Origin: Qipengyuania sediminis
GTDB taxonomy: Bacteria > Pseudomonadota > Alphaproteobacteria > Sphingomonadales > Sphingomonadaceae
Direction: 5' to 3'
Length of the DNA: 64,000 nt
Assembly: GCF_004358425.1 (NCBI RefSeq)
Contig: NZ_CP037948.1
Location: 310,001-374,000, forward strand
The notes beneath the pieces were generated by a model that was not told the DNA's origin, searched no databases, and saw nothing but the letters and a program-made list of their open reading frames with translations. The translations under genes and the position numbers were made by a program. Positions 1-64,000 of the stretch are shown one piece after another (positions within the stretch are counted from its first letter, which is position 1; every line of letters starts with the position of its first letter).

Positions 1-659
1 ACCCGGCGCCGCGCTCGCGCTGGGAGATCCTGACTTATCCCGGCGTCTGGGCGCTCGGCTTCCACCGCGCCGCGCACTGGCTTTACGAGGCGGAGCTGTT
101 CTTCGCCGCGCGGCTCATCAACCATTTCGCCCGCTTCCTCACCGCGATCGACATTCATCCCGGCGCCAAGATCGGCCGCAACCTGTTCATCGATCACGGC
201 TTCACCGTGATCGGGGAGACGGCCCAGATCGGCGACAATGTCACCATCTATCAATGCGTTACGCTGGGCGGGACCAACCCAGCGAACGGGGTGGGCGGCA
301 AGCGCCATCCGACCATCGGCAGCCATGTCATCATCGGGTCGGGCGCGCAGGTGATCGGACCGATCAATGTGGGCGATCGCGCGCGAATCGGCGCCAATGC
401 GGTGGTAACCGACGACGTTCCCGAGGGCGCGACGATGATCGGGTTGAAGGCACGCAGCACGCTGGTCCCGGTGTCGGAATATCTGCGTGACTTCGTCCCT
501 TATGGCACCCCCTGCAACGAGCCCTGCGAGCCCGACATGACCCGGGTTGAGGCGCTGGAGCAGCAGCTGACGGAGATGCGCGCCGAGATCGCCGCATTGC
601 GCGAAAGCAAGGGTCCGACCTCCATCAGCGCGCATCCGCGCAAGGGCAAGGCGCGGTGA
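1..659 (+). CDS. cysE: Serine O-acetyltransferase (EpsC/CysE type), 5' truncated by the window edge
   Basis: The open frame runs in from the window edge (codons from base 3), so the true start lies upstream. The enzyme acetylates serine with acetyl-CoA as the first step of cysteine synthesis in the cytosol. The visible part has the alpha-helical N-terminal region (YPGVWALGFHRAAHWL) followed by left-handed beta-helix hexapeptide repeats (IHPGAKIG, FIDHGFTVIGETAQIGD, YQCVTLGG, GGKRHPTIG). These are typical of the shorter EpsC/NifP-like serine acetyltransferases. The C-terminal tail (about 50 residues) is charged and looks like a coiled coil (VEALEQQLTEMRAEIAALRE). Its stop overlaps the GTG start of the next gene by 3 bases, suggesting translational coupling. 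Confidence 0.9.
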   Translation, partial: PAPRSRWEILTYPGVWALGFHRAAHWLYEAELFFAARLINHFARFLTAIDIHPGAKIGRNLFIDHGFTVIGETAQIGDNVTIYQCVTLGGTNPANGVGGKRHPTIGSHVIIGSGAQVIGPINVGDRARIGANAVVTDDVPEGATMIGLKARSTLVPVSEYLRDFVPYGTPCNEPCEPDMTRVEALEQQLTEMRAEIAALRESKGPTSISAHPRKGKAR

Positions 660-1012
660 GCGGGGGCGGACTGGTTCTGCCCTTTCCGGGTCACTCGATG
701 CAACCGGCGGGGCAGGTCGGCTTCGAGCGTGGGGAGCTGACCCGTATCCTTGACCTCTACGGCCGCATGGTCGCGGCGGGTGAGTGGCGCGACTACGCGA
801 TGGACTTCACCCGCGATCATGCTGCCTTCGCAGCCTTCCGCCGCGCGGCCGAGCGCCCGCAGGCGCGGATCGAGAAGCGGCCTTCGCTGCGCAGCCGCCA
901 GGGCATGTGGACGTTGATCGGCGAGCATGGCCAGGTGCTGCGCCGTGGACACGAGCTCGCCGGGGTACTCGCCCCGCTCGAACGTCGGCTGCTCCGCGCG
1001 GTCGAAGACTAA
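656..1012 (+). CDS. DUF2794 family protein
   Basis: A 118-residue protein of unknown function that matches, from memory, the DUF2794 pattern: ELTRILDLYGRMVAAGEWRDYAMDF, then an F-rich segment, then RIEKRPSL...QGMW and a final RRGHELAGVL. The family is essentially restricted to Alphaproteobacteria, so it is a useful lineage marker. It starts at GTG, where the G-T-G overlaps the TGA of the acetyltransferase gene, which fixes this start. It is soluble, with no signal peptide or membrane segment. Its 3' end overlaps by 4 bases the convergent gene on the other strand. Confidence 0.82.
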   Translation: MSGGGLVLPFPGHSMQPAGQVGFERGELTRILDLYGRMVAAGEWRDYAMDFTRDHAAFAAFRRAAERPQARIEKRPSLRSRQGMWTLIGEHGQVLRRGHELAGVLAPLERRLLRAVED

Positions 1013-2178
1013 GCCTCAGCCACCCGCGGCATCGCCTTTACCGCGCCCGGGGGCGGGACCCGCGCCTGCCAGTCGGCAGGCAGCAGGGCCAGCAGCCGCG
1101 AGCGTAGCGGGGTCCAGAAGGCGGAGAGCGTCAGCAAGGCCGAGCCGATGACCAGCGCCGTCAGCGCGAAGGTCAGCTCCACCGCGCCGAACCGGTCGAA
1201 CAGGAAGGCGAGCGCGGCGAGCACATAGGCGAGGGCTGAGACCAGCAACGCGCGCCGGTCGATCAGCACCGCGACGATCCCGAACAGCACATAGATCGCG
1301 ACGACCGCGAGCGCGCTGCCGATGCCGACGTCCTCGCTGTTGCCGAGGATGCCGAGCGAATAGAAAATCGGATGCGCGATCATCGGCGCGGCAAGAAGAT
1401 GTAGCCAGAAAGCGACATCGCTGCGCCGGGTCACGCGTTCGCGGTCGCTGATGTCCCAGCGCATGGCCAGAGCGAAGATGGCGAGACCGGCAGCGAAGAC
1501 CAGCCACAGGAGGATGTTTTCGGGCTCTCCCGCCCCCGCCGCCTCAAGCGCGGCGACCAGCAGGCCGAGCACCGTCACGGTCAGCGCCGCAACGCCTGCG
1601 GCGACTGTGATCGGCACCATGAACCGCTTCCAGTGCAAGTAGGCCGCCCCGGCCGCGACCAGGCCCGCGAGCGAGATCATGATCGAAGCCGCGGTCACGT
1701 TCTCGTCCGTCGGGAACAGCGTGCCGAGCCCGAAAGCCGCGCTGAACACGCCCCCTACGAAGGCGAGCAGCAGGATGATCGACGGCAGCGCCATCCGCCG
1801 CCGCCGGGTGAATGCTTCCGCCAGCGGCCAGGCGGTCGCGGCGATCAGCAACCCGGAGAGCAGGCGGTCCCACGCGCCGTTGCGCTGCGAGGCTGCCATG
1901 ATGCCGTCCATCGCCGCAGGATCGGTGCTGAAGTCGAACTCGCCGACCGGCGCAATCAGCCCCGCCAGCGCGGTGCCGATCGCGCTGGCCGCGACCAGCA
2001 TGATGACGATCGCGATGGAGACGAAAATATCGTTGAAGCTGTTGACGAGGCGGAAGTTCTCCTCGTCCCCGCTCGGCATCTCGCGCTGAGCGCTGACATG
2101 CGCGCGCAGCGCGCTTGCGGCATCGGCGCTGAGTGCGCCCGCGGCAACTGCGGAATTGAGATCCTCGTCCGAATACAC
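1009..2178 (-). CDS. Multi-pass membrane protein of unknown function
   Basis: A 389-residue protein. After a hydrophilic N-terminus of about 48 residues (MYSDEDLNSAVAAGALS..., possibly a small helical domain) it has roughly ten hydrophobic segments, beginning with FNDIFVSIAIVIMLVAAS. The overall layout resembles the DUF2157/DUF4401-like membrane proteins that also carry a short cytosolic N-terminal helical domain, but I cannot assign it firmly. It is transcribed towards the DUF2794 gene and downstream of the SDR gene on the same strand with a 61-bp gap, so it may share that transcript. No catalytic motif is visible. Confidence 0.7.
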   Translation of the reverse strand: MYSDEDLNSAVAAGALSADAASALRAHVSAQREMPSGDEENFRLVNSFNDIFVSIAIVIMLVAASAIGTALAGLIAPVGEFDFSTDPAAMDGIMAASQRNGAWDRLLSGLLIAATAWPLAEAFTRRRRMALPSIILLLAFVGGVFSAAFGLGTLFPTDENVTAASIMISLAGLVAAGAAYLHWKRFMVPITVAAGVAALTVTVLGLLVAALEAAGAGEPENILLWLVFAAGLAIFALAMRWDISDRERVTRRSDVAFWLHLLAAPMIAHPIFYSLGILGNSEDVGIGSALAVVAIYVLFGIVAVLIDRRALLVSALAYVLAALAFLFDRFGAVELTFALTALVIGSALLTLSAFWTPLRSRLLALLPADWQARVPPPGAVKAMPRVAEA

Positions 2179-2239
2179 CGGCCCATCCTCCCCTGATTGC
2201 GGTTAGATTAGGGACGGTGTGCTATCCGGTCAATACGCC

Positions 2240-3175
2240 TCAGCCGCGCGCGCTGCCCGGCGCGGCGTCGGGCCCAAGCACCTTCTGCATCGCGGCGAGG
2301 ATATTCCCGCTTTGCTCGCTGCCCGATTGCGGCGCCTTCAGATTGGAGAACGCGCTGATCTCCTCCCAGCGCGCAGCGAAGCCTTCGACCGTGCGCTCGC
2401 TCTCGGGCAGCCAGACTGCATCGTTCATCACCGTCCAGGCCGAATGGAACCCGCCCGCGCCCGCGCCCACGATGGCATTCGTCGGCGCGTCCTCGCTCAC
2501 CAGGAACAGCGCAGCGGGGACGACATTGACCGGGTCGAACAGCTTGAACGCCTGCTCGGGGAACAGGTCCTCGGTCATCCGCGTGCCCGCGACGGGGCTG
2601 AGCGTATTGACGCGCACATTGTACTTCGCGCCTTCCAGCGCGAGGGTTTTGGTGAGGCCCGCCAGGCCGAGCTTCGCCGCGCCGTAATTCGCCTGGCCGA
2701 AATTGCCGAACAGCCCGGTGCTGCTCGCGGTCATCAGGATGCGGCCATAGGCCTGCTCGCGCATCAGCTCCCACACCGCCTTGGTGGCGAAGGCGCTGCC
2801 GGTCAAATGGACCTTGACCACGAATTCGAAGTCCGCCGGCTCCATCTTGATGAAGGTCTTGTCACGCAGCACGCCGGCATTGTTGATGAGGACGTGGACG
2901 CCGCCCCACTTCTCCTTCGCGGCGGCGGCCATGGCCTGCATCTGCTCGAATTCGGTCACCGAATGGCCGTTCGCCATCGCCTGGCCGCCCGCGCGCTCGA
3001 TCTCTTCGACCACCCGCTGCGCCGCGTCCGAAGTGCCCGTGCCGTCGCGCGCGCCGCCGAGATCGTTCACCACCACCTTCGCCCCGCGGCGGCCCAGCTC
3101 CAGCGCGTATTCGCGCCCCAGCCCCCCACCCGCGCCGGTGACGATGGCGACCTTGTCGGTGAAATCGATGCTCAT
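2240..3175 (-). CDS. SDR family NAD(P)-dependent oxidoreductase
   Basis: Short-chain dehydrogenase of about 311 residues. The Rossmann glycine motif TGAGGGLG lies near residue 12, NNAG near 95, and the YxxxK active site (NYGAAK) near 165. The longer than usual SDR, together with VNDLGG and the GxxxDGTGTS insertion after strand 2, resembles the (3R)-hydroxyacyl-CoA dehydrogenase domain of multifunctional beta-oxidation enzymes; that substrate is inferred. I chose ATG at 3175 ([14 protein letters not shown]); the frame stays open for 17 codons upstream but that part is not SDR-like. It is divergent from glmU. Confidence 0.85.
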
Positions 3176-3297
3176 GCTCTGGCTCCCAAGCGAACGAGAA
3201 AAGGTTGCCGCGCCGGTTGGCACCATCGCGCGGGCCTGACAACGCTCATGCGCATCGCCGCTTCAATCCGCAAGCGAACGGTGGCAAGGCGCGCGCC

Positions 3298-4659
3298 ATG
3301 ACCGCTCCCGCCCCTGACCTCGCCGTCGTGATCCTTGCCGCAGGCAAGGGCACCCGCATGAAGAGCGACCTCCATAAGGTGCTGCATCCCATCGCCGGGC
3401 GGCCGATGCTCGATCACCTGCTGGCGAGCTTCGAGATGCTCGCCCCCGCGCGCACGGTGGTGGTGGCGGGCGACCGGCACGAGCAGCTCGAACGCGCGCT
3501 CTTGGGGCGGGGGGTGGAGATCGCGCGGCAGGAACCGCAGCTCGGCACCGCGCACGCCGCGTTGACGGCACGCGCGGCGCTCGACGATTTCAGCGGGCTG
3601 GTGCTGGTCTGCTTCGGCGACGTGCCGATGCTGCGCTCCGAGACCATCGCGCGCATGATCGCCGCGCTGGGTGATGGCGCGCGGGTGGTGGTGCTGGGGT
3701 TCCGCCCCGCCGATACCCTCGCCTACGGGCGGATCATCGCCGATGCCGAGGGCGCGGTCGAAAAGATGGTCGAGCACAAGGATGCGAACGAGGCTGAGCG
3801 TGCGGTGGACCTGTGCAATTCGGGCGTGCTGCTGGCGCGAGCCGATGATCTGTGGCGGCTGCTTGCGGGCGTGGGCAACGACAATGCCGCGGGGGAATAC
3901 TACCTCCCGGACGTCGCGACCGGCGCGCTGGCGGAGGGGGCGCGGGTAACCGTGATCGAGACCGATGCGCGCGAGGTTGCGGGGATCAACTCGCGCGCGG
4001 AGCTCGCCGCGGTTGAGGCGGAATGGCAGGCGGCGCGGCGCGAGGAGGCGATGGCCCAAGGCGCGACGCTGCGCGCGCCCGAGACGGTGTTCTTCAGCTA
4101 CGACACATGCCTGGGCCGCGACGTGACGGTGGAGCCCCACGTCGTCTTCGGCCCCGGGGTCACGGTGCATGACGGGGTGCGGATCAAGGCTTTCAGCCAT
4201 CTCGAAGGCTGCGAGCTCCACTCCGGCGCGCAGGTCGGTCCCTTCGCGCGGCTGCGTCCCGGCGCGGTGCTGGAGGCCAATGCCTTCGTCGGCAATTTCG
4301 TCGAGATGAAGAACGCGGTCCTGCGCGAAGGCGCCAAGGCCAGCCACCTCACCTATCTCGGCGATGCGGAGGTCGGGGCGGGGGCCAATATCGGCGCGGG
4401 CACCATAACCTGCAATTACGACGGCTATTTCAAGCATCGCACCGTGATCGGCGAACGTGCCTTTATCGGCTCCAACAGCGCGCTGGTCGCCCCCATCACC
4501 ATCGGCCCCGATGCGATCGTTGCGGCGGGGAGCACCGTCAGCCGCGATGTCGCGGCGGGCGAACTGCGCATGGTGCGCGCCGAGCAACTCGTAAAGCCCG
4601 GCTGGGCGGACCGCTTCCACGACGCGATGAAGCGTAAGAAGGCGGAGAGGCGCGGCTGA
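3298..4659 (+). CDS. glmU: Bifunctional UDP-N-acetylglucosamine pyrophosphorylase / glucosamine-1-phosphate N-acetyltransferase
   Basis: 453 residues, the usual GlmU length. The N-terminal uridyltransferase carries LAAGKGTRMKS near residue 12 and CFGDVPML near 102. The C-terminal left-handed beta-helix acetyltransferase includes NFVEMKNAVL, SHLTYLGDAEVG and NIGAGTITCNYDG, which hold the conserved acetyl-CoA and catalytic His/Asn positions. It acetylates glucosamine-1-P and then forms UDP-GlcNAc for peptidoglycan and LPS. The start is ATG 3298; a longer in-frame reading from 3205 is not conserved-looking. The stop overlaps a small HNH gene, so the two are probably cotranscribed. Confidence 0.96.
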   Translation: MTAPAPDLAVVILAAGKGTRMKSDLHKVLHPIAGRPMLDHLLASFEMLAPARTVVVAGDRHEQLERALLGRGVEIARQEPQLGTAHAALTARAALDDFSGLVLVCFGDVPMLRSETIARMIAALGDGARVVVLGFRPADTLAYGRIIADAEGAVEKMVEHKDANEAERAVDLCNSGVLLARADDLWRLLAGVGNDNAAGEYYLPDVATGALAEGARVTVIETDAREVAGINSRAELAAVEAEWQAARREEAMAQGATLRAPETVFFSYDTCLGRDVTVEPHVVFGPGVTVHDGVRIKAFSHLEGCELHSGAQVGPFARLRPGAVLEANAFVGNFVEMKNAVLREGAKASHLTYLGDAEVGAGANIGAGTITCNYDGYFKHRTVIGERAFIGSNSALVAPITIGPDAIVAAGSTVSRDVAAGELRMVRAEQLVKPGWADRFHDAMKRKKAERRG

Positions 4660-4934
4660 CGCGCGCGGCAGAGGACACACGCTGCTGGCTGTGCGAACGC
4701 CCGCTCGGCGCGCGGGTCGAGCGTCATCACCCGGTGCCCCGGGCCAAGAGGGGCCGGGTGACCGTGCCCGTCCACCCGATCTGCCACCGCACGATCCATG
4801 CGCTGTTCGCGAATAGCGCGCTTGCACGGTTGGGCGCGGATCGCGCCGCGCTGGTCGCCGAGCCCGCGATGGCGCGCTTCCTTTCGTGGATCGCCACCAA
4901 GCCGCCCGACTTCCATGCCCCCACCCGGCGCTGA
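4656..4934 (+). CDS. HNH endonuclease-like small protein, probable CTG start
   Basis: A 92-residue protein with a compact HNH/zinc-finger layout: CWLCERPL, then HHPVPR, then HPICHRTIH. The ligand and catalytic histidines are all present. The frame after an upstream in-frame TAA (4635) has no ATG, GTG or TTG before the CWLC motif; the first such codon is GTG 4734, which would delete the first half of the HNH fold. CTG 4656 overlaps the glmU stop (CTGA), and a GGAGAGG sits 5 bases upstream of it, so CTG initiation is the best reading. Function unknown; related small HNH proteins are common in Alphaproteobacteria. Confidence 0.72.
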   Translation: MTRAAEDTRCWLCERPLGARVERHHPVPRAKRGRVTVPVHPICHRTIHALFANSALARLGADRAALVAEPAMARFLSWIATKPPDFHAPTRR

Positions 4935-4937
4935 GCC

Positions 4938-5306
4938 CTACTGCGTATCGCCGCGCGCCAGGAGAAGGCGCGCTATCGCCAGCGCGATCGCGGCTGCGAC
5001 GATATCGGCGATCCAATCCATGATCTCGCTGTCTCGGCCGAGCGCGGGGACGAGCTGCACAATCTCTATCGCGCCGCCCAGCAGTGCCAGGCCCACCAAC
5101 AGCATCGCGATCCGTACGCCAGGATAAGCAAGGCCAGCCAGCAGTCCAAGAACGGCGAAGGCGAAAACATGCTGCACCTTGTCGGACGGTTCGCCCGGCA
5201 GCGCGGGTGGCTGGGGGAGGATCGCCATGACGAAAGCAAAGAGCGTCGCGGCCCAGAACACGGTGCGAAGCAGCCTCGATCCGGCAAGCCGCTTGATGGC
5301 ATTCAT
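4938..5306 (-). CDS. VanZ-like membrane protein
   Basis: About 122 residues with four hydrophobic segments. Hallmarks of the VanZ-like fold are the DKVQHVFAFAVLG segment after the first loop and the C-terminal DSEIMDWIADIVAA. The family is of unclear role; some members affect teicoplanin resistance. The start is ATG 5306 because a GGGAG lies 8 bases upstream; the open frame extends to 5429, but that part is polar and unlike the family. Convergent with the HNH gene with only 3 bases between stops. Confidence 0.8.
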   Translation of the reverse strand: MNAIKRLAGSRLLRTVFWAATLFAFVMAILPQPPALPGEPSDKVQHVFAFAVLGLLAGLAYPGVRIAMLLVGLALLGGAIEIVQLVPALGRDSEIMDWIADIVAAAIALAIARLLLARGDTQ

Positions 5307-5470
5307 ATAAACAACTCCCATATGCTGCACGAGAGGGTTGGAAATCGGCGGTTTCATATCTCCTCTCATTCTCCCAGCTCCGTCTTTACCTTTCTGGGAC
5401 ACCTGCTTCCGGTTTGGAACGATTACCAATTCTTGCTGTTTCGACTCGATAAATCTGGTACGGCAGGGAC

Positions 5471-6154
5471 ATGGCTAACATGGGCGGCAGATGGGGATTT
5501 CTCGGCACACGCCGCGCCCTCGCGGCCGTGTCCGCGCTGGCGATCGGGGGGGCTGCCATGCTGCCCTTCGGCACCTCCAGCAGCCTTGCCGACGGGCCCC
5601 GGGTAAGCCCCACTCTGGCGGAGCTTGCGGCACGATCGCCAGGCGCGCGTATCGGCGGGGTTGCGCTCAAGGGCAAGGGGAAGGGCAAAGGAGTGGCGCT
5701 TGCCTCCGCGAAGGAGGCCGCGACACCGGTCGCGTCGGTCTTGCCCGCTTCGTCGGGCACGGAGGCTACCCCCGCGCCGCGGATCGTGCTGGGTGAATTC
5801 CCCTCCGGCTTCACCGCCCCCCTCGCGGCGGCGCCAGTCGCTTCGCCGCTACCGTTCGCTCCCGCATTCTTGCCCGGCCCCGGCGGCGGTCTTGCGATTG
5901 GCGGCGGCGGCGGCGGTGGCGGCGGGGGCGGCGGTGGCGGCGGCGCTGGCGGCGGGGGCGGCGGTGGTGGTGGTGGCGGTATCGGCGTGACACCGACCCC
6001 AACTCCTACTCCTACCCCGACACCGACACCGACACCGACACTTACCCCGCCGGTGCCCCCGATCCCGGAACCTTCGACCTGGGCCATGCTGATCCTTGGG
6101 TTCGGCGTCCTGGGCGGCCTGATGCGGCGCACGCGGCGTGCCGTCCTCGCCTGA
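5471..6154 (+). CDS. PEP-CTERM sorting-domain protein, Gly-rich and Thr-Pro repeat
   Basis: 227 residues. An N-terminal signal/anchor (LAAVSALAIGGAAMLPFG) is followed by a region of low complexity: a KGKGKGKG block near residue 75, a glycine tract of about 30 residues near 145, then a Thr-Pro repeat of about ten units near 175. It ends in a PEP-CTERM tail (IPEPSTWAMLILGFGVLGGLMRR), the signal recognised by exosortase for export and processing. No exosortase gene lies in the window. The polyglycine and TP tracts arise from simple DNA repeats and are likely to vary in length between strains. Role unknown, probably a surface or matrix protein. Confidence 0.82.
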   Translation: MANMGGRWGFLGTRRALAAVSALAIGGAAMLPFGTSSSLADGPRVSPTLAELAARSPGARIGGVALKGKGKGKGVALASAKEAATPVASVLPASSGTEATPAPRIVLGEFPSGFTAPLAAAPVASPLPFAPAFLPGPGGGLAIGGGGGGGGGGGGGGGAGGGGGGGGGGGIGVTPTPTPTPTPTPTPTPTLTPPVPPIPEPSTWAMLILGFGVLGGLMRRTRRAVLA

Positions 6155-6794
6155 ACGCGCGCGCGGCCGCCCGCGCCGCTCGCTTCTACCCATGCTGCTG
6201 ATGGTCGCGGCAGCTGCCGTGTTCGCACTCATCTTCGCGTTCGGGCTCTCCAACGCGCCGCCCGCGCGCGCAGCCGGCGGGGCCGCTCCGCTCGCCTTCG
6301 CCGGCGCGAGCGAGGCGCGCGTGTTCCTTTCCCCATCCGAGCAGGTTGAGGCGGCGATGCGCGGCCTGCTGCCCAAGGGCACCCGCTCGATCCTTCGCAC
6401 CCACGGCCCGATGGCGCATGGACAGTGGCATTGGGACGACCAAGGGGTACCCCGCGGCAAGCTGACGGTGCGCGTCGATCCCTCGCGTCAGTTGCTCTCG
6501 GTCTTTCGCGGCCCGCACGAGATTGGCACCGCGGTCATACTCTATGGCGCCAAGGGCAAGGAAACGCCGCGCGGGCGGCTGCCGATCATCGGCAAGACGC
6601 GCGATCATCACTCGCGCACCTATGACGCGCCGATGCCCTATTCGCTGTGGCTGACGACCGACGGAGTGGCGATCCACGGCAGTTCGGTCACGATGGGGCG
6701 GGCGAGCAATGGCTGCATCGGCGTGCCGGTGCCCTTCGCTGCGAAACTGTTCAACGCCGCGAAGAAGGGCGATGTGGTTGAAGTGCTGAGCTAG
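6138..6794 (+). CDS. L,D-transpeptidase (YkuD) family protein
   Basis: 218 residues: a basic N-terminus, a hydrophobic signal/anchor (LLPMLLMVAAAAVFALIFAF), a spacer, then the YkuD domain. The catalytic region reads IHGSS...GRASNGCIGVP, with the nucleophile Cys near residue 196. The usual GCIRL arginine is replaced by glycine, as in one subgroup of the family. Such enzymes form 3-3 peptidoglycan cross-links or attach proteins to peptidoglycan in the periplasm. The GTG start at 6138 overlaps the PEP-CTERM gene by 17 bases; ATG 6192 is the alternative and still keeps a hydrophobic signal. Cotranscription with the PEP-CTERM gene is likely. Confidence 0.85.
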   Translation: MPSSPERARGRPRRSLLPMLLMVAAAAVFALIFAFGLSNAPPARAAGGAAPLAFAGASEARVFLSPSEQVEAAMRGLLPKGTRSILRTHGPMAHGQWHWDDQGVPRGKLTVRVDPSRQLLSVFRGPHEIGTAVILYGAKGKETPRGRLPIIGKTRDHHSRTYDAPMPYSLWLTTDGVAIHGSSVTMGRASNGCIGVPVPFAAKLFNAAKKGDVVEVLS

Positions 6795-7306
6795 CTCAGC
6801 AGCCAGGCCCCGACCGGCACCGACCATGTCGCCGTGGCGAGGCTGCCGATCACCCAGATCCGCTTGCCGAGCGGCAGGCGTTGATCTTCGTCGCTCTGAT
6901 CACTCTCGTCTTCAAACGGCCATTGTGCCTGCAGCCTGGCAAGGCCTTGGTCCGCGGCGGGCGGCGTGGGGGCGGCGGCGGGGAGCGGGTCCGCGCGCAG
7001 GATTGCGGCGCTGAGTTGCGCCTTGGTCAGCGGAGTTTCGAAGCGGCAGCCGAACAGGCTCTCGTCGGTCCAGACGATCTCGGCCCGATGTTCGGAGCCG
7101 CCGGGAAGCGCCACCTCGAGAATAGTGCCGATCGCGAGCACGATCCGGCTTTCGACCAGCATGCCGGTGCGCGAGAGGTTGTGGACCTCGATCCCGCTGC
7201 CGCCCGCCGGCCCTTCGGCCCGGGCCTCCAGCCGCAGCACGCGCCGGTCATTGGCGCGTTGTTCGCAAGGTTCGGAAACGCTGGCGTGGAGAACCTGGGT
7301 AAGCAT
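6791..7306 (-). CDS. PilZ domain protein
   Basis: About 171 residues. The PilZ motifs for cyclic di-GMP are present: RANDR (RxxxR, near residue 17) and NLSRTG (NxSxxG, near 43), followed by a strand pattern ending with GCRFETPL. The C-terminal half is a Pro/Ala and acidic linker, then a single hydrophobic stretch (WVIGSLATATWSVPVGAW) that may be a membrane anchor. I chose ATG 7306; TTG 7327 would add seven residues. It follows atpC on the same strand after about 67 bp and could be read through from the atp operon. Its 3' end overlaps the convergent transpeptidase gene by 4 bases. Confidence 0.8.
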   Translation of the reverse strand: MLTQVLHASVSEPCEQRANDRRVLRLEARAEGPAGGSGIEVHNLSRTGMLVESRIVLAIGTILEVALPGGSEHRAEIVWTDESLFGCRFETPLTKAQLSAAILRADPLPAAAPTPPAADQGLARLQAQWPFEDESDQSDEDQRLPLGKRIWVIGSLATATWSVPVGAWLLS

Positions 7307-7373
7307 GGACGCAAGCTTGCGCCCCAAGGGGTAAAGACTTCGTTGCGGGCGAACGCCGGATGCCCGCCCCGGG

Positions 7374-7631
7374 TCAGCCCTCGATCCGCTCCGCCAGAAC
7401 GGTCAGCCCGCTCGCCGCAACCTCGGCAAAGCCGCCGCGCACCGCGATCTCCTCCGGGCTCGCGCCCTCGGTCTTGTAGACCTTCAGCAGCCCGTCCTTC
7501 ATCGTGGTCATGAAAGGCGCATGGCCTTCCAACACCCCCAGCTCACCCTCGCTGCCGGGGACGACGACCATATGCACCTCGTCCGAGCGGACGAGCTTTT
7601 CGGGTGTCACGAGTTCGAAATGCAGGGGCAT
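7374..7631 (-). CDS. atpC: F1 ATP synthase epsilon subunit, short form
   Basis: 85 residues carrying only the N-terminal beta-sandwich ([35 protein letters not shown]). Typical epsilon subunits have about 130-140 residues with two C-terminal helices that can inhibit ATP hydrolysis; these are absent here and the stop is clean. Epsilon couples the rotor gamma/c-ring in the F1Fo complex on the inner membrane. ATG 7631 is 4 bases after the atpD stop, so the genes are coupled. The short form appears to be the usual state in sphingomonads as far as I recall. Confidence 0.92.
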
Positions 7632-7635
7632 GGGA

Positions 7636-9526
<1,891 letters not shown>

Positions 9527-9529
9527 TTC

Positions 9530-10411
9530 CTACAGCGCTTCCGCGCCAGCGATGATTTCGATGAGTTCGGTGGTGATCGCGGCCTGGCGGCTGCGGTTGT
9601 ACTGGATCGTCAGCTTGTTGATGAGATCGCCCGCATTGCGCGTGGCATTGTCCATCGCGGTCATGCTCGCGCCCTGCTCGCTCGCCTCGCGCTCCAGCAG
9701 CGCGACGAAGAGCTGGGTACGGACATAGCGGGGGAGGAGCTGGGTGAGGATCGCCTCCTCGTCAGGCTCGTACTCGACCACCGCCTCCGCGCCGCTGCTC
9801 GCCGCCGCTTCGCCGGGTAGGGCGGGGACGGGGAGGAGCTGGGTGACCACCGGATCCTGCGCCAGCGCGCTCTTGAAGACGGGATAGACGAGGTGCGCGA
9901 CATCGAAGCGGCCCGCCTCGAAGAGGCGCACCAGCTCCTCGGCGATCGCTTCGGCCTCGGGGAAACCGAGCGAACGCACCATGCTGGTGTCGTATTCCGC
10001 CGCGATGCTCTTCGCGTGATCACGCCGGATCGGCGCCCGGCCCTTGCGCCCGACGAGGTAGAAATCGACCGCCTTGCCCGCCGCCATCAGCTCGCGGGCC
10101 TGAACCTTCGCGGCCTTGACGATGTTCGAATTGAGCGCGCCGCACAGCCCCTTGTCGGTATTGACCACCACGAGGAGATGCCGCTCGTCCCTGCCCGTGC
10201 CGCGCAGCAATAGCGGCGCGCTGTCGCCCGAAACCTTGCCGCCGAGCGAACCCATCACCTTGGCCAGCCGCGTCGAATAGGGCCGCGCGGCTTCGGCCGC
10301 CGCCTGCGCCCGGCGCAGCTTCGCCGCGGCGACCATCTGCTTCGCCTTGGTGATCTTCTGCGTCGATTTGACCGACTTGATCCGGTTCTTCAGTTCTTTG
10401 AGCGAAGCCAC
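9530..10411 (-). CDS. atpG: F1 ATP synthase gamma subunit
   Basis: 293 residues, the central rotor shaft of F1. The N-terminal [20 protein letters not shown] helix and the C-terminal [13 protein letters not shown]...[12 protein letters not shown] helix that penetrate the alpha/beta hexamer are both present. The middle domain contains [13 protein letters not shown]. The start is ATG 10411. It is separated from atpA by a 100-bp gap filled with a palindromic REP-like element. Confidence 0.97.
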
Positions 10412-10426
10412 TCAAAAATCCTTTAT

Positions 10427-10507
10427 CGTCATCCCAGCGAAAGCTGGGATCGTTTTCGGCTAGGTCCGACCAGGCGGAGGGCGGCCCCAGCTTTCGCTGG
10501 GGCGACG
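10427..10507. repeat. REP-like double palindrome between atpA and atpG
   Basis: Two palindromic arms face each other: one built on CCCAGCGAAAGCTGGG (about 10433-10448) and one on CCCCAGCTTTCGCTGGGG (about 10485-10502). The outer flanks (CGTCAT / GGCGACG) are also roughly inverted. Each arm can fold as a hairpin with a 4-base loop. This is the common sphingomonad-type intergenic REP. It sits inside the atp operon, where it could stabilise or attenuate the mRNA between atpA and atpG; that role is inferred. Confidence 0.8.
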
Positions 10508-10511
10508 GCTG

Positions 10512-12615
<2,104 letters not shown>

Positions 12616-12954
12616 GCGTCGTTGTCCTTACTGGGTTCGCTAGGGAGGGCGATATGGGCCCGCCGGAAGGGGCGCAGGCTATGGCACCCCGGCATGGCTG
12701 GCGCGCGCCTAGCAGCGGCAGGGGCGGATTGCAACGGGGGGCTCAGGCCGCCCCGGTGATCCGCGCGATCGAAGCGCAACCCCATCTCTGCAATGAGCAC
12801 TGCTTTCCCATTCAGCATATTGTTGGGCGGTGCGCGGGAAACCCGGAGATGCCGCGCCGCGCCGGCGACGGTTTGCTCATAGGCCCGAGAACATTGCGGC
12901 GCCGCCATGGGAAAAGCAGAGGACGAGTATGGAATTATCGTTGCGAACCAGGTC
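12616..12954. other. 339-bp non-coding gap upstream of the atp operon
   Basis: No convincing gene on either strand. It should hold the atpH operon promoter (minus strand), but I see no clear -35/-10 pair. Composition drops in GC near 12790-12830. It contains no tRNA and no strong inverted repeat that I can recognise. Confidence 0.4.
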
Positions 12955-13368
12955 TCACCCCTCGACCCCCTTGACCTTGCCCCACTGGCGCGCCGCGGTG
13001 TAGCCGAGGTAGCCGGTGCCGAAGAGGGCGTAGAGCGCGTCGGGCAGCGCGGCGAGGTAGGCGGTCATGCCATTGCCGATCGCCAGTGCGCGGGCCGGGC
13101 TGAAGGCGGCGATCACGCCCATGGGGACGGCGAGCAGGATCAGGGCGTACATGACATAGAGGAAGCTCGGCCGCGCGCGGCTGGTCCAGGGGTCGGGCGA
13201 TTGCGCCTCGGCGACGATGGCGGAGAGGCGCGCTTCGATCAGCGCCAGATCCTGCGAGCCTTGCAGTTGCAGCAGCTCGAGCTTGGCGCGCTCTCGCGCC
13301 GCCTTGTCGGGGATCACCTTGTCGAGGATCGACGCAAGCGGGGCGAGAAGCGAATCGAAGAGCGGCAT
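12955..13368 (-). CDS. GTA-type 3TM holin family protein
   Basis: 137 residues. An N-terminal amphipathic helical region (SLLAPLASILDKVIPDKAARERAKLELLQLQ) is followed by RPSFLYVMYALILLAVP and two more hydrophobic stretches, ending with TGYLGYTAARQWGK. This matches the 'holin of 3TMs, for gene-transfer release' family known from gene transfer agents. It would form lesions in the inner membrane during particle release. No GTA structural genes or endolysin lie nearby, so it is an orphan copy here. Confidence 0.75.
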   Translation of the reverse strand: MPLFDSLLAPLASILDKVIPDKAARERAKLELLQLQGSQDLALIEARLSAIVAEAQSPDPWTSRARPSFLYVMYALILLAVPMGVIAAFSPARALAIGNGMTAYLAALPDALYALFGTGYLGYTAARQWGKVKGVEG

Positions 13369-13438
13369 GGCGGTTCCTTTTGCCGCTCCTATCTATCCAA
13401 TCAGGTAAATAATGTCAAGCGTTTTCTCGCCGCAATGG

Positions 13439-14965
13439 TTATTCTCTTTGAGGCTGGCATTCATAGACGAGCCGCTCATTCGGCCGCGCGGGTAGGAGAT
13501 CGAGAACGCTCTGCTGCGCTTCTCCGAGGGTCCGCGAGGCCTCGCTGACACCGCATGATGGTGCCGAATAGGCACCTCGCGCGGCGCGGGCCTGCTCCGT
13601 TCCGGCCTGCGACAGAAGATAGCGTTCGGTACGGAATTCGCGCCGTGCCGGATCGAAGCGATTGACCGAGACCTCCTGGTCATCGTTCGGCACCAGCACG
13701 CGGGTCCAGTCGCCCTGGCTCAAGCCATATTGCGTGCGCCCGTTGACGCAGCCCGACGGCTGCCAGTCGAGCCGGACATCATCGGTCTGCGAAGTCGTCA
13801 CCCGGCTGCGCTCGGCATCAAGCCGGCATATCAGCCGCATCGTCCCGCCGCCGGTGCGTGCCGCAGCACGCTCTGCGACATTCTCGGTTGCGGCCGAGGC
13901 CAGCCGGTCCACCTCTTCGATACCCGGCCGCGTCACCTGCAGGAACAGCGCCCCCGCCACCGCCGCGCCGGCCCCCGTCAGCGCCCAGCGATTGCGCGGC
14001 GGCCATTCGCCGCCGGCGCGCTTCTCCGCAGCCCACCAGCCGAGCCCGGCGGCGGCCAGCAGCAGCGCGACGCTGGCAAGCAGCCGATCCTCGCGCTCGC
14101 CAAGCACCCGCATCTGCGCTTCGAACCGCGCGCGATCCTCCGCCTGCCGCCGCGCCGCCGCGCGCCGTTCCAGCGCGCTGCGCGTCGCGGCGGCCTCACC
14201 CTCGCTGCGCGCACGCTCGTCGGCGTCGAGATCGGCCAGGCTGCGGCAGGGTGCGGTGTTGACGCGCGGGCTCACTCCATTGGCACGCAGGAACGGCACC
14301 AGCTCCGCCGCCGCGACGGCGAAATAGAACTCGCCGTCCGCCCCGCCGCCCTCGGCGCCGAAGCTGTTGACCCCGAGCACCCGTCCGCAGCTGTCGAGCA
14401 GGGGTCCCCCCGAATTGCCGCGCGCGATGGGGGCGGTGTGGAGCAGGCTGGCGAATTCGCGTGCCGAACGCGATCCCGAAAGGTCGCCCCGGCTTTTCAC
14501 GGGCGGCTGGGCGGAAAAGATATCGTCCAGCGTCAGCCCCTGCGCCCGGTCGACGTTCATCGGATAGCCGACCGCGGCGACCTCGCCGCTGTCTCCCGGA
14601 GCGCCGCCGGCGACCGCCAGCGCGGGCAGGCGCAGCGTTTCCCCGAACGCGATGAGCGCCAGATCGCGCCGCGCATCAAAGGCGAGCACTCGCCCCACCA
14701 CCGCCCCGCCGCTCTCGGGCGGGACGATCGCGACCCTGAGCGCCGCATCCTCCCGCGCGGCCGCGACGACATGGGCATTGGTGACGATCCGCCCCGGCGC
14801 GACCACGAAGCCGCTGCCGTGGCTGACCGGGTAGACGCCCTCGTCCCCCTCGGCCACGATCACCACCCGCACCACCCCGCGCGCCGCCGCGGCGATGTCG
14901 CCGGCATCGGCCAGCGCGGGGGCGGCGAAGAGCGCGAGAATGAGGGCGAGGAGGAGCCGCAGCAT
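13439..14965 (-). CDS. Secreted/membrane trypsin-like serine protease (HtrA-like)
   Basis: 508 residues. After a signal peptide (LRLLLALILALFAAPALA) comes a trypsin-fold domain with the triad His in TNAHVV (near 68), Asp in RRDLALI (near 108) and Ser in GNSGGP (near 203). There is no PDZ domain. A helical Ala/Arg/Glu-rich linker near 260-300 precedes two hydrophobic segments (LLASVALLLAAAGLGWW and a second near 345), then a Cys-containing C-terminal domain. The start is ATG 14965; the frame is open further upstream across the divergent ada promoter region, which is not coding here. Substrate unknown. Confidence 0.83.
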   Translation of the reverse strand: MLRLLLALILALFAAPALADAGDIAAAARGVVRVVIVAEGDEGVYPVSHGSGFVVAPGRIVTNAHVVAAAREDAALRVAIVPPESGGAVVGRVLAFDARRDLALIAFGETLRLPALAVAGGAPGDSGEVAAVGYPMNVDRAQGLTLDDIFSAQPPVKSRGDLSGSRSAREFASLLHTAPIARGNSGGPLLDSCGRVLGVNSFGAEGGGADGEFYFAVAAAELVPFLRANGVSPRVNTAPCRSLADLDADERARSEGEAAATRSALERRAAARRQAEDRARFEAQMRVLGEREDRLLASVALLLAAAGLGWWAAEKRAGGEWPPRNRWALTGAGAAVAGALFLQVTRPGIEEVDRLASAATENVAERAAARTGGGTMRLICRLDAERSRVTTSQTDDVRLDWQPSGCVNGRTQYGLSQGDWTRVLVPNDDQEVSVNRFDPARREFRTERYLLSQAGTEQARAARGAYSAPSCGVSEASRTLGEAQQSVLDLLPARPNERLVYECQPQRE

Positions 14966-15075
14966 TAGCCCCGCTATCGCGCGGGCGGGAATTGGCCGCA
15001 AGCACCGGGATGCGGGGCTGCGCGCAGACGGGCTAGCGCTTGCCTCGGCCGGCCGAGCCGTGACAGGAGCAGACG

Positions 15076-16110
15076 ATGACACCAGCAACCCTGACCGACG
15101 ACGATCGCTGGCGCATCGCGCTTGCCAAGGATCGCCGCTTCGACGGGCAGTTCCTGACCGGTGTCCATTCGACCGGAATATATTGCCGCCCAAGCTGCCC
15201 GGCCCGGCCCCCCAAGCGCGAGAATGTGCGCTTCTATGCAAGTGCGGCCGAGGCGGAGGCGGCGGGGCTTCGCGCCTGCAAACGCTGCGCGCCACACCGG
15301 CAAACGAATGAAGAAGCGGCTGTGCGTGCGGCGATTGAGGAAATCCGTGCGAATCGTGAAGGTGCGCCCGCGCTGGCCGGTCTTGCGTCGCTAACCGGCT
15401 ATTCTCCCTCGCATTTTCAGAGGCTGTTCAAGCGTTCGACAGGGCTTTCCCCCGCCGCCTATGCCCGTGCTCTGCGCGAGGAGAGGGCGCGCGAGGCGCT
15501 CACCGCCGGGGACAGTGTGACCGAGGCGATCTATGCGGCGGGCTACGCCGCCCCCTCGCGCTTCTACGCCGGGGCGCGGCTCGGCATGGCGCCCAGCGCC
15601 TGGGTCGATGGCGGGCGCGGGGTTCGGATCGCTTATGCCGTCGTGCAGACCTCGCTCGGCCCCATGCTCGTCGCCGCGACGGACATAGGTGTTTGCCGCC
15701 TCGCATTCGGCGAGGATGGCGCGATGCTCGCCCGCCGGTTCCCGCACGCCGAGCTCGAAGAGGGTGGCGCCCAGTTCGCAGAGCTCTTGAAGGACGTGAT
15801 CGAGGCCGTCGAGCGGCCCGGCAATGCCGCGCATATCCCGCTGGATGTCCAGGGCACCGCGTTTCAGGAGGCCTGCTGGGCGGCGCTGCGCGCCATACCT
15901 CCCGGCGAAACCCGCAGCTATGCGGAGATCGCGGCCGCTGCCGGCAATCCGCGCGCCGTCCGCGCGGCGGGGAGCGCCAATGCAAGGAACAATGTCGCGG
16001 TTCTGATCCCCTGCCACCGCGTGGTGAGGAGCACCGGCGATCTCGGCGGCTATGCCTATGGCCAGGAGATCAAGCGCACGCTGCTGGAGCGCGAGCGCGG
16101 CAGCACCTAA
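15076..16110 (+). CDS. ada: Bifunctional O6-methylguanine-DNA methyltransferase / transcriptional activator Ada
   Basis: 344 residues with the full Ada order: N-terminal zinc domain whose methyl-phosphotriester acceptor Cys lies in GIYCRPSCPAR (with CKRC closing the zinc site), an AraC-type HTH (SPSHFQRLFKRSTGLSP), then the C-terminal methyltransferase with the suicide Cys in PCHRVV. It repairs alkylated DNA and, when methylated, activates the adaptive response. ATG 15076 follows a plausible AGGAG-like site. It is monocistronic and divergent from the protease gene. Confidence 0.95.
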   Translation: MTPATLTDDDRWRIALAKDRRFDGQFLTGVHSTGIYCRPSCPARPPKRENVRFYASAAEAEAAGLRACKRCAPHRQTNEEAAVRAAIEEIRANREGAPALAGLASLTGYSPSHFQRLFKRSTGLSPAAYARALREERAREALTAGDSVTEAIYAAGYAAPSRFYAGARLGMAPSAWVDGGRGVRIAYAVVQTSLGPMLVAATDIGVCRLAFGEDGAMLARRFPHAELEEGGAQFAELLKDVIEAVERPGNAAHIPLDVQGTAFQEACWAALRAIPPGETRSYAEIAAAAGNPRAVRAAGSANARNNVAVLIPCHRVVRSTGDLGGYAYGQEIKRTLLERERGST

Positions 16111-16176
16111 GGTGCACAAAAACGGGAGACCCCACCGGTCCCCCCATGTCACGCTTTTGGCATTGTCCTTCTGGTC

Positions 16177-16980
16177 CTACGGGCGTGCGGCCGGAACCGG
16201 GGTCTGCAATTCGCGCAGGGCCGCCGCCGCGGCGTCGAGGGCCTTGATTGCGGCGCCAAGCTGCGCTTCGCGATCCGGGGCCGGGGCCGGGGCCGGGGCG
16301 GCGGCGGTCGGCGCGGGCTCCACCCTCGCAAGCTCGGTCACCGGAGCGACGCGCTCGGCCAGCGGGGTGAGGTCGTCATCGCCGCCTTCCTCTCTCGGTG
16401 CCTCGATCTCATGCTCGTGCGGCGGGGCCGCGATCTCGGCGGTGGGAGCGCGCATCGTCACGCGCTCGGGGGTGGCGAGCCGATCCCGGCGTTCGAACGC
16501 CGCCGCCGGACAGGCCCGGACCGCGCTGCGCGGCATGACCTCCGACAAAGCCGCCAAATCGCTGTTGGCGGCGCGTTGCAGCAGTTTGAGAAAACTATCG
16601 AGGTTGCGGCAGGTCGCGGGCGTGTAGCTGCTCAGTGAATGGTGATTGCCGAGCAGGGTCTCGTAATCGGCGAAGGCGACCCGTCCGGCCCTTACGCCAT
16701 GCTGCGCCACCAGCTGGCCTTCGACCTTGCTGGCATGGGCGCGAAAGTCGCCGTCGCGCTGCGCCATCAGGGCGCGATAGCTGTCCATGACACCGGGCAC
16801 CAACCGGCGGCATTTGAGCGAATCCACCATCAGCGCGATGCGCATCTCATGCACTTGCGCCGATGCGATCTCGTCATCGGTATAGCAGGGGAAATAAGGG
16901 TTGGCGGCGGCCGGGCTGGCCAGCGCCACGATCGCGCCCAAGGATGCCAAGGCACCCAGCGCTTTGTTTCGCAGTGTCAT
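16177..16980 (-). CDS. Secreted protein of unknown function
   Basis: 267 residues. A clean Sec signal peptide (ALASLGAIVALASPAAA) precedes a helical domain with three or four cysteines (YFPCYTDDEIA, LKCRRLVPG, PATCRNLDSF, VRACPAAA). The C-terminal 100 residues are low complexity, rich in Ala, Pro and Glu (PAPTAAAPAPAPAP), ending in a short helix. I do not recognise the family. The start is ATG 16980; the upstream extension to 17091 has no signal-like features. Confidence 0.65.
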   Translation of the reverse strand: MTLRNKALGALASLGAIVALASPAAANPYFPCYTDDEIASAQVHEMRIALMVDSLKCRRLVPGVMDSYRALMAQRDGDFRAHASKVEGQLVAQHGVRAGRVAFADYETLLGNHHSLSSYTPATCRNLDSFLKLLQRAANSDLAALSEVMPRSAVRACPAAAFERRDRLATPERVTMRAPTAEIAAPPHEHEIEAPREEGGDDDLTPLAERVAPVTELARVEPAPTAAAPAPAPAPDREAQLGAAIKALDAAAAALRELQTPVPAARP

Positions 16981-17202
16981 CGTCTTGATCCTACAAATTT
17001 GAGGGGACAAATCGTAGGAGCGCTCCCAGGTCGATTTATAGCATGGCCGCCCCGCGGCGGATATAGCATTGTTGACGCGAGTGCTCGGCAAAACTCGCCG
17101 AAATCCGTGGTTTAAGCTGAACGGGATCGACCCGGAGTTGTGGCTGGGCAGGTGCCCGGACGCCCGCGCGTGATGAGCTCCGCCGAGTCGCCGCAGCTTT
17201 CG

Positions 17203-18768
17203 TCACGCCCGGGCATAGCCGGGCCGGGCGGGTTCGAGCGAGGCGAGCACCGCCTCAGCGCTTTCGAGATAGTCCGCCCGCCGATCGGCCCCCATCCGGT
17301 CCCAGGTCGCAAAGATGCGGCCGATGCGCGGGTTCGCCTCCAGCCGATCGCGGTGTCTCGCCATGAAGTGCCAATAGAGCGGGTTGAAGGGGCAGGCGCC
17401 CGCGCCCGTCTTGATCTTGGGCGAATAGCGGCACTGTCCGCAATAATCGCTCATCCGGTCGATGTAATTGCCACTCGCCGCATAGGGCTTGGAAGCGAGC
17501 CGCCCGCCATCGGCATAGAGGATCATCGCCGCAACGTTCGGCAACTCCACCCATTCGTAGGCATCGGCGTAGACAACCAGGTACCAGTCAGCGACCTCGG
17601 CGGGCGAAAAGCCCGCGATCAGCGCGAAATTGCCGAGCACCATCAGCCGCTGGATATGGTGCGCATGCGCGGTCTCGGCAGTCGAGCGCACGCAATCGGC
17701 GATGCAGGCCATGTCGGTCTCGCCCGTCCAGTAGAACTCGGGCAGCGGGCGATGCGCTGCCATGGCATTCGCTTCCGCCAGGCCCGGCATTTCATGCCAG
17801 TAGAAGCCGCGGATATATTCGCGCCAGCCGATGATCTGGCGGATAAAGCCTTCGACCGAATTGAGCGGGGCCTTGCCGTCTTTCCACGCCTGCTCGGCGC
17901 GGCGGCAGAGGCTGAGCGGATCGATGAGGCCGAGGTTGATGCTGGTCGAGAGCAGCGAGTGGTAGAGCTGATCCTCGCCCCCTACCATGGCGTCCTGATA
18001 AGGGCCGAACTCGCTCAAGCGCTCGGCGAAGAAGGCCTCCGCCGCCGCTTCGGCCTGCGCCCGCGTGACCGGCCATTCGAACCGCTCCAGACTGCCGAAA
18101 TGCGTGCCGAAGCGCTTCTCTACCAGCGCGATGACTTCCTCGGTGATCGCATCGGGTGCGAACTTGGGGCGGCAAGGCACCAGCAGCGCGCCGGGCGGGG
18201 GCTCGCGGTTCTCCGCATCGTAGTTCCAGCGGCCGCCCGCGGGCTTGCCGCCCGCCTCCATCAGCAGCCCGGTCTTCTTGCGCATCTCGCGATAGAAGAA
18301 CTCCATGCGAAGCTCACGCCGCCCCTCCGCCCAGCGGGCGAACTCGGCGCGGCTGGCGATGAACCGGGTGTCGGGCAGAATCTCGACCGGGCAAGGGAAC
18401 TTGTCCGCCCATTCGAGCATCGCCTGCTCGACGCGCCATTCGCCCGGCTCCACCACGCTGACGAGGCGGGGCGCGTGCCGCTCGATCGCTCGCGCGACCT
18501 CGCCGGTGAAGCTGCCCGCGTTGTCCGGATCGGTAAGCTGGACGTAATCGACGCGCCATCCCGCTTCCGCCAGCTCGGCGGCGAAGTGGCGCATGGCGGA
18601 AAAGATCAGCGCGATCTTCTGCTTGTGGTGGCGGACATAGGTGGCCTCCTCCCACACCTCCATCATCAGTACAATGGTATCAGCAGGGTCGCGGCCGGCG
18701 AGACTGGCGAGGTTCGGAGAAAGCTGGTCGCCCAGCACAGGCACGAGGACGGGGCCGGAAGCGGGCAT
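17203..18768 (-). CDS. phrB: FeS-type (6-4) photolyase / bacterial cryptochrome
   Basis: 521 residues, the usual length of the FeS-BCP/PhrB group. N-terminal VPVLGDQLSPNL and the C-terminal helical FAD-binding domain are recognisable (IIGWREYIRGFYW, NFALIAGFSP). Three clustered cysteines (DYCGQC and GACPF) with one upstream Cys (probably IADC) match the ligands of the [4Fe-4S] cluster. Related enzymes repair (6-4) photoproducts using FAD and a lumazine chromophore. Monocistronic on the minus strand. Confidence 0.9.
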   Translation of the reverse strand: MPASGPVLVPVLGDQLSPNLASLAGRDPADTIVLMMEVWEEATYVRHHKQKIALIFSAMRHFAAELAEAGWRVDYVQLTDPDNAGSFTGEVARAIERHAPRLVSVVEPGEWRVEQAMLEWADKFPCPVEILPDTRFIASRAEFARWAEGRRELRMEFFYREMRKKTGLLMEAGGKPAGGRWNYDAENREPPPGALLVPCRPKFAPDAITEEVIALVEKRFGTHFGSLERFEWPVTRAQAEAAAEAFFAERLSEFGPYQDAMVGGEDQLYHSLLSTSINLGLIDPLSLCRRAEQAWKDGKAPLNSVEGFIRQIIGWREYIRGFYWHEMPGLAEANAMAAHRPLPEFYWTGETDMACIADCVRSTAETAHAHHIQRLMVLGNFALIAGFSPAEVADWYLVVYADAYEWVELPNVAAMILYADGGRLASKPYAASGNYIDRMSDYCGQCRYSPKIKTGAGACPFNPLYWHFMARHRDRLEANPRIGRIFATWDRMGADRRADYLESAEAVLASLEPARPGYARA

Positions 18769-18838
18769 ATGGCCGCTGAACGCGCTGCGCCGCGCGAAGC
18801 TCCGGGCCGCGCTGCAATGGCGCGGCCCGGGCGTCAGG

Positions 18839-20425
18839 TCAGATGTCGCGGCGCTTGGGCTTCAGCGACGGGGCCAGCTCGTCGATCAGCGGCTGACGCT
18901 CGCCACGATCGAGCCCGGCGAGCAATTCGCGCAGCCGTTTGCCTTCCTTGTTGGCATGGGGCCAGAAGGCGATCGGCGCGATGATCATCTTCGCCTGCGC
19001 GTCCTTGTTCTCGAGCAGCAGGAGATGCGCGAGCTTGCGCCGGATATCATCGTCGAATGGGGCCGCCGTAAACGCGCTCTCGAGCGCGGCCAGCGCGCCC
19101 TCGGGCGGAGTTTCCTTGGCGAGGACATAGGTCGCATAATAGCCTGCCAGCGCACGCGGCTCGTTCTCGTCGACATTGTTGGCGGCGATGTAATGCGCCC
19201 GCGCGGTGGCCAGCCACTTGGGATCGCTCTTCGCCCGCTCCATCGCCACCATGGCGCGGAACAGATGCGCGTCTACCGTCTTGGGGTTGGCGGCAACGAT
19301 CGCGGCCGCACGCTTCTCGGCCTCGTCGAGATTGCCCGCGGCGAGCTCGGTTTCCACCGCGACCAGCTGCACACGGACCGATTGCGGATATTGCGCCGCG
19401 ACGCGCCGCGCATCGTCCACCAGGCCGCGCGCCTTTTCGCGCGACAGGCCGACATCGGCCTGCGCGACGATCTGCATTGCCGCGGCCTCGGCTTCCGTGA
19501 GCTTGCGGACCGTCACGCGCGGCTCGCCCTGCATCGGATATTCCGCCCGCATCCCCATCGCCCGTTCGCGGCGATAGGCGTTGAGTTCGCGTTCCAGCTT
19601 GCCGAGGTCGCCGAAAGCATCCTGCGCGGCCGTCTTCCCATCCACCCCGCGCTGCAAGGCGGTCAGATACTTCGCCAACTGCCCTTTGCGCTCGGGCTTG
19701 AAGGTCAGATAGCTGACCGCCAGCCAGCCATGCCCGTAATAGGGAAAGGTCGCGAAGCTGGACTTGCTGTCGAACATCTTGGCGGTGCTGACGTCCACCA
19801 TGCGGAATTCGACATCGCGGTGGCGCGGTGCCTCTCCAAGAGCAAAGCCCTTCTCATCCAGCTTGATGGTGCCGAACAGCTCCGCGAAGCCTTCGCTGTA
19901 CCACATCGGGTAGGCCGCGGGGCGGTGGTAATACATGAAGTAGTGTGCGTATTCGTGGAACAGCACCGGCTCGGGATCGATGCCGTCGGGCCCGAAATCA
20001 TAGCTCTGGCGCGCGCCGGGGCTGGCAGTGCTCTGTTTCTTGCGGTCTGCCATCAGCGGCACATAGGCAACCGAATCGCCCGCGCGGCTGATGAAGAAGC
20101 CGTAGACCCCCGGCGCATTGATGAGGCCGCCGATATCGTCCGAGCTGCCGAACTGGTAAAGCGTGACCTTGCCGTTCGACGGCGTCGGGCCGGCCGGGGG
20201 CTTGACCCCGGTGAACAGCCGCATGGCATCGTCGAGCCTCTCGAGCTTGATCGCCATGCTGCGCGCCGCTTCCTCGCCGCCTTCCGAATACACGCGGAAG
20301 CGGTCGCTTTCGGCAAAGGCCCAGTATTTCGTCGCCGCTCGGTCGGAATTGGCGGGGGCGCTCTGCGCCGCGGCGGGAGAAACGGCAGTGGCCGCAAGCA
20401 AAGCGGCGGCAACGTATTTCAGCAT
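18839..20425 (-). CDS. Exported zinc metalloprotease-like protein with TPR-like repeats
   Basis: 528 residues. A Sec signal peptide (AAALLAATAVSPAAA) precedes a domain carrying HEYAHYFMYY near residue 160 with a downstream EGFAELFG, the HExxH-plus-Glu arrangement of gluzincins. The C-terminal half (from about 290) is alpha-helical with TPR-like units (EAEKRAAAIVAANPKTVDAHLF). Likely periplasmic or outer-membrane associated. Similar proteins are common in sphingomonads, but the substrate is unknown. Confidence 0.75.
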   Translation of the reverse strand: MLKYVAAALLAATAVSPAAAQSAPANSDRAATKYWAFAESDRFRVYSEGGEEAARSMAIKLERLDDAMRLFTGVKPPAGPTPSNGKVTLYQFGSSDDIGGLINAPGVYGFFISRAGDSVAYVPLMADRKKQSTASPGARQSYDFGPDGIDPEPVLFHEYAHYFMYYHRPAAYPMWYSEGFAELFGTIKLDEKGFALGEAPRHRDVEFRMVDVSTAKMFDSKSSFATFPYYGHGWLAVSYLTFKPERKGQLAKYLTALQRGVDGKTAAQDAFGDLGKLERELNAYRRERAMGMRAEYPMQGEPRVTVRKLTEAEAAAMQIVAQADVGLSREKARGLVDDARRVAAQYPQSVRVQLVAVETELAAGNLDEAEKRAAAIVAANPKTVDAHLFRAMVAMERAKSDPKWLATARAHYIAANNVDENEPRALAGYYATYVLAKETPPEGALAALESAFTAAPFDDDIRRKLAHLLLLENKDAQAKMIIAPIAFWPHANKEGKRLRELLAGLDRGERQPLIDELAPSLKPKRRDI

Positions 20426-20503
20426 CTTCGACCCTCAATCCTGATGGAAAGCGGCTGAAGGCTAATCATGTGCGCTTTGCGGTCAAGTGAACATTCGGCG
20501 CGA

Positions 20504-22669
20504 TCAGACGAAGCTGTAGGGGTCGATGTCCACGCCCACCCGCACCCCGGCGGGGTGGTCGAGGGGTCCGAGCCAGCCGCGGATGATGTCCTGCAGCGCG
20601 GCGCTGCGGCGGGCGTTGACGAGCAGGCGGTAGCGATAGCGGCCGCGCAGCAGGCTCATCGGCGCGGGCGCGGGGCCGTAGACGGCGAGATTGGAGTGAT
20701 CGGGCCGGGCGCGGCCGATCCGCTGGGCGGCGTCGCGCGCGTCAGCCTCCTCCTCGCTCGAGACGATGATCGCCGCCCAGCGGCCGAAGGGCGGGGCCCC
20801 GGCCATCCGCCGCGCTTCGGTCTCGGCCTGGTAGAAGGCATCGCGGTCGCCTGCCGCCAGCGCGGCGATGACGGGCGCTTGCGGATGGCGGGTCTGGATC
20901 AGCACCTCGCCCGGCTTCGCCCCCCGCCCCGCGCGCCCCGAAACCTGCGCGATCTGCTGATAGGTGCGCTCCGCCGCGCGCAGATCGCCGCCTTCGAGGC
21001 CCAGATCGGCGTCGACCACTCCTACCAGCGTCAGCTCGGGAAAGTGGAACCCCTTGGTGACAAGCTGCGTGCCGACAATGACGTCAACCGCACGCGCCTC
21101 CACCTCGGCCACGAACTGCGCGGCGCGCCCGGGCGAATTGAGAGTGTCCGAGGTCGCGACGAAGACCCGCGCTTCCGGCAGCCGTTCGCGCACCTCGTCG
21201 GCGATGCGCTCCACCCCCGGCCCACAAGCGACCAGGCAGTCGGGCTCGCCGCATTCGGGGCAGCGTTCGGGCACCGCGGTCTCGTGTCCGCAATGGTGGC
21301 AGGCGAGGCGCGACGAGAAGCGGTGCTCGACCAGCCAGGCGCTGCAGTTCGGGCACTGGAACCGGAAGCCGCAATTGCGGCATAGCGTGAGCGGCGCATA
21401 GCCGCGGCGGTTGAGGAACAGCAGCGCCTGCTCGCCCTTCGCGAGGCGGTCCTGCATCGCCGCGACCAGCGGCTCGGCGAGCCAGGCGCCGCGGCCTGGC
21501 TTCTCCTTCGTGAGGTCGAGCGTGGCAATCCGCGGCATCGCCGCACCGCCGAAGCGGGCAGGAAGGTCGACTTTCGTGTAGGTCCCCGCCTCCGCCATCG
21601 CCAGGCTTTCCAGCGCCGGGGTGGCGCTCGCCAGCACCACCGGCACACTTTCGAAATGGGCGCGCATCACCGCGACATCGCGCGCGTTGTAGCGCACGCC
21701 GTCGTCCTGCTTGAAACTGGTCTCGTGCGCTTCGTCCACCACGATGAGGCCAAGCCGCGCGAAGGGCAGGAACAGCGCCGAGCGCGCGCCCACCACCACC
21801 TCGGCCGTCCCCGCCGCGACCGCGCGCCAGGCGCGGCGGCGCTCGGTCGATTTGAGGCTGGAATGCCACAGCACCGGCGCCGCGCCGAAGCGGTCTTCGA
21901 AGCGTTTCAGAAAGGCCTCGGTCAGCGCGATCTCCGGCAGCAGCACCAGGACCTGGCGGCCCATCGCGAGCGCCTCTGCAACGGGTTCGAAATAGGTCTC
22001 CGTCTTGCCCGATCCGGTCACGCCGTCGAGCAGGAAGGGCGCGAAGCGCTCGGCACGCACCGAAGCCCGCAATGCGGCCCCTGCCTGTGCCTGGGCCTCG
22101 GTCAGTGCGGGCGGCGCATGGTCTGGGCGGGGGCGGGGGTAGGGGCGGTCGCAATCCACCGCGATGGGCGTCAGCACCCCCTGATTGACGAGGCCGCGCA
22201 GCACCCCTTCCGAGACCCCCGCGATTCCGGCGAGCTCGCGGATGGTCGCCTGCTCGCCTTCCAGAGCCGCGATGGCGGCAGCGCGCTGAGGGGTCAGTCG
22301 CTCGGGCAGCCCGCCCGACAAGCGATATTCGATCGTCGTCGCCGCGCCCTTCAGCGCCCCGCCTGACGACAATGCCATGCGCGCGACCGCGGCGATCGGG
22401 GCGCAGTAATAATCGGCGGTCCATTCGATCAGCCGCCTCAGCGGCGCTGCCAGCGGCGGCACCGGCAGCACTTCGCGCAAGGGGCGCAGCTTCTCCGCCG
22501 GAACGTCGGCCCCAGGCAGCCGTTCGGGCTCCCACACCAGCCCCAGGATCGTGCGCGGACCGAGCGGGCAGGCGACCACCGCGCCGGGGCCCGCCGTCAT
22601 GCCGTCGGGCACGCTATAGTCGAGCGGGCCGAGTGCGGCGTTGAAGACGATGACGCGAACGCGGTTCAT
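20504..22669 (-). CDS. priA: Primosomal replication protein N' / helicase PriA
   Basis: 721 residues. N-terminal 3' DNA-binding domain (VIVFNAALGPLDYSVPDG), Walker A LLDGVTGSGKTE near 230, DEAH box VVDEAHE near 330, then eight zinc-binding cysteines in four CxxC pairs (LCRNCGFRFQCPNC, CHHCGHE, CPECG) and motif VI GRAGRG. It reloads the replicative helicase at stalled forks. ATG 22669 is chosen over an open extension to 22777 because the family begins about here. Its start region is divergent from the DUF4197 gene. Confidence 0.95.
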   Translation of the reverse strand: MNRVRVIVFNAALGPLDYSVPDGMTAGPGAVVACPLGPRTILGLVWEPERLPGADVPAEKLRPLREVLPVPPLAAPLRRLIEWTADYYCAPIAAVARMALSSGGALKGAATTIEYRLSGGLPERLTPQRAAAIAALEGEQATIRELAGIAGVSEGVLRGLVNQGVLTPIAVDCDRPYPRPRPDHAPPALTEAQAQAGAALRASVRAERFAPFLLDGVTGSGKTETYFEPVAEALAMGRQVLVLLPEIALTEAFLKRFEDRFGAAPVLWHSSLKSTERRRAWRAVAAGTAEVVVGARSALFLPFARLGLIVVDEAHETSFKQDDGVRYNARDVAVMRAHFESVPVVLASATPALESLAMAEAGTYTKVDLPARFGGAAMPRIATLDLTKEKPGRGAWLAEPLVAAMQDRLAKGEQALLFLNRRGYAPLTLCRNCGFRFQCPNCSAWLVEHRFSSRLACHHCGHETAVPERCPECGEPDCLVACGPGVERIADEVRERLPEARVFVATSDTLNSPGRAAQFVAEVEARAVDVIVGTQLVTKGFHFPELTLVGVVDADLGLEGGDLRAAERTYQQIAQVSGRAGRGAKPGEVLIQTRHPQAPVIAALAAGDRDAFYQAETEARRMAGAPPFGRWAAIIVSSEEEADARDAAQRIGRARPDHSNLAVYGPAPAPMSLLRGRYRYRLLVNARRSAALQDIIRGWLGPLDHPAGVRVGVDIDPYSFV

Positions 22670-22727
22670 TGCCGGGCCATATGGCGAGCGGCAGGGTGCG
22701 CCAACAAGGGTGGGGAAGGATCGAGAT

Positions 22728-23423
22728 ATGGAATTCGGGACAGTTCTGCACACCCGCCGCCGCCTTTTGAGCGGCATCGCCTTGGGCGGCGCGGTGCTGG
22801 CTCTGCCGGGCTGCGCCAGCGTCGGCGGCGGTTACGGGCTGGTCGATGCGGTGCAGCGGCTGTTGTTTCTATCGAGCGAGCGCGCCTTCGGCCGGATGCT
22901 TCAGGGCGGCGGGTTCTGGGACCAGCAGGTCGCCGCGCTCGGCCTTGCCAATGCGCTGGGCGCGCGGGGCGATGTGCTTTCCCGCATCCTGACCTCGGGC
23001 CTGTTCAAGAGCCGGCTCGACCGGGCGTTCGGCGAGATCGCCTGGCGCGGGGCGGAGCGGGCGGCGCCGATCGTGACCGATGCGGTGCGCGTTATCGGGT
23101 TCGAGAACGCGGTCGATCTGGTACGTGCGCCGCCGAGCGCGGCTACCGCGTTCCTGCGCGGCAACCTCGGCACCCGGCTGGTCGATGCTATGGTGCCCGA
23201 ACTGGGCGCCGCGATGCGCGTGGCGAGCGATCCGCTCGTCGGGCAGGCACTGGCCGCGCTCACGGGCGTGGGTCTCGGCGATGCGGCCACGACCTTCGCC
23301 GCCAGCATCGACGAGGTGATCTGGCGTGAAATCGGCACCGAGGAAGCCGCGATCCGCGCCGATCCCGCTTCCACTCGCGACGCGGCGATCATCGCGGTCT
23401 TCGGTGCGGCGCGCGCGATCTAG
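22728..23423 (+). CDS. DUF4197-like lipoprotein
   Basis: 231 residues. The N-terminus TRRRLLSG...LALPGCASV contains a twin arginine and a lipobox (LPGC), so it is probably a lipoprotein, possibly Tat-exported. The body follows the DUF4197 pattern: [33 protein letters not shown], and a closing [22 protein letters not shown]. Function unknown. ATG 22728 has GGGGAAGGA a few bases upstream. Confidence 0.72.
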
Positions 23424-23464
23424 CGGGCATTGCCTTCGCCGCGCGGCTTTCGCATAGCGGCCGC

Positions 23465-24154
23465 ATGAAGTTCTTTGCCGACACCGCCGATACCGACGCC
23501 ATCAAGGAGCTCGCCGAAGCCGGGCTGATCGATGGCGTCACCACCAATCCCAGCCTGATTCACAAGGCCGGGCGCGATTTTCTCGAGGTGACGAAGGAAA
23601 TCTGCGCTCTGGTCGACGGCCCGGTAAGCGCCGAGGTGGTGGCCGCCGACCATGCCGAGATGCTGCGCGAAGCCGAAGTGCTGCGCCGCATCGCCGACAA
23701 TGTCTGCATCAAGGTGCCGCTGACCATTGAGGGTCTCAAGACGTGCCGCGCGCTGACGGGCGAGGGCACGATGGTCAATGTTACCCTGTGCTTCTCAGCC
23801 AACCAAGCGCTGCTGGCCGCCAAGGCGGGCGCGACTTTCGTCTCCCCCTTTCTCGGAAGGCACGACGACAACGGCTTCGACGGGCTTGACCTTATCCGCG
23901 ACATTCGGCTCATCTACGACAATTACGGCTTCGCGACCGAAATCCTCGCCGCCAGCATCCGCCACGGCATCCATGTGCTCGAATGCGCGCGGATCGGCGC
24001 CGATGTCATGACCGCGCCGCCTGCCGTCATCATGGGGCTGGCGAAGCACGTGCTGACTGACAAGGGGATCGAAGCCTTCACAGCCGACTGGGCCGCGACG
24101 GGGCAGGCGATTATCGCCCCTGTCGCGCACGATCCTTCGGCAGGCTCAGGATGA
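23465..24154 (+). CDS. fsa: Fructose-6-phosphate aldolase / transaldolase-like protein
   Basis: 229 residues, the short TalC/FSA class. [23 protein letters not shown], the Schiff-base lysine in CIKVPLT near residue 87, and [10 protein letters not shown] are diagnostic. It performs aldol cleavage/transfer on sugar phosphates in central carbon metabolism. The final residues HDPSAGSG come from a REP-like repeat (GATCCTTCGGCAGGCTCAGGATGA) that has supplied the stop codon, so the native C-terminus has probably been replaced. Confidence 0.9.
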
Positions 24155-24209
24155 GCGGGCGCGGGATGAGGCCATAACGACTTCCGCTCAGCCTTGAGCT
24201 TGTCGAAGG
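24134..24209. repeat. REP-like inverted repeat at the end of fsa
   Basis: Imperfect inverted repeat: left arm CCTTCGGCAGGCTCAGG...GAGCGG, right arm CCGCTCAG...GAGCTTGTCGAAGG (to 24209). It belongs to the sphingomonad CTTCGACAAGCTCA family also seen near 58230 and 60750 in this window. The left arm is inside the fsa frame. Confidence 0.78.
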
Positions 24210-24236
24210 CCACGCGCCGCCCTAGCCCCACGGACC

Positions 24237-26063
24237 ATGACCGAGCAGACGCCCCTCGACCGCTTCCGCCACGCGCTGACCGGCACGGCGCGCGCGCTGT
24301 CGCAGGATGCGGAGGTGGAGGTCGCCTGGACCGCCGATGTGCCCGCGCAGGCGGGGCGCAACTTCCGCGTGCCGCTGCCCGGCCGCACCCTGCCCGAGAG
24401 CCAGGCGCGCGAGGCGCGGGGCGCTGCGGACAGCTTCGCGCTGCGTCTGCGCCATCATGACGAGGGAGTGCATGCGAAAGGCGCGCCGCCCGAGCCGGTT
24501 GCGCGCGCCTGCTACGACGCGATCGAGCAGGCCCGCTACGAAGCGGTGGGCGCGACCAGCATGGGCGGGGTGCGCGCCAATCTCGCCGCGGCGGTGGAGC
24601 AACGCACCGCCGCCGACCCGATCGGACGCGCCAGCAAGGCCGAGGATGTGCCGCTGCCCACCGCGCTCTCGCTGCTGCTGCGCGAGGCGCTGACCGGGGC
24701 CGAGGTGCCCGCGCGCGCCAGCGCCGGGGTCGAGCTGGTTCGCGGCTGGATCGAGGAGAAGGCAGGCGGCGACATCGCCGGGCTTGCCGGAAAGCTCGAA
24801 GACCAGCGCGCCTTCCAGTCGCTCGCGCTCGATCTCCTTCGCCATCTCGACCTCACCCGCCCCGCCCCTTCCGATAGTTCGGACACCGAGGAGGGCGACG
24901 GGGAGGACGGCCCCACCCCCGAGGACGAGGGCGAGGAAGCGCCCGAGGAGGCCGGAGCAGAGCCGCAGAGCGCCGACATGCGGGGCGAACCCACCGACGG
25001 CGACAGCGAGGGCGAGGGCGAGGGAGAGGAGGTCGAGGGCAGCGAGGAGGCGGGCGAAGGCCAACCCTCGGACGAGGCGGAGGAGGGCATGATGCCCGTG
25101 CGTCCCAACCGCCCCTGGACCGAGATCCCCGACGGCTTCGACTACCGCCCCTATACCGAGAAGTTCGACGAGGTGGTGGGCGCGGAGGACCTCTGCGACC
25201 CTGACGAGCTCGAGCGCCTGCGCGCCTATCTCGACAGCCAGCTCGCGGGGCTGCAGGGTCTCGTCACCCGGCTCGCCAACCGGCTGCAGCGGCGGCTGAT
25301 GGCGCAGCAGAACAGGAGCTGGGACTTTGACCAGGAGGAGGGGCTGCTCGATGCCGCCCGCCTCGCCCGCGTGGTCATCAGCCCCGGCCACTCGCTCAGC
25401 TACAAGGTCGAACGCGAGACCGACTTCAAGGACACCGTCGTCACGCTGCTGATCGACAATTCGGGCTCGATGCGCGGCCGCCCGATCAGCATCGCCGCGA
25501 TCAGCGCCGACATCCTCGCCCGCACGCTGGAGCGCTGCGGGGTCAAGACCGAGATCCTGGGCTTCACCACCCGCGCCTGGAAGGGCGGCCAGGCGCGCGA
25601 GATGTGGCTCGCCGACGGCCGCCCGCAGAACCCCGGCCGGCTCAACGATCTCCGCCACATCGTCTACAAGCAGGCCGACGAGCCCTGGCGCCGCGCGCGC
25701 CGCAACCTCGGGCTGATGATGCGCGAGGGGCTCTTGAAGGAGAACATCGACGGCGAGGCGCTGCTCTGGGCGCACGACCGCCTGCTCCGCCGCCCCGAGG
25801 ACCGCCGCATCCTGATGGTCATCAGCGACGGCGCCCCGGTCGATGACAGCACGCTGAGCGTCAACCAGGCAGGCTATCTCGAAAGCCATCTGCGCAAGGT
25901 GATCGACTGGATCGAGAAGCAGAGTCCCGTCCAGCTCGTCGCCATCGGCATCGGCCACGACGTCACCCGCTACTACCGCCGCGCGGTCACGATCATGGAC
26001 GTCGAACAACTCGGCGGCACGATGATCGAGCAATTGGCCGGGCTGTTCGAGGGAGACGGGTGA
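24237..26063 (+). CDS. cobT: Cobaltochelatase CobT subunit
   Basis: 608 residues. The N-terminal helical domain is followed by a very acidic Glu/Asp/Gly-rich linker (about residues 215-285) and a C-terminal von Willebrand A domain with MIDAS motif LLIDNSGSM near residue 405, ending with [14 protein letters not shown] and [11 protein letters not shown]. CobT works with CobS (AAA+) and CobN to insert cobalt into the corrin ring in aerobic B12 synthesis. CobS and CobN are not in the window. The stop overlaps the start of the nitroreductase gene (TGATG). Confidence 0.94.
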
Positions 26064-26737
26064 TGCAAGTCTCCGAAGCCGTCGCCAGCCGCCGCTCGAT
26101 CCGTGCGTTTCTTGATCGGCCGGTCGATCAGGCGGTGCTGGCGCGGGTGCTCGAACGGGCGCAGCGGGCGCCTTCGGGGGGGAATACGCAGCCCTGGCAT
26201 GGAATCATGCTGACCGGCGAGCCCCTGCAGCGGCTGATCGCGCGGGTGGCGGAGGATCTGCCGCGCGGGAAAGAGGCTTTCGCGCCCGAATACAGCATCT
26301 ATCCTCCCGAGCTCGACGGGCATTACGAGACCCGGCGGCGCGGGGTGGGCGAGGATATGTATGGCGCGCTGCAAATCCCGCGCGACAACAAGCTCCAGCG
26401 GTTGATGTGGTTCGCCAGGAACTTCCGCGCCTTCGAGGCGCCGGTGCTGATGCTGGTGCATACCCCGCGCTACATGGGCCCGCCGCAGTGGTCTGACATC
26501 GGCATGTGGCTGCAGACGATCATGCTGCTGCTGCGCGAAGAAGGGCTCGATAGCTGTGCGCAGGAAGCCTGGGCGGTCTATTCACCGCAAATCCGCGAGG
26601 TGGTGGCAATCCCCGACGACCATATCTTCTTCTGCGGGCTCGCGATCGGCTACCGCGATCCGGACGCACCGGTGAACGCCTTCCAGGTGGCACGCGCCCC
26701 GCTCGACCAGGCGGTGCGGTGGGAGGGTTGGCAGTAG
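26063..26737 (+). CDS. Nitroreductase family FMN oxidoreductase
   Basis: 224 residues. RRSIRAF near residue 10 and APSGGNTQPW near 38 are the FMN-binding signatures; the C-terminal FCGLAIGYRDPDAPVN closes the fold. Members reduce nitro compounds, quinones or enones with NAD(P)H. ATG 26063 overlaps the cobT stop by 1 base (a GTG immediately before is the alternative), so it is coupled to cobT; related flavoproteins such as BluB use this fold for the B12 lower ligand, but this one lacks features that would let me call it BluB. Confidence 0.88.
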   Translation: MQVSEAVASRRSIRAFLDRPVDQAVLARVLERAQRAPSGGNTQPWHGIMLTGEPLQRLIARVAEDLPRGKEAFAPEYSIYPPELDGHYETRRRGVGEDMYGALQIPRDNKLQRLMWFARNFRAFEAPVLMLVHTPRYMGPPQWSDIGMWLQTIMLLLREEGLDSCAQEAWAVYSPQIREVVAIPDDHIFFCGLAIGYRDPDAPVNAFQVARAPLDQAVRWEGWQ

Positions 26738-26764
26738 GCCCAGCGCCACCTATCCGCAGCGCGC

Positions 26765-28210
26765 ATGACCGATAGCCCGCTGCGCCTCTACAACTCGCTG
26801 ACCCGCCGCCTCGAGACCTTCACGCCCATCCATCCGGGCGCGGCGCGCGTCTATTCCTGCGGTCCGACGGTCTACAATTACCCCCACATCGGCAATATGC
26901 GCGCCTATGTCTTCGCCGACGTGCTGGGGCGGGCGCTGCGGTCGAAGGGCTACGAGCTTACCCACGTCATCAACATCACCGATGTCGGCCACCTCACCGA
27001 CGATGGCGACGCAGGCGAGGACAAGCTGGAGAAGGCGGCAGTCGGCGGGAGCGCACGCGACATCGCCCGCCATTATACCGAGGCCTATTGGGCGGACTTT
27101 CGCGCACTCAATTGTCGGGAGCCTGCCCACTGGACCGTCGCAACCGCTTACGTCCCGCAGATGATCGAATTCGCGAAGAGAATCGCGGAAAAGCACTGCT
27201 ACGAGCTGCCGAGCGGGCTCTATTTCGACACATCCACCGTGCCCGACTACGGCCGGCTGGCGCGCGCCGCGACGGGTGAGGGCGAGAGCCGCATCGACCC
27301 CGTGGACGGCAAGCGCAACGCCGCGGATTTCGCGATCTGGCGCCGCACCCCGCCGGGCGAGACGCGGCAGATGGAATGGGACAGCCCCTGGGGCCGCGGC
27401 GCGCCCGGCTGGCACCTCGAATGCAGCGTGATGAGCGGCGAGGTGCTCGGCTTCCCCTTCGACATCCACACCGGCGGGATCGACCACCGCGAGATCCATC
27501 ACCCCAACGAGATCGCGCAGAACCAGGCGCATTGCGGCAGCGCCGATCCGGGCGCCGCAATCTGGATGCACAACAACTTCCTGGTCGATCGAACAGGCAA
27601 GATGAGCAAGTCGGCGGGCGAGTTCCTGCGCCTCCAGACCCTCATCGACCGCGGCTACCACCCGCTGGCATATCGGATGATGTGCCTCCAGGCCCACTAC
27701 CGCAGCGAGCTGGAGTTCACCTGGGAGGGACTGGGCGCGGCGCTGACCCGGTTAAAGCGGATGGTGATGGGGACTTCTAAGTTCCTCAGTCGCGAGAACT
27801 ATTCTGCCTCGTTCGATCAAGGGGCGAAGCCTGCGTTCCGGCGCGAGATTCTGAACGGCATCGACCAAGCTCTCTCGGACGATCTGAATACGCCGATGGC
27901 GTTGACCATAGTGGAGAGGTTGTTGCTACCATCTAGCTCGATCGAACCCTTCGAGCGGTGGGGGGTGGTCAAGGAACTCGATCAAATATTCGGATTGAGG
28001 CTCTTTGACTTGGTTCGTGCCGACCTCCGCATCCGGCCCAAGTCCGCCACTATTACCGAGACCGAGATCGAAGCCCAACTCGTCCGCCGCAAGGAGGCGC
28101 GCTCGGCGAGGGACTTCGCCACCTCCGATGCCATCCGCGACGAGCTTGCGGCGCGAGGGGTTGAGGTGATGGACGGCGATCCGCTGGAGTGGGAATGGAA
28201 GCTCTCGTGA
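26765..28210 (+). CDS. cysS: Cysteinyl-tRNA synthetase
   Basis: 481 residues, class I synthetase. YSCGPTVYNYPHIGNMRAY carries the HIGH-like motif and first zinc Cys; the KMSKS loop is KMSKSAGEF near residue 280; WHLECSVM and GGIDHREIHHPNE complete the zinc site. From about 27770 to 28020 the DNA becomes clearly less GC-biased at third positions (TCTAAG, TCATCTAGC, TTGAGGCTC) than the rest of the gene, suggesting a recombined segment in the anticodon-binding part. The protein still reads through intact. Confidence 0.95.
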   Translation: MTDSPLRLYNSLTRRLETFTPIHPGAARVYSCGPTVYNYPHIGNMRAYVFADVLGRALRSKGYELTHVINITDVGHLTDDGDAGEDKLEKAAVGGSARDIARHYTEAYWADFRALNCREPAHWTVATAYVPQMIEFAKRIAEKHCYELPSGLYFDTSTVPDYGRLARAATGEGESRIDPVDGKRNAADFAIWRRTPPGETRQMEWDSPWGRGAPGWHLECSVMSGEVLGFPFDIHTGGIDHREIHHPNEIAQNQAHCGSADPGAAIWMHNNFLVDRTGKMSKSAGEFLRLQTLIDRGYHPLAYRMMCLQAHYRSELEFTWEGLGAALTRLKRMVMGTSKFLSRENYSASFDQGAKPAFRREILNGIDQALSDDLNTPMALTIVERLLLPSSSIEPFERWGVVKELDQIFGLRLFDLVRADLRIRPKSATITETEIEAQLVRRKEARSARDFATSDAIRDELAARGVEVMDGDPLEWEWKLS

Positions 28211-28219
28211 TCTTATTGG

Positions 28220-28312
28220 CTCGTCACCCGGGGCTTGACCCGGGGTCCCGCTTTTCTTCGAGCGCGGCGCCCGCAAGGGAAGCCTTGGACCGGATCAAGT
28301 CCGGGCCGACGA
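28220..28312. repeat. REP-like palindromic sequence after cysS
   Basis: Contains CCCGGGGCTTGACCCGGGG (28228-28246) followed by GTCCCGCTTTTC, then a half-related GGACCGGATCAAGTCCGGGCC near 28288-28308. The first part may act as a terminator for cysS (hairpin followed by CTTTTC). Both parts are of a type common between alphaproteobacterial genes. Confidence 0.6.
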
Positions 28313-28332
28313 TGAGGGCGGGGGAGTAGACA

Positions 28333-29271
28333 GTGACAACCACGCTCCTCTCCGCCCTCGTGCGCCCGCTGCTCGAACCGCAGCTGCCCGACTGGGTCGC
28401 GCCGCGCTGGTTCCTGTCGAAGGAGGAAGCGCTGGCGCTGGCGCCCGAGGCGGCGATCGGTTGGGTCGATCTCAACGACAAGGAGGCGATGGCCGAAATT
28501 GTCACCGCCGCCACCAGCCTCAAATGGCTCAACTCGATCTACGCCGGGCTCGATTTTCTCCCGCTCGACCTTCTGGCCGAGCGCGGGGTCACGGTCACCA
28601 ACGGCGCGGGGATCAATGCGATCACCATCGCCGAATATACCGTCATGCTCATGCTGACCCACGCCAAGGGCTATGCCCAGGTGGTGCGGGCACAGGATCG
28701 TCGCGAGTGGCTTCTGGATAGCCCCGGCAAGCGCGAGCTTGCCGGGGAACGTGTGCTGCTGCTGGGGCTCGGAGCGATCGGCGGGCTTATCAAGACCCGG
28801 CTTGAGGCGTTCGGCATGGAGGTCGTGCCGGTCCGCCGAAGCCCGGCGCCCGGCGCGCTCGGACCGGACGCATGGCGCGTCGAGCTCGGCAGCTTCGACT
28901 GGGTGATCCTCGCCGTGCCGGCCACGCCCGAAACTCGCCACCTCATCGGCGCGAATGAGCTATCGGCGATGAAACCCAGCGCCGTTCTCGTGAATATCGC
29001 GCGCGGCGAGGTCGTGGACCAGGACGCCTTGCTGTCGGCGCTGAAGGAGCGAAGGATCGACGGCGCGCTGCTCGATGTAACGACCCCCGAACCGCTGCCG
29101 CCCGATGACCCGCTGTGGACTGCACCTGGCGCGCAGATCACCATGCACCTGTCGGGCCGGGCGCAGACCAAGATGATTCAGCGCAGCGCGGCCCGCTTCC
29201 TCGACAATCTCGAACGCTGGCACCGCGGCGAACCGGTCGAGCCGCGCTTCGATCTCACCGCCGGATATTGA
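28333..29271 (+). CDS. D-2-hydroxyacid dehydrogenase (NAD-dependent)
   Basis: 312 residues. The C-terminal NAD domain has GLGAIGGLIKTRL (Rossmann, near 140), VNIARGEVVDQDAL near 220 and a catalytic His near 273 in ITMHLSG, with Arg and Glu in the usual places. The N-terminal substrate domain holds NGAGINAITIAEYTV. It acts on unidentified 2-keto/2-hydroxy acids. Starts at GTG 28333, 8 residues before the first conserved segment. Confidence 0.88.
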   Translation: MTTTLLSALVRPLLEPQLPDWVAPRWFLSKEEALALAPEAAIGWVDLNDKEAMAEIVTAATSLKWLNSIYAGLDFLPLDLLAERGVTVTNGAGINAITIAEYTVMLMLTHAKGYAQVVRAQDRREWLLDSPGKRELAGERVLLLGLGAIGGLIKTRLEAFGMEVVPVRRSPAPGALGPDAWRVELGSFDWVILAVPATPETRHLIGANELSAMKPSAVLVNIARGEVVDQDALLSALKERRIDGALLDVTTPEPLPPDDPLWTAPGAQITMHLSGRAQTKMIQRSAARFLDNLERWHRGEPVEPRFDLTAGY

Positions 29272-29321
29272 GCCGTCCCCGGCGGCCAGGTGCCGAAGGT
29301 TACACCCGGGTTACACCTCCC

Positions 29322-29711
29322 TCAACTCTCCTCCACCAGCAGCAGTTCGCAGGTTACCACGAGGCGCGGGGCAGGGAGGAGGCGGTGCTCGGCTTCGACC
29401 ACTGCTGCCTCCGCCACAATCTGTCCGGGAATGGCGAATTCATGATCGGGCAGGGCGGCGAGGAACCGCTCGCCCGCCGCCGCCGCCTCGTCGCCCGCGA
29501 ACAGCAGCGTCAGCGTGTGGCGGCTGCCGGCAAAGGTGATGCTCGCCCAGGCCTTTTCGCGGTGGGACAACACCTGGCCGTAATGGTCGCCAAGCATCAG
29601 CAGCGCTTCGCGCAGGCGGTCGCCCGTAGTGCGATGCGGCGGGGCGGGGCGCCAGCCGCCCGGGGCGATGCCGAAGGCGGCGGGCTGGGGGGTGACGAAT
29701 TCAGCGCGCAT
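29322..29711 (-). CDS. Conserved-looking protein of unknown function
   Basis: 129 residues, no signal peptide, no obvious motif. The first 35 residues are Pro-rich (TPQPAAFGIAPGGWRPAPPHR); the rest has an alternating alpha/beta appearance (REKAWASITFAGSRHTLTLLFAG, ending in APRLVVTCELLLVEE). It overlaps by 11 bases the preceding small gene (29701-29910), so the two form a transcription unit that lies behind a LexA-type operator. I cannot assign a function. Confidence 0.65.
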   Translation of the reverse strand: MRAEFVTPQPAAFGIAPGGWRPAPPHRTTGDRLREALLMLGDHYGQVLSHREKAWASITFAGSRHTLTLLFAGDEAAAAGERFLAALPDHEFAIPGQIVAEAAVVEAEHRLLPAPRLVVTCELLLVEES

Positions 29712-29910
29712 CGCTGTTCTCCTGCTGGCGATTGGTGGCGAAATCGAAACCTTCCATGAAGCCGCGCAACCGCTGATCGAGCGGCGGGCGCACCGAGCGG
29801 CCGCCGCGCATATCGCCGACCAAACGGGGGTCGTTTGCCGCCGCCCGCCCGAAGTGGCTGGCGGACATCGCGTGGCGGCTGAGGAACTGTTCGACGGCTC
29901 GGATCAACAT
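29701..29910 (-). CDS. Small HTH-like protein behind a LexA-type box
   Basis: 69 residues. AVEQFLSRHAMSASHFGRAA...DPRLVGDMRGGRSVRPPLDQRLRGFMEGF resembles the small alphaproteobacterial XRE-like proteins of the form 'FG..A..D...V..LR.GR', which are thought to bind DNA. The start is ATG 29910 with GAGGAG 5 bases upstream; the frame remains open beyond 30800 only as a shadow of the S24 gene. Divergent from the S24 repressor gene; a GTTC-N7-GTTC box lies 31 bases upstream. Confidence 0.62.
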   Translation of the reverse strand: MLIRAVEQFLSRHAMSASHFGRAAANDPRLVGDMRGGRSVRPPLDQRLRGFMEGFDFATNRQQENSDAR

Positions 29911-29941
29911 GACGCTCCTCGATGGGCTGGATCGAATCGGT

Positions 29942-29956
29942 GTTCGTGATATGTTC
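29942..29956. promoter_or_regulatory. LexA-type SOS box GTTC-N7-GTTC
   Basis: The sequence reads GTTCGTGATATGTTC, an exact match to the alphaproteobacterial LexA operator GTTC-N7-GTTC. It overlaps a probable -10 (CATATC on the minus strand, 18 bases from TAGACA at 29977-29972) for the small HTH gene and ends 14 bases before the -35 of the S24 gene. Confidence 0.7.
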
Positions 29957-29970
29957 CAGCGGGTTTGCGG

Positions 29971-29999
29971 TTGTCTAGGAAAAACGAGACTGGTATAGG
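29971..29999 (+). promoter_or_regulatory. Promoter of the S24 repressor gene
   Basis: TTGTCT (29971-29976), 17-base spacer, TATAGG (29994-29999). The ATG at 30007 lies only 7 bases beyond the -10, so the mRNA would start at or within a base or two of the start codon (leaderless). Its -35 overlaps the -35 of the divergent promoter (TAGACA on the other strand), so the two promoters probably compete. Confidence 0.6.
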
Positions 30000-30006
30000 A
30001 CTTCCT

Positions 30007-30660
30007 ATGTCGAAAAACATTTCCGATGGCGCGGCGGCGCGCGCCATGCTGCAGGACGTTGCGCGCCAGCGCGGCAAGAGCCTTGCCGAACTGTCGCGGC
30101 TGATCGGCCGCAATCCCGCCTATCTTCAGCAATATGTGATGAGGGGGAGCCCCCGGCAGTTGAACGCTGCCGACGTCCGCACCATTGCCGATTACCTGGG
30201 TGTTGCGGCAAGCGCGCTCGGGCCCCTCGCCCCCGCCGGCACCAGTGCTGCGCCCCGCGGCTATTGGCGCGAAGTGCCGCGCATCGCGCTCGAGGCTTCG
30301 GCCGGGCCGGGGGCTGTCGGCCTCGAGGAGATCGCTTATGACACGATCCGTTTCTCGCACCGCTGGCTGCGAGAAATGGGGCTCGAAGGCGCTGCGCTGT
30401 CCGCCATTCGGGTCGAGGGTGAGAGCATGGAACCGGTCCTGCGCAGCGGCGATGAGATCGTGGTCGACCGCAACAAGCGGACCGGCGAGGGCATATTCGT
30501 GGTCCGCATCGGCGACGCGCTGCATGTAAAGACCGTCCTCGCCGCGGTTCCGGGCCGCATAACTCTGATAAGCGAAAACCACGCCTATCCCCCTCTCGAG
30601 CTCGCGCGCGACGAGGTCGAGATCATCGGCCGCGTCGTTTGGAAGGGCGGGCGGGTCTGA
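30007..30660 (+). CDS. S24/LexA-like HTH repressor (CI type)
   Basis: 217 residues. The N-terminal part has an XRE-type HTH (KSLAELSRLIGRNPAYLQQYV). The C-terminal part is an S24 peptidase domain with the Ser in VEGESMEP near 140 and the Lys in LHVKTVL near 175; EASAGPG near 100 offers the Ala-Gly autocleavage site. Such proteins self-cleave on RecA filaments and derepress stress or phage genes. ATG 30007 is chosen because it directly follows the promoter; the frame extends to 29965 but that would overlap the promoter. Not the canonical LexA, whose winged HTH differs. Confidence 0.85.
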   Translation: MSKNISDGAAARAMLQDVARQRGKSLAELSRLIGRNPAYLQQYVMRGSPRQLNAADVRTIADYLGVAASALGPLAPAGTSAAPRGYWREVPRIALEASAGPGAVGLEEIAYDTIRFSHRWLREMGLEGAALSAIRVEGESMEPVLRSGDEIVVDRNKRTGEGIFVVRIGDALHVKTVLAAVPGRITLISENHAYPPLELARDEVEIIGRVVWKGGRV

Positions 30661-30866
30661 ACGACCGTCCCGTTTTGGCATAGGCGGCATAGGGCGGTCG
30701 CGCTGCCGATTAAGAACTGTACTGCTGGCATCGAGAATCGGGCGAACCGGTCTTCGTTGGGCGCATTCGGTGGGTCGATCGCCAGGAAAAGCAGCGCTTT
30801 TCCGGCGGCCGGCCTCGGGGAAATCTCGCGGCGGCCTTCCTGGCGGCCGCGCAGGAAGGAACGGAC

Positions 30867-31526
30867 ATGACAGCAATCACTACACTCGCGAAAGCCGCTT
30901 TGGCCGGTGCGAGCCTCGCCCTGGCCGCTGGCGCGGCCTCGGCGGCAACCGTCACCTTTACGGGCGGCACGGGCGGCAATGGCCCTGGCGAAACGGATTA
31001 CGCGAACTTCCAGACAAGCTTCGGCAACCAGAGCAACGCCTCCAACAGCGGCATCTATGCTGGCTCCGTTGCCGGCGTCGCGGCAGCACCGGCCTTCGGC
31101 GATCAGGGCGACCCGTTCTATGCCGTGCTCGGCGGTGGCGGCGTGACGTTCACCTTTGCCTCGGCGATCGACGTCCTCAATTTCGACCTGGGATCGGCGG
31201 ACGATTACAACTCGGTCACGATCTTCTTCGCGGGCGGCGGCAGCCAGACCTTCACCGGGGCGCAGCTCAACCCCCCCGGTCCGGCCACCGGCAATCAGAA
31301 CATCGCGGCGACCAATGGCCGGGTCCGCATCAACAGCTATGGCCAGGCCTTTACCAGTGCGCGGTTCACATCGACCGGCAATTCGTTCGAATTCGACAAT
31401 CTGGCGACGGGTGCGGTTCCCGAACCCGGCACCTGGGCGATGATGATCCTGGGCTTCGGCGCCATCGGCGGGGCCCTTCGGCGCAAGTCGCGGGTGACCT
31501 TCGCGACCCGCGCGGCGCTCGCATAA
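30867..31526 (+). CDS. PEP-CTERM sorting-domain protein
   Basis: 219 residues. A signal peptide (LAGASLALAAGAASA) precedes an all-beta body rich in Gly, Ser, Thr and Asn (VTFTFASAIDVLNFDLGSADDYN), consistent with a lectin- or adhesin-like fold, and the C-terminal VPEPGTWAMMILGFGAIGG plus arginines for exosortase sorting. Role probably at the cell surface or in the matrix. A terminator-like hairpin follows at 31582-31610. Confidence 0.87.
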   Translation: MTAITTLAKAALAGASLALAAGAASAATVTFTGGTGGNGPGETDYANFQTSFGNQSNASNSGIYAGSVAGVAAAPAFGDQGDPFYAVLGGGGVTFTFASAIDVLNFDLGSADDYNSVTIFFAGGGSQTFTGAQLNPPGPATGNQNIAATNGRVRINSYGQAFTSARFTSTGNSFEFDNLATGAVPEPGTWAMMILGFGAIGGALRRKSRVTFATRAALA

Positions 31527-31581
31527 AACCGGGCGATCCGCGCCTCCAATCCGGGGGGCGGACTGTCTTGTATCCATCGAC

Positions 31582-31610
31582 GGGGCCTGCCGGTGACGGC
31601 GGGCCCCTTT
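31582..31610 (+). terminator. Rho-independent terminator after the PEP-CTERM gene
   Basis: GGGGCCTGCCG, loop GTGA, CGGCGGGCCCC, then TTT: an 11-bp stem with one G-T wobble. It ends the PEP-CTERM transcript before the MBL gene. Confidence 0.65.
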
Positions 31611-31669
31611 GGTTCGCGGGGCCCCGAACTTTGCTTGCGCGCAGGGCGCCCACGCGCCATCTGCCGGGT

Positions 31670-32353
31670 ATGACCGGACCCGCCCCATCCACGCCCAGCG
31701 CCGGCCCGGCGATGAAGGCCGGCATCATACCCGTCACGCCGCTGCAGCAGAACTGCTCGCTCATCTGGTGCACCCGCACCATGCGCGGCGCGCTGGTCGA
31801 TCCGGGCGGGGACCTCCCCAAGCTGAAGGCGGCGGTCGCGAACAGCGGGGTGACGCTCGAGAAGATCCTCATTACCCACGGCCATCTCGACCATTGCGGC
31901 CAGGCGGGCGTGCTGGCGGCGGAACTTGGCCTGCCGATCGAAGGCCCGCACGAAGCGGACCGGTTCTGGATTGACCGCCTTTCCGAAGACGGCGGGCGCT
32001 GGGGGCTCGAAGCCGCGCGCTTCGAGCCCGATCGCTGGCTTGCCGACGGCGATACAGTGACGGTCGGCGAGCTCACGCTCGAAGTGCTGCATTGCCCCGG
32101 CCACACCCCCGGCCATGTGGTCTTCTTCCACCGCCCCAGCCGCTTTGCGATCGTGGGCGACGTGCTGTTCGCGGGCTCGATCGGAAGGACCGATTTCCCG
32201 CTTGGCAATCACCAGGACCTGATCGCTGCGATCACCGGCAAGCTCTGGCCGCTCGGCGACGATGTGACCTTCATCCCCGGCCACGGCCCCACCAGCACCT
32301 TCGGCCGCGAGCGCAAGACCAACGCCTTCGTCAGCGACGCGGCGCTGGCCTAG
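31670..32353 (+). CDS. MBL-fold metallo-hydrolase (glyoxalase II-like)
   Basis: 227 residues. The metal-binding motif THGHLDH is near residue 71, with CPGHTPGH near 145, GDVLFAGSIGRTD near 165 and a final FIPGHGP. The order matches YcbL/glyoxalase-II-like hydrolases, acting on thioesters such as S-lactoylglutathione; the substrate is inferred. ATG 31670 is used; ATG 31712 (MKAGIIPVTPLQQNC) is equally possible and closer to family starts. Confidence 0.87.
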   Translation: MTGPAPSTPSAGPAMKAGIIPVTPLQQNCSLIWCTRTMRGALVDPGGDLPKLKAAVANSGVTLEKILITHGHLDHCGQAGVLAAELGLPIEGPHEADRFWIDRLSEDGGRWGLEAARFEPDRWLADGDTVTVGELTLEVLHCPGHTPGHVVFFHRPSRFAIVGDVLFAGSIGRTDFPLGNHQDLIAAITGKLWPLGDDVTFIPGHGPTSTFGRERKTNAFVSDAALA

Positions 32354-32359
32354 AGCCAC

Positions 32360-33382
32360 GTGATCGAACCCCACCGCGCCGCCGAAGAGCCACGCTGGCA
32401 CGCGCGCGTGGTCGCGCGGCACGCGATGACCTATCGCGAAGGACCGTCGGAGCACGAGGACCGGCCCGCGCATGTCCGCGCGGCTTCGGGGCTTGCCGCC
32501 TTCCGAGAATATCTCGCGGTCATTCAGGACGACGCCAACTGGCTGGCACTGATCGACAGCAATCAGCAAGTGACAGCGGTGCCGCTTCCGCCGAGCGAGA
32601 AGGGCGACCGCGTCTTCAGCAAGACGCGCGGCAATGCCCGCGACAAATACGATCTCGAAGCCTGCGTCACGGTCACCACCGGCGAGACCTGCGAGCTTGT
32701 CGGCTTCTCCTCCGGTTCGAGGGAAGAGCGCGAGTGGGTGCTGCGCGTGCGCGAGCCCGGCGGGGGCGGCGGGTTCAAGGCGGAGTTCGTGCCAGCGCCC
32801 GCCTTCTACGCGGCACTGCGAGGGGAGACCCAGTTCAGTGGGGCCGGGCTCAATATCGAAGGCGCGCTGTCGCTGGGCGAGGACACGATCCGCCTGTTTC
32901 AGCGTGGCAATGCCGCGCCGATAGAGGGCCGCGAAGCGATCGACGCCACGGGCGATATTTCCTGGGCCGCGCTGTGCGCGCATCTCGGCGATCCCGCGCG
33001 ATACCCGCCGCCGCCGCTCCAGAACCTGCGCCGCTACGCGCTCGGCGAGCTGGAAGGCACGCGCCTCACCTTCTCCGATGCCGAGCATCTGGGCGGCGGC
33101 CGCGTGCTGTTCTCCGCCTCGGCCGAAGCGGCGGGCGGGGAGGGCGAGGACGGGACCATCCACGGCTCCGTTCTCGGCATCATCGAGCCCGACGGCACCG
33201 CCCGCTGGACCCGCCTTCAAGACGAAGACGGCGGCGCATTCACGGGCAAGATCGAAGGGCTGACACTGAACCCCTCCGACCCCGGCAAGGTCTGTTTCGT
33301 GATCGACGACGACGACGAGGACACGCCTTCGCGGATATATCATGCGGAGGTGAGCAAGGGGATGTTGCGGGGTAGCGCCTAG
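32360..33382 (+). CDS. Soluble protein of unknown function, beta-rich
   Basis: 340 residues, no signal peptide. The sequence is strand-rich with repeating WxxL/GxVLF patterns (GRVLFSASAEAAGGE, GTIHGSVLGIIEPDG, KIEGLTLNPSDPGKVCFVIDDDD), which suggests a beta-propeller similar to those of DUF3616/phytase-like proteins, with an acidic DDDDED loop near the end. I do not recognise a specific family. GTG 32360 starts 6 bases after the MBL gene stop, so it is cotranscribed. Confidence 0.65.
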   Translation: MIEPHRAAEEPRWHARVVARHAMTYREGPSEHEDRPAHVRAASGLAAFREYLAVIQDDANWLALIDSNQQVTAVPLPPSEKGDRVFSKTRGNARDKYDLEACVTVTTGETCELVGFSSGSREEREWVLRVREPGGGGGFKAEFVPAPAFYAALRGETQFSGAGLNIEGALSLGEDTIRLFQRGNAAPIEGREAIDATGDISWAALCAHLGDPARYPPPPLQNLRRYALGELEGTRLTFSDAEHLGGGRVLFSASAEAAGGEGEDGTIHGSVLGIIEPDGTARWTRLQDEDGGAFTGKIEGLTLNPSDPGKVCFVIDDDDEDTPSRIYHAEVSKGMLRGSA

Positions 33383-34066
33383 CCCCCTTCATCCAGGCTC
33401 TGAGCCGGCGCTAAAATGAGTGACTTCGCTGCTGCAATTATTTCCCATTATTGGCTTCCTGGTAAAGCTTGCGCGAAAGGCCGCTGACTAAAGTAGAGAG
33501 TTATGCGCAATCGAGCGCATCTCGGCATCTTCGATTTCATTCCAATATCTCTTCATGTTTTGTACTGGACGGTACATCGACAGATGACTTGACGGCCTAC
33601 TTTGAGGCAGCAATGAGCTATATTCGTGGGAATGAGTATAGCGAGCGCAGTATCTATTTTCCACCAGGAAAGTATTGTGTCAAGGAGTGGGTCTTGGGGG
33701 GCTTTCGAGAGTTCGCTTCCACGCTCTTGGCCAGTCCAAGCTTGTCACGTGCTTCACCGACCGGCGAATTTCCGCATGTACCAAGGTCGGAGATTGCTCA
33801 GGATTGCCCGTCTATAGCTGGCGAATGGCGAGGTTTCGTCAATGATCACCGACGTGCCGAACGGCGCGATGTCGACCTGTTGAAAACCCCGCTTATGTAT
33901 CATAGCCAGTGATGCGACGGATCGGTGGGAGAGGTCTAAGCGTTTTCGGTCCACCCGTAATCGAGATAAGGCGTAGAAAACGGCGCGGCGAGCATCGGGA
34001 AATTAGTAGCGCGGCCATGGACTTGAACAGTCTGCTTTACGACTCGATCCCAGTCGTGAGCGAAGC
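33383..34066. other. AT-richer relic region
   Basis: 684 bp between the unknown gene at 32360-33382 and the XRE gene. GC is visibly lower than the surroundings (e.g. TTATTTCCCATTATTGG at 33437-33453). It contains one reading frame (33469-33912) with a plausible protein fragment and other interrupted stretches. No tRNA, IS end or integrase motif was seen. It looks like the remains of acquired DNA. Confidence 0.45.
33469..33912 (+). pseudogene. Fragment resembling the N-terminus of a pectate lyase/tailspike-type beta-helix protein
   Basis: Frame of 147 codons. Residues 33-80 (VLDGTSTDDLTAYFEAAMSY...SIYFPPGKYCV) resemble the opening of Pectate_lyase_3/tailspike proteins, where 'DGxTDDTxAxxxA' is followed by 'xxYFPPGxY'. 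After about residue 84 the frame loses any such pattern, and a neighbouring frame (from about 33723) reads GQSKLVTCFTDRR before a stop, compatible with a frameshift. Composition differs from neighbours. Most likely a decayed, horizontally acquired gene; it could also be a chance frame. Confidence 0.35.
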
Positions 34067-34639
34067 CTAAAGCCGCCGCACCAGCATTTCCGCGACCCCG
34101 ATCCAGGCCGGCGCTTCCACCACCTGCTGCTTCTCGCCATGGCCCGGCGGCAGCACGCCGATCTTTTCGCCGCTGCGGTCGATCAGGCGGCCGAAGGCGA
34201 AGCGGCCGCCTTTGCGGGGCACCAGCACGTCGCGGTTGACCGCGCGGCCCGCCTCCGCCGGGTCGATCTCGCGCAGCCACAGCTGATCGCCGGGGCGGTA
34301 TTCGCCATGCGGGTAGTCGATCGCGAGCACCATCAGATTGCCCGCGCCGCCCAGCGCTGTGGGGGGCAGCGCGTCACGCGGGCGGGCGAGCGCCTCGGGC
34401 CCGCGTTCGCCCAGCGCGGCGACCACCTGCACCGCCGGCGCATCCTCGCCGCGCACCAGCAGCTCGGGCTCCACGCCCAAAGCCTTGGCGATACGCACCA
34501 TCCATTTGGTGCTGAGCGTCCGCATCCCGGTCTCGAGCCGGCCGATGGTCTGCGGCGTCGTGGCGGGCTCACACGCCTCGGCCAGATCGGCCAGCGTCAT
34601 GCCCTTCTCCTTGCGGATCGCGCGGATGCGATTGATCAT
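34067..34639 (-). CDS. XRE-family transcriptional regulator
   Basis: About 190 residues. N-terminal HTH: MTLADLAEACEPATTPQTIGRLETG near residue 14, then a helix with TKWMVRIAKALGVEPELL. The C-terminal half (YPHGEYRPGDQLWLREIDP...RDVLVPRKGGRFAFGRLI) looks like an S24-type beta domain without the catalytic Ser, so it may be a sensing domain. ATG 34639 has GAGGA 7 bases upstream; GTG 34669 would add ten residues. Divergent from the DUF6456 gene. Confidence 0.78.
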   Translation of the reverse strand: MINRIRAIRKEKGMTLADLAEACEPATTPQTIGRLETGMRTLSTKWMVRIAKALGVEPELLVRGEDAPAVQVVAALGERGPEALARPRDALPPTALGGAGNLMVLAIDYPHGEYRPGDQLWLREIDPAEAGRAVNRDVLVPRKGGRFAFGRLIDRSGEKIGVLPPGHGEKQQVVEAPAWIGVAEMLVRRL

Positions 34640-34759
34640 TTCGAGGTCCTCGCTCACTCGGCGCGCCACCGCACCGGAAACCTGTTTGGTTTTTTCCCTT
34701 TCCTACACCTAACCCGATAATGCAAGAGGTGATTCGCGGGAACAAACGGAGGTTTCGCG

Positions 34760-35242
34760 ATGCCCAAGCGCCTGCTCGCCGAGCGCAAGCTGACTTCGGA
34801 AGGGCCGTGCCGGAATGCGCGCCCGCGCGCGGGCGGTCGCAGCGTGACGGTCAATCTGGCGGAATCGCCGCTCGCCTGGCTGCACGCGCGCGGCCATCTC
34901 GAAACCCGCCTGTTCCAGGCGGGCGAACTGCTGCGCGGTGATTACGAGCGCGCCGGGCTCGCCCCTTCCGTGACCATGCGGTGGGACCCTGTCCGGATAA
35001 AGGGCGGGCCCGATCAGGGGCTGTCGCCGACCGAGCGGCGGCTTGCCGCCAAGGGGCGCTTCGAAGAGGCTCTGGCGGCGGCGGGAAGCGGGCTTGCCGA
35101 TGTGTTGTGGCGCGTCGTCTGCGCGTGCGAGAGCCTGCCCGCCGCCGAACGCGCGCTCGCCTGGCCCGCGCGCTCAGGCAAGCTGGTGCTGCGCCTGGCG
35201 CTGGAGCGGGTCGCCGCCTTCTACCGCGTGCCGGGGGGCTGA
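34760..35242 (+). CDS. DUF6456 domain protein
   Basis: 160 residues, matching as I recall the DUF6456 pattern: SPLAWLHARG, FQAGELLRGDYERAGLAP, and a middle segment ending with VVCACESLPAAERALAWPARSGKLVLRLAL. Often found near regulators in Alphaproteobacteria and thought to be DNA-associated, but function is unknown. Start ATG 34760 with GGAGG 6 bases upstream. The short divergent promoter region (34670-34759) is shared with the XRE gene. Confidence 0.78.
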   Translation: MPKRLLAERKLTSEGPCRNARPRAGGRSVTVNLAESPLAWLHARGHLETRLFQAGELLRGDYERAGLAPSVTMRWDPVRIKGGPDQGLSPTERRLAAKGRFEEALAAAGSGLADVLWRVVCACESLPAAERALAWPARSGKLVLRLALERVAAFYRVPGG

Positions 35243-35262
35243 CGGCGCGGGTTGATCATGAT

Positions 35263-35850
35263 CTAGGTGTAACTGTGGTGTAACCTTTGGGCGATCTCCG
35301 CCTGCAGCCGGGGCACGATTTCCGCCTCGAACCAGGGGTTGCGGCGCATCCATCCGACCACCCGCCAGCTGGGGTGGGGGAGCGGCAAGAAGGCGGGCAG
35401 GAATTCGGCGAAGCGGCGTACCCGCTCGGTCATGCCCCAGGCGCGGGTATGCGGCAGGTAACGGGCCTGTGCATGGCTGCCGACCAGCAGCGTCAGCCGG
35501 CCCGGCGGCAGGAAGGCTAGGATGCGATCATGCCACAGGGGCGCGCATTCGCGGCGCGGCGGCTTGTCGCCTCCGCTCGCCTTGCCGGGGTAGCAGAAAC
35601 CCATCGGCACCAGCGCGACCTTTGCGGGATCGTACATGGTTTCGGCGTCGAGCCCGGTCCATTGCCGCAGCCGGTCGCCCGAGGGATCGTCCCACGGCAC
35701 GCCGCTCGCATGGACCGCGGTGCCGGGCGCCTGGCCGATGATGAGCAGCCGCGCCGTGGGGCTGAACGTGGCGACCGGCCGGGGTTCGAGATGCGCTTCG
35801 CAAGCGCGGCAGGCGGCGATCTCGGCGCGGAGCCCGTCAGGCACTTTCAA
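35263..35850 (-). CDS. Uracil-DNA glycosylase family protein
   Basis: 195 residues. The UDG motif 1 is GQAPGTAVHASG near residue 39, motif 2 is LPHPSWR near 157 (typical would be HPSxR/N), and two cysteines at the N-terminus (CRACEAH) recall the FeS family but the remaining ligands are not evident. It would remove uracil or damaged bases. It begins at TTG 35850 (or GTG 35844), overlapping the ABC-F stop, so it is translated from the same mRNA. Confidence 0.82.
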   Translation of the reverse strand: MKVPDGLRAEIAACRACEAHLEPRPVATFSPTARLLIIGQAPGTAVHASGVPWDDPSGDRLRQWTGLDAETMYDPAKVALVPMGFCYPGKASGGDKPPRRECAPLWHDRILAFLPPGRLTLLVGSHAQARYLPHTRAWGMTERVRRFAEFLPAFLPLPHPSWRVVGWMRRNPWFEAEIVPRLQAEIAQRLHHSYT

Positions 35851-37678
35851 CCAGCTCGGCGAGCAACAGCCAACGCTCCTCCGCCGCCTCCTTCTCGGCC
35901 CGGGCGGCAGCGGTGCCTTTCATGATTGTATCGAACCGCTTGGGATCGCGGGCGAAGAGATCGGGGTCGCCGAGCAGTCCCTCACCCTTGGCAATGGCGG
36001 CGTCCAGCTCCGCGATGCGCGCCGGCAAGAGGTCGTAATCGCGCTGATCCTTGAAGGAGAGCTTGTTGCTCCCCCTCTCGCTCGCGGGAGGGGGCTGGGG
36101 GGTGGGCTTGTCCTTAGCCTTCGCCGCGGGCCCACCCCCGGCCCCTCCCGCGAGCGGGAGGGGAGATCTGCGCTTGGCCGCCCAATCCTCGTAGCCACCC
36201 GCCACCACATCGACCCGCCCGCTGCCGTCGAGTCCAAGCGTCACCGTGACCGTGCGGTCGAGGAAATCGCGGTCGTGGCTGACGATAAGCACCGTGCCTT
36301 CGTAGTCGGCGATCACCTCCTGCAAGAGGTCGAGCGTTTCGAGATCGAGATCATTGGTCGGCTCGTCGAGCACCAGCAGGTTCGAGGCCTTGGCGAACTC
36401 GCGGGCGAGCAGCAGCCGGCTCTTCTCCCCGCCCGACAGCACGCCAACCTTCATATCGACGATGCCGGGATCGAACAGGAACTCCTTCAGATAGCCCTGC
36501 ACATGCTTGCGGCCGCCGCGCACATCGATCCAGTCGCCGCCCTCGGCCAGCACTTCGCGCACCGTCTTGTCGGCACTCATCAGGCTGCGCTGCTGGTCGA
36601 TCGTGACGCCGGCGAGGCTCCGGGCGATGGTGACGGTGCCGGCATCGGGGGCCAGTTCGCCGGTGAGCATCTTGAGCAGCGTGGTCTTGCCCGCCCCGTT
36701 CGCACCGACGATGCCGATCCGGTCGCCGCGCTGGATGCGCAGGGTGAGCGGGCGAATGATCGTGCGGGTGCCGTAGCTCTTGCTGATCCCTTCCGCCACG
36801 ATCACCGACTTCGACTTGAACTCCGCTTCGGTGGCGAGCTGCAGCTTGGCGGTGCCGGCGCTGCTGATCATCGCCGCGCGGGCGGCGCGCATTGCCCCGA
36901 GCTTCTCGAGCCGGCCCTGGTTGCGCTTGCGCCGCGCGGTCACCCCGCGCTCGAGCCAGTGCGCCTCCAGCTTGAGCTTGGCGTCGAGCTTCTCGGCAGC
37001 GCGCGCCTCTTCGGCATAGACGGCTTCCTCCCACGCCTCGTAGCCGCCGAAACCGACCTCCTTGCGCCGGAGATGTCCGCGGTCGAGCCACAGCGTCGCC
37101 TTGGTGAGCCGCGTGAGGAAGGTGCGATCGTGGCTGATGACGAGGAACGCGCCCTTGTAACGGGTGAGCCAGTCCTCCAGCCATTCGATGGCCGCGAGAT
37201 CGAGGTGGTTGGTCGGCTCGTCCATCAGGAGCAGATCGGGGTCCTGCGCCAGCGCGCGGGCAATCGCGGCGCGGCGGCGCTCGCCTCCGCTGGCCCCCTC
37301 GCAGGCGCGCGCCATGTCGATGCCGAGCTGGCCGGCGATGGCCTCGACCTCGTGGCTCGCGGGGGGGTGCTCTCCCGACAGCGCCCAGTCCATCAGCGTT
37401 GCGTGCCGGCCGAAGTCCGGGTCCTGCTCAAGCAGCACGATGCGCGTCCCGGGCCTGACCTTGCGCGTGCCCCGGTCGGCCTCGATGCGGTCGTCGATCA
37501 GCCGGAACAGCGTGGTCTTGCCCGCGCCATTCCTCCCGATCAGCGCCAGCCGGTCGCGCGGGCCGATGTGAAGGTCGATGCCCGGCCCTCCGTTCGCGCC
37601 ATCCGGCGCGCCGAACAGCCAGCGCCCGCCCTGGCGCAGGCCAAGGTTCTCCCAGGAAAGGATCGGAGGCTGCGCCAT
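35837..37678 (-). CDS. ABC-F family ATP-binding protein (Uup-like)
   Basis: 613 residues: two ABC ATPase domains without membrane segments. Walker A GRNGAGKTT near 50 and GANGAGKTT near 325, signature SGGERRR near 135 and SGGEKSR near 416, Walker B LLLMDEPTNHLD and LLVLDEPTNDLD. ABC-F proteins bind the ribosome. The linker before the C-terminal coiled coil contains a REP-like insertion (translated as PLAGGAGGGPAAKAKDKPTPQPPPASERG). ATG 37678 chosen because the frame upstream is not ABC-like. Confidence 0.92.
   Translation of the reverse strand: MAQPPILSWENLGLRQGGRWLFGAPDGANGGPGIDLHIGPRDRLALIGRNGAGKTTLFRLIDDRIEADRGTRKVRPGTRIVLLEQDPDFGRHATLMDWALSGEHPPASHEVEAIAGQLGIDMARACEGASGGERRRAAIARALAQDPDLLLMDEPTNHLDLAAIEWLEDWLTRYKGAFLVISHDRTFLTRLTKATLWLDRGHLRRKEVGFGGYEAWEEAVYAEEARAAEKLDAKLKLEAHWLERGVTARRKRNQGRLEKLGAMRAARAAMISSAGTAKLQLATEAEFKSKSVIVAEGISKSYGTRTIIRPLTLRIQRGDRIGIVGANGAGKTTLLKMLTGELAPDAGTVTIARSLAGVTIDQQRSLMSADKTVREVLAEGGDWIDVRGGRKHVQGYLKEFLFDPGIVDMKVGVLSGGEKSRLLLAREFAKASNLLVLDEPTNDLDLETLDLLQEVIADYEGTVLIVSHDRDFLDRTVTVTLGLDGSGRVDVVAGGYEDWAAKRRSPLPLAGGAGGGPAAKAKDKPTPQPPPASERGSNKLSFKDQRDYDLLPARIAELDAAIAKGEGLLGDPDLFARDPKRFDTIMKGTAAARAEKEAAEERWLLLAELVESA
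36069..36166. repeat. REP-like inverted repeat inside the ABC-F gene
   Basis: Left arm CTCCCCCTCTCGCTCGCGGG... (36069-36108) and right arm CCCCTCCCGCGAGCGGGAGGGG (ends about 36163) are inverted copies with a 20-base centre. The whole element is in frame with the ABC-F gene and is translated as a Pro/Ala/Gly linker. The same kind of palindrome is normally intergenic. Confidence 0.72.
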
Positions 37679-37780
37679 GGGGCGAAGGCAGGTAGGGGAG
37701 GGGGCGGGCGCGGGCAAGCCAGCGCGGCTGGATTTGGGGCGCTGAGCGGCTTATCACTGCCAACGAAAGGGGAGGTTGAT

Positions 37781-38167
37781 ATGCCGGTATTGGGGATAGG
37801 CGGCTTTTTCTTCCGCGCGAAGGATCCTGCGGCACTGAAGGCCTGGTACAAGGACCATCTCGGCGTGGGCGGCGGCTGCGGCACGGACGCGACGGGGGCG
37901 AGCAACGAATGGTTGTGGTTCACCGCGGGCGGGCCGATGGTCTTCGAGCCTTTCAAGCAGGACAGCGACTACTTCCCCGCCGATCGCAGTGCGATGATCA
38001 ACCTGCGCGTCAGCAATCTCGACACGCTGCTGGCGTCGCTGCGGGGCGCTGGGGCTGAGATCTCGCGCGAGGAGGCGATGGAGGGCGTGGGCCGCTTTGC
38101 GCGCATCCACGATCCCGAAGGCAATCCGATCGAGCTGTGGGAGGAAGCCCCAGCGAGCGGAACCTGA
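37781..38167 (+). CDS. VOC-family (glyoxalase/bleomycin resistance-like) protein
   Basis: 128 residues. FFRAKDPAALKAWYKDHLG at the start, NLRVSNLDTLLASLRGAGAEI in the middle and a closing DPEGNPIELWE are the paired beta-alpha-beta-beta-beta pattern of the vicinal oxygen chelate fold. Substrate unknown. ATG 37781 has AGGGGAGG 6 bases upstream. Confidence 0.88.
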   Translation: MPVLGIGGFFFRAKDPAALKAWYKDHLGVGGGCGTDATGASNEWLWFTAGGPMVFEPFKQDSDYFPADRSAMINLRVSNLDTLLASLRGAGAEISREEAMEGVGRFARIHDPEGNPIELWEEAPASGT

Positions 38168-38238
38168 CGGCGGCTTACCGGTTCATCGCCGCGCAAAGCG
38201 TAGCACCGCATCACGCCCGCTTGGACAGGAGCGCGTTG

Positions 38239-38955
38239 ATGATCCGATTGCCCCTATTTGCCCCCTTCGCCCTGGCTGCCATCGCCGCGCCTGCCGCCGC
38301 CGCTCAGGTGCAGCTTGCCGCGCAGGGTCCGGTGGTGGAGCTCGCGGTCACCGAGACGGTCAAGGCGCGCCCCGATATCGCGACGGTTTCTGCCGGGGTA
38401 ACCAGCCGCGCGCCCACCGCCGTCGCGGCGATGGAGCGCAATGCGACTGCCATGGAGGCGGTGGTGGCGCGCATTCGCAACCTGGGCATCGCCCGCGACG
38501 ATGTGCAGACCACGGGTATCGAGCTTGCCGCCCAGTACGATTACGACCAGGCGACGCGGCGCCAGGTTTTCCGCGGCTATCAGGCGTCGAACCGGGTCAG
38601 CGTGACCTTACGCAAGGTGCCCGATACCGGCCGCGTGCTCGATGCGCTGGTTGCGGCGGGCGCGACCGACATCTCGGGGCCCGCCATCTCGATCGACGAC
38701 GATACCGCGCCTCGGGCCCAGGCCCGCAAGGCCGCGATAGACAAGGCGCGGGCCCAGGCAGAGGAATATGCGCGCTGGGCGGGGTTCAGCGGCGTGCGCC
38801 TGCTGAAGGTGAGCGAAGCGGTCAACCCCGGCCGCCCGATGCCCTATCAGATGCGGACTATGGATGTTGCTGAAGCGCAGGCTGCGACTCCGGTGGAGCC
38901 GGGGTTGGTCGGCACCATGGTGACGGTTAGCGTGACGTATGAGATGACCCGCTGA
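38239..38955 (+). CDS. SIMPL-domain exported protein
   Basis: 238 residues. Signal peptide (LFAPFALAAIAAPAAA), then the SIMPL fold: VTETVKARPDIATVSAGV, a helix with GIARDDVQTTGI, VFRGYQASNRVSVTLRK, and AQARKAAIDKARAQAEEYARWAG. Homologues (BP26/OMP28) are periplasmic or outer-membrane proteins of unclear role. ATG 38239 has ACAGGA upstream. Confidence 0.85.
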   Translation: MIRLPLFAPFALAAIAAPAAAAQVQLAAQGPVVELAVTETVKARPDIATVSAGVTSRAPTAVAAMERNATAMEAVVARIRNLGIARDDVQTTGIELAAQYDYDQATRRQVFRGYQASNRVSVTLRKVPDTGRVLDALVAAGATDISGPAISIDDDTAPRAQARKAAIDKARAQAEEYARWAGFSGVRLLKVSEAVNPGRPMPYQMRTMDVAEAQAATPVEPGLVGTMVTVSVTYEMTR

Positions 38956-39016
38956 AGAGGCGTAGCGCCCGGTATTCACACGCTGTTCAATGCTTTGCAG
39001 GCATTGACGGTGCGCC

Positions 39017-39325
39017 ATGAAGCCCGCCCGCCCCCTCTTGCTCGCCGCGGCGCTCGTTTTCGCGCTGCCGATGACGGGCGGGGCCGCGGCCAATCAGCCC
39101 AAGGGTGACCAGGGCGCGGCGCGCAAGGAAGCGCAGGCTGGGCATATCCTCAAGTCGCGCGAGATCGAGGCGCGCATCCTGCCGATGATGCAAGGGGCGG
39201 AATACCTCGGCTTCGCTTACGATTCGACGGCGATGGCCTATCGCCTCAAATTCATCCGCGACCGGCGGGTGCTGTTCGTCGATGTCGACGCGCGGAGCGG
39301 CCGGATCATTCAGCGCAGCTGGTAG
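39017..39325 (+). CDS. Small exported PepSY-like protein
   Basis: 102 residues. Signal peptide (LLLAAALVFALPMTGGAAA); the C-terminal 60 residues (LKSREIEARILPMM...YLGFAYDSTAMAYRLKFI...VLFVDVDARSGRIIQ) fit a PepSY domain. It lies 84 bp upstream of a two-component system on the same strand, a common arrangement in which the PepSY protein may be a target or a periplasmic modulator. Confidence 0.78.
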   Translation: MKPARPLLLAAALVFALPMTGGAAANQPKGDQGAARKEAQAGHILKSREIEARILPMMQGAEYLGFAYDSTAMAYRLKFIRDRRVLFVDVDARSGRIIQRSW

Positions 39326-39409
39326 CGACCGGCAAGGAAACGGCGTTCGCGTTGACGCGTTCGGGTGAAAGGCCCAATCGGGCCATGGACCATCTGGGGG
39401 ACGACACAC

Positions 39410-40087
39410 ATGCGCATCCTTATCGTCGAGGACGAGCCGACCCTCGGCAAGCAGCTCAAATCCACGCTCGAGCAGACGGGCTATGCCGTCGATCTCTCCA
39501 CCGATGGTGAGGACGGGCACTACATGGGTTCGAGCGAGAATTACGATGCGGTGGTGCTCGACCTCGGCCTGCCCGAGATCGACGGGCTGACCGTGCTCGG
39601 CATGTGGCGCAAGGAAGGGCGGACCTTTCCCGTGCTGGTGCTTACCGCGCGCGATAGCTGGTCCGACAAGGTGGCGGGGCTCGACGCTGGCGCGGACGAT
39701 TACCTCGCCAAGCCCTTCCAGACCGAAGAGCTCATCGCCCGGCTGCGGGCGCTTATCCGCCGCGCTTCGGGCAATACCAGCAGCGAACTCATCGCGGGCG
39801 ACGTGCGGTTGGACACCCGTTCGGGCCGCGTCACCCTTGCGGGGGAGCCGGTCAAGCTGACGGCGCAGGAATACAAGCTGCTCTCTTATCTGATGCACCA
39901 CAAGGGTAAGGTGGTCAGCCGCACCGAGCTGATCGAGCATATCTACGACCAGGACTTCGACCGCGATTCCAACACCATAGAAGTTTTCGTGACGCGCATC
40001 CGCAAGAAACTGGGCGCCGACATCATCACCACGATCCGCGGCCTTGGCTACAGTCTCGACGATCCCGCAGCCGGCCCCCGCGGCTGA
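39410..40087 (+). CDS. OmpR/PhoB-family response regulator (PhoP-like)
   Basis: 225 residues. The receiver domain has the acidic pair EDEP, phosphoacceptor Asp in VVLDLGLPEIDG near 51, and Lys in DYLAKPF near 102. The C-terminal winged-helix DNA-binding domain runs from LDTRSGRVTLAGEPVKLTAQEYK. The start is ATG 39410. The 3' end overlaps the sensor kinase gene by 44 bases. Confidence 0.93.
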   Translation: MRILIVEDEPTLGKQLKSTLEQTGYAVDLSTDGEDGHYMGSSENYDAVVLDLGLPEIDGLTVLGMWRKEGRTFPVLVLTARDSWSDKVAGLDAGADDYLAKPFQTEELIARLRALIRRASGNTSSELIAGDVRLDTRSGRVTLAGEPVKLTAQEYKLLSYLMHHKGKVVSRTELIEHIYDQDFDRDSNTIEVFVTRIRKKLGADIITTIRGLGYSLDDPAAGPRG

Positions 40088-41465
40088 GCCTTCGGCCCCG
40101 GCGCGCGCCCGGCCGGCGGGGGCGCCCAGGCGGCGCAGCCTCGCCGGCCGCATCATGGCGATCGCGGCGGGGTGGATCATCGTCCTCTTGCTGGCGGGCG
40201 GCTTCGCGCTCGATCGGACCCTGACCAATCTCGTCGAGGCCAATTTCGACGACCAGCTTGACTATATGCTGACCGCCATGATCGCCTCGGCCGAGATCGG
40301 GCCGGATGGCGAGGTCTATTTCAACCGGCCATTGGGGGACCAGCGCTTCCTCGAGCCGAACTCCGGGCTCTACTGGCAGATCAGCGGCGAAGGGCACGAC
40401 GATTTCCCCAGCCGCAGCCTGTGGGACCGCTCGCTTCGGCCAAGCGGTAACCACGCCGATAACGACACGCATATCTACGATTCGGACCAGTTCCCGGGCG
40501 AGCCACTGCGGATGGCGGAACGCAGCGTCATTCTGCCGGGCAGCGACACGCTGTGGTGGTTCAAGGTCGCGGCGAGCCGGGAGGAGCTCGATTTCCAGAT
40601 TGCGCGCATCCGCTCGATTTTGGTGTGGAGCTTCGCGGTGCTGGGGCTGGGCCTCTTCGCGATGGCGGTGCTGCAAAGCTGGATCGGGCTCGGACCCTTG
40701 CGCCGGGTGCGTGCGGCGATCCAGAACCTGCGCACGACGGGCGCGAGCCGGATCGTCGAGCCGCTTCCTTCCGAGGTCCAGCCGCTGGTCGAGGAGGTGA
40801 ACGCGCTGCTCGCCCATAGCGAGCAGCAGGCGGAGGAGGCGCGCACCCACGCGGGCAACCTCGCCCATGCGCTCAAGACGCCGCTGACGGTTGTGACCAA
40901 TGCCGCGACAGCGCGCGCGCCGGATCTCAGCGACACCGTGATCCGCGAAGCGCGCACCATGCAGCGCCATGTCGAGCATCACCTCGCCCGCGCCCGGGCG
41001 GTGGGCCGGCGCGCGGCGGGGCACGCCCGCACCGGCGTGTGCGAGAGCGCGGAAGCGGTGCGCCGCGCCGTGGAGATGCTTCACCCCGAAGCGCGTATCG
41101 ATGTCGCGGGCAACCGCCAGGCCCATGTCGGGATCGAGCGCCAGGACCTTGACGAAATCCTCGGCAATCTGATCGAAAACGCGGCCAAATACGGGGGCGG
41201 CAGCGTCTTCGTGACAATCGACGCGGAGGAGGGCAGCGGGCCCTGCGTGATCTGGGTGGAAGACGATGGCGCGGGCATCCCGCCCGCGGACCGCACGCAC
41301 ATATTCGATCGCGGGGCGCGGCTCGATACGGGCAAGCCCGGCACGGGGCTGGGCCTGGCGATCGTTCGGGATGTTGCGCAGATTTACGGCGGCGACGTAG
41401 CGCTTGGGGAAAGCGAGGACCTGGGCGGTCTGCTGGTCCGCCTCAGCCTGCCGCGAGCAGATTAG
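40044..41465 (+). CDS. Sensor histidine kinase (PhoQ-like)
   Basis: About 473 residues from the TTG at 40044, inside the regulator gene. No ATG or GTG occurs in frame until ATG 40155, which would put the first membrane helix at the very N-terminus. Two membrane helices (IIVLLLAGGFAL near 50 and ILVWSFAVLGLGLFAMAVL near 195) flank a periplasmic sensor; the HAMP-like and DHp region has the His in NLAHALKTPLT near 278. The ATPase has NLIENAAKYG, EDDGAGIP and GTGLGLAIV. It probably senses envelope or cation signals. Confidence 0.9.
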   Translation: MATVSTIPQPAPAAEPSAPARARPAGAPRRRSLAGRIMAIAAGWIIVLLLAGGFALDRTLTNLVEANFDDQLDYMLTAMIASAEIGPDGEVYFNRPLGDQRFLEPNSGLYWQISGEGHDDFPSRSLWDRSLRPSGNHADNDTHIYDSDQFPGEPLRMAERSVILPGSDTLWWFKVAASREELDFQIARIRSILVWSFAVLGLGLFAMAVLQSWIGLGPLRRVRAAIQNLRTTGASRIVEPLPSEVQPLVEEVNALLAHSEQQAEEARTHAGNLAHALKTPLTVVTNAATARAPDLSDTVIREARTMQRHVEHHLARARAVGRRAAGHARTGVCESAEAVRRAVEMLHPEARIDVAGNRQAHVGIERQDLDEILGNLIENAAKYGGGSVFVTIDAEEGSGPCVIWVEDDGAGIPPADRTHIFDRGARLDTGKPGTGLGLAIVRDVAQIYGGDVALGESEDLGGLLVRLSLPRAD

Positions 41466-41483
41466 ACTGGCACGAAACGAAAA

Positions 41484-41505
41484 CGGGGCCGGATGACCGG
41501 CCCCG
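41484..41505 (-). terminator. Rho-independent terminator downstream of 41535-41747
   Basis: Perfect 9-bp stem CGGGGCCGG, loop ATGA, CCGGCCCCG. On the minus strand it is followed by TTTTCGTTTCG, so it terminates the minus-strand gene; it may also act on the kinase transcript. Confidence 0.8.
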
Positions 41506-41534
41506 CTCGATTGTCCTGGCGCAAGGCGCTGCGA

Positions 41535-41747
41535 TCAGGGGCTGTTCGGCTCGTCGTCGCCCGCCACGACGCCGATGGCGACGGCGAGCACCGCGAGGAT
41601 GATGAGGATGCCGATGGGCCCTTCGCCGAGCTGGTTCTCACCGGCGACCGGCGCGCTGGTGCGCTCGGCAGCGATGGCCTGACCCGCGAGCGGCGCGGTC
41701 GCGGCCGCGGCGGCAGCGGCGGCGAGCGTCACCTTACGAAACTTCAT
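41535..41747 (-). CDS. Small exported/membrane protein of unknown function
   Basis: 70 residues. A signal peptide (VTLAAAAAAAATAPLAG) and a C-terminal membrane helix (GILIILAVLAVAIGVVAG) separated by about 20 polar residues. ATG 41747 has AAGGGG 5 bases upstream; a clear terminator follows. Similar tiny proteins accompany many sphingomonad genes; role unknown. Confidence 0.6.
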   Translation of the reverse strand: MKFRKVTLAAAAAAAATAPLAGQAIAAERTSAPVAGENQLGEGPIGILIILAVLAVAIGVVAGDDEPNSP

Positions 41748-41867
41748 AGCGTGTCCCCTTCGAAATCGAGCCAGCTGCCTATGCCAAGCGCCAGCCGCGT
41801 TCAAGCGACGCCCTCCCCCTTCGCGAAAGCAGCCCTTCAGGTGCTGCAAATCGGCAACAGAGCGAGC

Positions 41868-42155
41868 TCAGCGCCGCGCCGTTTCGTGGTGGCGGATCAC
41901 CTCGTCGATGATGAAGCGAAGGAATTTCTCCCCAAATTCGGGATCGAGCTCGGCACTTGCCGCCAGCGCGCGCAGGCGGGCGATCTGCCGCTCCTCCCGC
42001 GCCGGGTCTGCCGGCGGCAGCGCCTGCGCCGCCTTGTGCTCGCCCACCGCGCGGGTGATTCGAAAGCGCTCGGCCAGTATGTGGACCAGCGCGGCGTCGA
42101 TATTGTCGATGCTACGGCGGTAAGCAGCAAGCACCGGATCGGCTTCTTGTCCCAT
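41868..42155 (-). CDS. Chorismate mutase (AroQ type)
   Basis: 95 residues, the single-domain AroQ form. The AYRRSIDNIDAALVHILAERFRIT helix with the conserved Arg, EHKAAQ, DPAREERQI and the final helix ending HHETARR match the family. It converts chorismate to prephenate for Phe/Tyr synthesis. ATG 42155 (GTG 42158 is adjacent). Divergent from the polyprenyl synthase gene. Confidence 0.88.
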   Translation of the reverse strand: MGQEADPVLAAYRRSIDNIDAALVHILAERFRITRAVGEHKAAQALPPADPAREERQIARLRALAASAELDPEFGEKFLRFIIDEVIRHHETARR

Positions 42156-42247
42156 CACCCCCGCGCCCCCCGTATCGCGGCCGCGCAGGCTAGCAAGCTT
42201 TCGCCGCTTGCCAAGCTGGGGGGCATCGGCGAGAGGCTCCACCCGTC

Positions 42248-43291
42248 ATGACCGCCGATATCGTGCCGCTCCCCCGCGCTGGTTCGAGTTCGAAGCGAGA
42301 GCCGGCGGGGCCCGCGCCCTCGCTCGGGCCGATGCTGGAGATCACCGCGCATGGCATGAACGCGGTCAATGCCGTCATTCTCGACAGGATGCAGAGCGAA
42401 ATTCCGCTTATCCCGGCGCTCGCAGGGCATCTCATCTCGGGCGGGGGCAAGCGGCTGCGGCCGATGCTGACGCTCGCCGGGGCCGCGCTCGTCGGCTACA
42501 ACGGCACGCGGCAGCACCGTCTCGCCGCCGCAGTCGAGTTCATCCATACCGCAACTCTGCTCCACGACGACGTCGTCGATGGCAGCGACCTCAGGCGCGG
42601 CAAGGCGGCGGCGAACATCATCTTCGGCAACCCCGCGACCGTGCTCGTGGGCGATTTCCTCTTCAGCCGGGCCTTCGAGCTGATGGTCGAGGACGGCAGC
42701 CTCAAGGTGCTCAAGATCCTCTCGGGCGCCAGCGCCGTGATCGCGGAGGGGGAGGTCGACCAGCTCACGGCGCAACGCAAGATCGAAACCAGCGAGGGGC
42801 GCTACCTCCAGATCATCCGCGCCAAGACCGCCGCGCTCTTTGCCGCCGCGACGCGCATCGCCGCGGTCGTTGCCGAATGCGGCGAGGAGCAGGAGAACGC
42901 GCTCGACGAATACGGCCGCAATCTCGGAGTCGCATTCCAGCTGGTCGACGATGCCATCGACTATGCCTCCGATGCCGAGGCCATGGGCAAAACCCGCGGC
43001 GATGACTTCCGCGAAGGCAAGATGACGCTGCCGGTGATCCTCGCCTATGCCCGCGGCACGGAGGAGGAGCGCGCATTCTGGAAGAGCGCGATCGGGGGCT
43101 TCCGCACGGGCGAGGAAGACTTTGCCGAAGCCGTGCGCCTGATCGGCAAATATGATGCGGTCGAAGCGACCCGCGAACGCGCCCGCCATTTCGCCAGCCG
43201 GGCGATCGACGCGATCTCGATCTTCCCCGACAGCCGCGCCCGCGCCGCCATGACCGAGGCGGCGCATTTCGCGGTGGCAAGGGGGTATTGA
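42248..43291 (+). CDS. ispB: Long-chain polyprenyl diphosphate synthase
   Basis: 347 residues. First Asp-rich motif LLHDDVVDGSDLRRG near 110, second QLVDDAIDYASD near 235, GGGKRLRPML near 75. It makes the octa- or decaprenyl chain of ubiquinone (chain length not decidable by eye). ATG 42248. Confidence 0.93.
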   Translation: MTADIVPLPRAGSSSKREPAGPAPSLGPMLEITAHGMNAVNAVILDRMQSEIPLIPALAGHLISGGGKRLRPMLTLAGAALVGYNGTRQHRLAAAVEFIHTATLLHDDVVDGSDLRRGKAAANIIFGNPATVLVGDFLFSRAFELMVEDGSLKVLKILSGASAVIAEGEVDQLTAQRKIETSEGRYLQIIRAKTAALFAAATRIAAVVAECGEEQENALDEYGRNLGVAFQLVDDAIDYASDAEAMGKTRGDDFREGKMTLPVILAYARGTEEERAFWKSAIGGFRTGEEDFAEAVRLIGKYDAVEATRERARHFASRAIDAISIFPDSRARAAMTEAAHFAVARGY

Positions 43292-43319
43292 TGGCACGGC
43301 GCTTGCGATCGGGTGATGA

Positions 43320-43562
43320 TGCGAGAACCCTCCGCAGGAGGATCCTCGGAAATCTTGTTGGGAGAGCGGCCTTCTCGCCGCCGCCGTTCCACTGGCGCAG
43401 GCTTGGTTCGAAAGCGATGGAACCCGCGACGTCGCCTATCGCTCGATTGATGCGATGAAGCGATCCGACGATCTTCCACGTGAGCCTAGCGGCGCCTGCT
43501 TCGCGCATATGCAGCGGCAATTGCGGATTGCCGAGCAATGCGATAGGAATGTTGAGCAATGA
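43320..43562 (+). CDS. Small ORF upstream of hrpB, start unclear
   Basis: An open frame from after the TGA at 43317 to the TGA at 43560-43562. The part SGLLAAAVPLAQAWFESDG...RSIDAMKRSDD...CFAHMQRQLRIAEQCDR looks like a real small exported or membrane protein. No ATG, GTG or TTG lies before it in frame, although an AGGAGG sits at 43336-43341. Removing one G from the GGG at 43360-43362 would put TTG 43358 in frame (TTG GAG AGC GGC...), so a frameshift or base-call error is possible. Its stop overlaps the ATG of the next ORF (ATGA). Confidence 0.35.
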   Translation, partial: CENPPQEDPRKSCWESGLLAAAVPLAQAWFESDGTRDVAYRSIDAMKRSDDLPREPSGACFAHMQRQLRIAEQCDRNVEQ

Positions 43563-43684
43563 GCGACGCCATGGCGCAGATTAGGTTATGGGGCGGCCTT
43601 TCCATTGCCGCAGTCAGCTATATCCTGCTCCAGTCGGATATGCGCCGCGAAGCACTGAATCGGGCGGATCGCCGCGGCGTTTGA
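43559..43684 (+). CDS. 41-residue membrane ORF coupled to hrpB
   Basis: ATG 43559 overlaps the stop of the preceding ORF and its own TGA (43682-43684) overlaps the TTG start of hrpB (TTGA). It encodes one membrane helix (LWGGLSIAAVSYILL) followed by a basic tail (MRREALNRADRRG). The head-to-tail overlaps on both sides support real translation. Family unknown. Confidence 0.5.
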   Translation: MSDAMAQIRLWGGLSIAAVSYILLQSDMRREALNRADRRGV

Positions 43685-46125
43685 TCGGATCCGTAACGGA
43701 TCGCGCTTTGCCTGCTAATCTCCCGATAGATAGCGCTTTACCGGCGTTGCGGGCCGCCCTGCGCGATGGCCTTAACGCCGTCCTGATTGCGCCGCCGGGG
43801 GCGGGCAAGACCACTGCCGTCCCCCCGGCGCTGCTGGGCGAAACCTGGTGCGAAGGGCAGATCGTCATGACCTCCCCCCGCCGGGTCGCCGCGCGGGCGG
43901 CGGCGGAGCGCATGGCCGAGCTGATCGGCGAGCGTGCCGGCGAGACGATCGGCTATCTGACGCGGCTGGACAGCAAGCAATCGGCCCGCACGCGCATTCT
44001 GGTCGTTACGGAGGCCATTCTCGTCAATCGCCTGTTGGACGATCCCGAGCTTTCGGATGTGTCGGCTCTCCTCTTCGACGAAGCGCACGAGCGGCACCTG
44101 GATGGCGATCTTGCCCTTGCGCTGGCGCTTGAATCGCAGGCCGTGCTGCGCCCCGATCTCAAGCTGCTGGTCATGTCCGCCACTATCGACGGTGCGCGTT
44201 TTGCCGGGCTGCTGGGTTCGGCGACCCCCGTCATCGAAAGCCGGGGCGTTACCCACCCGCTGGAGATCGTGTGGCTTGGCAGTCCGGGCGCAGAGCGGAT
44301 CGAGGATGCGATGACTGCCGCCGTCCTCACCGGCTGGGCCGAGCGGGCGGGCGATATCCTCGCCTTCCTTCCCGGAGTGCGAGAGATCGAGCAGGTGCGC
44401 GAAAGGCTGACCGCGCGCCTGCCCGATACGGCGATCCGGTCGCTGCATGGTCAGATCGACCCGGCGGGGCAACGCGCGGCGGTCCGACGTGATGAAGAGG
44501 GGCGGCGGCGGATTGTGCTCGCGACCTCCATCGCCGAAACCTCGCTGACCCTGGACGGTGTTTCGGTGGTGATAGACAGCGGCCTTACCCGCCGCGCCCA
44601 ATATGACCGGGCGGCCGGCACCACGCACCTCGTGACGCAGCGTGCGAGCCAGGCCGCCGCGGCGCAACGCGCGGGCCGCGCGGCGCGCCAGGGGCCGGGC
44701 ACCGCCTACCGCCTGTGGGAAGAAGCGGCGCACGCCGGTCGCCCCGCCTTCGAGCCGCCCGAGATCACGACCGCCGATCTCACCCCTCTGGTGCTGCGGA
44801 CCGCGAAATGGGGCAGCGCGGACCCCGCCGCGCTCCCCTGGCTCGACCCGCCCCCCGAGGCGTCGATCGCCGCCGCCCGCGCCGGATTGCAGGCGCTCGG
44901 CGCGCTTGATGGGCGCTTCCGGATCACGGCGCGCGGGCAGGCTTTGGCCGCGCTTCCGCTCGAGCCTGCGCTGGCGGCGATGGTGCTGTTCGGCGCGGAG
45001 CATGGTGCAGGGGAGACTGCCGCACGGCTCGCTTTGCTGCTCCAGGAACGCGGCCTGGGCGGGCGGGGCGAAGACCTTGAAGAGCGGCTGGCGCGCTGGA
45101 GCGCGGATCGCAGTCCGCGCGCAGAGGCGAGCCGCAAGCTCGCGGCGGGCTGGGCGCGCAAGGCGGGCGGGGGCGCGGGCGGGGGGGGGGTTCCGATCTG
45201 CGTCCTGCTGGCCGCGGGTCGTCCGGGTTTCGTGGCGAAGCGCCGCGACGGCAGCGGGGAAAGCTGGCTCGCGGCCGGGGGGCGGGGCTTCGCGCTCGAT
45301 CCTGCGTCCCGGCTCGCAAGGGCGGAATATCTGGTCATCGGCGACGCCCAGGGTCGGGCCAAGGGCGCGCGCATCACCGCTGCGGCTGCGCTGACCGAAG
45401 CGGATATAACGCATTGGCTCGGCGACCGGATCGAAATCCGGCGTACCTTGCGCTGGACAGGAACGCGGGTCGAAGCGCGGTGCGAGCGGCGGCTGGGCGC
45501 CATCGTGCTCGCGAGCGGTCCGGACCCCTCGCCCGACCTCGACGCCGTCGCGCTGCTGCTGCGGGAACGGGCGCTTGGCCAGCTTGACAGCCTGATTCCG
45601 GCGGCGCTGCTCGCCCGCGCGCGCTTTGCGGGGTTAACTGCGCTCGAACTGGAAAGCCTTCGCGAGCGCGCGGAAGAGTGGCTGGGCCCGCTTCTCTCCG
45701 GTCGGAGCGACCTGTCCCTTGCGCCCGCCCGCATTGCCGAGGCGCTGTTGAACCTTCTCGACTGGGACGAACGGCAGAAGCTCGACCGCCTCGCTCCCCG
45801 CGAATTCACCTCGCCCGCCGGCACCGCGCACGCCATAGATTACATTGGCGACGACGCGCCCTCCGCCGAAGTGCGCGTGCAGGCGTTGTTCGGGCTCGAC
45901 CGGCACCCGATGGTGGGCGATACGCCCTTGCTTCTGAAGCTCACCAGCCCCGCCGGCCGTCCGGTGCAGGCGACGCGCGACCTGCCGGGGTTCTGGCGTG
46001 GCAGCTGGGCCGAGGTGAGGAAGGAGATGAAGGGCCGCTACCCCAAGCACCGCTGGCCCGATGCGCCCTGGAGCGAAGTGCCCAGCCTGAAGACCAAGAA
46101 CGCCTTCCAACGCGCGCCCGGCTGA
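43681..46125 (+). CDS. hrpB: ATP-dependent helicase HrpB
   Basis: About 814 residues. Walker A APPGAGKTTAVP near 37, DEAH box LLFDEAHERH near 131, SAT motif VMSATIDG, the QxxGRxGR motif as AAQRAGRAARQ, and the C-terminal HrpB domain ending with LPGFWRGSWAEVRKEMKGRYPKH. DExH-box RNA/DNA helicase; role in bacteria unclear. The frame is open from 43588, but TTG 43681 is preferred because it overlaps the preceding small ORF stop and begins just before the conserved LPIDSALPAL. Confidence 0.93.
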   Translation: MIGSVTDRALPANLPIDSALPALRAALRDGLNAVLIAPPGAGKTTAVPPALLGETWCEGQIVMTSPRRVAARAAAERMAELIGERAGETIGYLTRLDSKQSARTRILVVTEAILVNRLLDDPELSDVSALLFDEAHERHLDGDLALALALESQAVLRPDLKLLVMSATIDGARFAGLLGSATPVIESRGVTHPLEIVWLGSPGAERIEDAMTAAVLTGWAERAGDILAFLPGVREIEQVRERLTARLPDTAIRSLHGQIDPAGQRAAVRRDEEGRRRIVLATSIAETSLTLDGVSVVIDSGLTRRAQYDRAAGTTHLVTQRASQAAAAQRAGRAARQGPGTAYRLWEEAAHAGRPAFEPPEITTADLTPLVLRTAKWGSADPAALPWLDPPPEASIAAARAGLQALGALDGRFRITARGQALAALPLEPALAAMVLFGAEHGAGETAARLALLLQERGLGGRGEDLEERLARWSADRSPRAEASRKLAAGWARKAGGGAGGGGVPICVLLAAGRPGFVAKRRDGSGESWLAAGGRGFALDPASRLARAEYLVIGDAQGRAKGARITAAAALTEADITHWLGDRIEIRRTLRWTGTRVEARCERRLGAIVLASGPDPSPDLDAVALLLRERALGQLDSLIPAALLARARFAGLTALELESLRERAEEWLGPLLSGRSDLSLAPARIAEALLNLLDWDERQKLDRLAPREFTSPAGTAHAIDYIGDDAPSAEVRVQALFGLDRHPMVGDTPLLLKLTSPAGRPVQATRDLPGFWRGSWAEVRKEMKGRYPKHRWPDAPWSEVPSLKTKNAFQRAPG

Positions 46126-46158
46126 CCTATCGGTACTGCCGAAGGCAGGACCGATAGG
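46126..46158. terminator. Strong hairpin after hrpB
   Basis: CCTATCGGT-A-CTGCC, loop GAA, GGCAG-G-ACCGATAGG: a 14-bp stem with a single A-G mismatch. It begins immediately after the hrpB stop. No T-tract follows, so it may be an mRNA-stability or Rho-dependent structure rather than a standard terminator. Confidence 0.5.
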
Positions 46159-46235
46159 CGCGAGCGCGCGCCGCCGGTCAGGCCGAAAGCCCTGGCGGCC
46201 GGAGATCCGCCGCCCGGCGTTTTAGGGACAAGAGA

Positions 46236-46514
46236 ATGGCCGCAATCATCTATCAGAAACCCAAGAGCGCGATGCAATCCGGGCGGGCGCTTACCGATCA
46301 CTGGATCCTGGAGTTCGAGCAATCGGAGGCGCGCCGCCCCGATCCGCTCATGGGCTGGGCCGGCAGCGGTGATACCCAGGCGCAGGTCCGCCTCAGCTTT
46401 CCTGACAAGGAAACGGCGCTCGCCTATGCGGAGAAGCACGGTATCGCGGCGCGGGTCCACAAGACGCCGCCCCGGGCGCTGAAGCTACAAGCCTACGCGG
46501 ATAATTTCCGCTAG
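46236..46514 (+). CDS. NDUFS4-like complex I subunit
   Basis: 92 residues, matching the 'ETC complex I subunit conserved region' family: IYQKPKSAMQSGRA near the start, WILEFEQ, DPLMGWAGSGDT, RLSFPDKETALAYAEKHG and the final YADNFR. In Alphaproteobacteria and mitochondria this accessory subunit stabilises the NADH-oxidising arm of complex I. It is encoded away from the nuo operon. No signal peptide. A clear AGGGACAAGAGA-like site precedes ATG 46236. Confidence 0.88.
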   Translation: MAAIIYQKPKSAMQSGRALTDHWILEFEQSEARRPDPLMGWAGSGDTQAQVRLSFPDKETALAYAEKHGIAARVHKTPPRALKLQAYADNFR

Positions 46515-46551
46515 TTGAAACAGCCCGGTTTTTGCGCCATATTCCTCGCCG

Positions 46552-46637
46552 GGAGCCGGTCGGGCGCTTGCGTCCGCCAACCTGGTCAGGTCCGGAAGGA
46601 AGCAGCCACAACGGGTTGCGGCGGGTCGGCCGGCTCC
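46552..46637 (+). ncRNA. ffs: Bacterial signal recognition particle RNA (4.5S, small type)
   Basis: The conserved apical part CCAACCTGGTCAGGTCCGGAAGG...AGCAGCC (from about 46578) is the Ffh-binding loop with the GGTCAGGTCC and GGAAGCAGCC internal loops. The terminal helix GGAGCCGG (46552-46559) pairs with CCGGCTCC (46630-46637). It folds into one hairpin of about 86 nt and binds Ffh for cotranslational targeting. Located just upstream of dnaX. Confidence 0.93.
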
Positions 46638-46698
46638 TTCGTCACCGCGCCACATCATCTCTTCTCGCCCGCATGACATCGGTGGCGGCAGCATCTAG

Positions 46699-48462
46699 AT
46701 GTCGGGGATGGGCGATTCCTCCGACAGTGCCGTGACCCCTCCTTGGGAGGACGAGGCTGCGCCGAGCCGGGCCCAGCTCGAAGCGGCGGGGCAGGACGCG
46801 CTGTTCGGCGATCCCCCGCCGAAGCCCGCCCCCGTCCCCGTCGCAAGTCAGCCCTACCGCGTACTCGCTCGCAAATACCGCCCGCAAACCTTTTCCGAGC
46901 TGATCGGTCAGGACGCGATGGTTCGCACGCTCGCCAATGCGATCCGGCGCGACCGGCTGGCTCATGCCTTTCTGATGACCGGTGTGCGGGGGGTGGGCAA
47001 GACTAGCACCGCGCGGCTGATCGCCAAGGCGTTGAACTGCATCGGCCCCGACGGGCGGGGCGGGCCCACGATCGACCCCTGCGGCACCTGCGAGCCCTGC
47101 AAAGCGATCACCGAGGGGCGGCATATCGACGTCATCGAGATGGACGCCGCCAGCCACACCGGCGTCGACGATATGCGCGCGATCATCGATGCGGTCCGCT
47201 ACGCCGCGGTTTCGGCGCGGTACAAGATCTACATCATCGACGAAGTCCACATGCTGTCGAAGAACGCCTTCAACGCCTTGTTGAAAACGCTGGAAGAGCC
47301 GCCCGCGCATGTGAAGTTCCTCTTCGCGACCACGGAGGTCGAAAAGCTGCCGATCACCGTGCTCAGCCGCACCCAGCGTTTCGATCTGCGCCGCATTCCG
47401 ACCGAGATGCTGGGCGCGCATTTCGCCGAGATCTGCGGCCGGGAAGCGGTCGAGGCCGAGCCCGAGGCGCTGGCGCTGATCGCGGCGGCGGCGGAAGGCT
47501 CGGTGCGCGACGGGCTTTCGATCCTCGACCAGGCGATCGCTCATGCCGATCTGGCGGGGGAGGGGGCCGAGGGCGCGCCGCGCGTGGCGGCGGACCAGGT
47601 GCGCGAGATGCTCGGCCTGGCCGACAACGGTACGCGGCGGCGGATGCTCGGCCACCTGCTCGACGGCGATGCGAAGGCGCTGCTGGCGGCGCTGGACGAG
47701 CACTATGCGCTGGGGGTGGAGCCTCTGGCGCTGGTGCGCGCGCTCATGGACCTCGTCCACCGCCTCACGGTGGCGCAAGTCGGCGGGGAAGCGGATGCGC
47801 CGGGGGCCGAGGAACGCGCGGAGCTGCTCGAATGGGCGCAGCGGCTGGCCCCCGGCGAGCTCCACCGGCTGTGGCAATTGCTGCTCAAGGGCTATGACGA
47901 GGTGCGCGACGCACCCGATCCGCTGGCGGCGGCGCGCATGGCGCTGCTGCGGGCGCTCCACGCCAGTTCGCTGCCCGATCCCGGCAGGATTGCCAAGACG
48001 CTTGAAACGCTGGTGAGCGCGCATCCGCCCGCAGCACCAATCCTTCCCAATAGCGCCGACGCCGCAACGAAACCTCTCGATTTCGCCGCGCTGGTGGCTG
48101 AGATCGACCGCGACCGTCCCGGGGCGGCCAATATCCTGCGGCTCCAGGTCCGGCCGATCGCGATCGAGCCCGGATTGCTGCGCTTTAGCCGCCCGCCGGG
48201 CTTCCGCGGCGAAATTGCATCGGAGCTGCGCGACGCGCTCCTGCACGTCACCGGACGGCGCTGGATCGTCGAGGAAGAGCCGGACGGCGGCGAACCGACC
48301 CTGCAGGAACGGCTCGAGCAGGCTCGAGCCGCCGAAGCCGCGGCGACCCGTGCGCATCCCCTGGTCGAGGCTGCCTTCGCGGCTTTCCCCGATGCCGAGT
48401 TGATTGAAACGAGCGAGGCCCCGCCACCCGCCGGTGCCCGCCAATGGAGACGGAACACATGA
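46699..48462 (+). CDS. dnaX: DNA polymerase III gamma/tau subunit
   Basis: 587 residues. Clamp-loader ATPase: VRGVGKTSTAR near 93, four zinc-binding cysteines (CIGPDG...DPCGTCEPC), DEVHMLS near 180, and SRTQRF. About 45 N-terminal residues are acidic/proline-rich and precede the usual start of homology (YRVLARKYRPQTF). I did not see an A-rich slippery site for a shorter gamma product. The stop overlaps the ATG of ybaB (ATGA). Confidence 0.95.
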   Translation: MSGMGDSSDSAVTPPWEDEAAPSRAQLEAAGQDALFGDPPPKPAPVPVASQPYRVLARKYRPQTFSELIGQDAMVRTLANAIRRDRLAHAFLMTGVRGVGKTSTARLIAKALNCIGPDGRGGPTIDPCGTCEPCKAITEGRHIDVIEMDAASHTGVDDMRAIIDAVRYAAVSARYKIYIIDEVHMLSKNAFNALLKTLEEPPAHVKFLFATTEVEKLPITVLSRTQRFDLRRIPTEMLGAHFAEICGREAVEAEPEALALIAAAAEGSVRDGLSILDQAIAHADLAGEGAEGAPRVAADQVREMLGLADNGTRRRMLGHLLDGDAKALLAALDEHYALGVEPLALVRALMDLVHRLTVAQVGGEADAPGAEERAELLEWAQRLAPGELHRLWQLLLKGYDEVRDAPDPLAAARMALLRALHASSLPDPGRIAKTLETLVSAHPPAAPILPNSADAATKPLDFAALVAEIDRDRPGAANILRLQVRPIAIEPGLLRFSRPPGFRGEIASELRDALLHVTGRRWIVEEEPDGGEPTLQERLEQARAAEAAATRAHPLVEAAFAAFPDAELIETSEAPPPAGARQWRRNT

Positions 48463-48800
48463 AATCAATGGAAGAGATGCTGGCCGCCGCGCAGCAGGCT
48501 GCCGAGACGATCCAGAAGCAGATGGGGGAGGCGCAAGCCAAGCTCGACAGCGTGGAAGTCGAAGGCAGCTCTGGTGGCGGTCTGGTCAAAGTGCGCGCCA
48601 CCGCGCGCGGGCGGATCCTGGGCGTCGCGATCGACGACAGCCTGATGGTGCCGGAAGAGAAGCAGATGGTCGAGGACCTCGTCGCCGCTGCCTTCAACGA
48701 TGCCCGCGACAAGGCGGATCGCAAGTCCGCCGAGGAGATGCAGAAGATGCAGGGCGGCCTCGGCCTGCCGCCGGGCTTCAACTTGCCCGGGTTCGGTTGA
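48459..48800 (+). CDS. ybaB: YbaB/EbfC nucleoid-associated protein
   Basis: 113 residues. KSMEEMLAAAQQAAETIQKQMGEAQAKL helix, then EGSSGGGLVKVRATARGRI and VEDLVAAAFNDARDKADR. The dnaX-ybaB pair is a widespread arrangement, often followed by recR, which is absent here. It binds DNA as a dimer. Confidence 0.94.
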   Translation: MKSMEEMLAAAQQAAETIQKQMGEAQAKLDSVEVEGSSGGGLVKVRATARGRILGVAIDDSLMVPEEKQMVEDLVAAAFNDARDKADRKSAEEMQKMQGGLGLPPGFNLPGFG

Positions 48801-48870
48801 GGCCAACCGTGTTCGGGCTGGCATCGTGCGGGCGCGGTGATATGGCGAAGGTCGGTGGAGGACCCCTCAC

Positions 48871-49617
48871 ATGATCCCGGCAGATTGGCCCAGCGAACAC
48901 GAACGCCGTAGCGAGACCCGCCGGCACCTGCTCTTCGCCACCTCCGCACGCGGGGAGACCGGCGAAAGCCAGCCGGTGCTGGTGCGCGACATCTCTGCGC
49001 GCGGCTTGTTGCTCGAGACCGAGGAAGGCGTGCGTCTCGACCCTGCCATCGCGGTCAGCCTGCCGGAGGCGGGGGATGTGACGGCGCATGTCATCTGGCA
49101 GGGGGAGAAGCTCGCTGGCTGCCGGCTTGACGAGCATTTGTCGCAGGCCACCATCGATGCCGTGCGGGCCAAGGGCGATGCCGCGCACGCGGAGCAGCCG
49201 GAGGCAGAGCTTGATCTCGCCGCCGATGCGCCGCTGCCGCGCAGCGCGGCGCATACGCTGGCGGCGCGGCTGAAGCAGCTCAGGCTCGAACGGGAACTGA
49301 CCCGCGCTGAACTCGCCGAACGGTCCGGCATCAGCACGCCCAGCATCTGGGCCTGGGAGACCGGCCGCACGGTCCCCCGGCTGGGCAGTCTGGAGACGCT
49401 CGCCCGGGGCCTGGGCGTGCCGGTGTCGGAACTTCAGATCGGGTCGGCTGCGGTTTCGGAGCCGCTTTATACCGCCGCTCCGAATAACACGACGGCGGAC
49501 GCGTCCGGCGATCTGCGCGCGGCCCGGCTCGCCGAACTGGTCGCAGCGAGCAAGGCGCAGATCGCTGCGCTGGCGGGCATTCCGGCGGAGCGCGTGACGA
49601 TTACAATTACGCTCTAA
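48871..49617 (+). CDS. PilZ domain fused to an XRE-type HTH
   Basis: 248 residues with an unusual order. The N-terminal PilZ domain (about 1-105) has RSETR (RxxxR) near 13 and DISARG (DxSxxG) near 40, so it should be able to bind cyclic di-GMP. A linker of about 25 residues leads to an HTH of the cro/CI type (AARLKQLRLERELTRAELAERSGISTPSIWAWETG, 130-165), then a C-terminal helix. It would act as a one-component c-di-GMP-responsive DNA-binding protein; this is inferred. Start ATG 48871. It lies between ybaB and lon. Confidence 0.85.
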   Translation: MIPADWPSEHERRSETRRHLLFATSARGETGESQPVLVRDISARGLLLETEEGVRLDPAIAVSLPEAGDVTAHVIWQGEKLAGCRLDEHLSQATIDAVRAKGDAAHAEQPEAELDLAADAPLPRSAAHTLAARLKQLRLERELTRAELAERSGISTPSIWAWETGRTVPRLGSLETLARGLGVPVSELQIGSAAVSEPLYTAAPNNTTADASGDLRAARLAELVAASKAQIAALAGIPAERVTITITL

Positions 49618-49728
49618 GGGGGGCCTAGGGTGCGTTGCACCACGGCGAGAGCGCACCCATATAACCCCGATAAGGCGCGGGGGAGTATCGCCCGCGGCTC
49701 GATCCCCGCACGGAATGATAAATCTCTC

Positions 49729-52119
49729 ATGGACACCAGCCTCCCCCTTCTTCCCTTGCGCGACATCGTGGTCTTCCCCGGCATGGTCGTGCCGCTCTTT
49801 GTCGGGCGCGCCAAATCAGTGGCTGCACTGGAAGCTGCGATGGAGGGCAGCAGAGAGATCGTGCTCGTCACGCAGAAGGATCCGGCCAGCGACGATCCGG
49901 CGCGCGAGGATCTCTACGATCTCGGAGTCGTCGCGCAGGTGCTGCAGATGCTCAAGCTGCCTGATGGGACCGTGCGCGTCATGGTCGAAGGGCACGCGCG
50001 CGTATCGCTCGACGGGCTTGTGGAGCGCGATGGCTTTGTCGCGGCCGAAGTGACCTCGCAGCCCGCGCCAGAGGCGGAAGGGACCGAGCTCACCGCCACC
50101 ATGCGGCAGGCGGTCGAGCGGTTCGGCGAATATGCCAAGCTGAAGAAGATGGACGAGGACGGCGGCAGCACGCTCGCCGAAATCGAAGACGCATCGGAGC
50201 TGGCCGACAGCATCGCCGCGAATCTCGCGGTCAAGGTGGCCGACAAGCAGACCCTTCTCGCCGAGCTCGATCCCCTGCAGCGTCTCCAGATGCTGCTCGC
50301 CATCATGGAGGGCGAGCTTTCGGTGCTTCAGGTGGAGCGCAAGATCCGTGGGCGCGTGAAGCGGCAGATGGAGAAGAACCAGCGCGAATATTACCTCAAC
50401 GAACAGCTTAAGGCGATCCAGAACGAGCTCGGCGGCGGGGAAGAGGAAACCAATGAGATCGCCGAGTTGGCGGCGCTGATCGCCAAGACGAAACTCAGCA
50501 AGGAAGCGCGCACCAAGGCGGAAGGCGAGCTCAAGAAGCTGAAGGCCATGCAGCCGATGAGCGCTGAAGCGACCGTCATCCGCAATTATCTCGACGTTCT
50601 GTTGGGCTTGCCCTGGGGGAAGCGCAGCAAGGTCAACCGCGACATCGCCCGCGCGCAGGCCGTGCTCGACGGGGATCATTACGCGCTCGAGAAGGTCAAG
50701 GACCGGATCGTCGAATATCTCGCCGTGCAGGCCCGGACCAACAAGCTCAAGGGCCCGATCCTGTGCCTCGTCGGCCCGCCGGGCGTGGGCAAGACCAGCC
50801 TCGGCAAGTCGATCGCTAAAGCCACGGGACGCGAGTTCGTGCGCCAGTCGCTGGGCGGCGTGCGCGACGAGGCGGAAATTCGCGGCCACCGCCGCACCTA
50901 TATCGGCTCGCTCCCCGGCAAGATCGTCACCAATCTGCGAAAGGGCGGCAAGGCGAACCCCCTGTTCCTGCTCGACGAGATCGACAAGCTCGGCCAGGAT
51001 TTCCGCGGCGATCCGGCGTCGGCGCTGCTCGAGGTGCTCGATCCCGAGCAGAATGCACGCTTCCAGGACCATTATCTCGAGGTCGATTTCGACCTCTCCG
51101 ACGTGATGTTCGTCTGCACCGCGAACACGCTCGACCTGCCACAGCCACTGCTCGACCGGATGGAGATCATCCGGCTGGAAGGCTATACCGAGGACGAGAA
51201 GGTCGAGATCGCCCAGCGGCACCTCATTCCCAAGCAGATCGAAGCGCACGGCCTCGTGCCCGGCGAGTTCGAGCTGACGGAGGCGGGCCTTCGCGATCTC
51301 ATCCGCTATTACACGCGCGAAGCGGGGGTGCGGACGCTTGAACGCGAGATCGCGCGGCTGGCGCGCCGCTCCCTGCGCCGTATCCTTGAAGGCAAGGCGA
51401 AGTCCGTAACGGTGACTTCGGAGACGCTTGCCGAGCTTGCGGGCGTGCGCAAGTACAAGCACAGCAAGGGCGAGGACGAGGCGCAGGTCGGTGCCGTCAC
51501 CGGTCTCGCCTGGACCGAGGTCGGCGGCGAGCTTCTCACCATCGAAAGCGTGACTTCCCCGGGCAAGGGCGAGATCAAGACTACGGGCAAGCTCGGCGAA
51601 GTGATGACCGAGAGCGTCGCGGCCGCCTTCTCCTTCGTGAAGGCGCGCGCGCCAGCCTATGGCATCCGCCCGAGCCTGATCCAGCGCAAGAACATCCACA
51701 TCCATCTGCCCGAAGGCGCGGTACCCAAGGACGGGCCGAGCGCGGGCGTGGGCATGGTCACCTCGATCGTCTCGACGCTGACCGGCGTGACCGTCCGCCC
51801 CGATGTGGCGATGACGGGCGAGGTCACGCTGCGCGGCCGGGTGCTGGCGATCGGCGGCTTGAAGGAAAAGCTGCTCGCGGCGCTGCGCGGCGGGATCGCG
51901 ACGGTGCTCATTCCCGAAGACAATGCGAAGGATCTGGCCGAAATCCCTGCCAACATTCTGGAAGGGCTGGAGATCGTGCCGGTGCGTCATGTCGACGAGG
52001 TGCTGGAGCGCGCGCTCACGGCTCCGCTCGAGGCGATCGAATGGTCGGAGGCCGACGATCTTGCGAGCCAGCCCCCGGCCGGCGCGCAAGCCCCCGCCGC
52101 CACGCCCACCGCGCACTGA
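49729..52119 (+). CDS. lon: ATP-dependent protease La (Lon)
   Basis: 796 residues. N-terminal substrate-binding domain starting [22 protein letters not shown]+ Walker [10 protein letters not shown] near 356, Walker [10 protein letters not shown], and the Ser-Lys proteolytic dyad in DGPSAGVGM (Ser near 675) with Lys in LKEKLLAA. It degrades misfolded and regulatory proteins. ATG 49729; the frame upstream to 49630 is not Lon-like. Confidence 0.97.
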
Positions 52120-52295
52120 GGCGACATTCTCGGCCCGTGCGACGGGTGCCTATCTTTGCGCGCCGGACAGCTGGGACACGGCGGGATTTGGCTTTGACTC
52201 GCAGCCGAAAAGCCTTTCAACCTGTTCGCTTGAGCCGTCGGCGAGTCTGTCTTGCCGAGCCGGCAATTTGGTCACTCCCGGGGGAAAACGACACG

Positions 52296-52568
52296 ATGAA
52301 CAAGAACGACCTCATCGGCGCTGTCGCCGATACGAGCGGACTGTCCAAGAGCCAGGCGGCGAGCGCGGTTGAAAGCGTGTTCGATACGATCTCGGGTGCG
52401 CTGAAAAAAGGGGACGAGGTGCGGTTGGTCGGCTTCGGCACTTTTACGGTGGCCAAGCGCAAGGCTTCCACCGGGCGCAATCCGCGCACCGGCGAGCCGA
52501 TGAAGATCAAGGCGTCGAACCAGCCCAAGTTCAAGGCCGGCAAGGGCCTTAAGGATTCGGTGAATTAG
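52296..52568 (+). CDS. hup: HU family DNA-binding protein
   Basis: 90 residues. MNKNDLIGAVADTSGLSKSQA and the DNA-binding arm GRNPRTGEPMKIKASNQPKFKAGK are diagnostic. Histone-like dimer that compacts and bends DNA. It follows lon, the classical lon-hup order. The stop overlaps the convergent rlmB gene by 4 bases. Confidence 0.97.
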   Translation: MNKNDLIGAVADTSGLSKSQAASAVESVFDTISGALKKGDEVRLVGFGTFTVAKRKASTGRNPRTGEPMKIKASNQPKFKAGKGLKDSVN

Positions 52569-53356
52569 GCGCGCGCCGCGACCGCGTAGAGCGCGACTGC
52601 GGCGGCATTCGAGACGTTGAGGCTTTCCACCGCATCGCTGATCGGCAGTCGCGCCAGCGCATCGCAATGGGCGGCGATATTTTGGCGCATCCCCGGCCCC
52701 TCCGCGCCGAGCACCAGCGCGACGGGCCCGGCGGGGAGGGCCCCGGCAAGCAGGCTATCCGCCTCGCCCGTGAGCCCGATCCGCCAGTAACCCGCTTCCG
52801 CAATATCCTCGAGCGCGCGCGCGAGATTGACCACCCGCACCCAGGGCAGCACTTCCAGCGCGCCGCTGGCCGCCTTGCCCACGACGCCGCCCTCGGGCGG
52901 GGCATGGCGGTCCTGCGTCACTAGCGCGGCCGCGCCGAAAGCCGCGGCGGAGCGCATTACCGCGCCCACATTATGAGGGTCGGTCACCTGGTCCAGCACC
53001 ACGATGGGGCGCGCCGCGTCGCCGCTCAGCACCTCGTCGAGATGGATATCCTCGAGCGGGGCGCATTCGAGCACCAACCCCTGATGGGGCGCATCGCGCG
53101 CGACCAGGCGGTCGAGATCCGGGGTGTCGGCGTATTCGATCGGGAAGTCGGGCGGTAGCTCGCCGTCGAGCGAGGCCGCGCCCTCTCGCGTCGCCCATAG
53201 CTTGCGATGTTGGCGATCGGGGTTTTTCAGGGCCGCTTCGACCGCGTGACGGCCCCACAAGCGCACTTGGCCCGTGCCCGCCCGCCCGCTTCCGCGCCCG
53301 CCCTGCATCCTTCCGGCGCGCCCGCGGAGCGCGCGTTTTCTGTCACCTTTCGCCAT
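52565..53356 (-). CDS. rlmB: 23S rRNA 2'-O-ribose methyltransferase (TrmH/RlmB family)
   Basis: 263 residues. The N-terminal substrate-binding domain (RLWGRHAVEAALKNPDRQ) is followed by the SPOUT domain: VVLDQVTDPHNVGAVMRSA near 124, VALVLGAEGPGM near 220 and SLNVSNAAAVALYA near 248, the knot motifs that bind SAM. It methylates a 23S rRNA guanosine or a related site. ATG 53356 is chosen; the frame upstream into 53569 runs through the tRNA gene region and is not coding. Basic N-terminus of 30 residues (GDRKRALRGRAGRMQGGRGSG). Confidence 0.92.
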   Translation of the reverse strand: MAKGDRKRALRGRAGRMQGGRGSGRAGTGQVRLWGRHAVEAALKNPDRQHRKLWATREGAASLDGELPPDFPIEYADTPDLDRLVARDAPHQGLVLECAPLEDIHLDEVLSGDAARPIVVLDQVTDPHNVGAVMRSAAAFGAAALVTQDRHAPPEGGVVGKAASGALEVLPWVRVVNLARALEDIAEAGYWRIGLTGEADSLLAGALPAGPVALVLGAEGPGMRQNIAAHCDALARLPISDAVESLNVSNAAAVALYAVAARA

Positions 53357-53471
53357 GGTTCGGCCCTGCCAGCGCGGCCATTGACAGGCAAGCGGGGCTT
53401 CGCCAAAGCGCCGCTCTCTCGGCGGAGGCCGGCCCTGTCGTGCCGCGTTCGCTCCGTTTGCCAAGCTGTGT

Positions 53472-53557
53472 GGACAGGTGGCCGAGTGGTTAAAGGCAGC
53501 AGACTGTAAATCTGCCCGCGCAAGCGTACGCTGGTTCGAATCCAGCCCTGTCCACCA
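53472..53557 (+). tRNA. tRNA-Tyr (GUA anticodon)
   Basis: Type II tRNA with a long variable arm. Acceptor GGACAGG (53472-53478) pairs with CCTGTCC (53547-53553); the anticodon arm is CAGACTGTAAATCTG with GTA; the T arm has GGTTCGAATCC. CCA is encoded. The last 19 nt are repeated four times downstream. Confidence 0.96.
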
Positions 53558-54007
53558 AGCGCTATCCAATCAGGCGAACCAGCGTTGGCGACCGCGCAGC
53601 GGGCGCGCGCTGGAGCGGAGTCGGAGCGAAGCGGAGACGCCGCTGCAGGCGGCAATCCAGCCCTGTCCACCAAGCGCTATCCAATCAGGCGAACCAGCGT
53701 TGGCGACCGCGCAGCGGGCGCGCGCTGGAGCGGAGTCGGAGCGAAGCGGAGACGCCGCTGCAGGCGGCAATCCAGCCCTGTCCACCAAGCGCTATCCAAT
53801 CAGGCGAACCAGCGTTGGCGACCGCGCAGCGGGCGCGCGCTGGAGCGGAGTCGGAGCGAAGCGGAGACGCCGCTGCAGGCGGCAATCCAGCCCTGTCCAC
53901 CAAGCGCTATCCAATCAGGCGAACCAGCGTTGGCGACCGCGCAGCGGGCGCGCGCTGGAGCGGAGTCGGAGCGAAGCGGAGACGCGGCTGCAGGCGGCAA
54001 TCCAGTC
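53539..54007 (+). repeat. Four tandem 115-bp repeats starting with the 3' end of tRNA-Tyr
   Basis: The tRNA end AATCCAGCCCTGTCCACCA (53539-53557) recurs at 53654, 53769 and 53884 at an exact 115-bp period, each followed by the same 96-bp spacer (starts AGCGCTATCCAATCAGG). The first three units are identical; the fourth has one C-to-G change at 53986. A fifth copy is cut after about 7 bases (53999). Period 115 is not a multiple of 3, so any reading frame cycles through three frames; basic Arg-rich frames remain open across the array on both strands. Confidence 0.95.
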
Positions 54008-54083
54008 CCGCCCGCCACCCTTCGCTTCGAGCTTGCATATGACTGTAGTTGCTCCTCGCGACCGGCGAGCCTAACGCCCCTGG

Positions 54084-55214
54084 ATGCAGTGGACCCACCG
54101 ACCTGTCATCTCGGCGACAGGCCTCTACACTCCGCCCGAAAGCATCACCAACGAGGAGCTGGTGGCGACCTTCAACGCCTATGTCGCGCGCCATAATGCT
54201 GAGCATGCCGAAGCGATTGCTGCGGGCACGCGCGAGCCGCTTGTCGAAAGCAGCACCGGATTCATTGAAAAGGCGAGCGGCATCAAGGCGCGGCACGTGG
54301 TGACTAAGGCATCGCTCCTCGACCCCGAGATCATGGCCCCGCGTCTGCCTGAACGTCGCGACGACAGCCTCTCGATCATGGCGGAGATGGGTGTCGCCGC
54401 CGTACGCGAGGCGCTCGCCGCGGCGGGCCGGGAGCCGGGCGATGTCGATGCCGTGCTGTGCGCCGCCAGCAACATGCAGCGCCCCTACCCGGCGATGGCG
54501 ATCGAAATCCAGGACGCGCTCGGCATCGAAGGTTTCGCTTTCGACATGAATGTCGCGTGCTCTTCGGCCACATTCGGCATCCAGACCGCGGCCGATTATG
54601 TACGATCGGGCTCGGCGCGCAGCGTGCTGGTGGTGAGCCCCGAGATCACCAGCGGCCATCTCAATTGGCGCGACCGGGACAGCCATTTCATTTTCGGTGA
54701 TGTAGCGACCGCGGTGCTGGTGGAAGACGGCGCAATCGCGCCGGCCGAGCATTGGGAGATCGTGGGCAGCCGGCTCAAGACCGTCTTCTCCAACGCGATC
54801 CGCAACAATTTCGGCTTCCTCAACCGCGCCCATCCCGAAAGCATCGACGCACCCGACAAGCTGTTCGTCCAGGAGGGGCGCAAGGTCTTCAAGGAAGTCG
54901 TCCCCATGGTCGCCGCGATGATCGTGGAGGAGGCGGAGCGGCTGGGGATCGACCCGCACGGCCTGCGCCGTCTGTGGCTGCATCAGGCCAATGCCGGCAT
55001 GAACCGGCTGATCGCGCAGCGCGTTCTCGGGCATGAGGCGAACGAGAACGAGAGCCCGACCGTCCTCGACCGCTATGGCAATACCTCGAGCGCGGGATCG
55101 ATCATCGCCTTCCATCTCCACAATCGCGACCTCGGAGCGGGGGACGTGGGTCTGATCAGCAGCTTTGGCGCCGGCTATTCGGTGGGCACGGTGTTCGTGC
55201 GCAAGGCTGGATAG
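54084..55214 (+). CDS. 3-oxoacyl-ACP synthase III (long FabH-like type)
   Basis: 376 residues, longer than the usual FabH (about 320) because of an insert near residues 25-60 (TFNAYVARHNAEHAEAIAAGTREP). The catalytic triad is Cys in NVACSSATFG near 149, His in WLHQANAG near 300 and Asn in DRYGNTSSAG near 333. It condenses an acyl-CoA with malonyl-ACP, for fatty-acid or special-lipid initiation. The start is ATG 54084, 77 bp after the tRNA repeat array. Confidence 0.88.
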   Translation: MQWTHRPVISATGLYTPPESITNEELVATFNAYVARHNAEHAEAIAAGTREPLVESSTGFIEKASGIKARHVVTKASLLDPEIMAPRLPERRDDSLSIMAEMGVAAVREALAAAGREPGDVDAVLCAASNMQRPYPAMAIEIQDALGIEGFAFDMNVACSSATFGIQTAADYVRSGSARSVLVVSPEITSGHLNWRDRDSHFIFGDVATAVLVEDGAIAPAEHWEIVGSRLKTVFSNAIRNNFGFLNRAHPESIDAPDKLFVQEGRKVFKEVVPMVAAMIVEEAERLGIDPHGLRRLWLHQANAGMNRLIAQRVLGHEANENESPTVLDRYGNTSSAGSIIAFHLHNRDLGAGDVGLISSFGAGYSVGTVFVRKAG

Positions 55215-55271
55215 AGGGCGCGCAGGGTCGCTCGGCTTGCGGTGCCGGGGCGCGGTCCCTAAGTGCCAGTC

Positions 55272-56024
55272 ATGGCTGGTGATCTGGTAGACAACCGCGG
55301 ACGGGGCGAAGCAGGCTGGGTCTGGCCCCCGATTCATCCCGAAGGACGCAAGTTCGGCCTCATCGCGGTCGCGATAGCGCTTACTTTCCTGCTCATATTC
55401 GATCTCGATTGGCTGGGGTGGCCGCTCCTGTTCCTCTCGCTCGGAGTCTTCGCCTTTTTCCGCGACCCGGAGCGCGTGGTGCCGCAGGTGGAAGGCGCGA
55501 TAGTCTCGCCGGCGGATGGTCTTGTCTCGCTCATCCGCCAGGTCGAGCCGCCCGCCGAGCTGCGCCTCGATGATGGCAGCGGCATCGCCGGGTTGGGGGA
55601 TGGTCCGGTCACGCGCGTGTCGATCTTCATGAGCGTGTTCGATGTCCACATCAACCGCGCGCCGATCGCCGGAACGGTACGGCGCGTGGTCTATATTCCG
55701 GGCAAGTTCGTGAACGCCGATCTCGACAAGGCGAGCGAGGACAATGAGCGGCAGCATCTGCTGATCGAGCGGGCGGACGGAATGAAGATCGGCTTCACTC
55801 AGATCGCCGGGCTGGTCGCGCGGCGCATCGTTCCCTTCGTGAAGCCGGGCGATACGCTCGGGGTTGGGCAGAGGGTAGGGCTGATCCGCTTCGGTAGCCG
55901 GGTCGATGTCTATCTGCCGCAGGGTACCGATGCGAGGGTATTGCTCGGTCAGAAAGTGATCGCCGGTGAGACGATCCTGGCCGAGAAGGGCGAGCAGAGG
56001 CTGATCGAGGGCGTCGCCCAGTGA
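55272..56024 (+). CDS. psd: Phosphatidylserine decarboxylase proenzyme
   Basis: About 250 residues, the short 'archaeal-type' Psd group. [13 protein letters not shown] near 75, [13 protein letters not shown] near 120, and the self-cleavage Gly-Ser in [11 protein letters not shown] near 212 that generates the pyruvoyl group. Two hydrophobic segments near 25-60. It makes phosphatidylethanolamine from phosphatidylserine. Start ATG 55272 (GTG 55263 adds three residues). Its stop overlaps the pssA start. Confidence 0.93.
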
Positions 56025-56860
56025 GGCCGGGCCCGGCCGACCCGCCACGGCTCGGGCCAAAAGCGGCCGAGGACGAAGCCCATCCCGCCCCCGCGATCAC
56101 GGCCAAGCGCGGGCTCGCTTTGCGCGCGCTGCTGCCCAATGCCATTACCGCCGCGGCGATGTGCGCGGGGCTCACCGGCATCCGCTTCGCAATATCGGAG
56201 CAGTGGGGGCTTGCGGTCGGGGCGATCATCCTCGCGGGCCTGCTCGACGGGATCGACGGGCGGATCGCGCGGCTCTTGAACGCGCAGTCCCGCTTCGGGG
56301 CGGAACTCGACAGTCTGGCCGACTCGCTCTCATTCGGGACCGCGCCGGCGCTGGTGCTTTATCTCTGGACCTTGGGCGAGGTGCGATTGGGATGGTTTGC
56401 GGCCCTGGCCCTGGCGGTGGCCTGCGCGCTGCGGCTTGCCCGGTTCAATGCACAGATCGATACCGATGTGCAGCCGCACAAGTCGGCCGGTTTCCTGACC
56501 GGTATTCCCGCACCGGTGGGCGCGGGGCTTTCGTTCCTGCCATTCTATTTGTGGCAAGCGACAGGATACGATCAGTTCCGCGATCCGCTGCTGGTGGGGC
56601 CGTGGGTCGCGCTGATCGCCTTGCTGATGATCTCGAACCTGGCGACGCTAAGCTGGGGTTCGCTGCGGCCGCGCCGCGCCATACGGCTTGGAGTCATCCT
56701 GCTCGTCGGGCTGATCTTTGCGGCGCTCCTGCTGGAGCCGTGGTGGATGCTGGCCGCAATCTGCGCTGGCTATCTCGCTACGCTGCCGATCGGCTTCATG
56801 CGCTATGCCCGGGTCAAGCGGCAGCGCGAAGCTGCCGGGGCGCCTGCCGCGCGTAGCTGA
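56021..56860 (+). CDS. pssA: CDP-diacylglycerol-serine O-phosphatidyltransferase
   Basis: 279 residues. CDP-alcohol phosphotransferase motif [11 protein letters not shown]...[14 protein letters not shown] (D-G-x2-A-R-x8-G-x3-D-x3-D type) near residues 73-100, with about eight membrane helices. It supplies the substrate for Psd. GTG 56021 overlaps the psd stop by 4 bases. Its 3' end overlaps the convergent small membrane gene. Confidence 0.95.
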
Positions 56861-57044
56861 CGCGCGTCGTCACGCGCGCGGGCGCCGTCTGGCGCATGGC
56901 GCCACTCGCAGGCCAGACCGCAAGCCGAGAGTTCCCCGCCCTCAGTTTGTTGAACGCGTGCCACATGCGGACACCGCTGTCGGCGAGGACGAGCAGGGCG
57001 AAGCCGGTGACAGTGACGAGCAGCAGAAGCATCAACATGGCCAT
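56814..57044 (-). CDS. Small single-pass membrane protein behind a LexA-type box
   Basis: 76 residues. One N-terminal membrane helix (MLLLLVTVTGFALLVLADSG) is followed by VRMWHAFNKLRAG and a basic C-terminal tail ([18 protein letters not shown]). No family recognised. ATG 57044 is used; ATG 57065 and TTG 57131 are in frame and the longer forms add a second hydrophobic stretch. Upstream, a perfect -35 TTGACA (minus strand, 57168-57163) is followed 6 bases later by GAAC-N7-GAAC, an SOS operator. Convergent overlap of 47 bp with the end of pssA. Confidence 0.5.
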   Translation of the reverse strand: MAMLMLLLLVTVTGFALLVLADSGVRMWHAFNKLRAGNSRLAVWPASGAMRQTAPARVTTRVSYARQAPRQLRAAA

Positions 57045-57141
57045 GGCGATTCTTTCTTTCCGCATCGCGCAGGTCCATATCGGGAACAGCGCGATCAACC
57101 CTGCAACCGTCGACCGGCGAATCGGTTCCAATAAGAAATGT

Positions 57142-57168
57142 GTTCGTGGTTTGTTCTCGCGTTGTCAA
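57142..57168 (-). promoter_or_regulatory. SOS promoter: -35 TTGACA plus LexA-type box
   Basis: On the minus strand: TTGACA (57168-57163), 6 bases, then GAACAAACCACGAAC (57156-57142), an exact GAAC-N7-GAAC. LexA bound here would occupy the spacer and -10 region. The -10 itself is not clear by eye. The box would control the small membrane protein gene. Confidence 0.68.
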
Positions 57169-57367
57169 GCGTTTGATCGGCGGGCTTGCCACAAAAGAGG
57201 GGTAGCATTTCGTCCGTAAGGCGGTATGGGGCGCCTGCCCCTACGCGAGCGTATTGCCGTTCGCCGATAGGCAAATCCACATGGAAGGCGCTGACATACC
57301 GGTGCCATGGCGGGTGCTCCGCCGCGGTCCCAGTCTTCCAGAGGCATAACCGGAAAGGAATATTACC

Positions 57368-58153
57368 ATGGCGGCCAATCCCGTCAGCATGCACCAATTG
57401 ATCGAGGCGGGTGCCCATTTCGGCCACCAGACCCACCGCTGGAACCCGCGCATGAAGCCCTATATCTTCGGGGCGCGCAACGGCATTCACATCATCGACC
57501 TGTCGCAGACCGTGCCGCTCATGCAGCGCGCGCTGGACTTCATCCAGGACACCGCGCGGGCCGGCGGCAAGGTGCTGTTCGTGGGCACCAAGCGCCAGGC
57601 GGCCGGGCCGATCGCCGAGGCCGCGCGCGCGGCCGGCCAGCATTTCGTCAATCACCGCTGGCTCGGTGGGATGCTCACCAATTGGAAGACGATCTCGGGC
57701 TCGATCAAGCGGCTGAAGAGCCTCGAGGAGCAGCTATCGGGCGACACCGGCGGTCTCACCAAGAAGGAAGTGCTCCAGCTCACCCGCGAGCGCGACAAGC
57801 TCGAGATGAGCCTCGGCGGCATCCGCGACATGGGCGGCATCCCGGACGTGATGTTCGTGATCGACGCCAACAAGGAAGACTTGGCGATCAAGGAAGCGGG
57901 CGTGCTCGGCATCCCGGTGGTCGCCGTGCTGGACACCAATGTCGATCCCAGCGGCATCGCTTTCCCGATCCCCGGCAATGACGACGCGGCACGCGCGGTG
58001 AAGCTCTATTGCGACGCCGTCAGCGAAGCCGCCCGCTCGGGCCGCGGCGCCGGCATCCAGGACTCGGGCCGCGACGTCGGCGCGATGGAGCAGCCCCCGG
58101 TCGAGGAAAGCGTCGCGGCTCCCGCCGAAGAGGCGAGCGAAGCGACGGCTTAA
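57368..58153 (+). CDS. rpsB: 30S ribosomal protein S2
   Basis: 261 residues. [19 protein letters not shown] near the start, LFVGTKRQA near 75, [14 protein letters not shown] near 97 and [14 protein letters not shown] near 180 are diagnostic. C-terminal tail is acidic ([12 protein letters not shown]). ATG 57368 with GGAAAGGA upstream. First gene of the translation/envelope cluster. Confidence 0.98.
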
Positions 58154-58204
58154 GGGCGGGGCCACGCGGCTTCACCCTTCTTCCTCCCAACCCCCGCTCG
58201 CCCC

Positions 58205-58256
58205 GAGCCTGTCGAAGGGTGCACGCACAACGCCAGCGTGCTTCGACAAGCTCAGC
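58205..58256. repeat. REP-like inverted repeat between rpsB and tsf
   Basis: GAGCCTGTCGAAGGGTGC and GCGTGCTTCGACAAGCTC are inverted arms around a short centre (GCACGCACAACGCCAGCGTG also pairs). Same family as at 24134 and 60700. Confidence 0.78.
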
Positions 58257-58320
58257 ACGAGCGGGCCCAGTGATATGAGGCGCCGCCCGCGGGCGTGCCT
58301 CGAAGTCGAAGGATAATATC

Positions 58321-59274
58321 ATGGCGAATTTCACCACCGCCGACATCAAGGCGCTGCGCGAGAAGACCGGCGCGGGCATGATGGATGCCAAGAAGGCGCT
58401 CACCGAAACCAATGGCGATATCGAGGCGGCGGTCGACGCGCTGCGCGCCAAGGGGCTTGCCACCGCGCAGAAGAAGTCGAGCCGGACCGCGGCGGAAGGG
58501 CTCGTCGGCCTCGCGGTCGAGGGCACGCGCGGGGTCGCGGTCGAGGTCAATTCGGAGACCGATTTCGTCGCCAAGAACGATCAGTTCCAGGATTTCGTGC
58601 GCGCCGTCACCGAGACCGCGCTCAAGACCGGCGGCACTGACGTCGAGGCGCTGAAGGCGGCCGCCTATCCGGGCGGCGGCACGGTTGCCGAAAAGCTCAC
58701 CGACATGATCGCCACCATCGGCGAAAACCAGCAGATCCGCCGGATCAAATCGGTCGAGGTCTCGCGGGGCGTGGTCGTCCCCTACATGCACAATGCGGCG
58801 GCTGCGAACCTTGGCAAGATCGGTGTGCTGGTCGCGCTCGAGAGCGAGGCGGAAGCCAGCGTTCTCGAGGCGCTGGGCAAGCAGATCGCGATGCACATCG
58901 CCGCGGCCTTTCCGCTGGCGCTTAACGCCGAAGGGCTCGATGCCGAGATGCTGGAGCGCGAACGCGGCATCGCGCGGGAGAAGGCGGCCGAGAGCGGCAA
59001 GCCCGCCGAAGTCCAGGCCAAGATGGTCGAAGGCGCGGTCGGCAAGTTCGCCAAGGAGAACGCGCTCTTGAGCCAGTTGTTCGTGATGGACAACAAAACG
59101 CCCATCGCGGACGTGGTCGCCAAGGCAGGCAAGGAGGCGGGAACCGGCATCGTGCTCAAGGACTATGTCCGCTTCCAGCTCGGCGAAGGGATCGAGAAGG
59201 AAGTCAGCGACTTCGCCGCCGAGGTCGCGGCTGCGTCCGGCATCCCCCAGGGTCAACCGGAGCCTACGAACTAA
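58321..59274 (+). CDS. tsf: Translation elongation factor Ts
   Basis: 317 residues. [17 protein letters not shown] near 11, [14 protein letters not shown] near 75 and the EF-Tu-contacting C-terminal domain ([11 protein letters not shown]). It recharges EF-Tu with GTP. ATG 58321. A terminator follows. Confidence 0.98.
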
Positions 59275-59293
59275 GCTGCCGTTGCGACTTGCG

Positions 59294-59329
59294 AAGCCCC
59301 GCGCCGGCCCCCGCCGCCGCGGGGCTTTT
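59294..59329 (+). terminator. Rho-independent terminator after tsf
   Basis: AAGCCCCGCG (59294-59303), GC-rich centre, CGCGGGGCTTTT (59318-59329). Perfect 8-bp core stem followed by four T. It separates rpsB-tsf from pyrH. Confidence 0.85.
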
Positions 59330-59382
59330 CATGCTCGGCCCCACGCGATAGGGCCGCGCGAACCGGCGAATAGCGAGACCCC

Positions 59383-60102
59383 ATGGCCCTCCCCCCGATG
59401 AAGCGCGTGCTGCTCAAGCTGTCGGGCGAGGTGCTGATGGGCGGCGGGCAGTTCGGGATCGATCCTGCTTTCGTCATGGACCTTGCCGAAGAGGTGAAGG
59501 CGGCGAAGGAGACAGGCCTTCAGATCTGCCTCGTCATTGGCGGCGGCAATATTTTTCGCGGCATGGCGGGCGCGGCGGCCGGCATGGACCGCGCGCAGGC
59601 TGACTACATGGGCATGCTGGCGACCGTGATGAACGCGCTCGCGATGCAGAACGCGCTCGAACAGCTTGGCGTTCAGACCCGGGTGCAATCGGCGATCCAG
59701 ATGGATACGGTGTGCGAGCCTGTCATCCGCCGCCGCGCCGAGCGCCATCTGGAGAAGGGCCGCGTGGTGATCTTCGCCGCGGGCGTGGGCGCCCCCTATT
59801 TCACGACCGACAGCGGCGCGGCGCTGCGCGCGGCCGAAATGAAATGCGATGCTTTGCTCAAGGGCACCAGCGTCGACGGCATCTATGACGCCGACCCCAA
59901 GAAGCGCTCGGGCGCGAAGCGTTTCGAAACCGTGGGTTACGACCGCGTCTTGGCAGACAATCTGAAGGTGATGGACGCCAGCGCCGTGGCGCTTTGCCGT
60001 GACAATCGCATCCCGATCGTGGTGTTCTCGATCCGCGAGAAGGGCAATCTTGCGCGGGTCCTGGCGGGGCAGGGCACGCAGACCATCGTCAGCGACAGTT
60101 AA
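59383..60102 (+). CDS. pyrH: UMP kinase
   Basis: 239 residues. [14 protein letters not shown] near 6, [10 protein letters not shown] near 54, GTGxPYFTTDS-like [18 protein letters not shown] near 137, [14 protein letters not shown] near 165. Hexameric bacterial UMP kinase that phosphorylates UMP. ATG 59383. Confidence 0.98.
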
Positions 60103-60118
60103 AGGTAGGAGAGGGCGG

Positions 60119-60676
60119 ATGGCCAAATACGACAAAGCCGATATCGAGCGCCGCATGGCCGGCGCGGTCGAGAGCCTGAAGAGCGATCTCGGCGGGCTGA
60201 GGACCGGGCGGGCCAACACCAGCCTGCTCGATCCGGTGGTGGTGGAGGTCTATGGCGCGATGATGCCTTTGAACCAGGTGGCGACCGTCTCCGCGCCCGA
60301 ACCGCGGATGCTGAGCGTGCAGGTCTGGGACCGGGCGAACCTCATTGCGGTCGAGAAGGGCATCGCCAAGGCGAACCTCGGTCTCAATCCCATGATCGAC
60401 GGGCAGACGCTGCGCTTGCCACTGCCCGATCTCACGGCCGACCGGCGCAAGGAGCTCGCCAAGCTTGCCGGCACCTATGCCGAGAACGCCAAGATCGCGA
60501 TCCGCAATGTCCGCCGCGACGGAATGGAAGCGCTGAAGGAAGACGAAAAGAAGAAGGCGATCGGCGAGGACGAGAGAAAGCGCGGGGAGGACGAGGTCCA
60601 GAAGCTGACCGACAAATATGTCGCCCAGGCCGATGAAGCGGCCGCCGCCAAGGAAAAGGAAATCCTGACCCAGTAA
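60119..60676 (+). CDS. frr: Ribosome recycling factor
   Basis: 185 residues. RRMAGAVESLKSDLGGLRTGRA, PLNQVATVSAPEPRML and the C-terminal helix AKIAIRNVRRDGMEALK identify it. It frees ribosomes with EF-G after termination. ATG 60119 has TAGGAGAG upstream. Confidence 0.98.
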   Translation: MAKYDKADIERRMAGAVESLKSDLGGLRTGRANTSLLDPVVVEVYGAMMPLNQVATVSAPEPRMLSVQVWDRANLIAVEKGIAKANLGLNPMIDGQTLRLPLPDLTADRRKELAKLAGTYAENAKIAIRNVRRDGMEALKEDEKKKAIGEDERKRGEDEVQKLTDKYVAQADEAAAAKEKEILTQ

Positions 60677-60699
60677 CGGGTTCCGGCAGCCACTGGATC

Positions 60700-60790
60700 C
60701 GTTCGTCGTGAGCTTGTCGAAGCACCGCTTTGCCTTCATGCGCAGCGTTCGACAAAAGGACGGCCCTTCGACAAGCCCAGGGCGAACGGG
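60700..60790. repeat. REP-like inverted repeat between frr and uppS
   Basis: CGTTCGTCGTGAGCTTGTCGAAG (left) pairs with CTTCGACAAGCCCAGGGCGAACG (right, ends about 60788), with another GTTCGACAAAAGG in the centre. Member of the CTTCGACAAGCTCA family. Confidence 0.8.
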
Positions 60791-60797
60791 TGTTGGG

Positions 60798-61481
60798 ATG
60801 CAACCTGAGAGTTTAAGAGCCCGCCACGTCGCGATCATCATGGACGGCAATGGGCGCTGGGCCAAGCGGCGGCATCTGCCGCGCGTTGTCGGGCATCAGC
60901 GCGGGGTGGAGGCGGTGCGCCGGCTGGTGCGATCGCTGAAGGACGGCGACCTCGAATGCCTGACGCTTTACGCGTTCTCGAGCGAAAATTGGAAGCGGCC
61001 TGAAGATGAGGTGTCCGCTCTCATGGACATGCTTCGCAAATTCATCCGTTCCGATCTTGAAGAATTCATCGAGAACGGTGTCCGGCTTGCGATCATTGGC
61101 GATTACCAGGTGCTTGCGCCCGATATCGTAGATCTTCTCGAGGATGCGCTGGCGCGGACCGCGGGGGGTACGCGCACGGTGGCGGTCGCGTTGAACTACG
61201 GCTCTCAGCAGGAGATCGCGCGCGCGGCGCGGCTGGCCGCGGCGGAGGGCGAGATTACCCCCGAGGCAATCGAGCGCCACCTCTTCACGCGCGATCTGCC
61301 CCCGCTCGACCTCCTCATCCGCACCAGCGGAGAGGTGCGGCTCTCCAATTTCCTCCTCTGGCAATGCGCCTATGCGGAAATGGCTTTCACGGACGTGCTG
61401 TGGCCCGATTTCACGCCCCAGCATCTTGCCGAAGCGCTCGACGATTTCGCCACGCGGGAGCGCCGCTATGGCGGACGTTAA
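60798..61481 (+). CDS. uppS: Undecaprenyl (di-trans,poly-cis) diphosphate synthase
   Basis: 227 residues. VAIIMDGNGRWAKRR near 13 (catalytic Asp), GHQRGVEAVR, YAFSSENWKRP, and LLIRTSGEVRLSNFLLWQ near 178. It makes the C55 lipid carrier for peptidoglycan. ATG 60798; the upstream frame runs through the REP. The stop overlaps the cdsA start by 14 bases. Confidence 0.97.
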   Translation: MQPESLRARHVAIIMDGNGRWAKRRHLPRVVGHQRGVEAVRRLVRSLKDGDLECLTLYAFSSENWKRPEDEVSALMDMLRKFIRSDLEEFIENGVRLAIIGDYQVLAPDIVDLLEDALARTAGGTRTVAVALNYGSQQEIARAARLAAAEGEITPEAIERHLFTRDLPPLDLLIRTSGEVRLSNFLLWQCAYAEMAFTDVLWPDFTPQHLAEALDDFATRERRYGGR

Positions 61482-62232
61482 GGCGAAACCGCGGAAGCGC
61501 GACCGGCTGAAGGCGCGCGCCAGGCGCTATGCCGACCTGCCGCTGCGGCTGCGCACCGCGGACCTGCCACGCCGCGCCGCTTCCGCTGCTGTCATGCTGG
61601 CGGTTACCGCGCTGGCGCTGTGGCAGGGCGGGGCGGTGCTGGCGGGGTTCATCGTGGTGGTAGCGCTGGTCTGCCTCGGCGAGTTTGTCGCACTGGTGCG
61701 GCGCGCGACGAAGAAGTGGGCGAACCGGATCGCGGCGGTGCTCGCAGGCAGCGCCTATATCGGCGCGGCGGCGGTATCATTGCTGCGGCTCGAGCTCTAT
61801 TACCTCATCGCCGTGCTCGGCGTGGTGATCTTCACCGATACCTGCGCCTATTTCGCGGGGCGCACCATCGGGGGACCCAAGATCGCTCCGCGGATCAGCC
61901 CGTCCAAGACCTGGGCCGGACTCGCCGGCGGCATGGCGGGAAGCGCGCTGTGGCTCGAAGCCTATATGAGCCTCGCCCACAATACCGGCGCCGGTGTGCG
62001 CTGGGCGGACAGCTATGCGCTCAGCATCGCCGAAGTGATCGGCTGGGCGCTGGTCGGCGCGGTGTTGGCGGTGGCGGCCCAGGCGGGAGATTTCTTCGAG
62101 AGTTGGCTCAAGCGCCGGGCGAACAAGAAGGATTCCTCCAACCTCATTCCCGGGCATGGCGGCGTGTTCGACCGGGTCGACGGGCTGCTGCCGGTCGCGA
62201 TCGTGACCGGGCTGCTGGCGGCTTTCGCATGA
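61468..62232 (+). CDS. cdsA: Phosphatidate cytidylyltransferase
   Basis: 254 residues. About seven membrane helices and the CdsA signature near 210 (SWLKRRANKKDSS...PGHGGVFDRVD) with SPSKTWAGLAGG near 145. It makes CDP-diacylglycerol, the precursor used by PssA upstream. A basic N-terminus (KAKPRKRDRLKARARR) precedes the first helix. ATG 61468. Confidence 0.96.
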   Translation: MADVKAKPRKRDRLKARARRYADLPLRLRTADLPRRAASAAVMLAVTALALWQGGAVLAGFIVVVALVCLGEFVALVRRATKKWANRIAAVLAGSAYIGAAAVSLLRLELYYLIAVLGVVIFTDTCAYFAGRTIGGPKIAPRISPSKTWAGLAGGMAGSALWLEAYMSLAHNTGAGVRWADSYALSIAEVIGWALVGAVLAVAAQAGDFFESWLKRRANKKDSSNLIPGHGGVFDRVDGLLPVAIVTGLLAAFA

Positions 62233-63386
62233 CGCGCAGCATCACCATCCTGGGCGCGACAGGCTCGGTCGGCGGCTCGACGCTCGACCTCATCCGGCGC
62301 GGCCGCGCGGATTGGCGGGTGGAGGCGCTGACCGCGAACAGCCAGGTGGAGGAACTCGCTGTTCTGGCTCGCGAATTCGGTGCAAAGCTGGCGGTTGTGG
62401 GCGAGGACGCGCGATTGCCCGCGCTGCGCGAGGCCTTGGCTGGGAGCGGGATCGAGGCCGCGGCCGGCGGGACGGCGCTCACGGAAGCGGCGGCGCGGCC
62501 GGCGGACATAACGGTGGCGGCGATCGTCGGCTGCGCGGGTCTCGCGCCGACGATGGCGGCGATCGCACGAGGCGGCACTGTGGCGCTTGCCAACAAGGAG
62601 GCGCTGGTGTCGGCCGGCGCGGTGATGACCGCCGCCGTTGCCCGTCACGGTGCGACGCTGCTGCCGGTCGACAGCGAGCATAATGCGATATTTCAATGTC
62701 TTGCGGGCAATAGTTCAGACGATGTGCGAAGCATCACGCTGACTGCGAGCGGCGGTCCGTTCAGGAGCTGGGATGCCGCGCGGATTGCAAGCGCGACGCC
62801 GGCCGAGGCGGTGGCGCACCCCAACTGGGACATGGGCGCGAAGATCAGCGTCGATTCTGCGACGATGTTCAACAAAGGTCTCGAACTCATTGAAGCCCAT
62901 CACCTTTTCCCTGTCGGTCTGGACCGGCTGAAGATCGTCGTCCACCCGCAGAGCGTGATCCATTCGATGGTCGAATACCGTGACGGGTCGACCTTGGCGC
63001 AGCTCGGGCCTGCCGACATGCGCGTGCCAATCGCGAGTTGCCTTGCCTGGCCGCAGCGGATGGCGACGCCGATGCCGCCGCTCGACCTCGCACGGATTGG
63101 CAACTTGTCCTTCGAAGCGCCTGATGAACAACGCTTTCCCGCGACCCGGATCGCGCGCGAGGCGGCCGAGGCGGGGGGGGCGGCGCCTGCGATCCTCAAC
63201 GCCGCGAACGAAGTGGCGGTCGCCGCCTTTCTTGCCGGTCAGATCGGGTTCAGCGACATCGCGGTAACCGTCGAACGGATGCTAAGTCGCTTGAATCATT
63301 TGCCTGCCCCGTCCTCGCTGGAGGAGGTTTTGGGGCTCGACACGCAAACCCGCAAATACACCGCCGAAATGATCGGAAACCGCTGA
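62229..63386 (+). CDS. dxr: 1-deoxy-D-xylulose 5-phosphate reductoisomerase
   Basis: 385 residues. NADPH motif ILGATGSVGGSTL near 7, ALANKEALVSAG near 120, LPVDSEHNAIFQCL near 145, and WDMGAKISVDSATMFNKGLE near 200 (metal and substrate site). Commits carbon to the MEP isoprenoid pathway, feeding UppS and IspB. ATG 62229 overlaps the cdsA stop by 4 bases. Confidence 0.98.
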   Translation: MTRSITILGATGSVGGSTLDLIRRGRADWRVEALTANSQVEELAVLAREFGAKLAVVGEDARLPALREALAGSGIEAAAGGTALTEAAARPADITVAAIVGCAGLAPTMAAIARGGTVALANKEALVSAGAVMTAAVARHGATLLPVDSEHNAIFQCLAGNSSDDVRSITLTASGGPFRSWDAARIASATPAEAVAHPNWDMGAKISVDSATMFNKGLELIEAHHLFPVGLDRLKIVVHPQSVIHSMVEYRDGSTLAQLGPADMRVPIASCLAWPQRMATPMPPLDLARIGNLSFEAPDEQRFPATRIAREAAEAGGAAPAILNAANEVAVAAFLAGQIGFSDIAVTVERMLSRLNHLPAPSSLEEVLGLDTQTRKYTAEMIGNR

Positions 63387-63388
63387 TC

Positions 63389-64000
63389 TTGGACGCCGGC
63401 ATTCCGTTCTGGATGTATATCCTCGGCTTCCCGTTGCTGCTGGGGCCGCTGGTGACCTTGCACGAGCTTGGTCATTACCTCGTCGGCCGCTGGTTCGGGG
63501 TCCAGGCGGAGGCGTTCTCGGTCGGCTTCGGCAAGGAGCTTGCGGGCTTCACCGATCGCCATGGCACACGCTGGAAGCTCTCCGCCCTGCCGCTCGGCGG
63601 TTATGTCCAGTTCAAGGGCGACATGAACCCGGCGAGCGTGCCGGAGCGGGGGACCCTCGCTCCCGGCTCGCAGCGCGACGGGACGTTCCAGAATGCGCCG
63701 CTGTGGCAGCGGGCGCTGATCGTGGCGGCGGGGCCGGCGACCAATGTGCTGGTGACGCTGGCGATCTTCGCCGGCTTCTTCATGGCGGTGGGAAAGCCGG
63801 TGCCCGTCGCGCCCGAGCGGCAGCTCACCATCGCGGGATTCGCCGCCAATTCGCCGGCGGAGCGCGCGGGGCTCAGGCCCGGCGACCGCATTACCGCGAT
63901 AGACGGCCGCCCGGTCGCGGATCTGAGATCGCTGCAGGACGCGGTGATGCTCTATCCGGGCAAGCGCCTCGACGTCGCCTTCCTGCGCGACGGTATCGAG
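63389..64000 (+). CDS. rseP: RIP metalloprotease RseP, 3' truncated by the window edge
   Basis: The visible 204 residues hold the zinc motif TLHELGHYLVGRW near 27, the GFGKEL segment, LPLGGYVQFKGD near 70, VAAGPATNVLVTL near 115 and the start of a PDZ domain (SPAERAGLRPGDRITAIDG near 155). It performs regulated intramembrane proteolysis of anti-sigma factors and signal peptides. TTG 63389 (MDAGIPFWM) or ATG 63413 is the start; dxr ends 2 bases earlier, so it is coupled. Confidence 0.95.
   Translation, partial: MDAGIPFWMYILGFPLLLGPLVTLHELGHYLVGRWFGVQAEAFSVGFGKELAGFTDRHGTRWKLSALPLGGYVQFKGDMNPASVPERGTLAPGSQRDGTFQNAPLWQRALIVAAGPATNVLVTLAIFAGFFMAVGKPVPVAPERQLTIAGFAANSPAERAGLRPGDRITAIDGRPVADLRSLQDAVMLYPGKRLDVAFLRDGIE

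Follow-up and report, generated by a model that had tools for sequence, protein, structure and literature searches.

To our knowledge, both the purpose and the origin of the E. coli rtT repeats are still unclear. According to the available part of one report, rtT is released as an RNA from the transcript of a tRNA operon and is tied to amino-acid limitation, and RNAs of the RtT family adjoin Asn- and Lys-tRNA genes in a Pasteurellaceae species (PMC4986893), so that tRNA neighbours of RtT other than tRNA-Tyr are not new. Sequences resembling rtT have also been linked to BIMEs (available part of PMC2965389). Integration into tRNA genes is known to duplicate blocks reaching from the T-loop to the CCA (Islander; available part of PMC4383910).

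Here we analyse an array of four units behind the tRNA-Tyr gene of Qipengyuania sediminis, located in a stretch of 64,000 nucleotides referred to as the window, together with related units behind other tRNA genes. A family with dozens of members behind several tRNAs, combined with natural presence and absence, makes the purpose and origin of rtT testable, and comparison of species can ask what covaries, what survives the loss of a unit and whether the hairpins act as DNA or as RNA. No description of such a family was recognised in the literature searched, from which subscription papers largely fell outside, and the available parts of PMC9897764, PMC4686876, PMC4383910, PMC11623569, PMC4986893 and PMC2965389 do not describe it.

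The array behind tRNA-Tyr

Tandem Repeats Finder reported a period of 115 across 53539-54005 (4.1 copies, 99% matches). The array comprises four complete units (53539-53998), each made up of the 19-nt tRNA 3' end (nt 58-76), hereafter the tail, and a 96-bp spacer (Table 1). The preliminary description of this locus had recorded four 115-bp units, each with a 19-nt tRNA tail, and spacers alike save for one base in unit 4; the repeat finder and the 19/19 tails bore this out, and the sole difference among the four spacers was assigned to a C to G change at 53986. It had placed the end of the feature at 54007; a fifth, decayed tail with no further spacer behind it was found, and the end was therefore moved to 54017. 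The copy number of four rests on the assembly, a single contig of 2.416 Mb.

Table 1. Features of the tRNA-Tyr array, in window coordinates
Feature	Position	Strand	Basis
tRNA-Tyr(GTA), CCA encoded; last 19 nt (53539-53557) = tail copy 1	53472-53557	+	
Unit 1 spacer, 96 bp	53558-53653	+	
Unit 1 P2 hairpin, GCA triloop	53579-53613	+	predicted folds and inverted repeat; fold energy no better than shuffled
Unit 1 P3 core, hairpin GTC-GGA-GC-GAA-GC-GGA-GAC	53617-53639	+	exact pattern match, predicted folds, covariation in the family
Unit 1 P4, GC-rich inverted repeat directly 5' of tail copy 2	53639-53653	+	by eye, by analogy to related units
Tail copy 2, 19/19	53654-53672	+	
Unit 2 spacer; P3 core 53732-53754	53673-53768	+	
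Tail copy 3, 19/19	53769-53787	+	
Unit 3 spacer; P3 core 53847-53869	53788-53883	+	
Tail copy 4, 19/19	53884-53902	+	
Unit 4 spacer; P3 core 53962-53984; C to G at 53986, within P4	53903-53998	+	
Fifth tail copy, decayed, 15/19; outer array end	53999-54017	+	

Elsewhere in the window, a bacterial small SRP RNA gene lies at 46549-46643.

The chance level of tail matches was estimated from all 42 tRNA genes of the genome. For 37 of them, the best match to their own tail 61-350 nt downstream was 9-13/19, and the five higher values belonged to Tyr (19), Glu (19), Pro-CGG (16), Arg-CCG (14) and Met (14), the Glu match being a tandem complete tRNA and the Met match the tail of an adjoining tRNA-Pro. 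Reversed tails of the 42 tRNAs reached at most 13/19. Tails of other tRNAs attained at least 14/19 in 42 of 1720 comparisons, a count that includes related tails, neighbouring tRNAs and one match of 19, and a lone 14/19 match is thus no proof of a unit. No second array of this kind was found among the 42 tRNA genes. Behind tRNA-Pro(CGG) (L068), the 16/19 copy lies 91 nt downstream and may be the decayed remains of an old unit that had another insert.

Outside the window, a different sequence, about GTCCTCGGCGCTNTT...CACCTGCGGGCGCG...TCGCGCTTGCG, was noticed to recur 3' of tRNAs at loci L043, L051, L052 and L069 of the same genome; it occurs behind tRNA-Thr(GGT), Gly(TCC), Leu(GAG), Val(CAC) and Ala(CGC), mostly after a hairpin adjoining the CCA. 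No tail copies were seen at these loci, and the sequence is perhaps a second family of tRNA-trailer repeats.

A family of units behind several tRNAs

The core of the spacer, GGAGTCGGAGCGAAGCGGAGACG, gave 21 matches with up to three mismatches in 16 of 60 genomes of the genus, the backward control giving none. Beside the four window units, 12 of these matches lay behind a called tRNA-Arg (10 CCT, one TCT and one CCG) and five had no called tRNA. A copy of the last 17 nt of the host tRNA, with at most four mismatches, followed in 11 of the 12 Arg cases (at most one mismatch in 10 of them), the tail at the CCG locus being decayed. Among the five matches without a called tRNA, L073, L081 and L085 have a partial tRNA end directly 5' of the unit, and L084 and L087 have no tRNA.

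To extend the search we used R1, a covariance model of the spacer hairpin derived from 18 units. At E up to 0.1, R1 matched 27 of 60 genomes of the genus; at E up to 0.01, it matched 36 of 298 from the family, spread over 25 of 96 genera; and at E up to 0.001, it matched five of 385 from the class, of which two lie beyond the family: G434 at tRNA-Ser(TGA), with a tail copy, and G624 at tRNA-Gln(TTG), with a degraded tail. The model R2 matched three of 398 phylum genomes, all inside the family. In named genomes, a core pattern was met at 31 loci, 30 in genera or groups of Sphingomonadales (Qipengyuania, Novosphingobium, Erythrobacter, Croceibacterium, Altererythrobacter, Tsuneonella and others) and one assigned only to Pseudomonadota. 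The window's genome itself (G000) holds eight R1 copies. Four are the Tyr units, and Arg-CCG, Ser-CGA and Ser-GGA are each followed by one copy whose tail is decayed. The eighth occupies the T-loop of a decayed second tRNA-Arg(CCT) body that lies a short way upstream of the intact one.

At the loci that were read, the unit stands behind tRNA-Arg, -Ser, -Tyr, -Lys or -Gln, mostly as a single unit followed by a copy of the host's own tail. Such a copy (at most two mismatches in 17, 50-400 nt downstream) was present in 80 of 170 distinct tRNA contexts, one of which is a tandem complete tRNA; the remaining 79 (Arg 56, Ser 17, Tyr 4, Lys 1, Gln 1) give no unbiased rate, the contexts having been chosen for the core or the tRNA. 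A called tRNA was present at 78 of the 97 loci taken for R1 matches and lacking at 19. By eye, eight of these 19 show a partial tRNA end directly 5' of the unit, as at the end of an island (L073, L081, L085, L143, L165, L172, L174, L185, and perhaps also L192); L121 and L175 have no tRNA end 5' of the unit, and eight others fall outside a loose tRNA-end pattern (L123, identical to L084, L124, L126, L128, L160, L167, L169 and L187). L121 is an orphan unit with an Arg-type tail copy and no tRNA or tRNA end directly before it.

With a Ser-tail pattern for T-loop inserts, 14 matches were obtained in 299 phylum genomes (backward control 4), and only L277 holds a tRNA. In this locus, from another alphaproteobacterial family (G418), tRNA-Ser(CGA) is followed by a terminator-like hairpin, GGGTTCG, a different insert and then AATCCCACC; this Ser unit shares the layout, not the insert, with the family. 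A narrow Tyr pattern gave one match (L287) in 185 gammaproteobacterial genomes.

As for tRNA-Tyr itself, a tail copy with at most two mismatches in 17 was found in four of 35 Tyr contexts: the window and three loci, all from other genera (L149, L150, L180). Two further Tyr loci of other genera (L171, L176) have units with decayed tails, and G001, from the same genus, has a core remnant at Tyr and no tail copy. Whether other sphingomonad tRNA-Tyr genes have the same design had been asked earlier; among these contexts the four-fold array was found only in the window's genome, and the copy number therefore looks like a recent local amplification. In the relatives represented by L007 and L029, the first 200 bp or so behind tRNA-Tyr contain tyrosine integrase genes, and the tail is for this reason probably an integration site in the genus.

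Anatomy of the unit and covariation of its hairpins

In 5' to 3' order, a unit has, after the CCA, a hairpin P1, a stretch with a tendency to complement the tRNA end, a partial copy of the 5' side of the T-stem, the hairpins P3 and P4, and the tail from nt 58/59. P3 was parsed in 75 of 79 units (L141, L156, L180 and L222 were unparsed), and four rows judged to be mis-parsed (L115, L149, L193, L224) were left out, leaving 71 units. TTCG stands directly 5' of the core in 64 of the 71, and GTTC in 51. With the T-loop TTCG on the 5' side and the tail from nt 58 on the 3' side, P3 and P4 look like an insertion that parts nt 57 from nt 58 in a partial second copy of the tRNA. At several loci (for example L122, L125, L156), P1 with a T-run resembles an intrinsic terminator placed directly 3' of the first CCA. 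The lengths of related units vary freely.

P3 is built from a 3-bp outer stem and an inner stem, separated by a GNA/GNA internal loop, and is mostly capped by a GNA triloop. The terminal loop is GNA in 59 of 71 units and the internal loop in 70 (5' side) and 69 (3' side), the parser having demanded the A of the internal-loop GNA and scored the G. Changes on both sides of P3 pairs numbered 57 cells against 8.0 in shuffled data (score 0.231 vs 0.067; 3 to 13 in slid controls), in an alignment fitted to the P3 structure. From a plain MAFFT alignment of 18 units, with the structure not given, RNAalifold returned the same five P3 pairs, four of them with both-sided changes. Pairing fails at the third inner pair in 59 of 104 rows. 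P1 also covaries: at Arg-CCT, its outer four pairs are standard in 23, 23, 21 and 20 of 23 parsed units, with several pair types each. GNRA tetraloops, which had been expected in P1, were present in only 15 of 65. G-T pairs account for 4 of 438 pairs in P3, 97 of 717 in P1 (65 of 69 non-Tyr rows) and 7 of 190 in P4 (35 of 71 rows), with P1 and P4 chosen as the best hairpin under a rough rule.

Downstream of P1, a stretch tends to complement the end of the unit's own tRNA, with a pooled value of 5.94 against 5.63 for permuted pairs (sd 0.11; maximum of 5000 permutations, 6.05) and 5.50 against 5.38 (sd 0.10) in the forward-tail control. Taken singly, only 2 of 18 units fell below 0.05; the pooled tests alone differ, and their rows are related. 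The first TGGn fits N73 in 44 of the 64 units with a TGG; 11 of 75 units have none.

The window units carry AGCG where TTCG is expected 5' of the core, and P2 is present and P1 not clear. Positions 53575-53584 are complementary to 53529-53538, the 5' side of the T-stem of tRNA-Tyr. Predicted folds omit P4, the CCGCT of which pairs with bases 5' of P3 to give a longer P3 stem, and the fold energy of the window unit does not differ from that of shuffles (z of -0.50 as DNA and 0.60 as RNA).

Possible gain, loss and movement of units

One exact presence/absence pair was found at tRNA-Arg(CCT) in the sister genomes G027 and G029, where G027 contains 126 bases that G029 lacks, with flanks matching at 60/60 and 154/160. 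The tRNA genes themselves (L106 and L263) differ at 11 of 77 bases, which all fall within nt 16 to 45, from the D-loop to the anticodon stem, while the 60 upstream bases and both tRNA ends are identical; the interior of the G027 gene thus looks replaced. Given these 11 differences, the pair does not represent a clean insertion. A similar unit is present in G034, their neighbour in the tree, so that the simplest explanation would be that G029 lost its unit through the tails, and the pair is best interpreted in this way. Another pair, G024/G026, likewise keeps the register but is less clean.

Carriers of the Arg-CCT unit are patchy, requiring eight changes for nine carriers on a 29-genome tree against a shuffled mean of 7.8. 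The tree was built from about 1.1 kb upstream of tRNA-Tyr (29 of 30 loci, one being too short; G001 has a very long branch); carriers were set by hand, G000 being counted for the insert in its T-loop and G034 and G032 for units that follow an island end, and non-carriers were based on R1 and partly on reading of the loci.

Among 11 multi-tail alphaproteobacterial loci, nine have a proximal tail better than the outer one, L086 ties and L199 shows the reverse, although in three of the nine (L149, L153, L214) the outer match is only 13-14/19, a level attainable by chance. Tails track variants of their own tRNA at several loci, such as L152, L177, L188 and L190, but not in L032 and L076. At tRNA-Lys(TTT) (L144), a unit resembling that of Arg-CCT has Lys tails on both sides, suggesting that units may move from one tRNA gene to another. 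At eight loci, all Arg-CCT and including that of the window's genome (L047, L146, L147, L179, L213, L222, L134, L032), the intact gene is preceded by a second tRNA-Arg(CCT) body whose T-loop carries a hairpin insert. For seven of these, the distance separating nt 57 from the following tRNA was measured and is 95-107 nt; in L134, L032, L213 and L222 a further R1 match occurs in the same locus.

Interpretation of the array

Several readings of these data were weighed, and we favour a repeat structured as DNA over an RNA resembling rtT, with integration scars, plain duplication and coding each less likely. That the units act as RNA, as in E. coli rtT, is possible but doubtful: they would be co-transcribed with the tRNA, the T-arm-like part and the tail guiding tRNA 3' processing, and the released structured RNA would influence the response to amino-acid shortage. 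The layout shared with rtT, whose freed RNA is linked to amino-acid limitation in the available part of PMC4986893, agrees with this, as do the covarying pairs of P1 and P3, the complementarity of the stretch after P1 to the unit's own tRNA end and the fit of the first TGGn to N73. Likewise, the GTTC 5' of the core corresponds in RNA form to GUUC, the TruB motif (available part of PMC11623569). However, the hairpin and T-run directly after the CCA at several loci, among them L122, L125 and L156, should halt transcription before P3 is reached, G-T pairs are scarce in P3 as compared with P1, and the Rfam RtT model has no match in the window. GNA loops can also form in RNA. As DNA, hairpins of the GCGAAGC type, with GNA loops closed by G-C, are extraordinarily stable (available part of PMC4686876), and together with the few G-T pairs this hints, without proving it, that P3 and P4 may act as DNA.

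It is unlikely that the tails are attachment-site scars of tyrosine integrases targeting the T-loop, each insert leaving a tail at its outer end and the unit being a remnant. The T-loop-to-CCA block is of the kind duplicated on integration, integrase genes adjoin the same tRNA-Tyr in L007 and L029, and outer tails tend to be worse; yet one covarying core recurs in many tRNAs and genera, the units of about 90-130 bp hold no gene, and the Lys unit has a Lys tail on either side. The eight loci with a partial tRNA end and no whole tRNA 5' of the unit, counted in favour of scars, fit the repeat reading as well and leave the balance between the two unchanged. A functionless local duplication, by which slippage behind the tRNA created a chance tandem repeat, is more improbable still. 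The near-identity of the four units agrees with it, as does the finding that no other Tyr context examined in the genus has the array, the G001 core remnant excepted; it had been proposed earlier as the reading to adopt if close relatives lacked the repeats and no transcript was seen, and it holds for the copy number, but it does not account for the unit, which belongs to a family with a conserved, covarying structure behind other tRNAs. Least probable by far is that the array encodes a basic protein, as the tpr annotated at the E. coli locus would suggest. The open, Arg-rich frames crossing units whose length is not a multiple of 3, as described before, are indeed there (198 aa, 53478-54074), but the frame begins inside the tRNA, related units are free to vary in length and, as 115 is not divisible by 3, every unit is in another frame, on which ground coding was rejected.

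We therefore return to the reading that we prefer, tentatively and with somewhat less confidence than an even chance would warrant: the array is a DNA-structured repeat bounded by tRNA tails, lost and multiplied through these tails and recently amplified here. A typical unit would be a partial second copy of the 3' part of the tRNA, from T-arm to CCA, with hairpins inserted in its T-loop between nt 57 and 58, and would for that reason be bounded by direct repeats of the tail. Recombination or slippage between the tails could remove a unit precisely and could have turned one unit into four at this locus. P3 and P4 may represent folded single-stranded DNA, as their GNA loops, GNA/GNA internal loops and few G-T pairs would suggest, and the unit may be a largely selfish, tRNA-bound insertion element. 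The tRNA depends on the proximal tail, which would therefore be preserved, whereas outer tails would decay. Anatomy, distribution, presence/absence and structure are documented directly; mobility, function and action as DNA are inferred. Against the preferred reading, no match was found in viral contigs with two exact core patterns as queries, nor in phages and plasmids with the window unit as the single query, and the window's genome has no match to a Y1 transposase. Also against it, the conserved P1 pairs point to a role at the RNA level or for the host, GNA loops are not exclusive to DNA, and the window unit is without TTCG, a clear P1 or an energy signal.

A broader hypothesis, possible but held with less confidence than the reading for this array, is that rtT is one member of a class extending across alpha- and gammaproteobacteria. 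Its members would be mobile, gene-free sequences of about 90-180 bp that fold as single strands with GNA mini-hairpins and lodge in the T-loop of a partial tRNA copy; with the host tRNA's own tail at both bounds, they could enter and leave without harm to the tRNA. If true, this would show how a repeat can inhabit the immediate flank of an essential gene while leaving the gene intact.

Comparison with known systems

Scars of the Islander type share with the units a displaced tRNA 3' fragment starting near the T-loop, but the array differs in its gene-free 96-bp spacer, near-identical tandem units and covarying hairpin, and there is no integrase between the tails. An island with an integrase between the tRNA and a displaced tail was accordingly discarded, only 96 bp lying between tails. 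REP/BIME elements with RAYTs are likewise short palindromic repeats, whereas the present units are bound to tRNA tails and the window's genome lacks a Y1 transposase: PF01797 had no match in G000 and occurred in 5 of 60 genus genomes, leaving mobilisation by RAYT/Y1 unsupported. A CRISPR-like array was ruled out by the identical spacers. Weak matches to other Rfam families (sX4, two microRNA models and others) stayed under their gathering scores, overlapped tRNAs or units, and were taken as chance.

The closest likeness is to E. coli rtT. In the tyrV locus of E. coli K-12, tail copies (19/19) lie at +160, +338 and +516, giving a period of 178 bp as opposed to 115 bp in the window, and the units here, moreover, stand behind several kinds of tRNA. 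The Rfam RtT model (RF00391) had no match in the window at the gathering score and none in L061, the Tyr locus, with E values up to 5; in the E. coli control it matched four times, at 133-138 bits. The four best matches of R2 in the E. coli locus were the four rtT units, weakly (E 0.06-0.12 in 1.9 kb). The window array is thus rtT-like in layout and not a member of RF00391. The preliminary description had drawn the comparison with E. coli tyrT/rtT for a single locus; the likeness of layout stands, whereas the array is in fact one member of a family behind several tRNAs.

The resemblance also proved deeper than first described. Both arrays are tandem repeats behind tRNA-Tyr in which each unit ends with an exact 19-nt tail in E. 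coli and with the 19-nt tail in the window (nt 58-76). The E. coli units have a T-stem 5'-side copy, AAGGTTCG, ending in TTCG before the insert and AATCC after it, with the hairpins in between; by eye, the first hairpin, CTC-GA-GC-GCCA-GC-GA-GAG, resembles P3, the loops are GCCA, GCA, GAA and GCA, and a tail-complementary stretch, GGGGAAGGAT, is present. Hairpins placed between TTCG and a tail from nt 58, an arrangement recognised here and lying outside the definition of RF00391, are seen in E. coli rtT and, with TTCG, in 64 of the 71 parsed units; the window unit has the tail exact and the TTCG changed.
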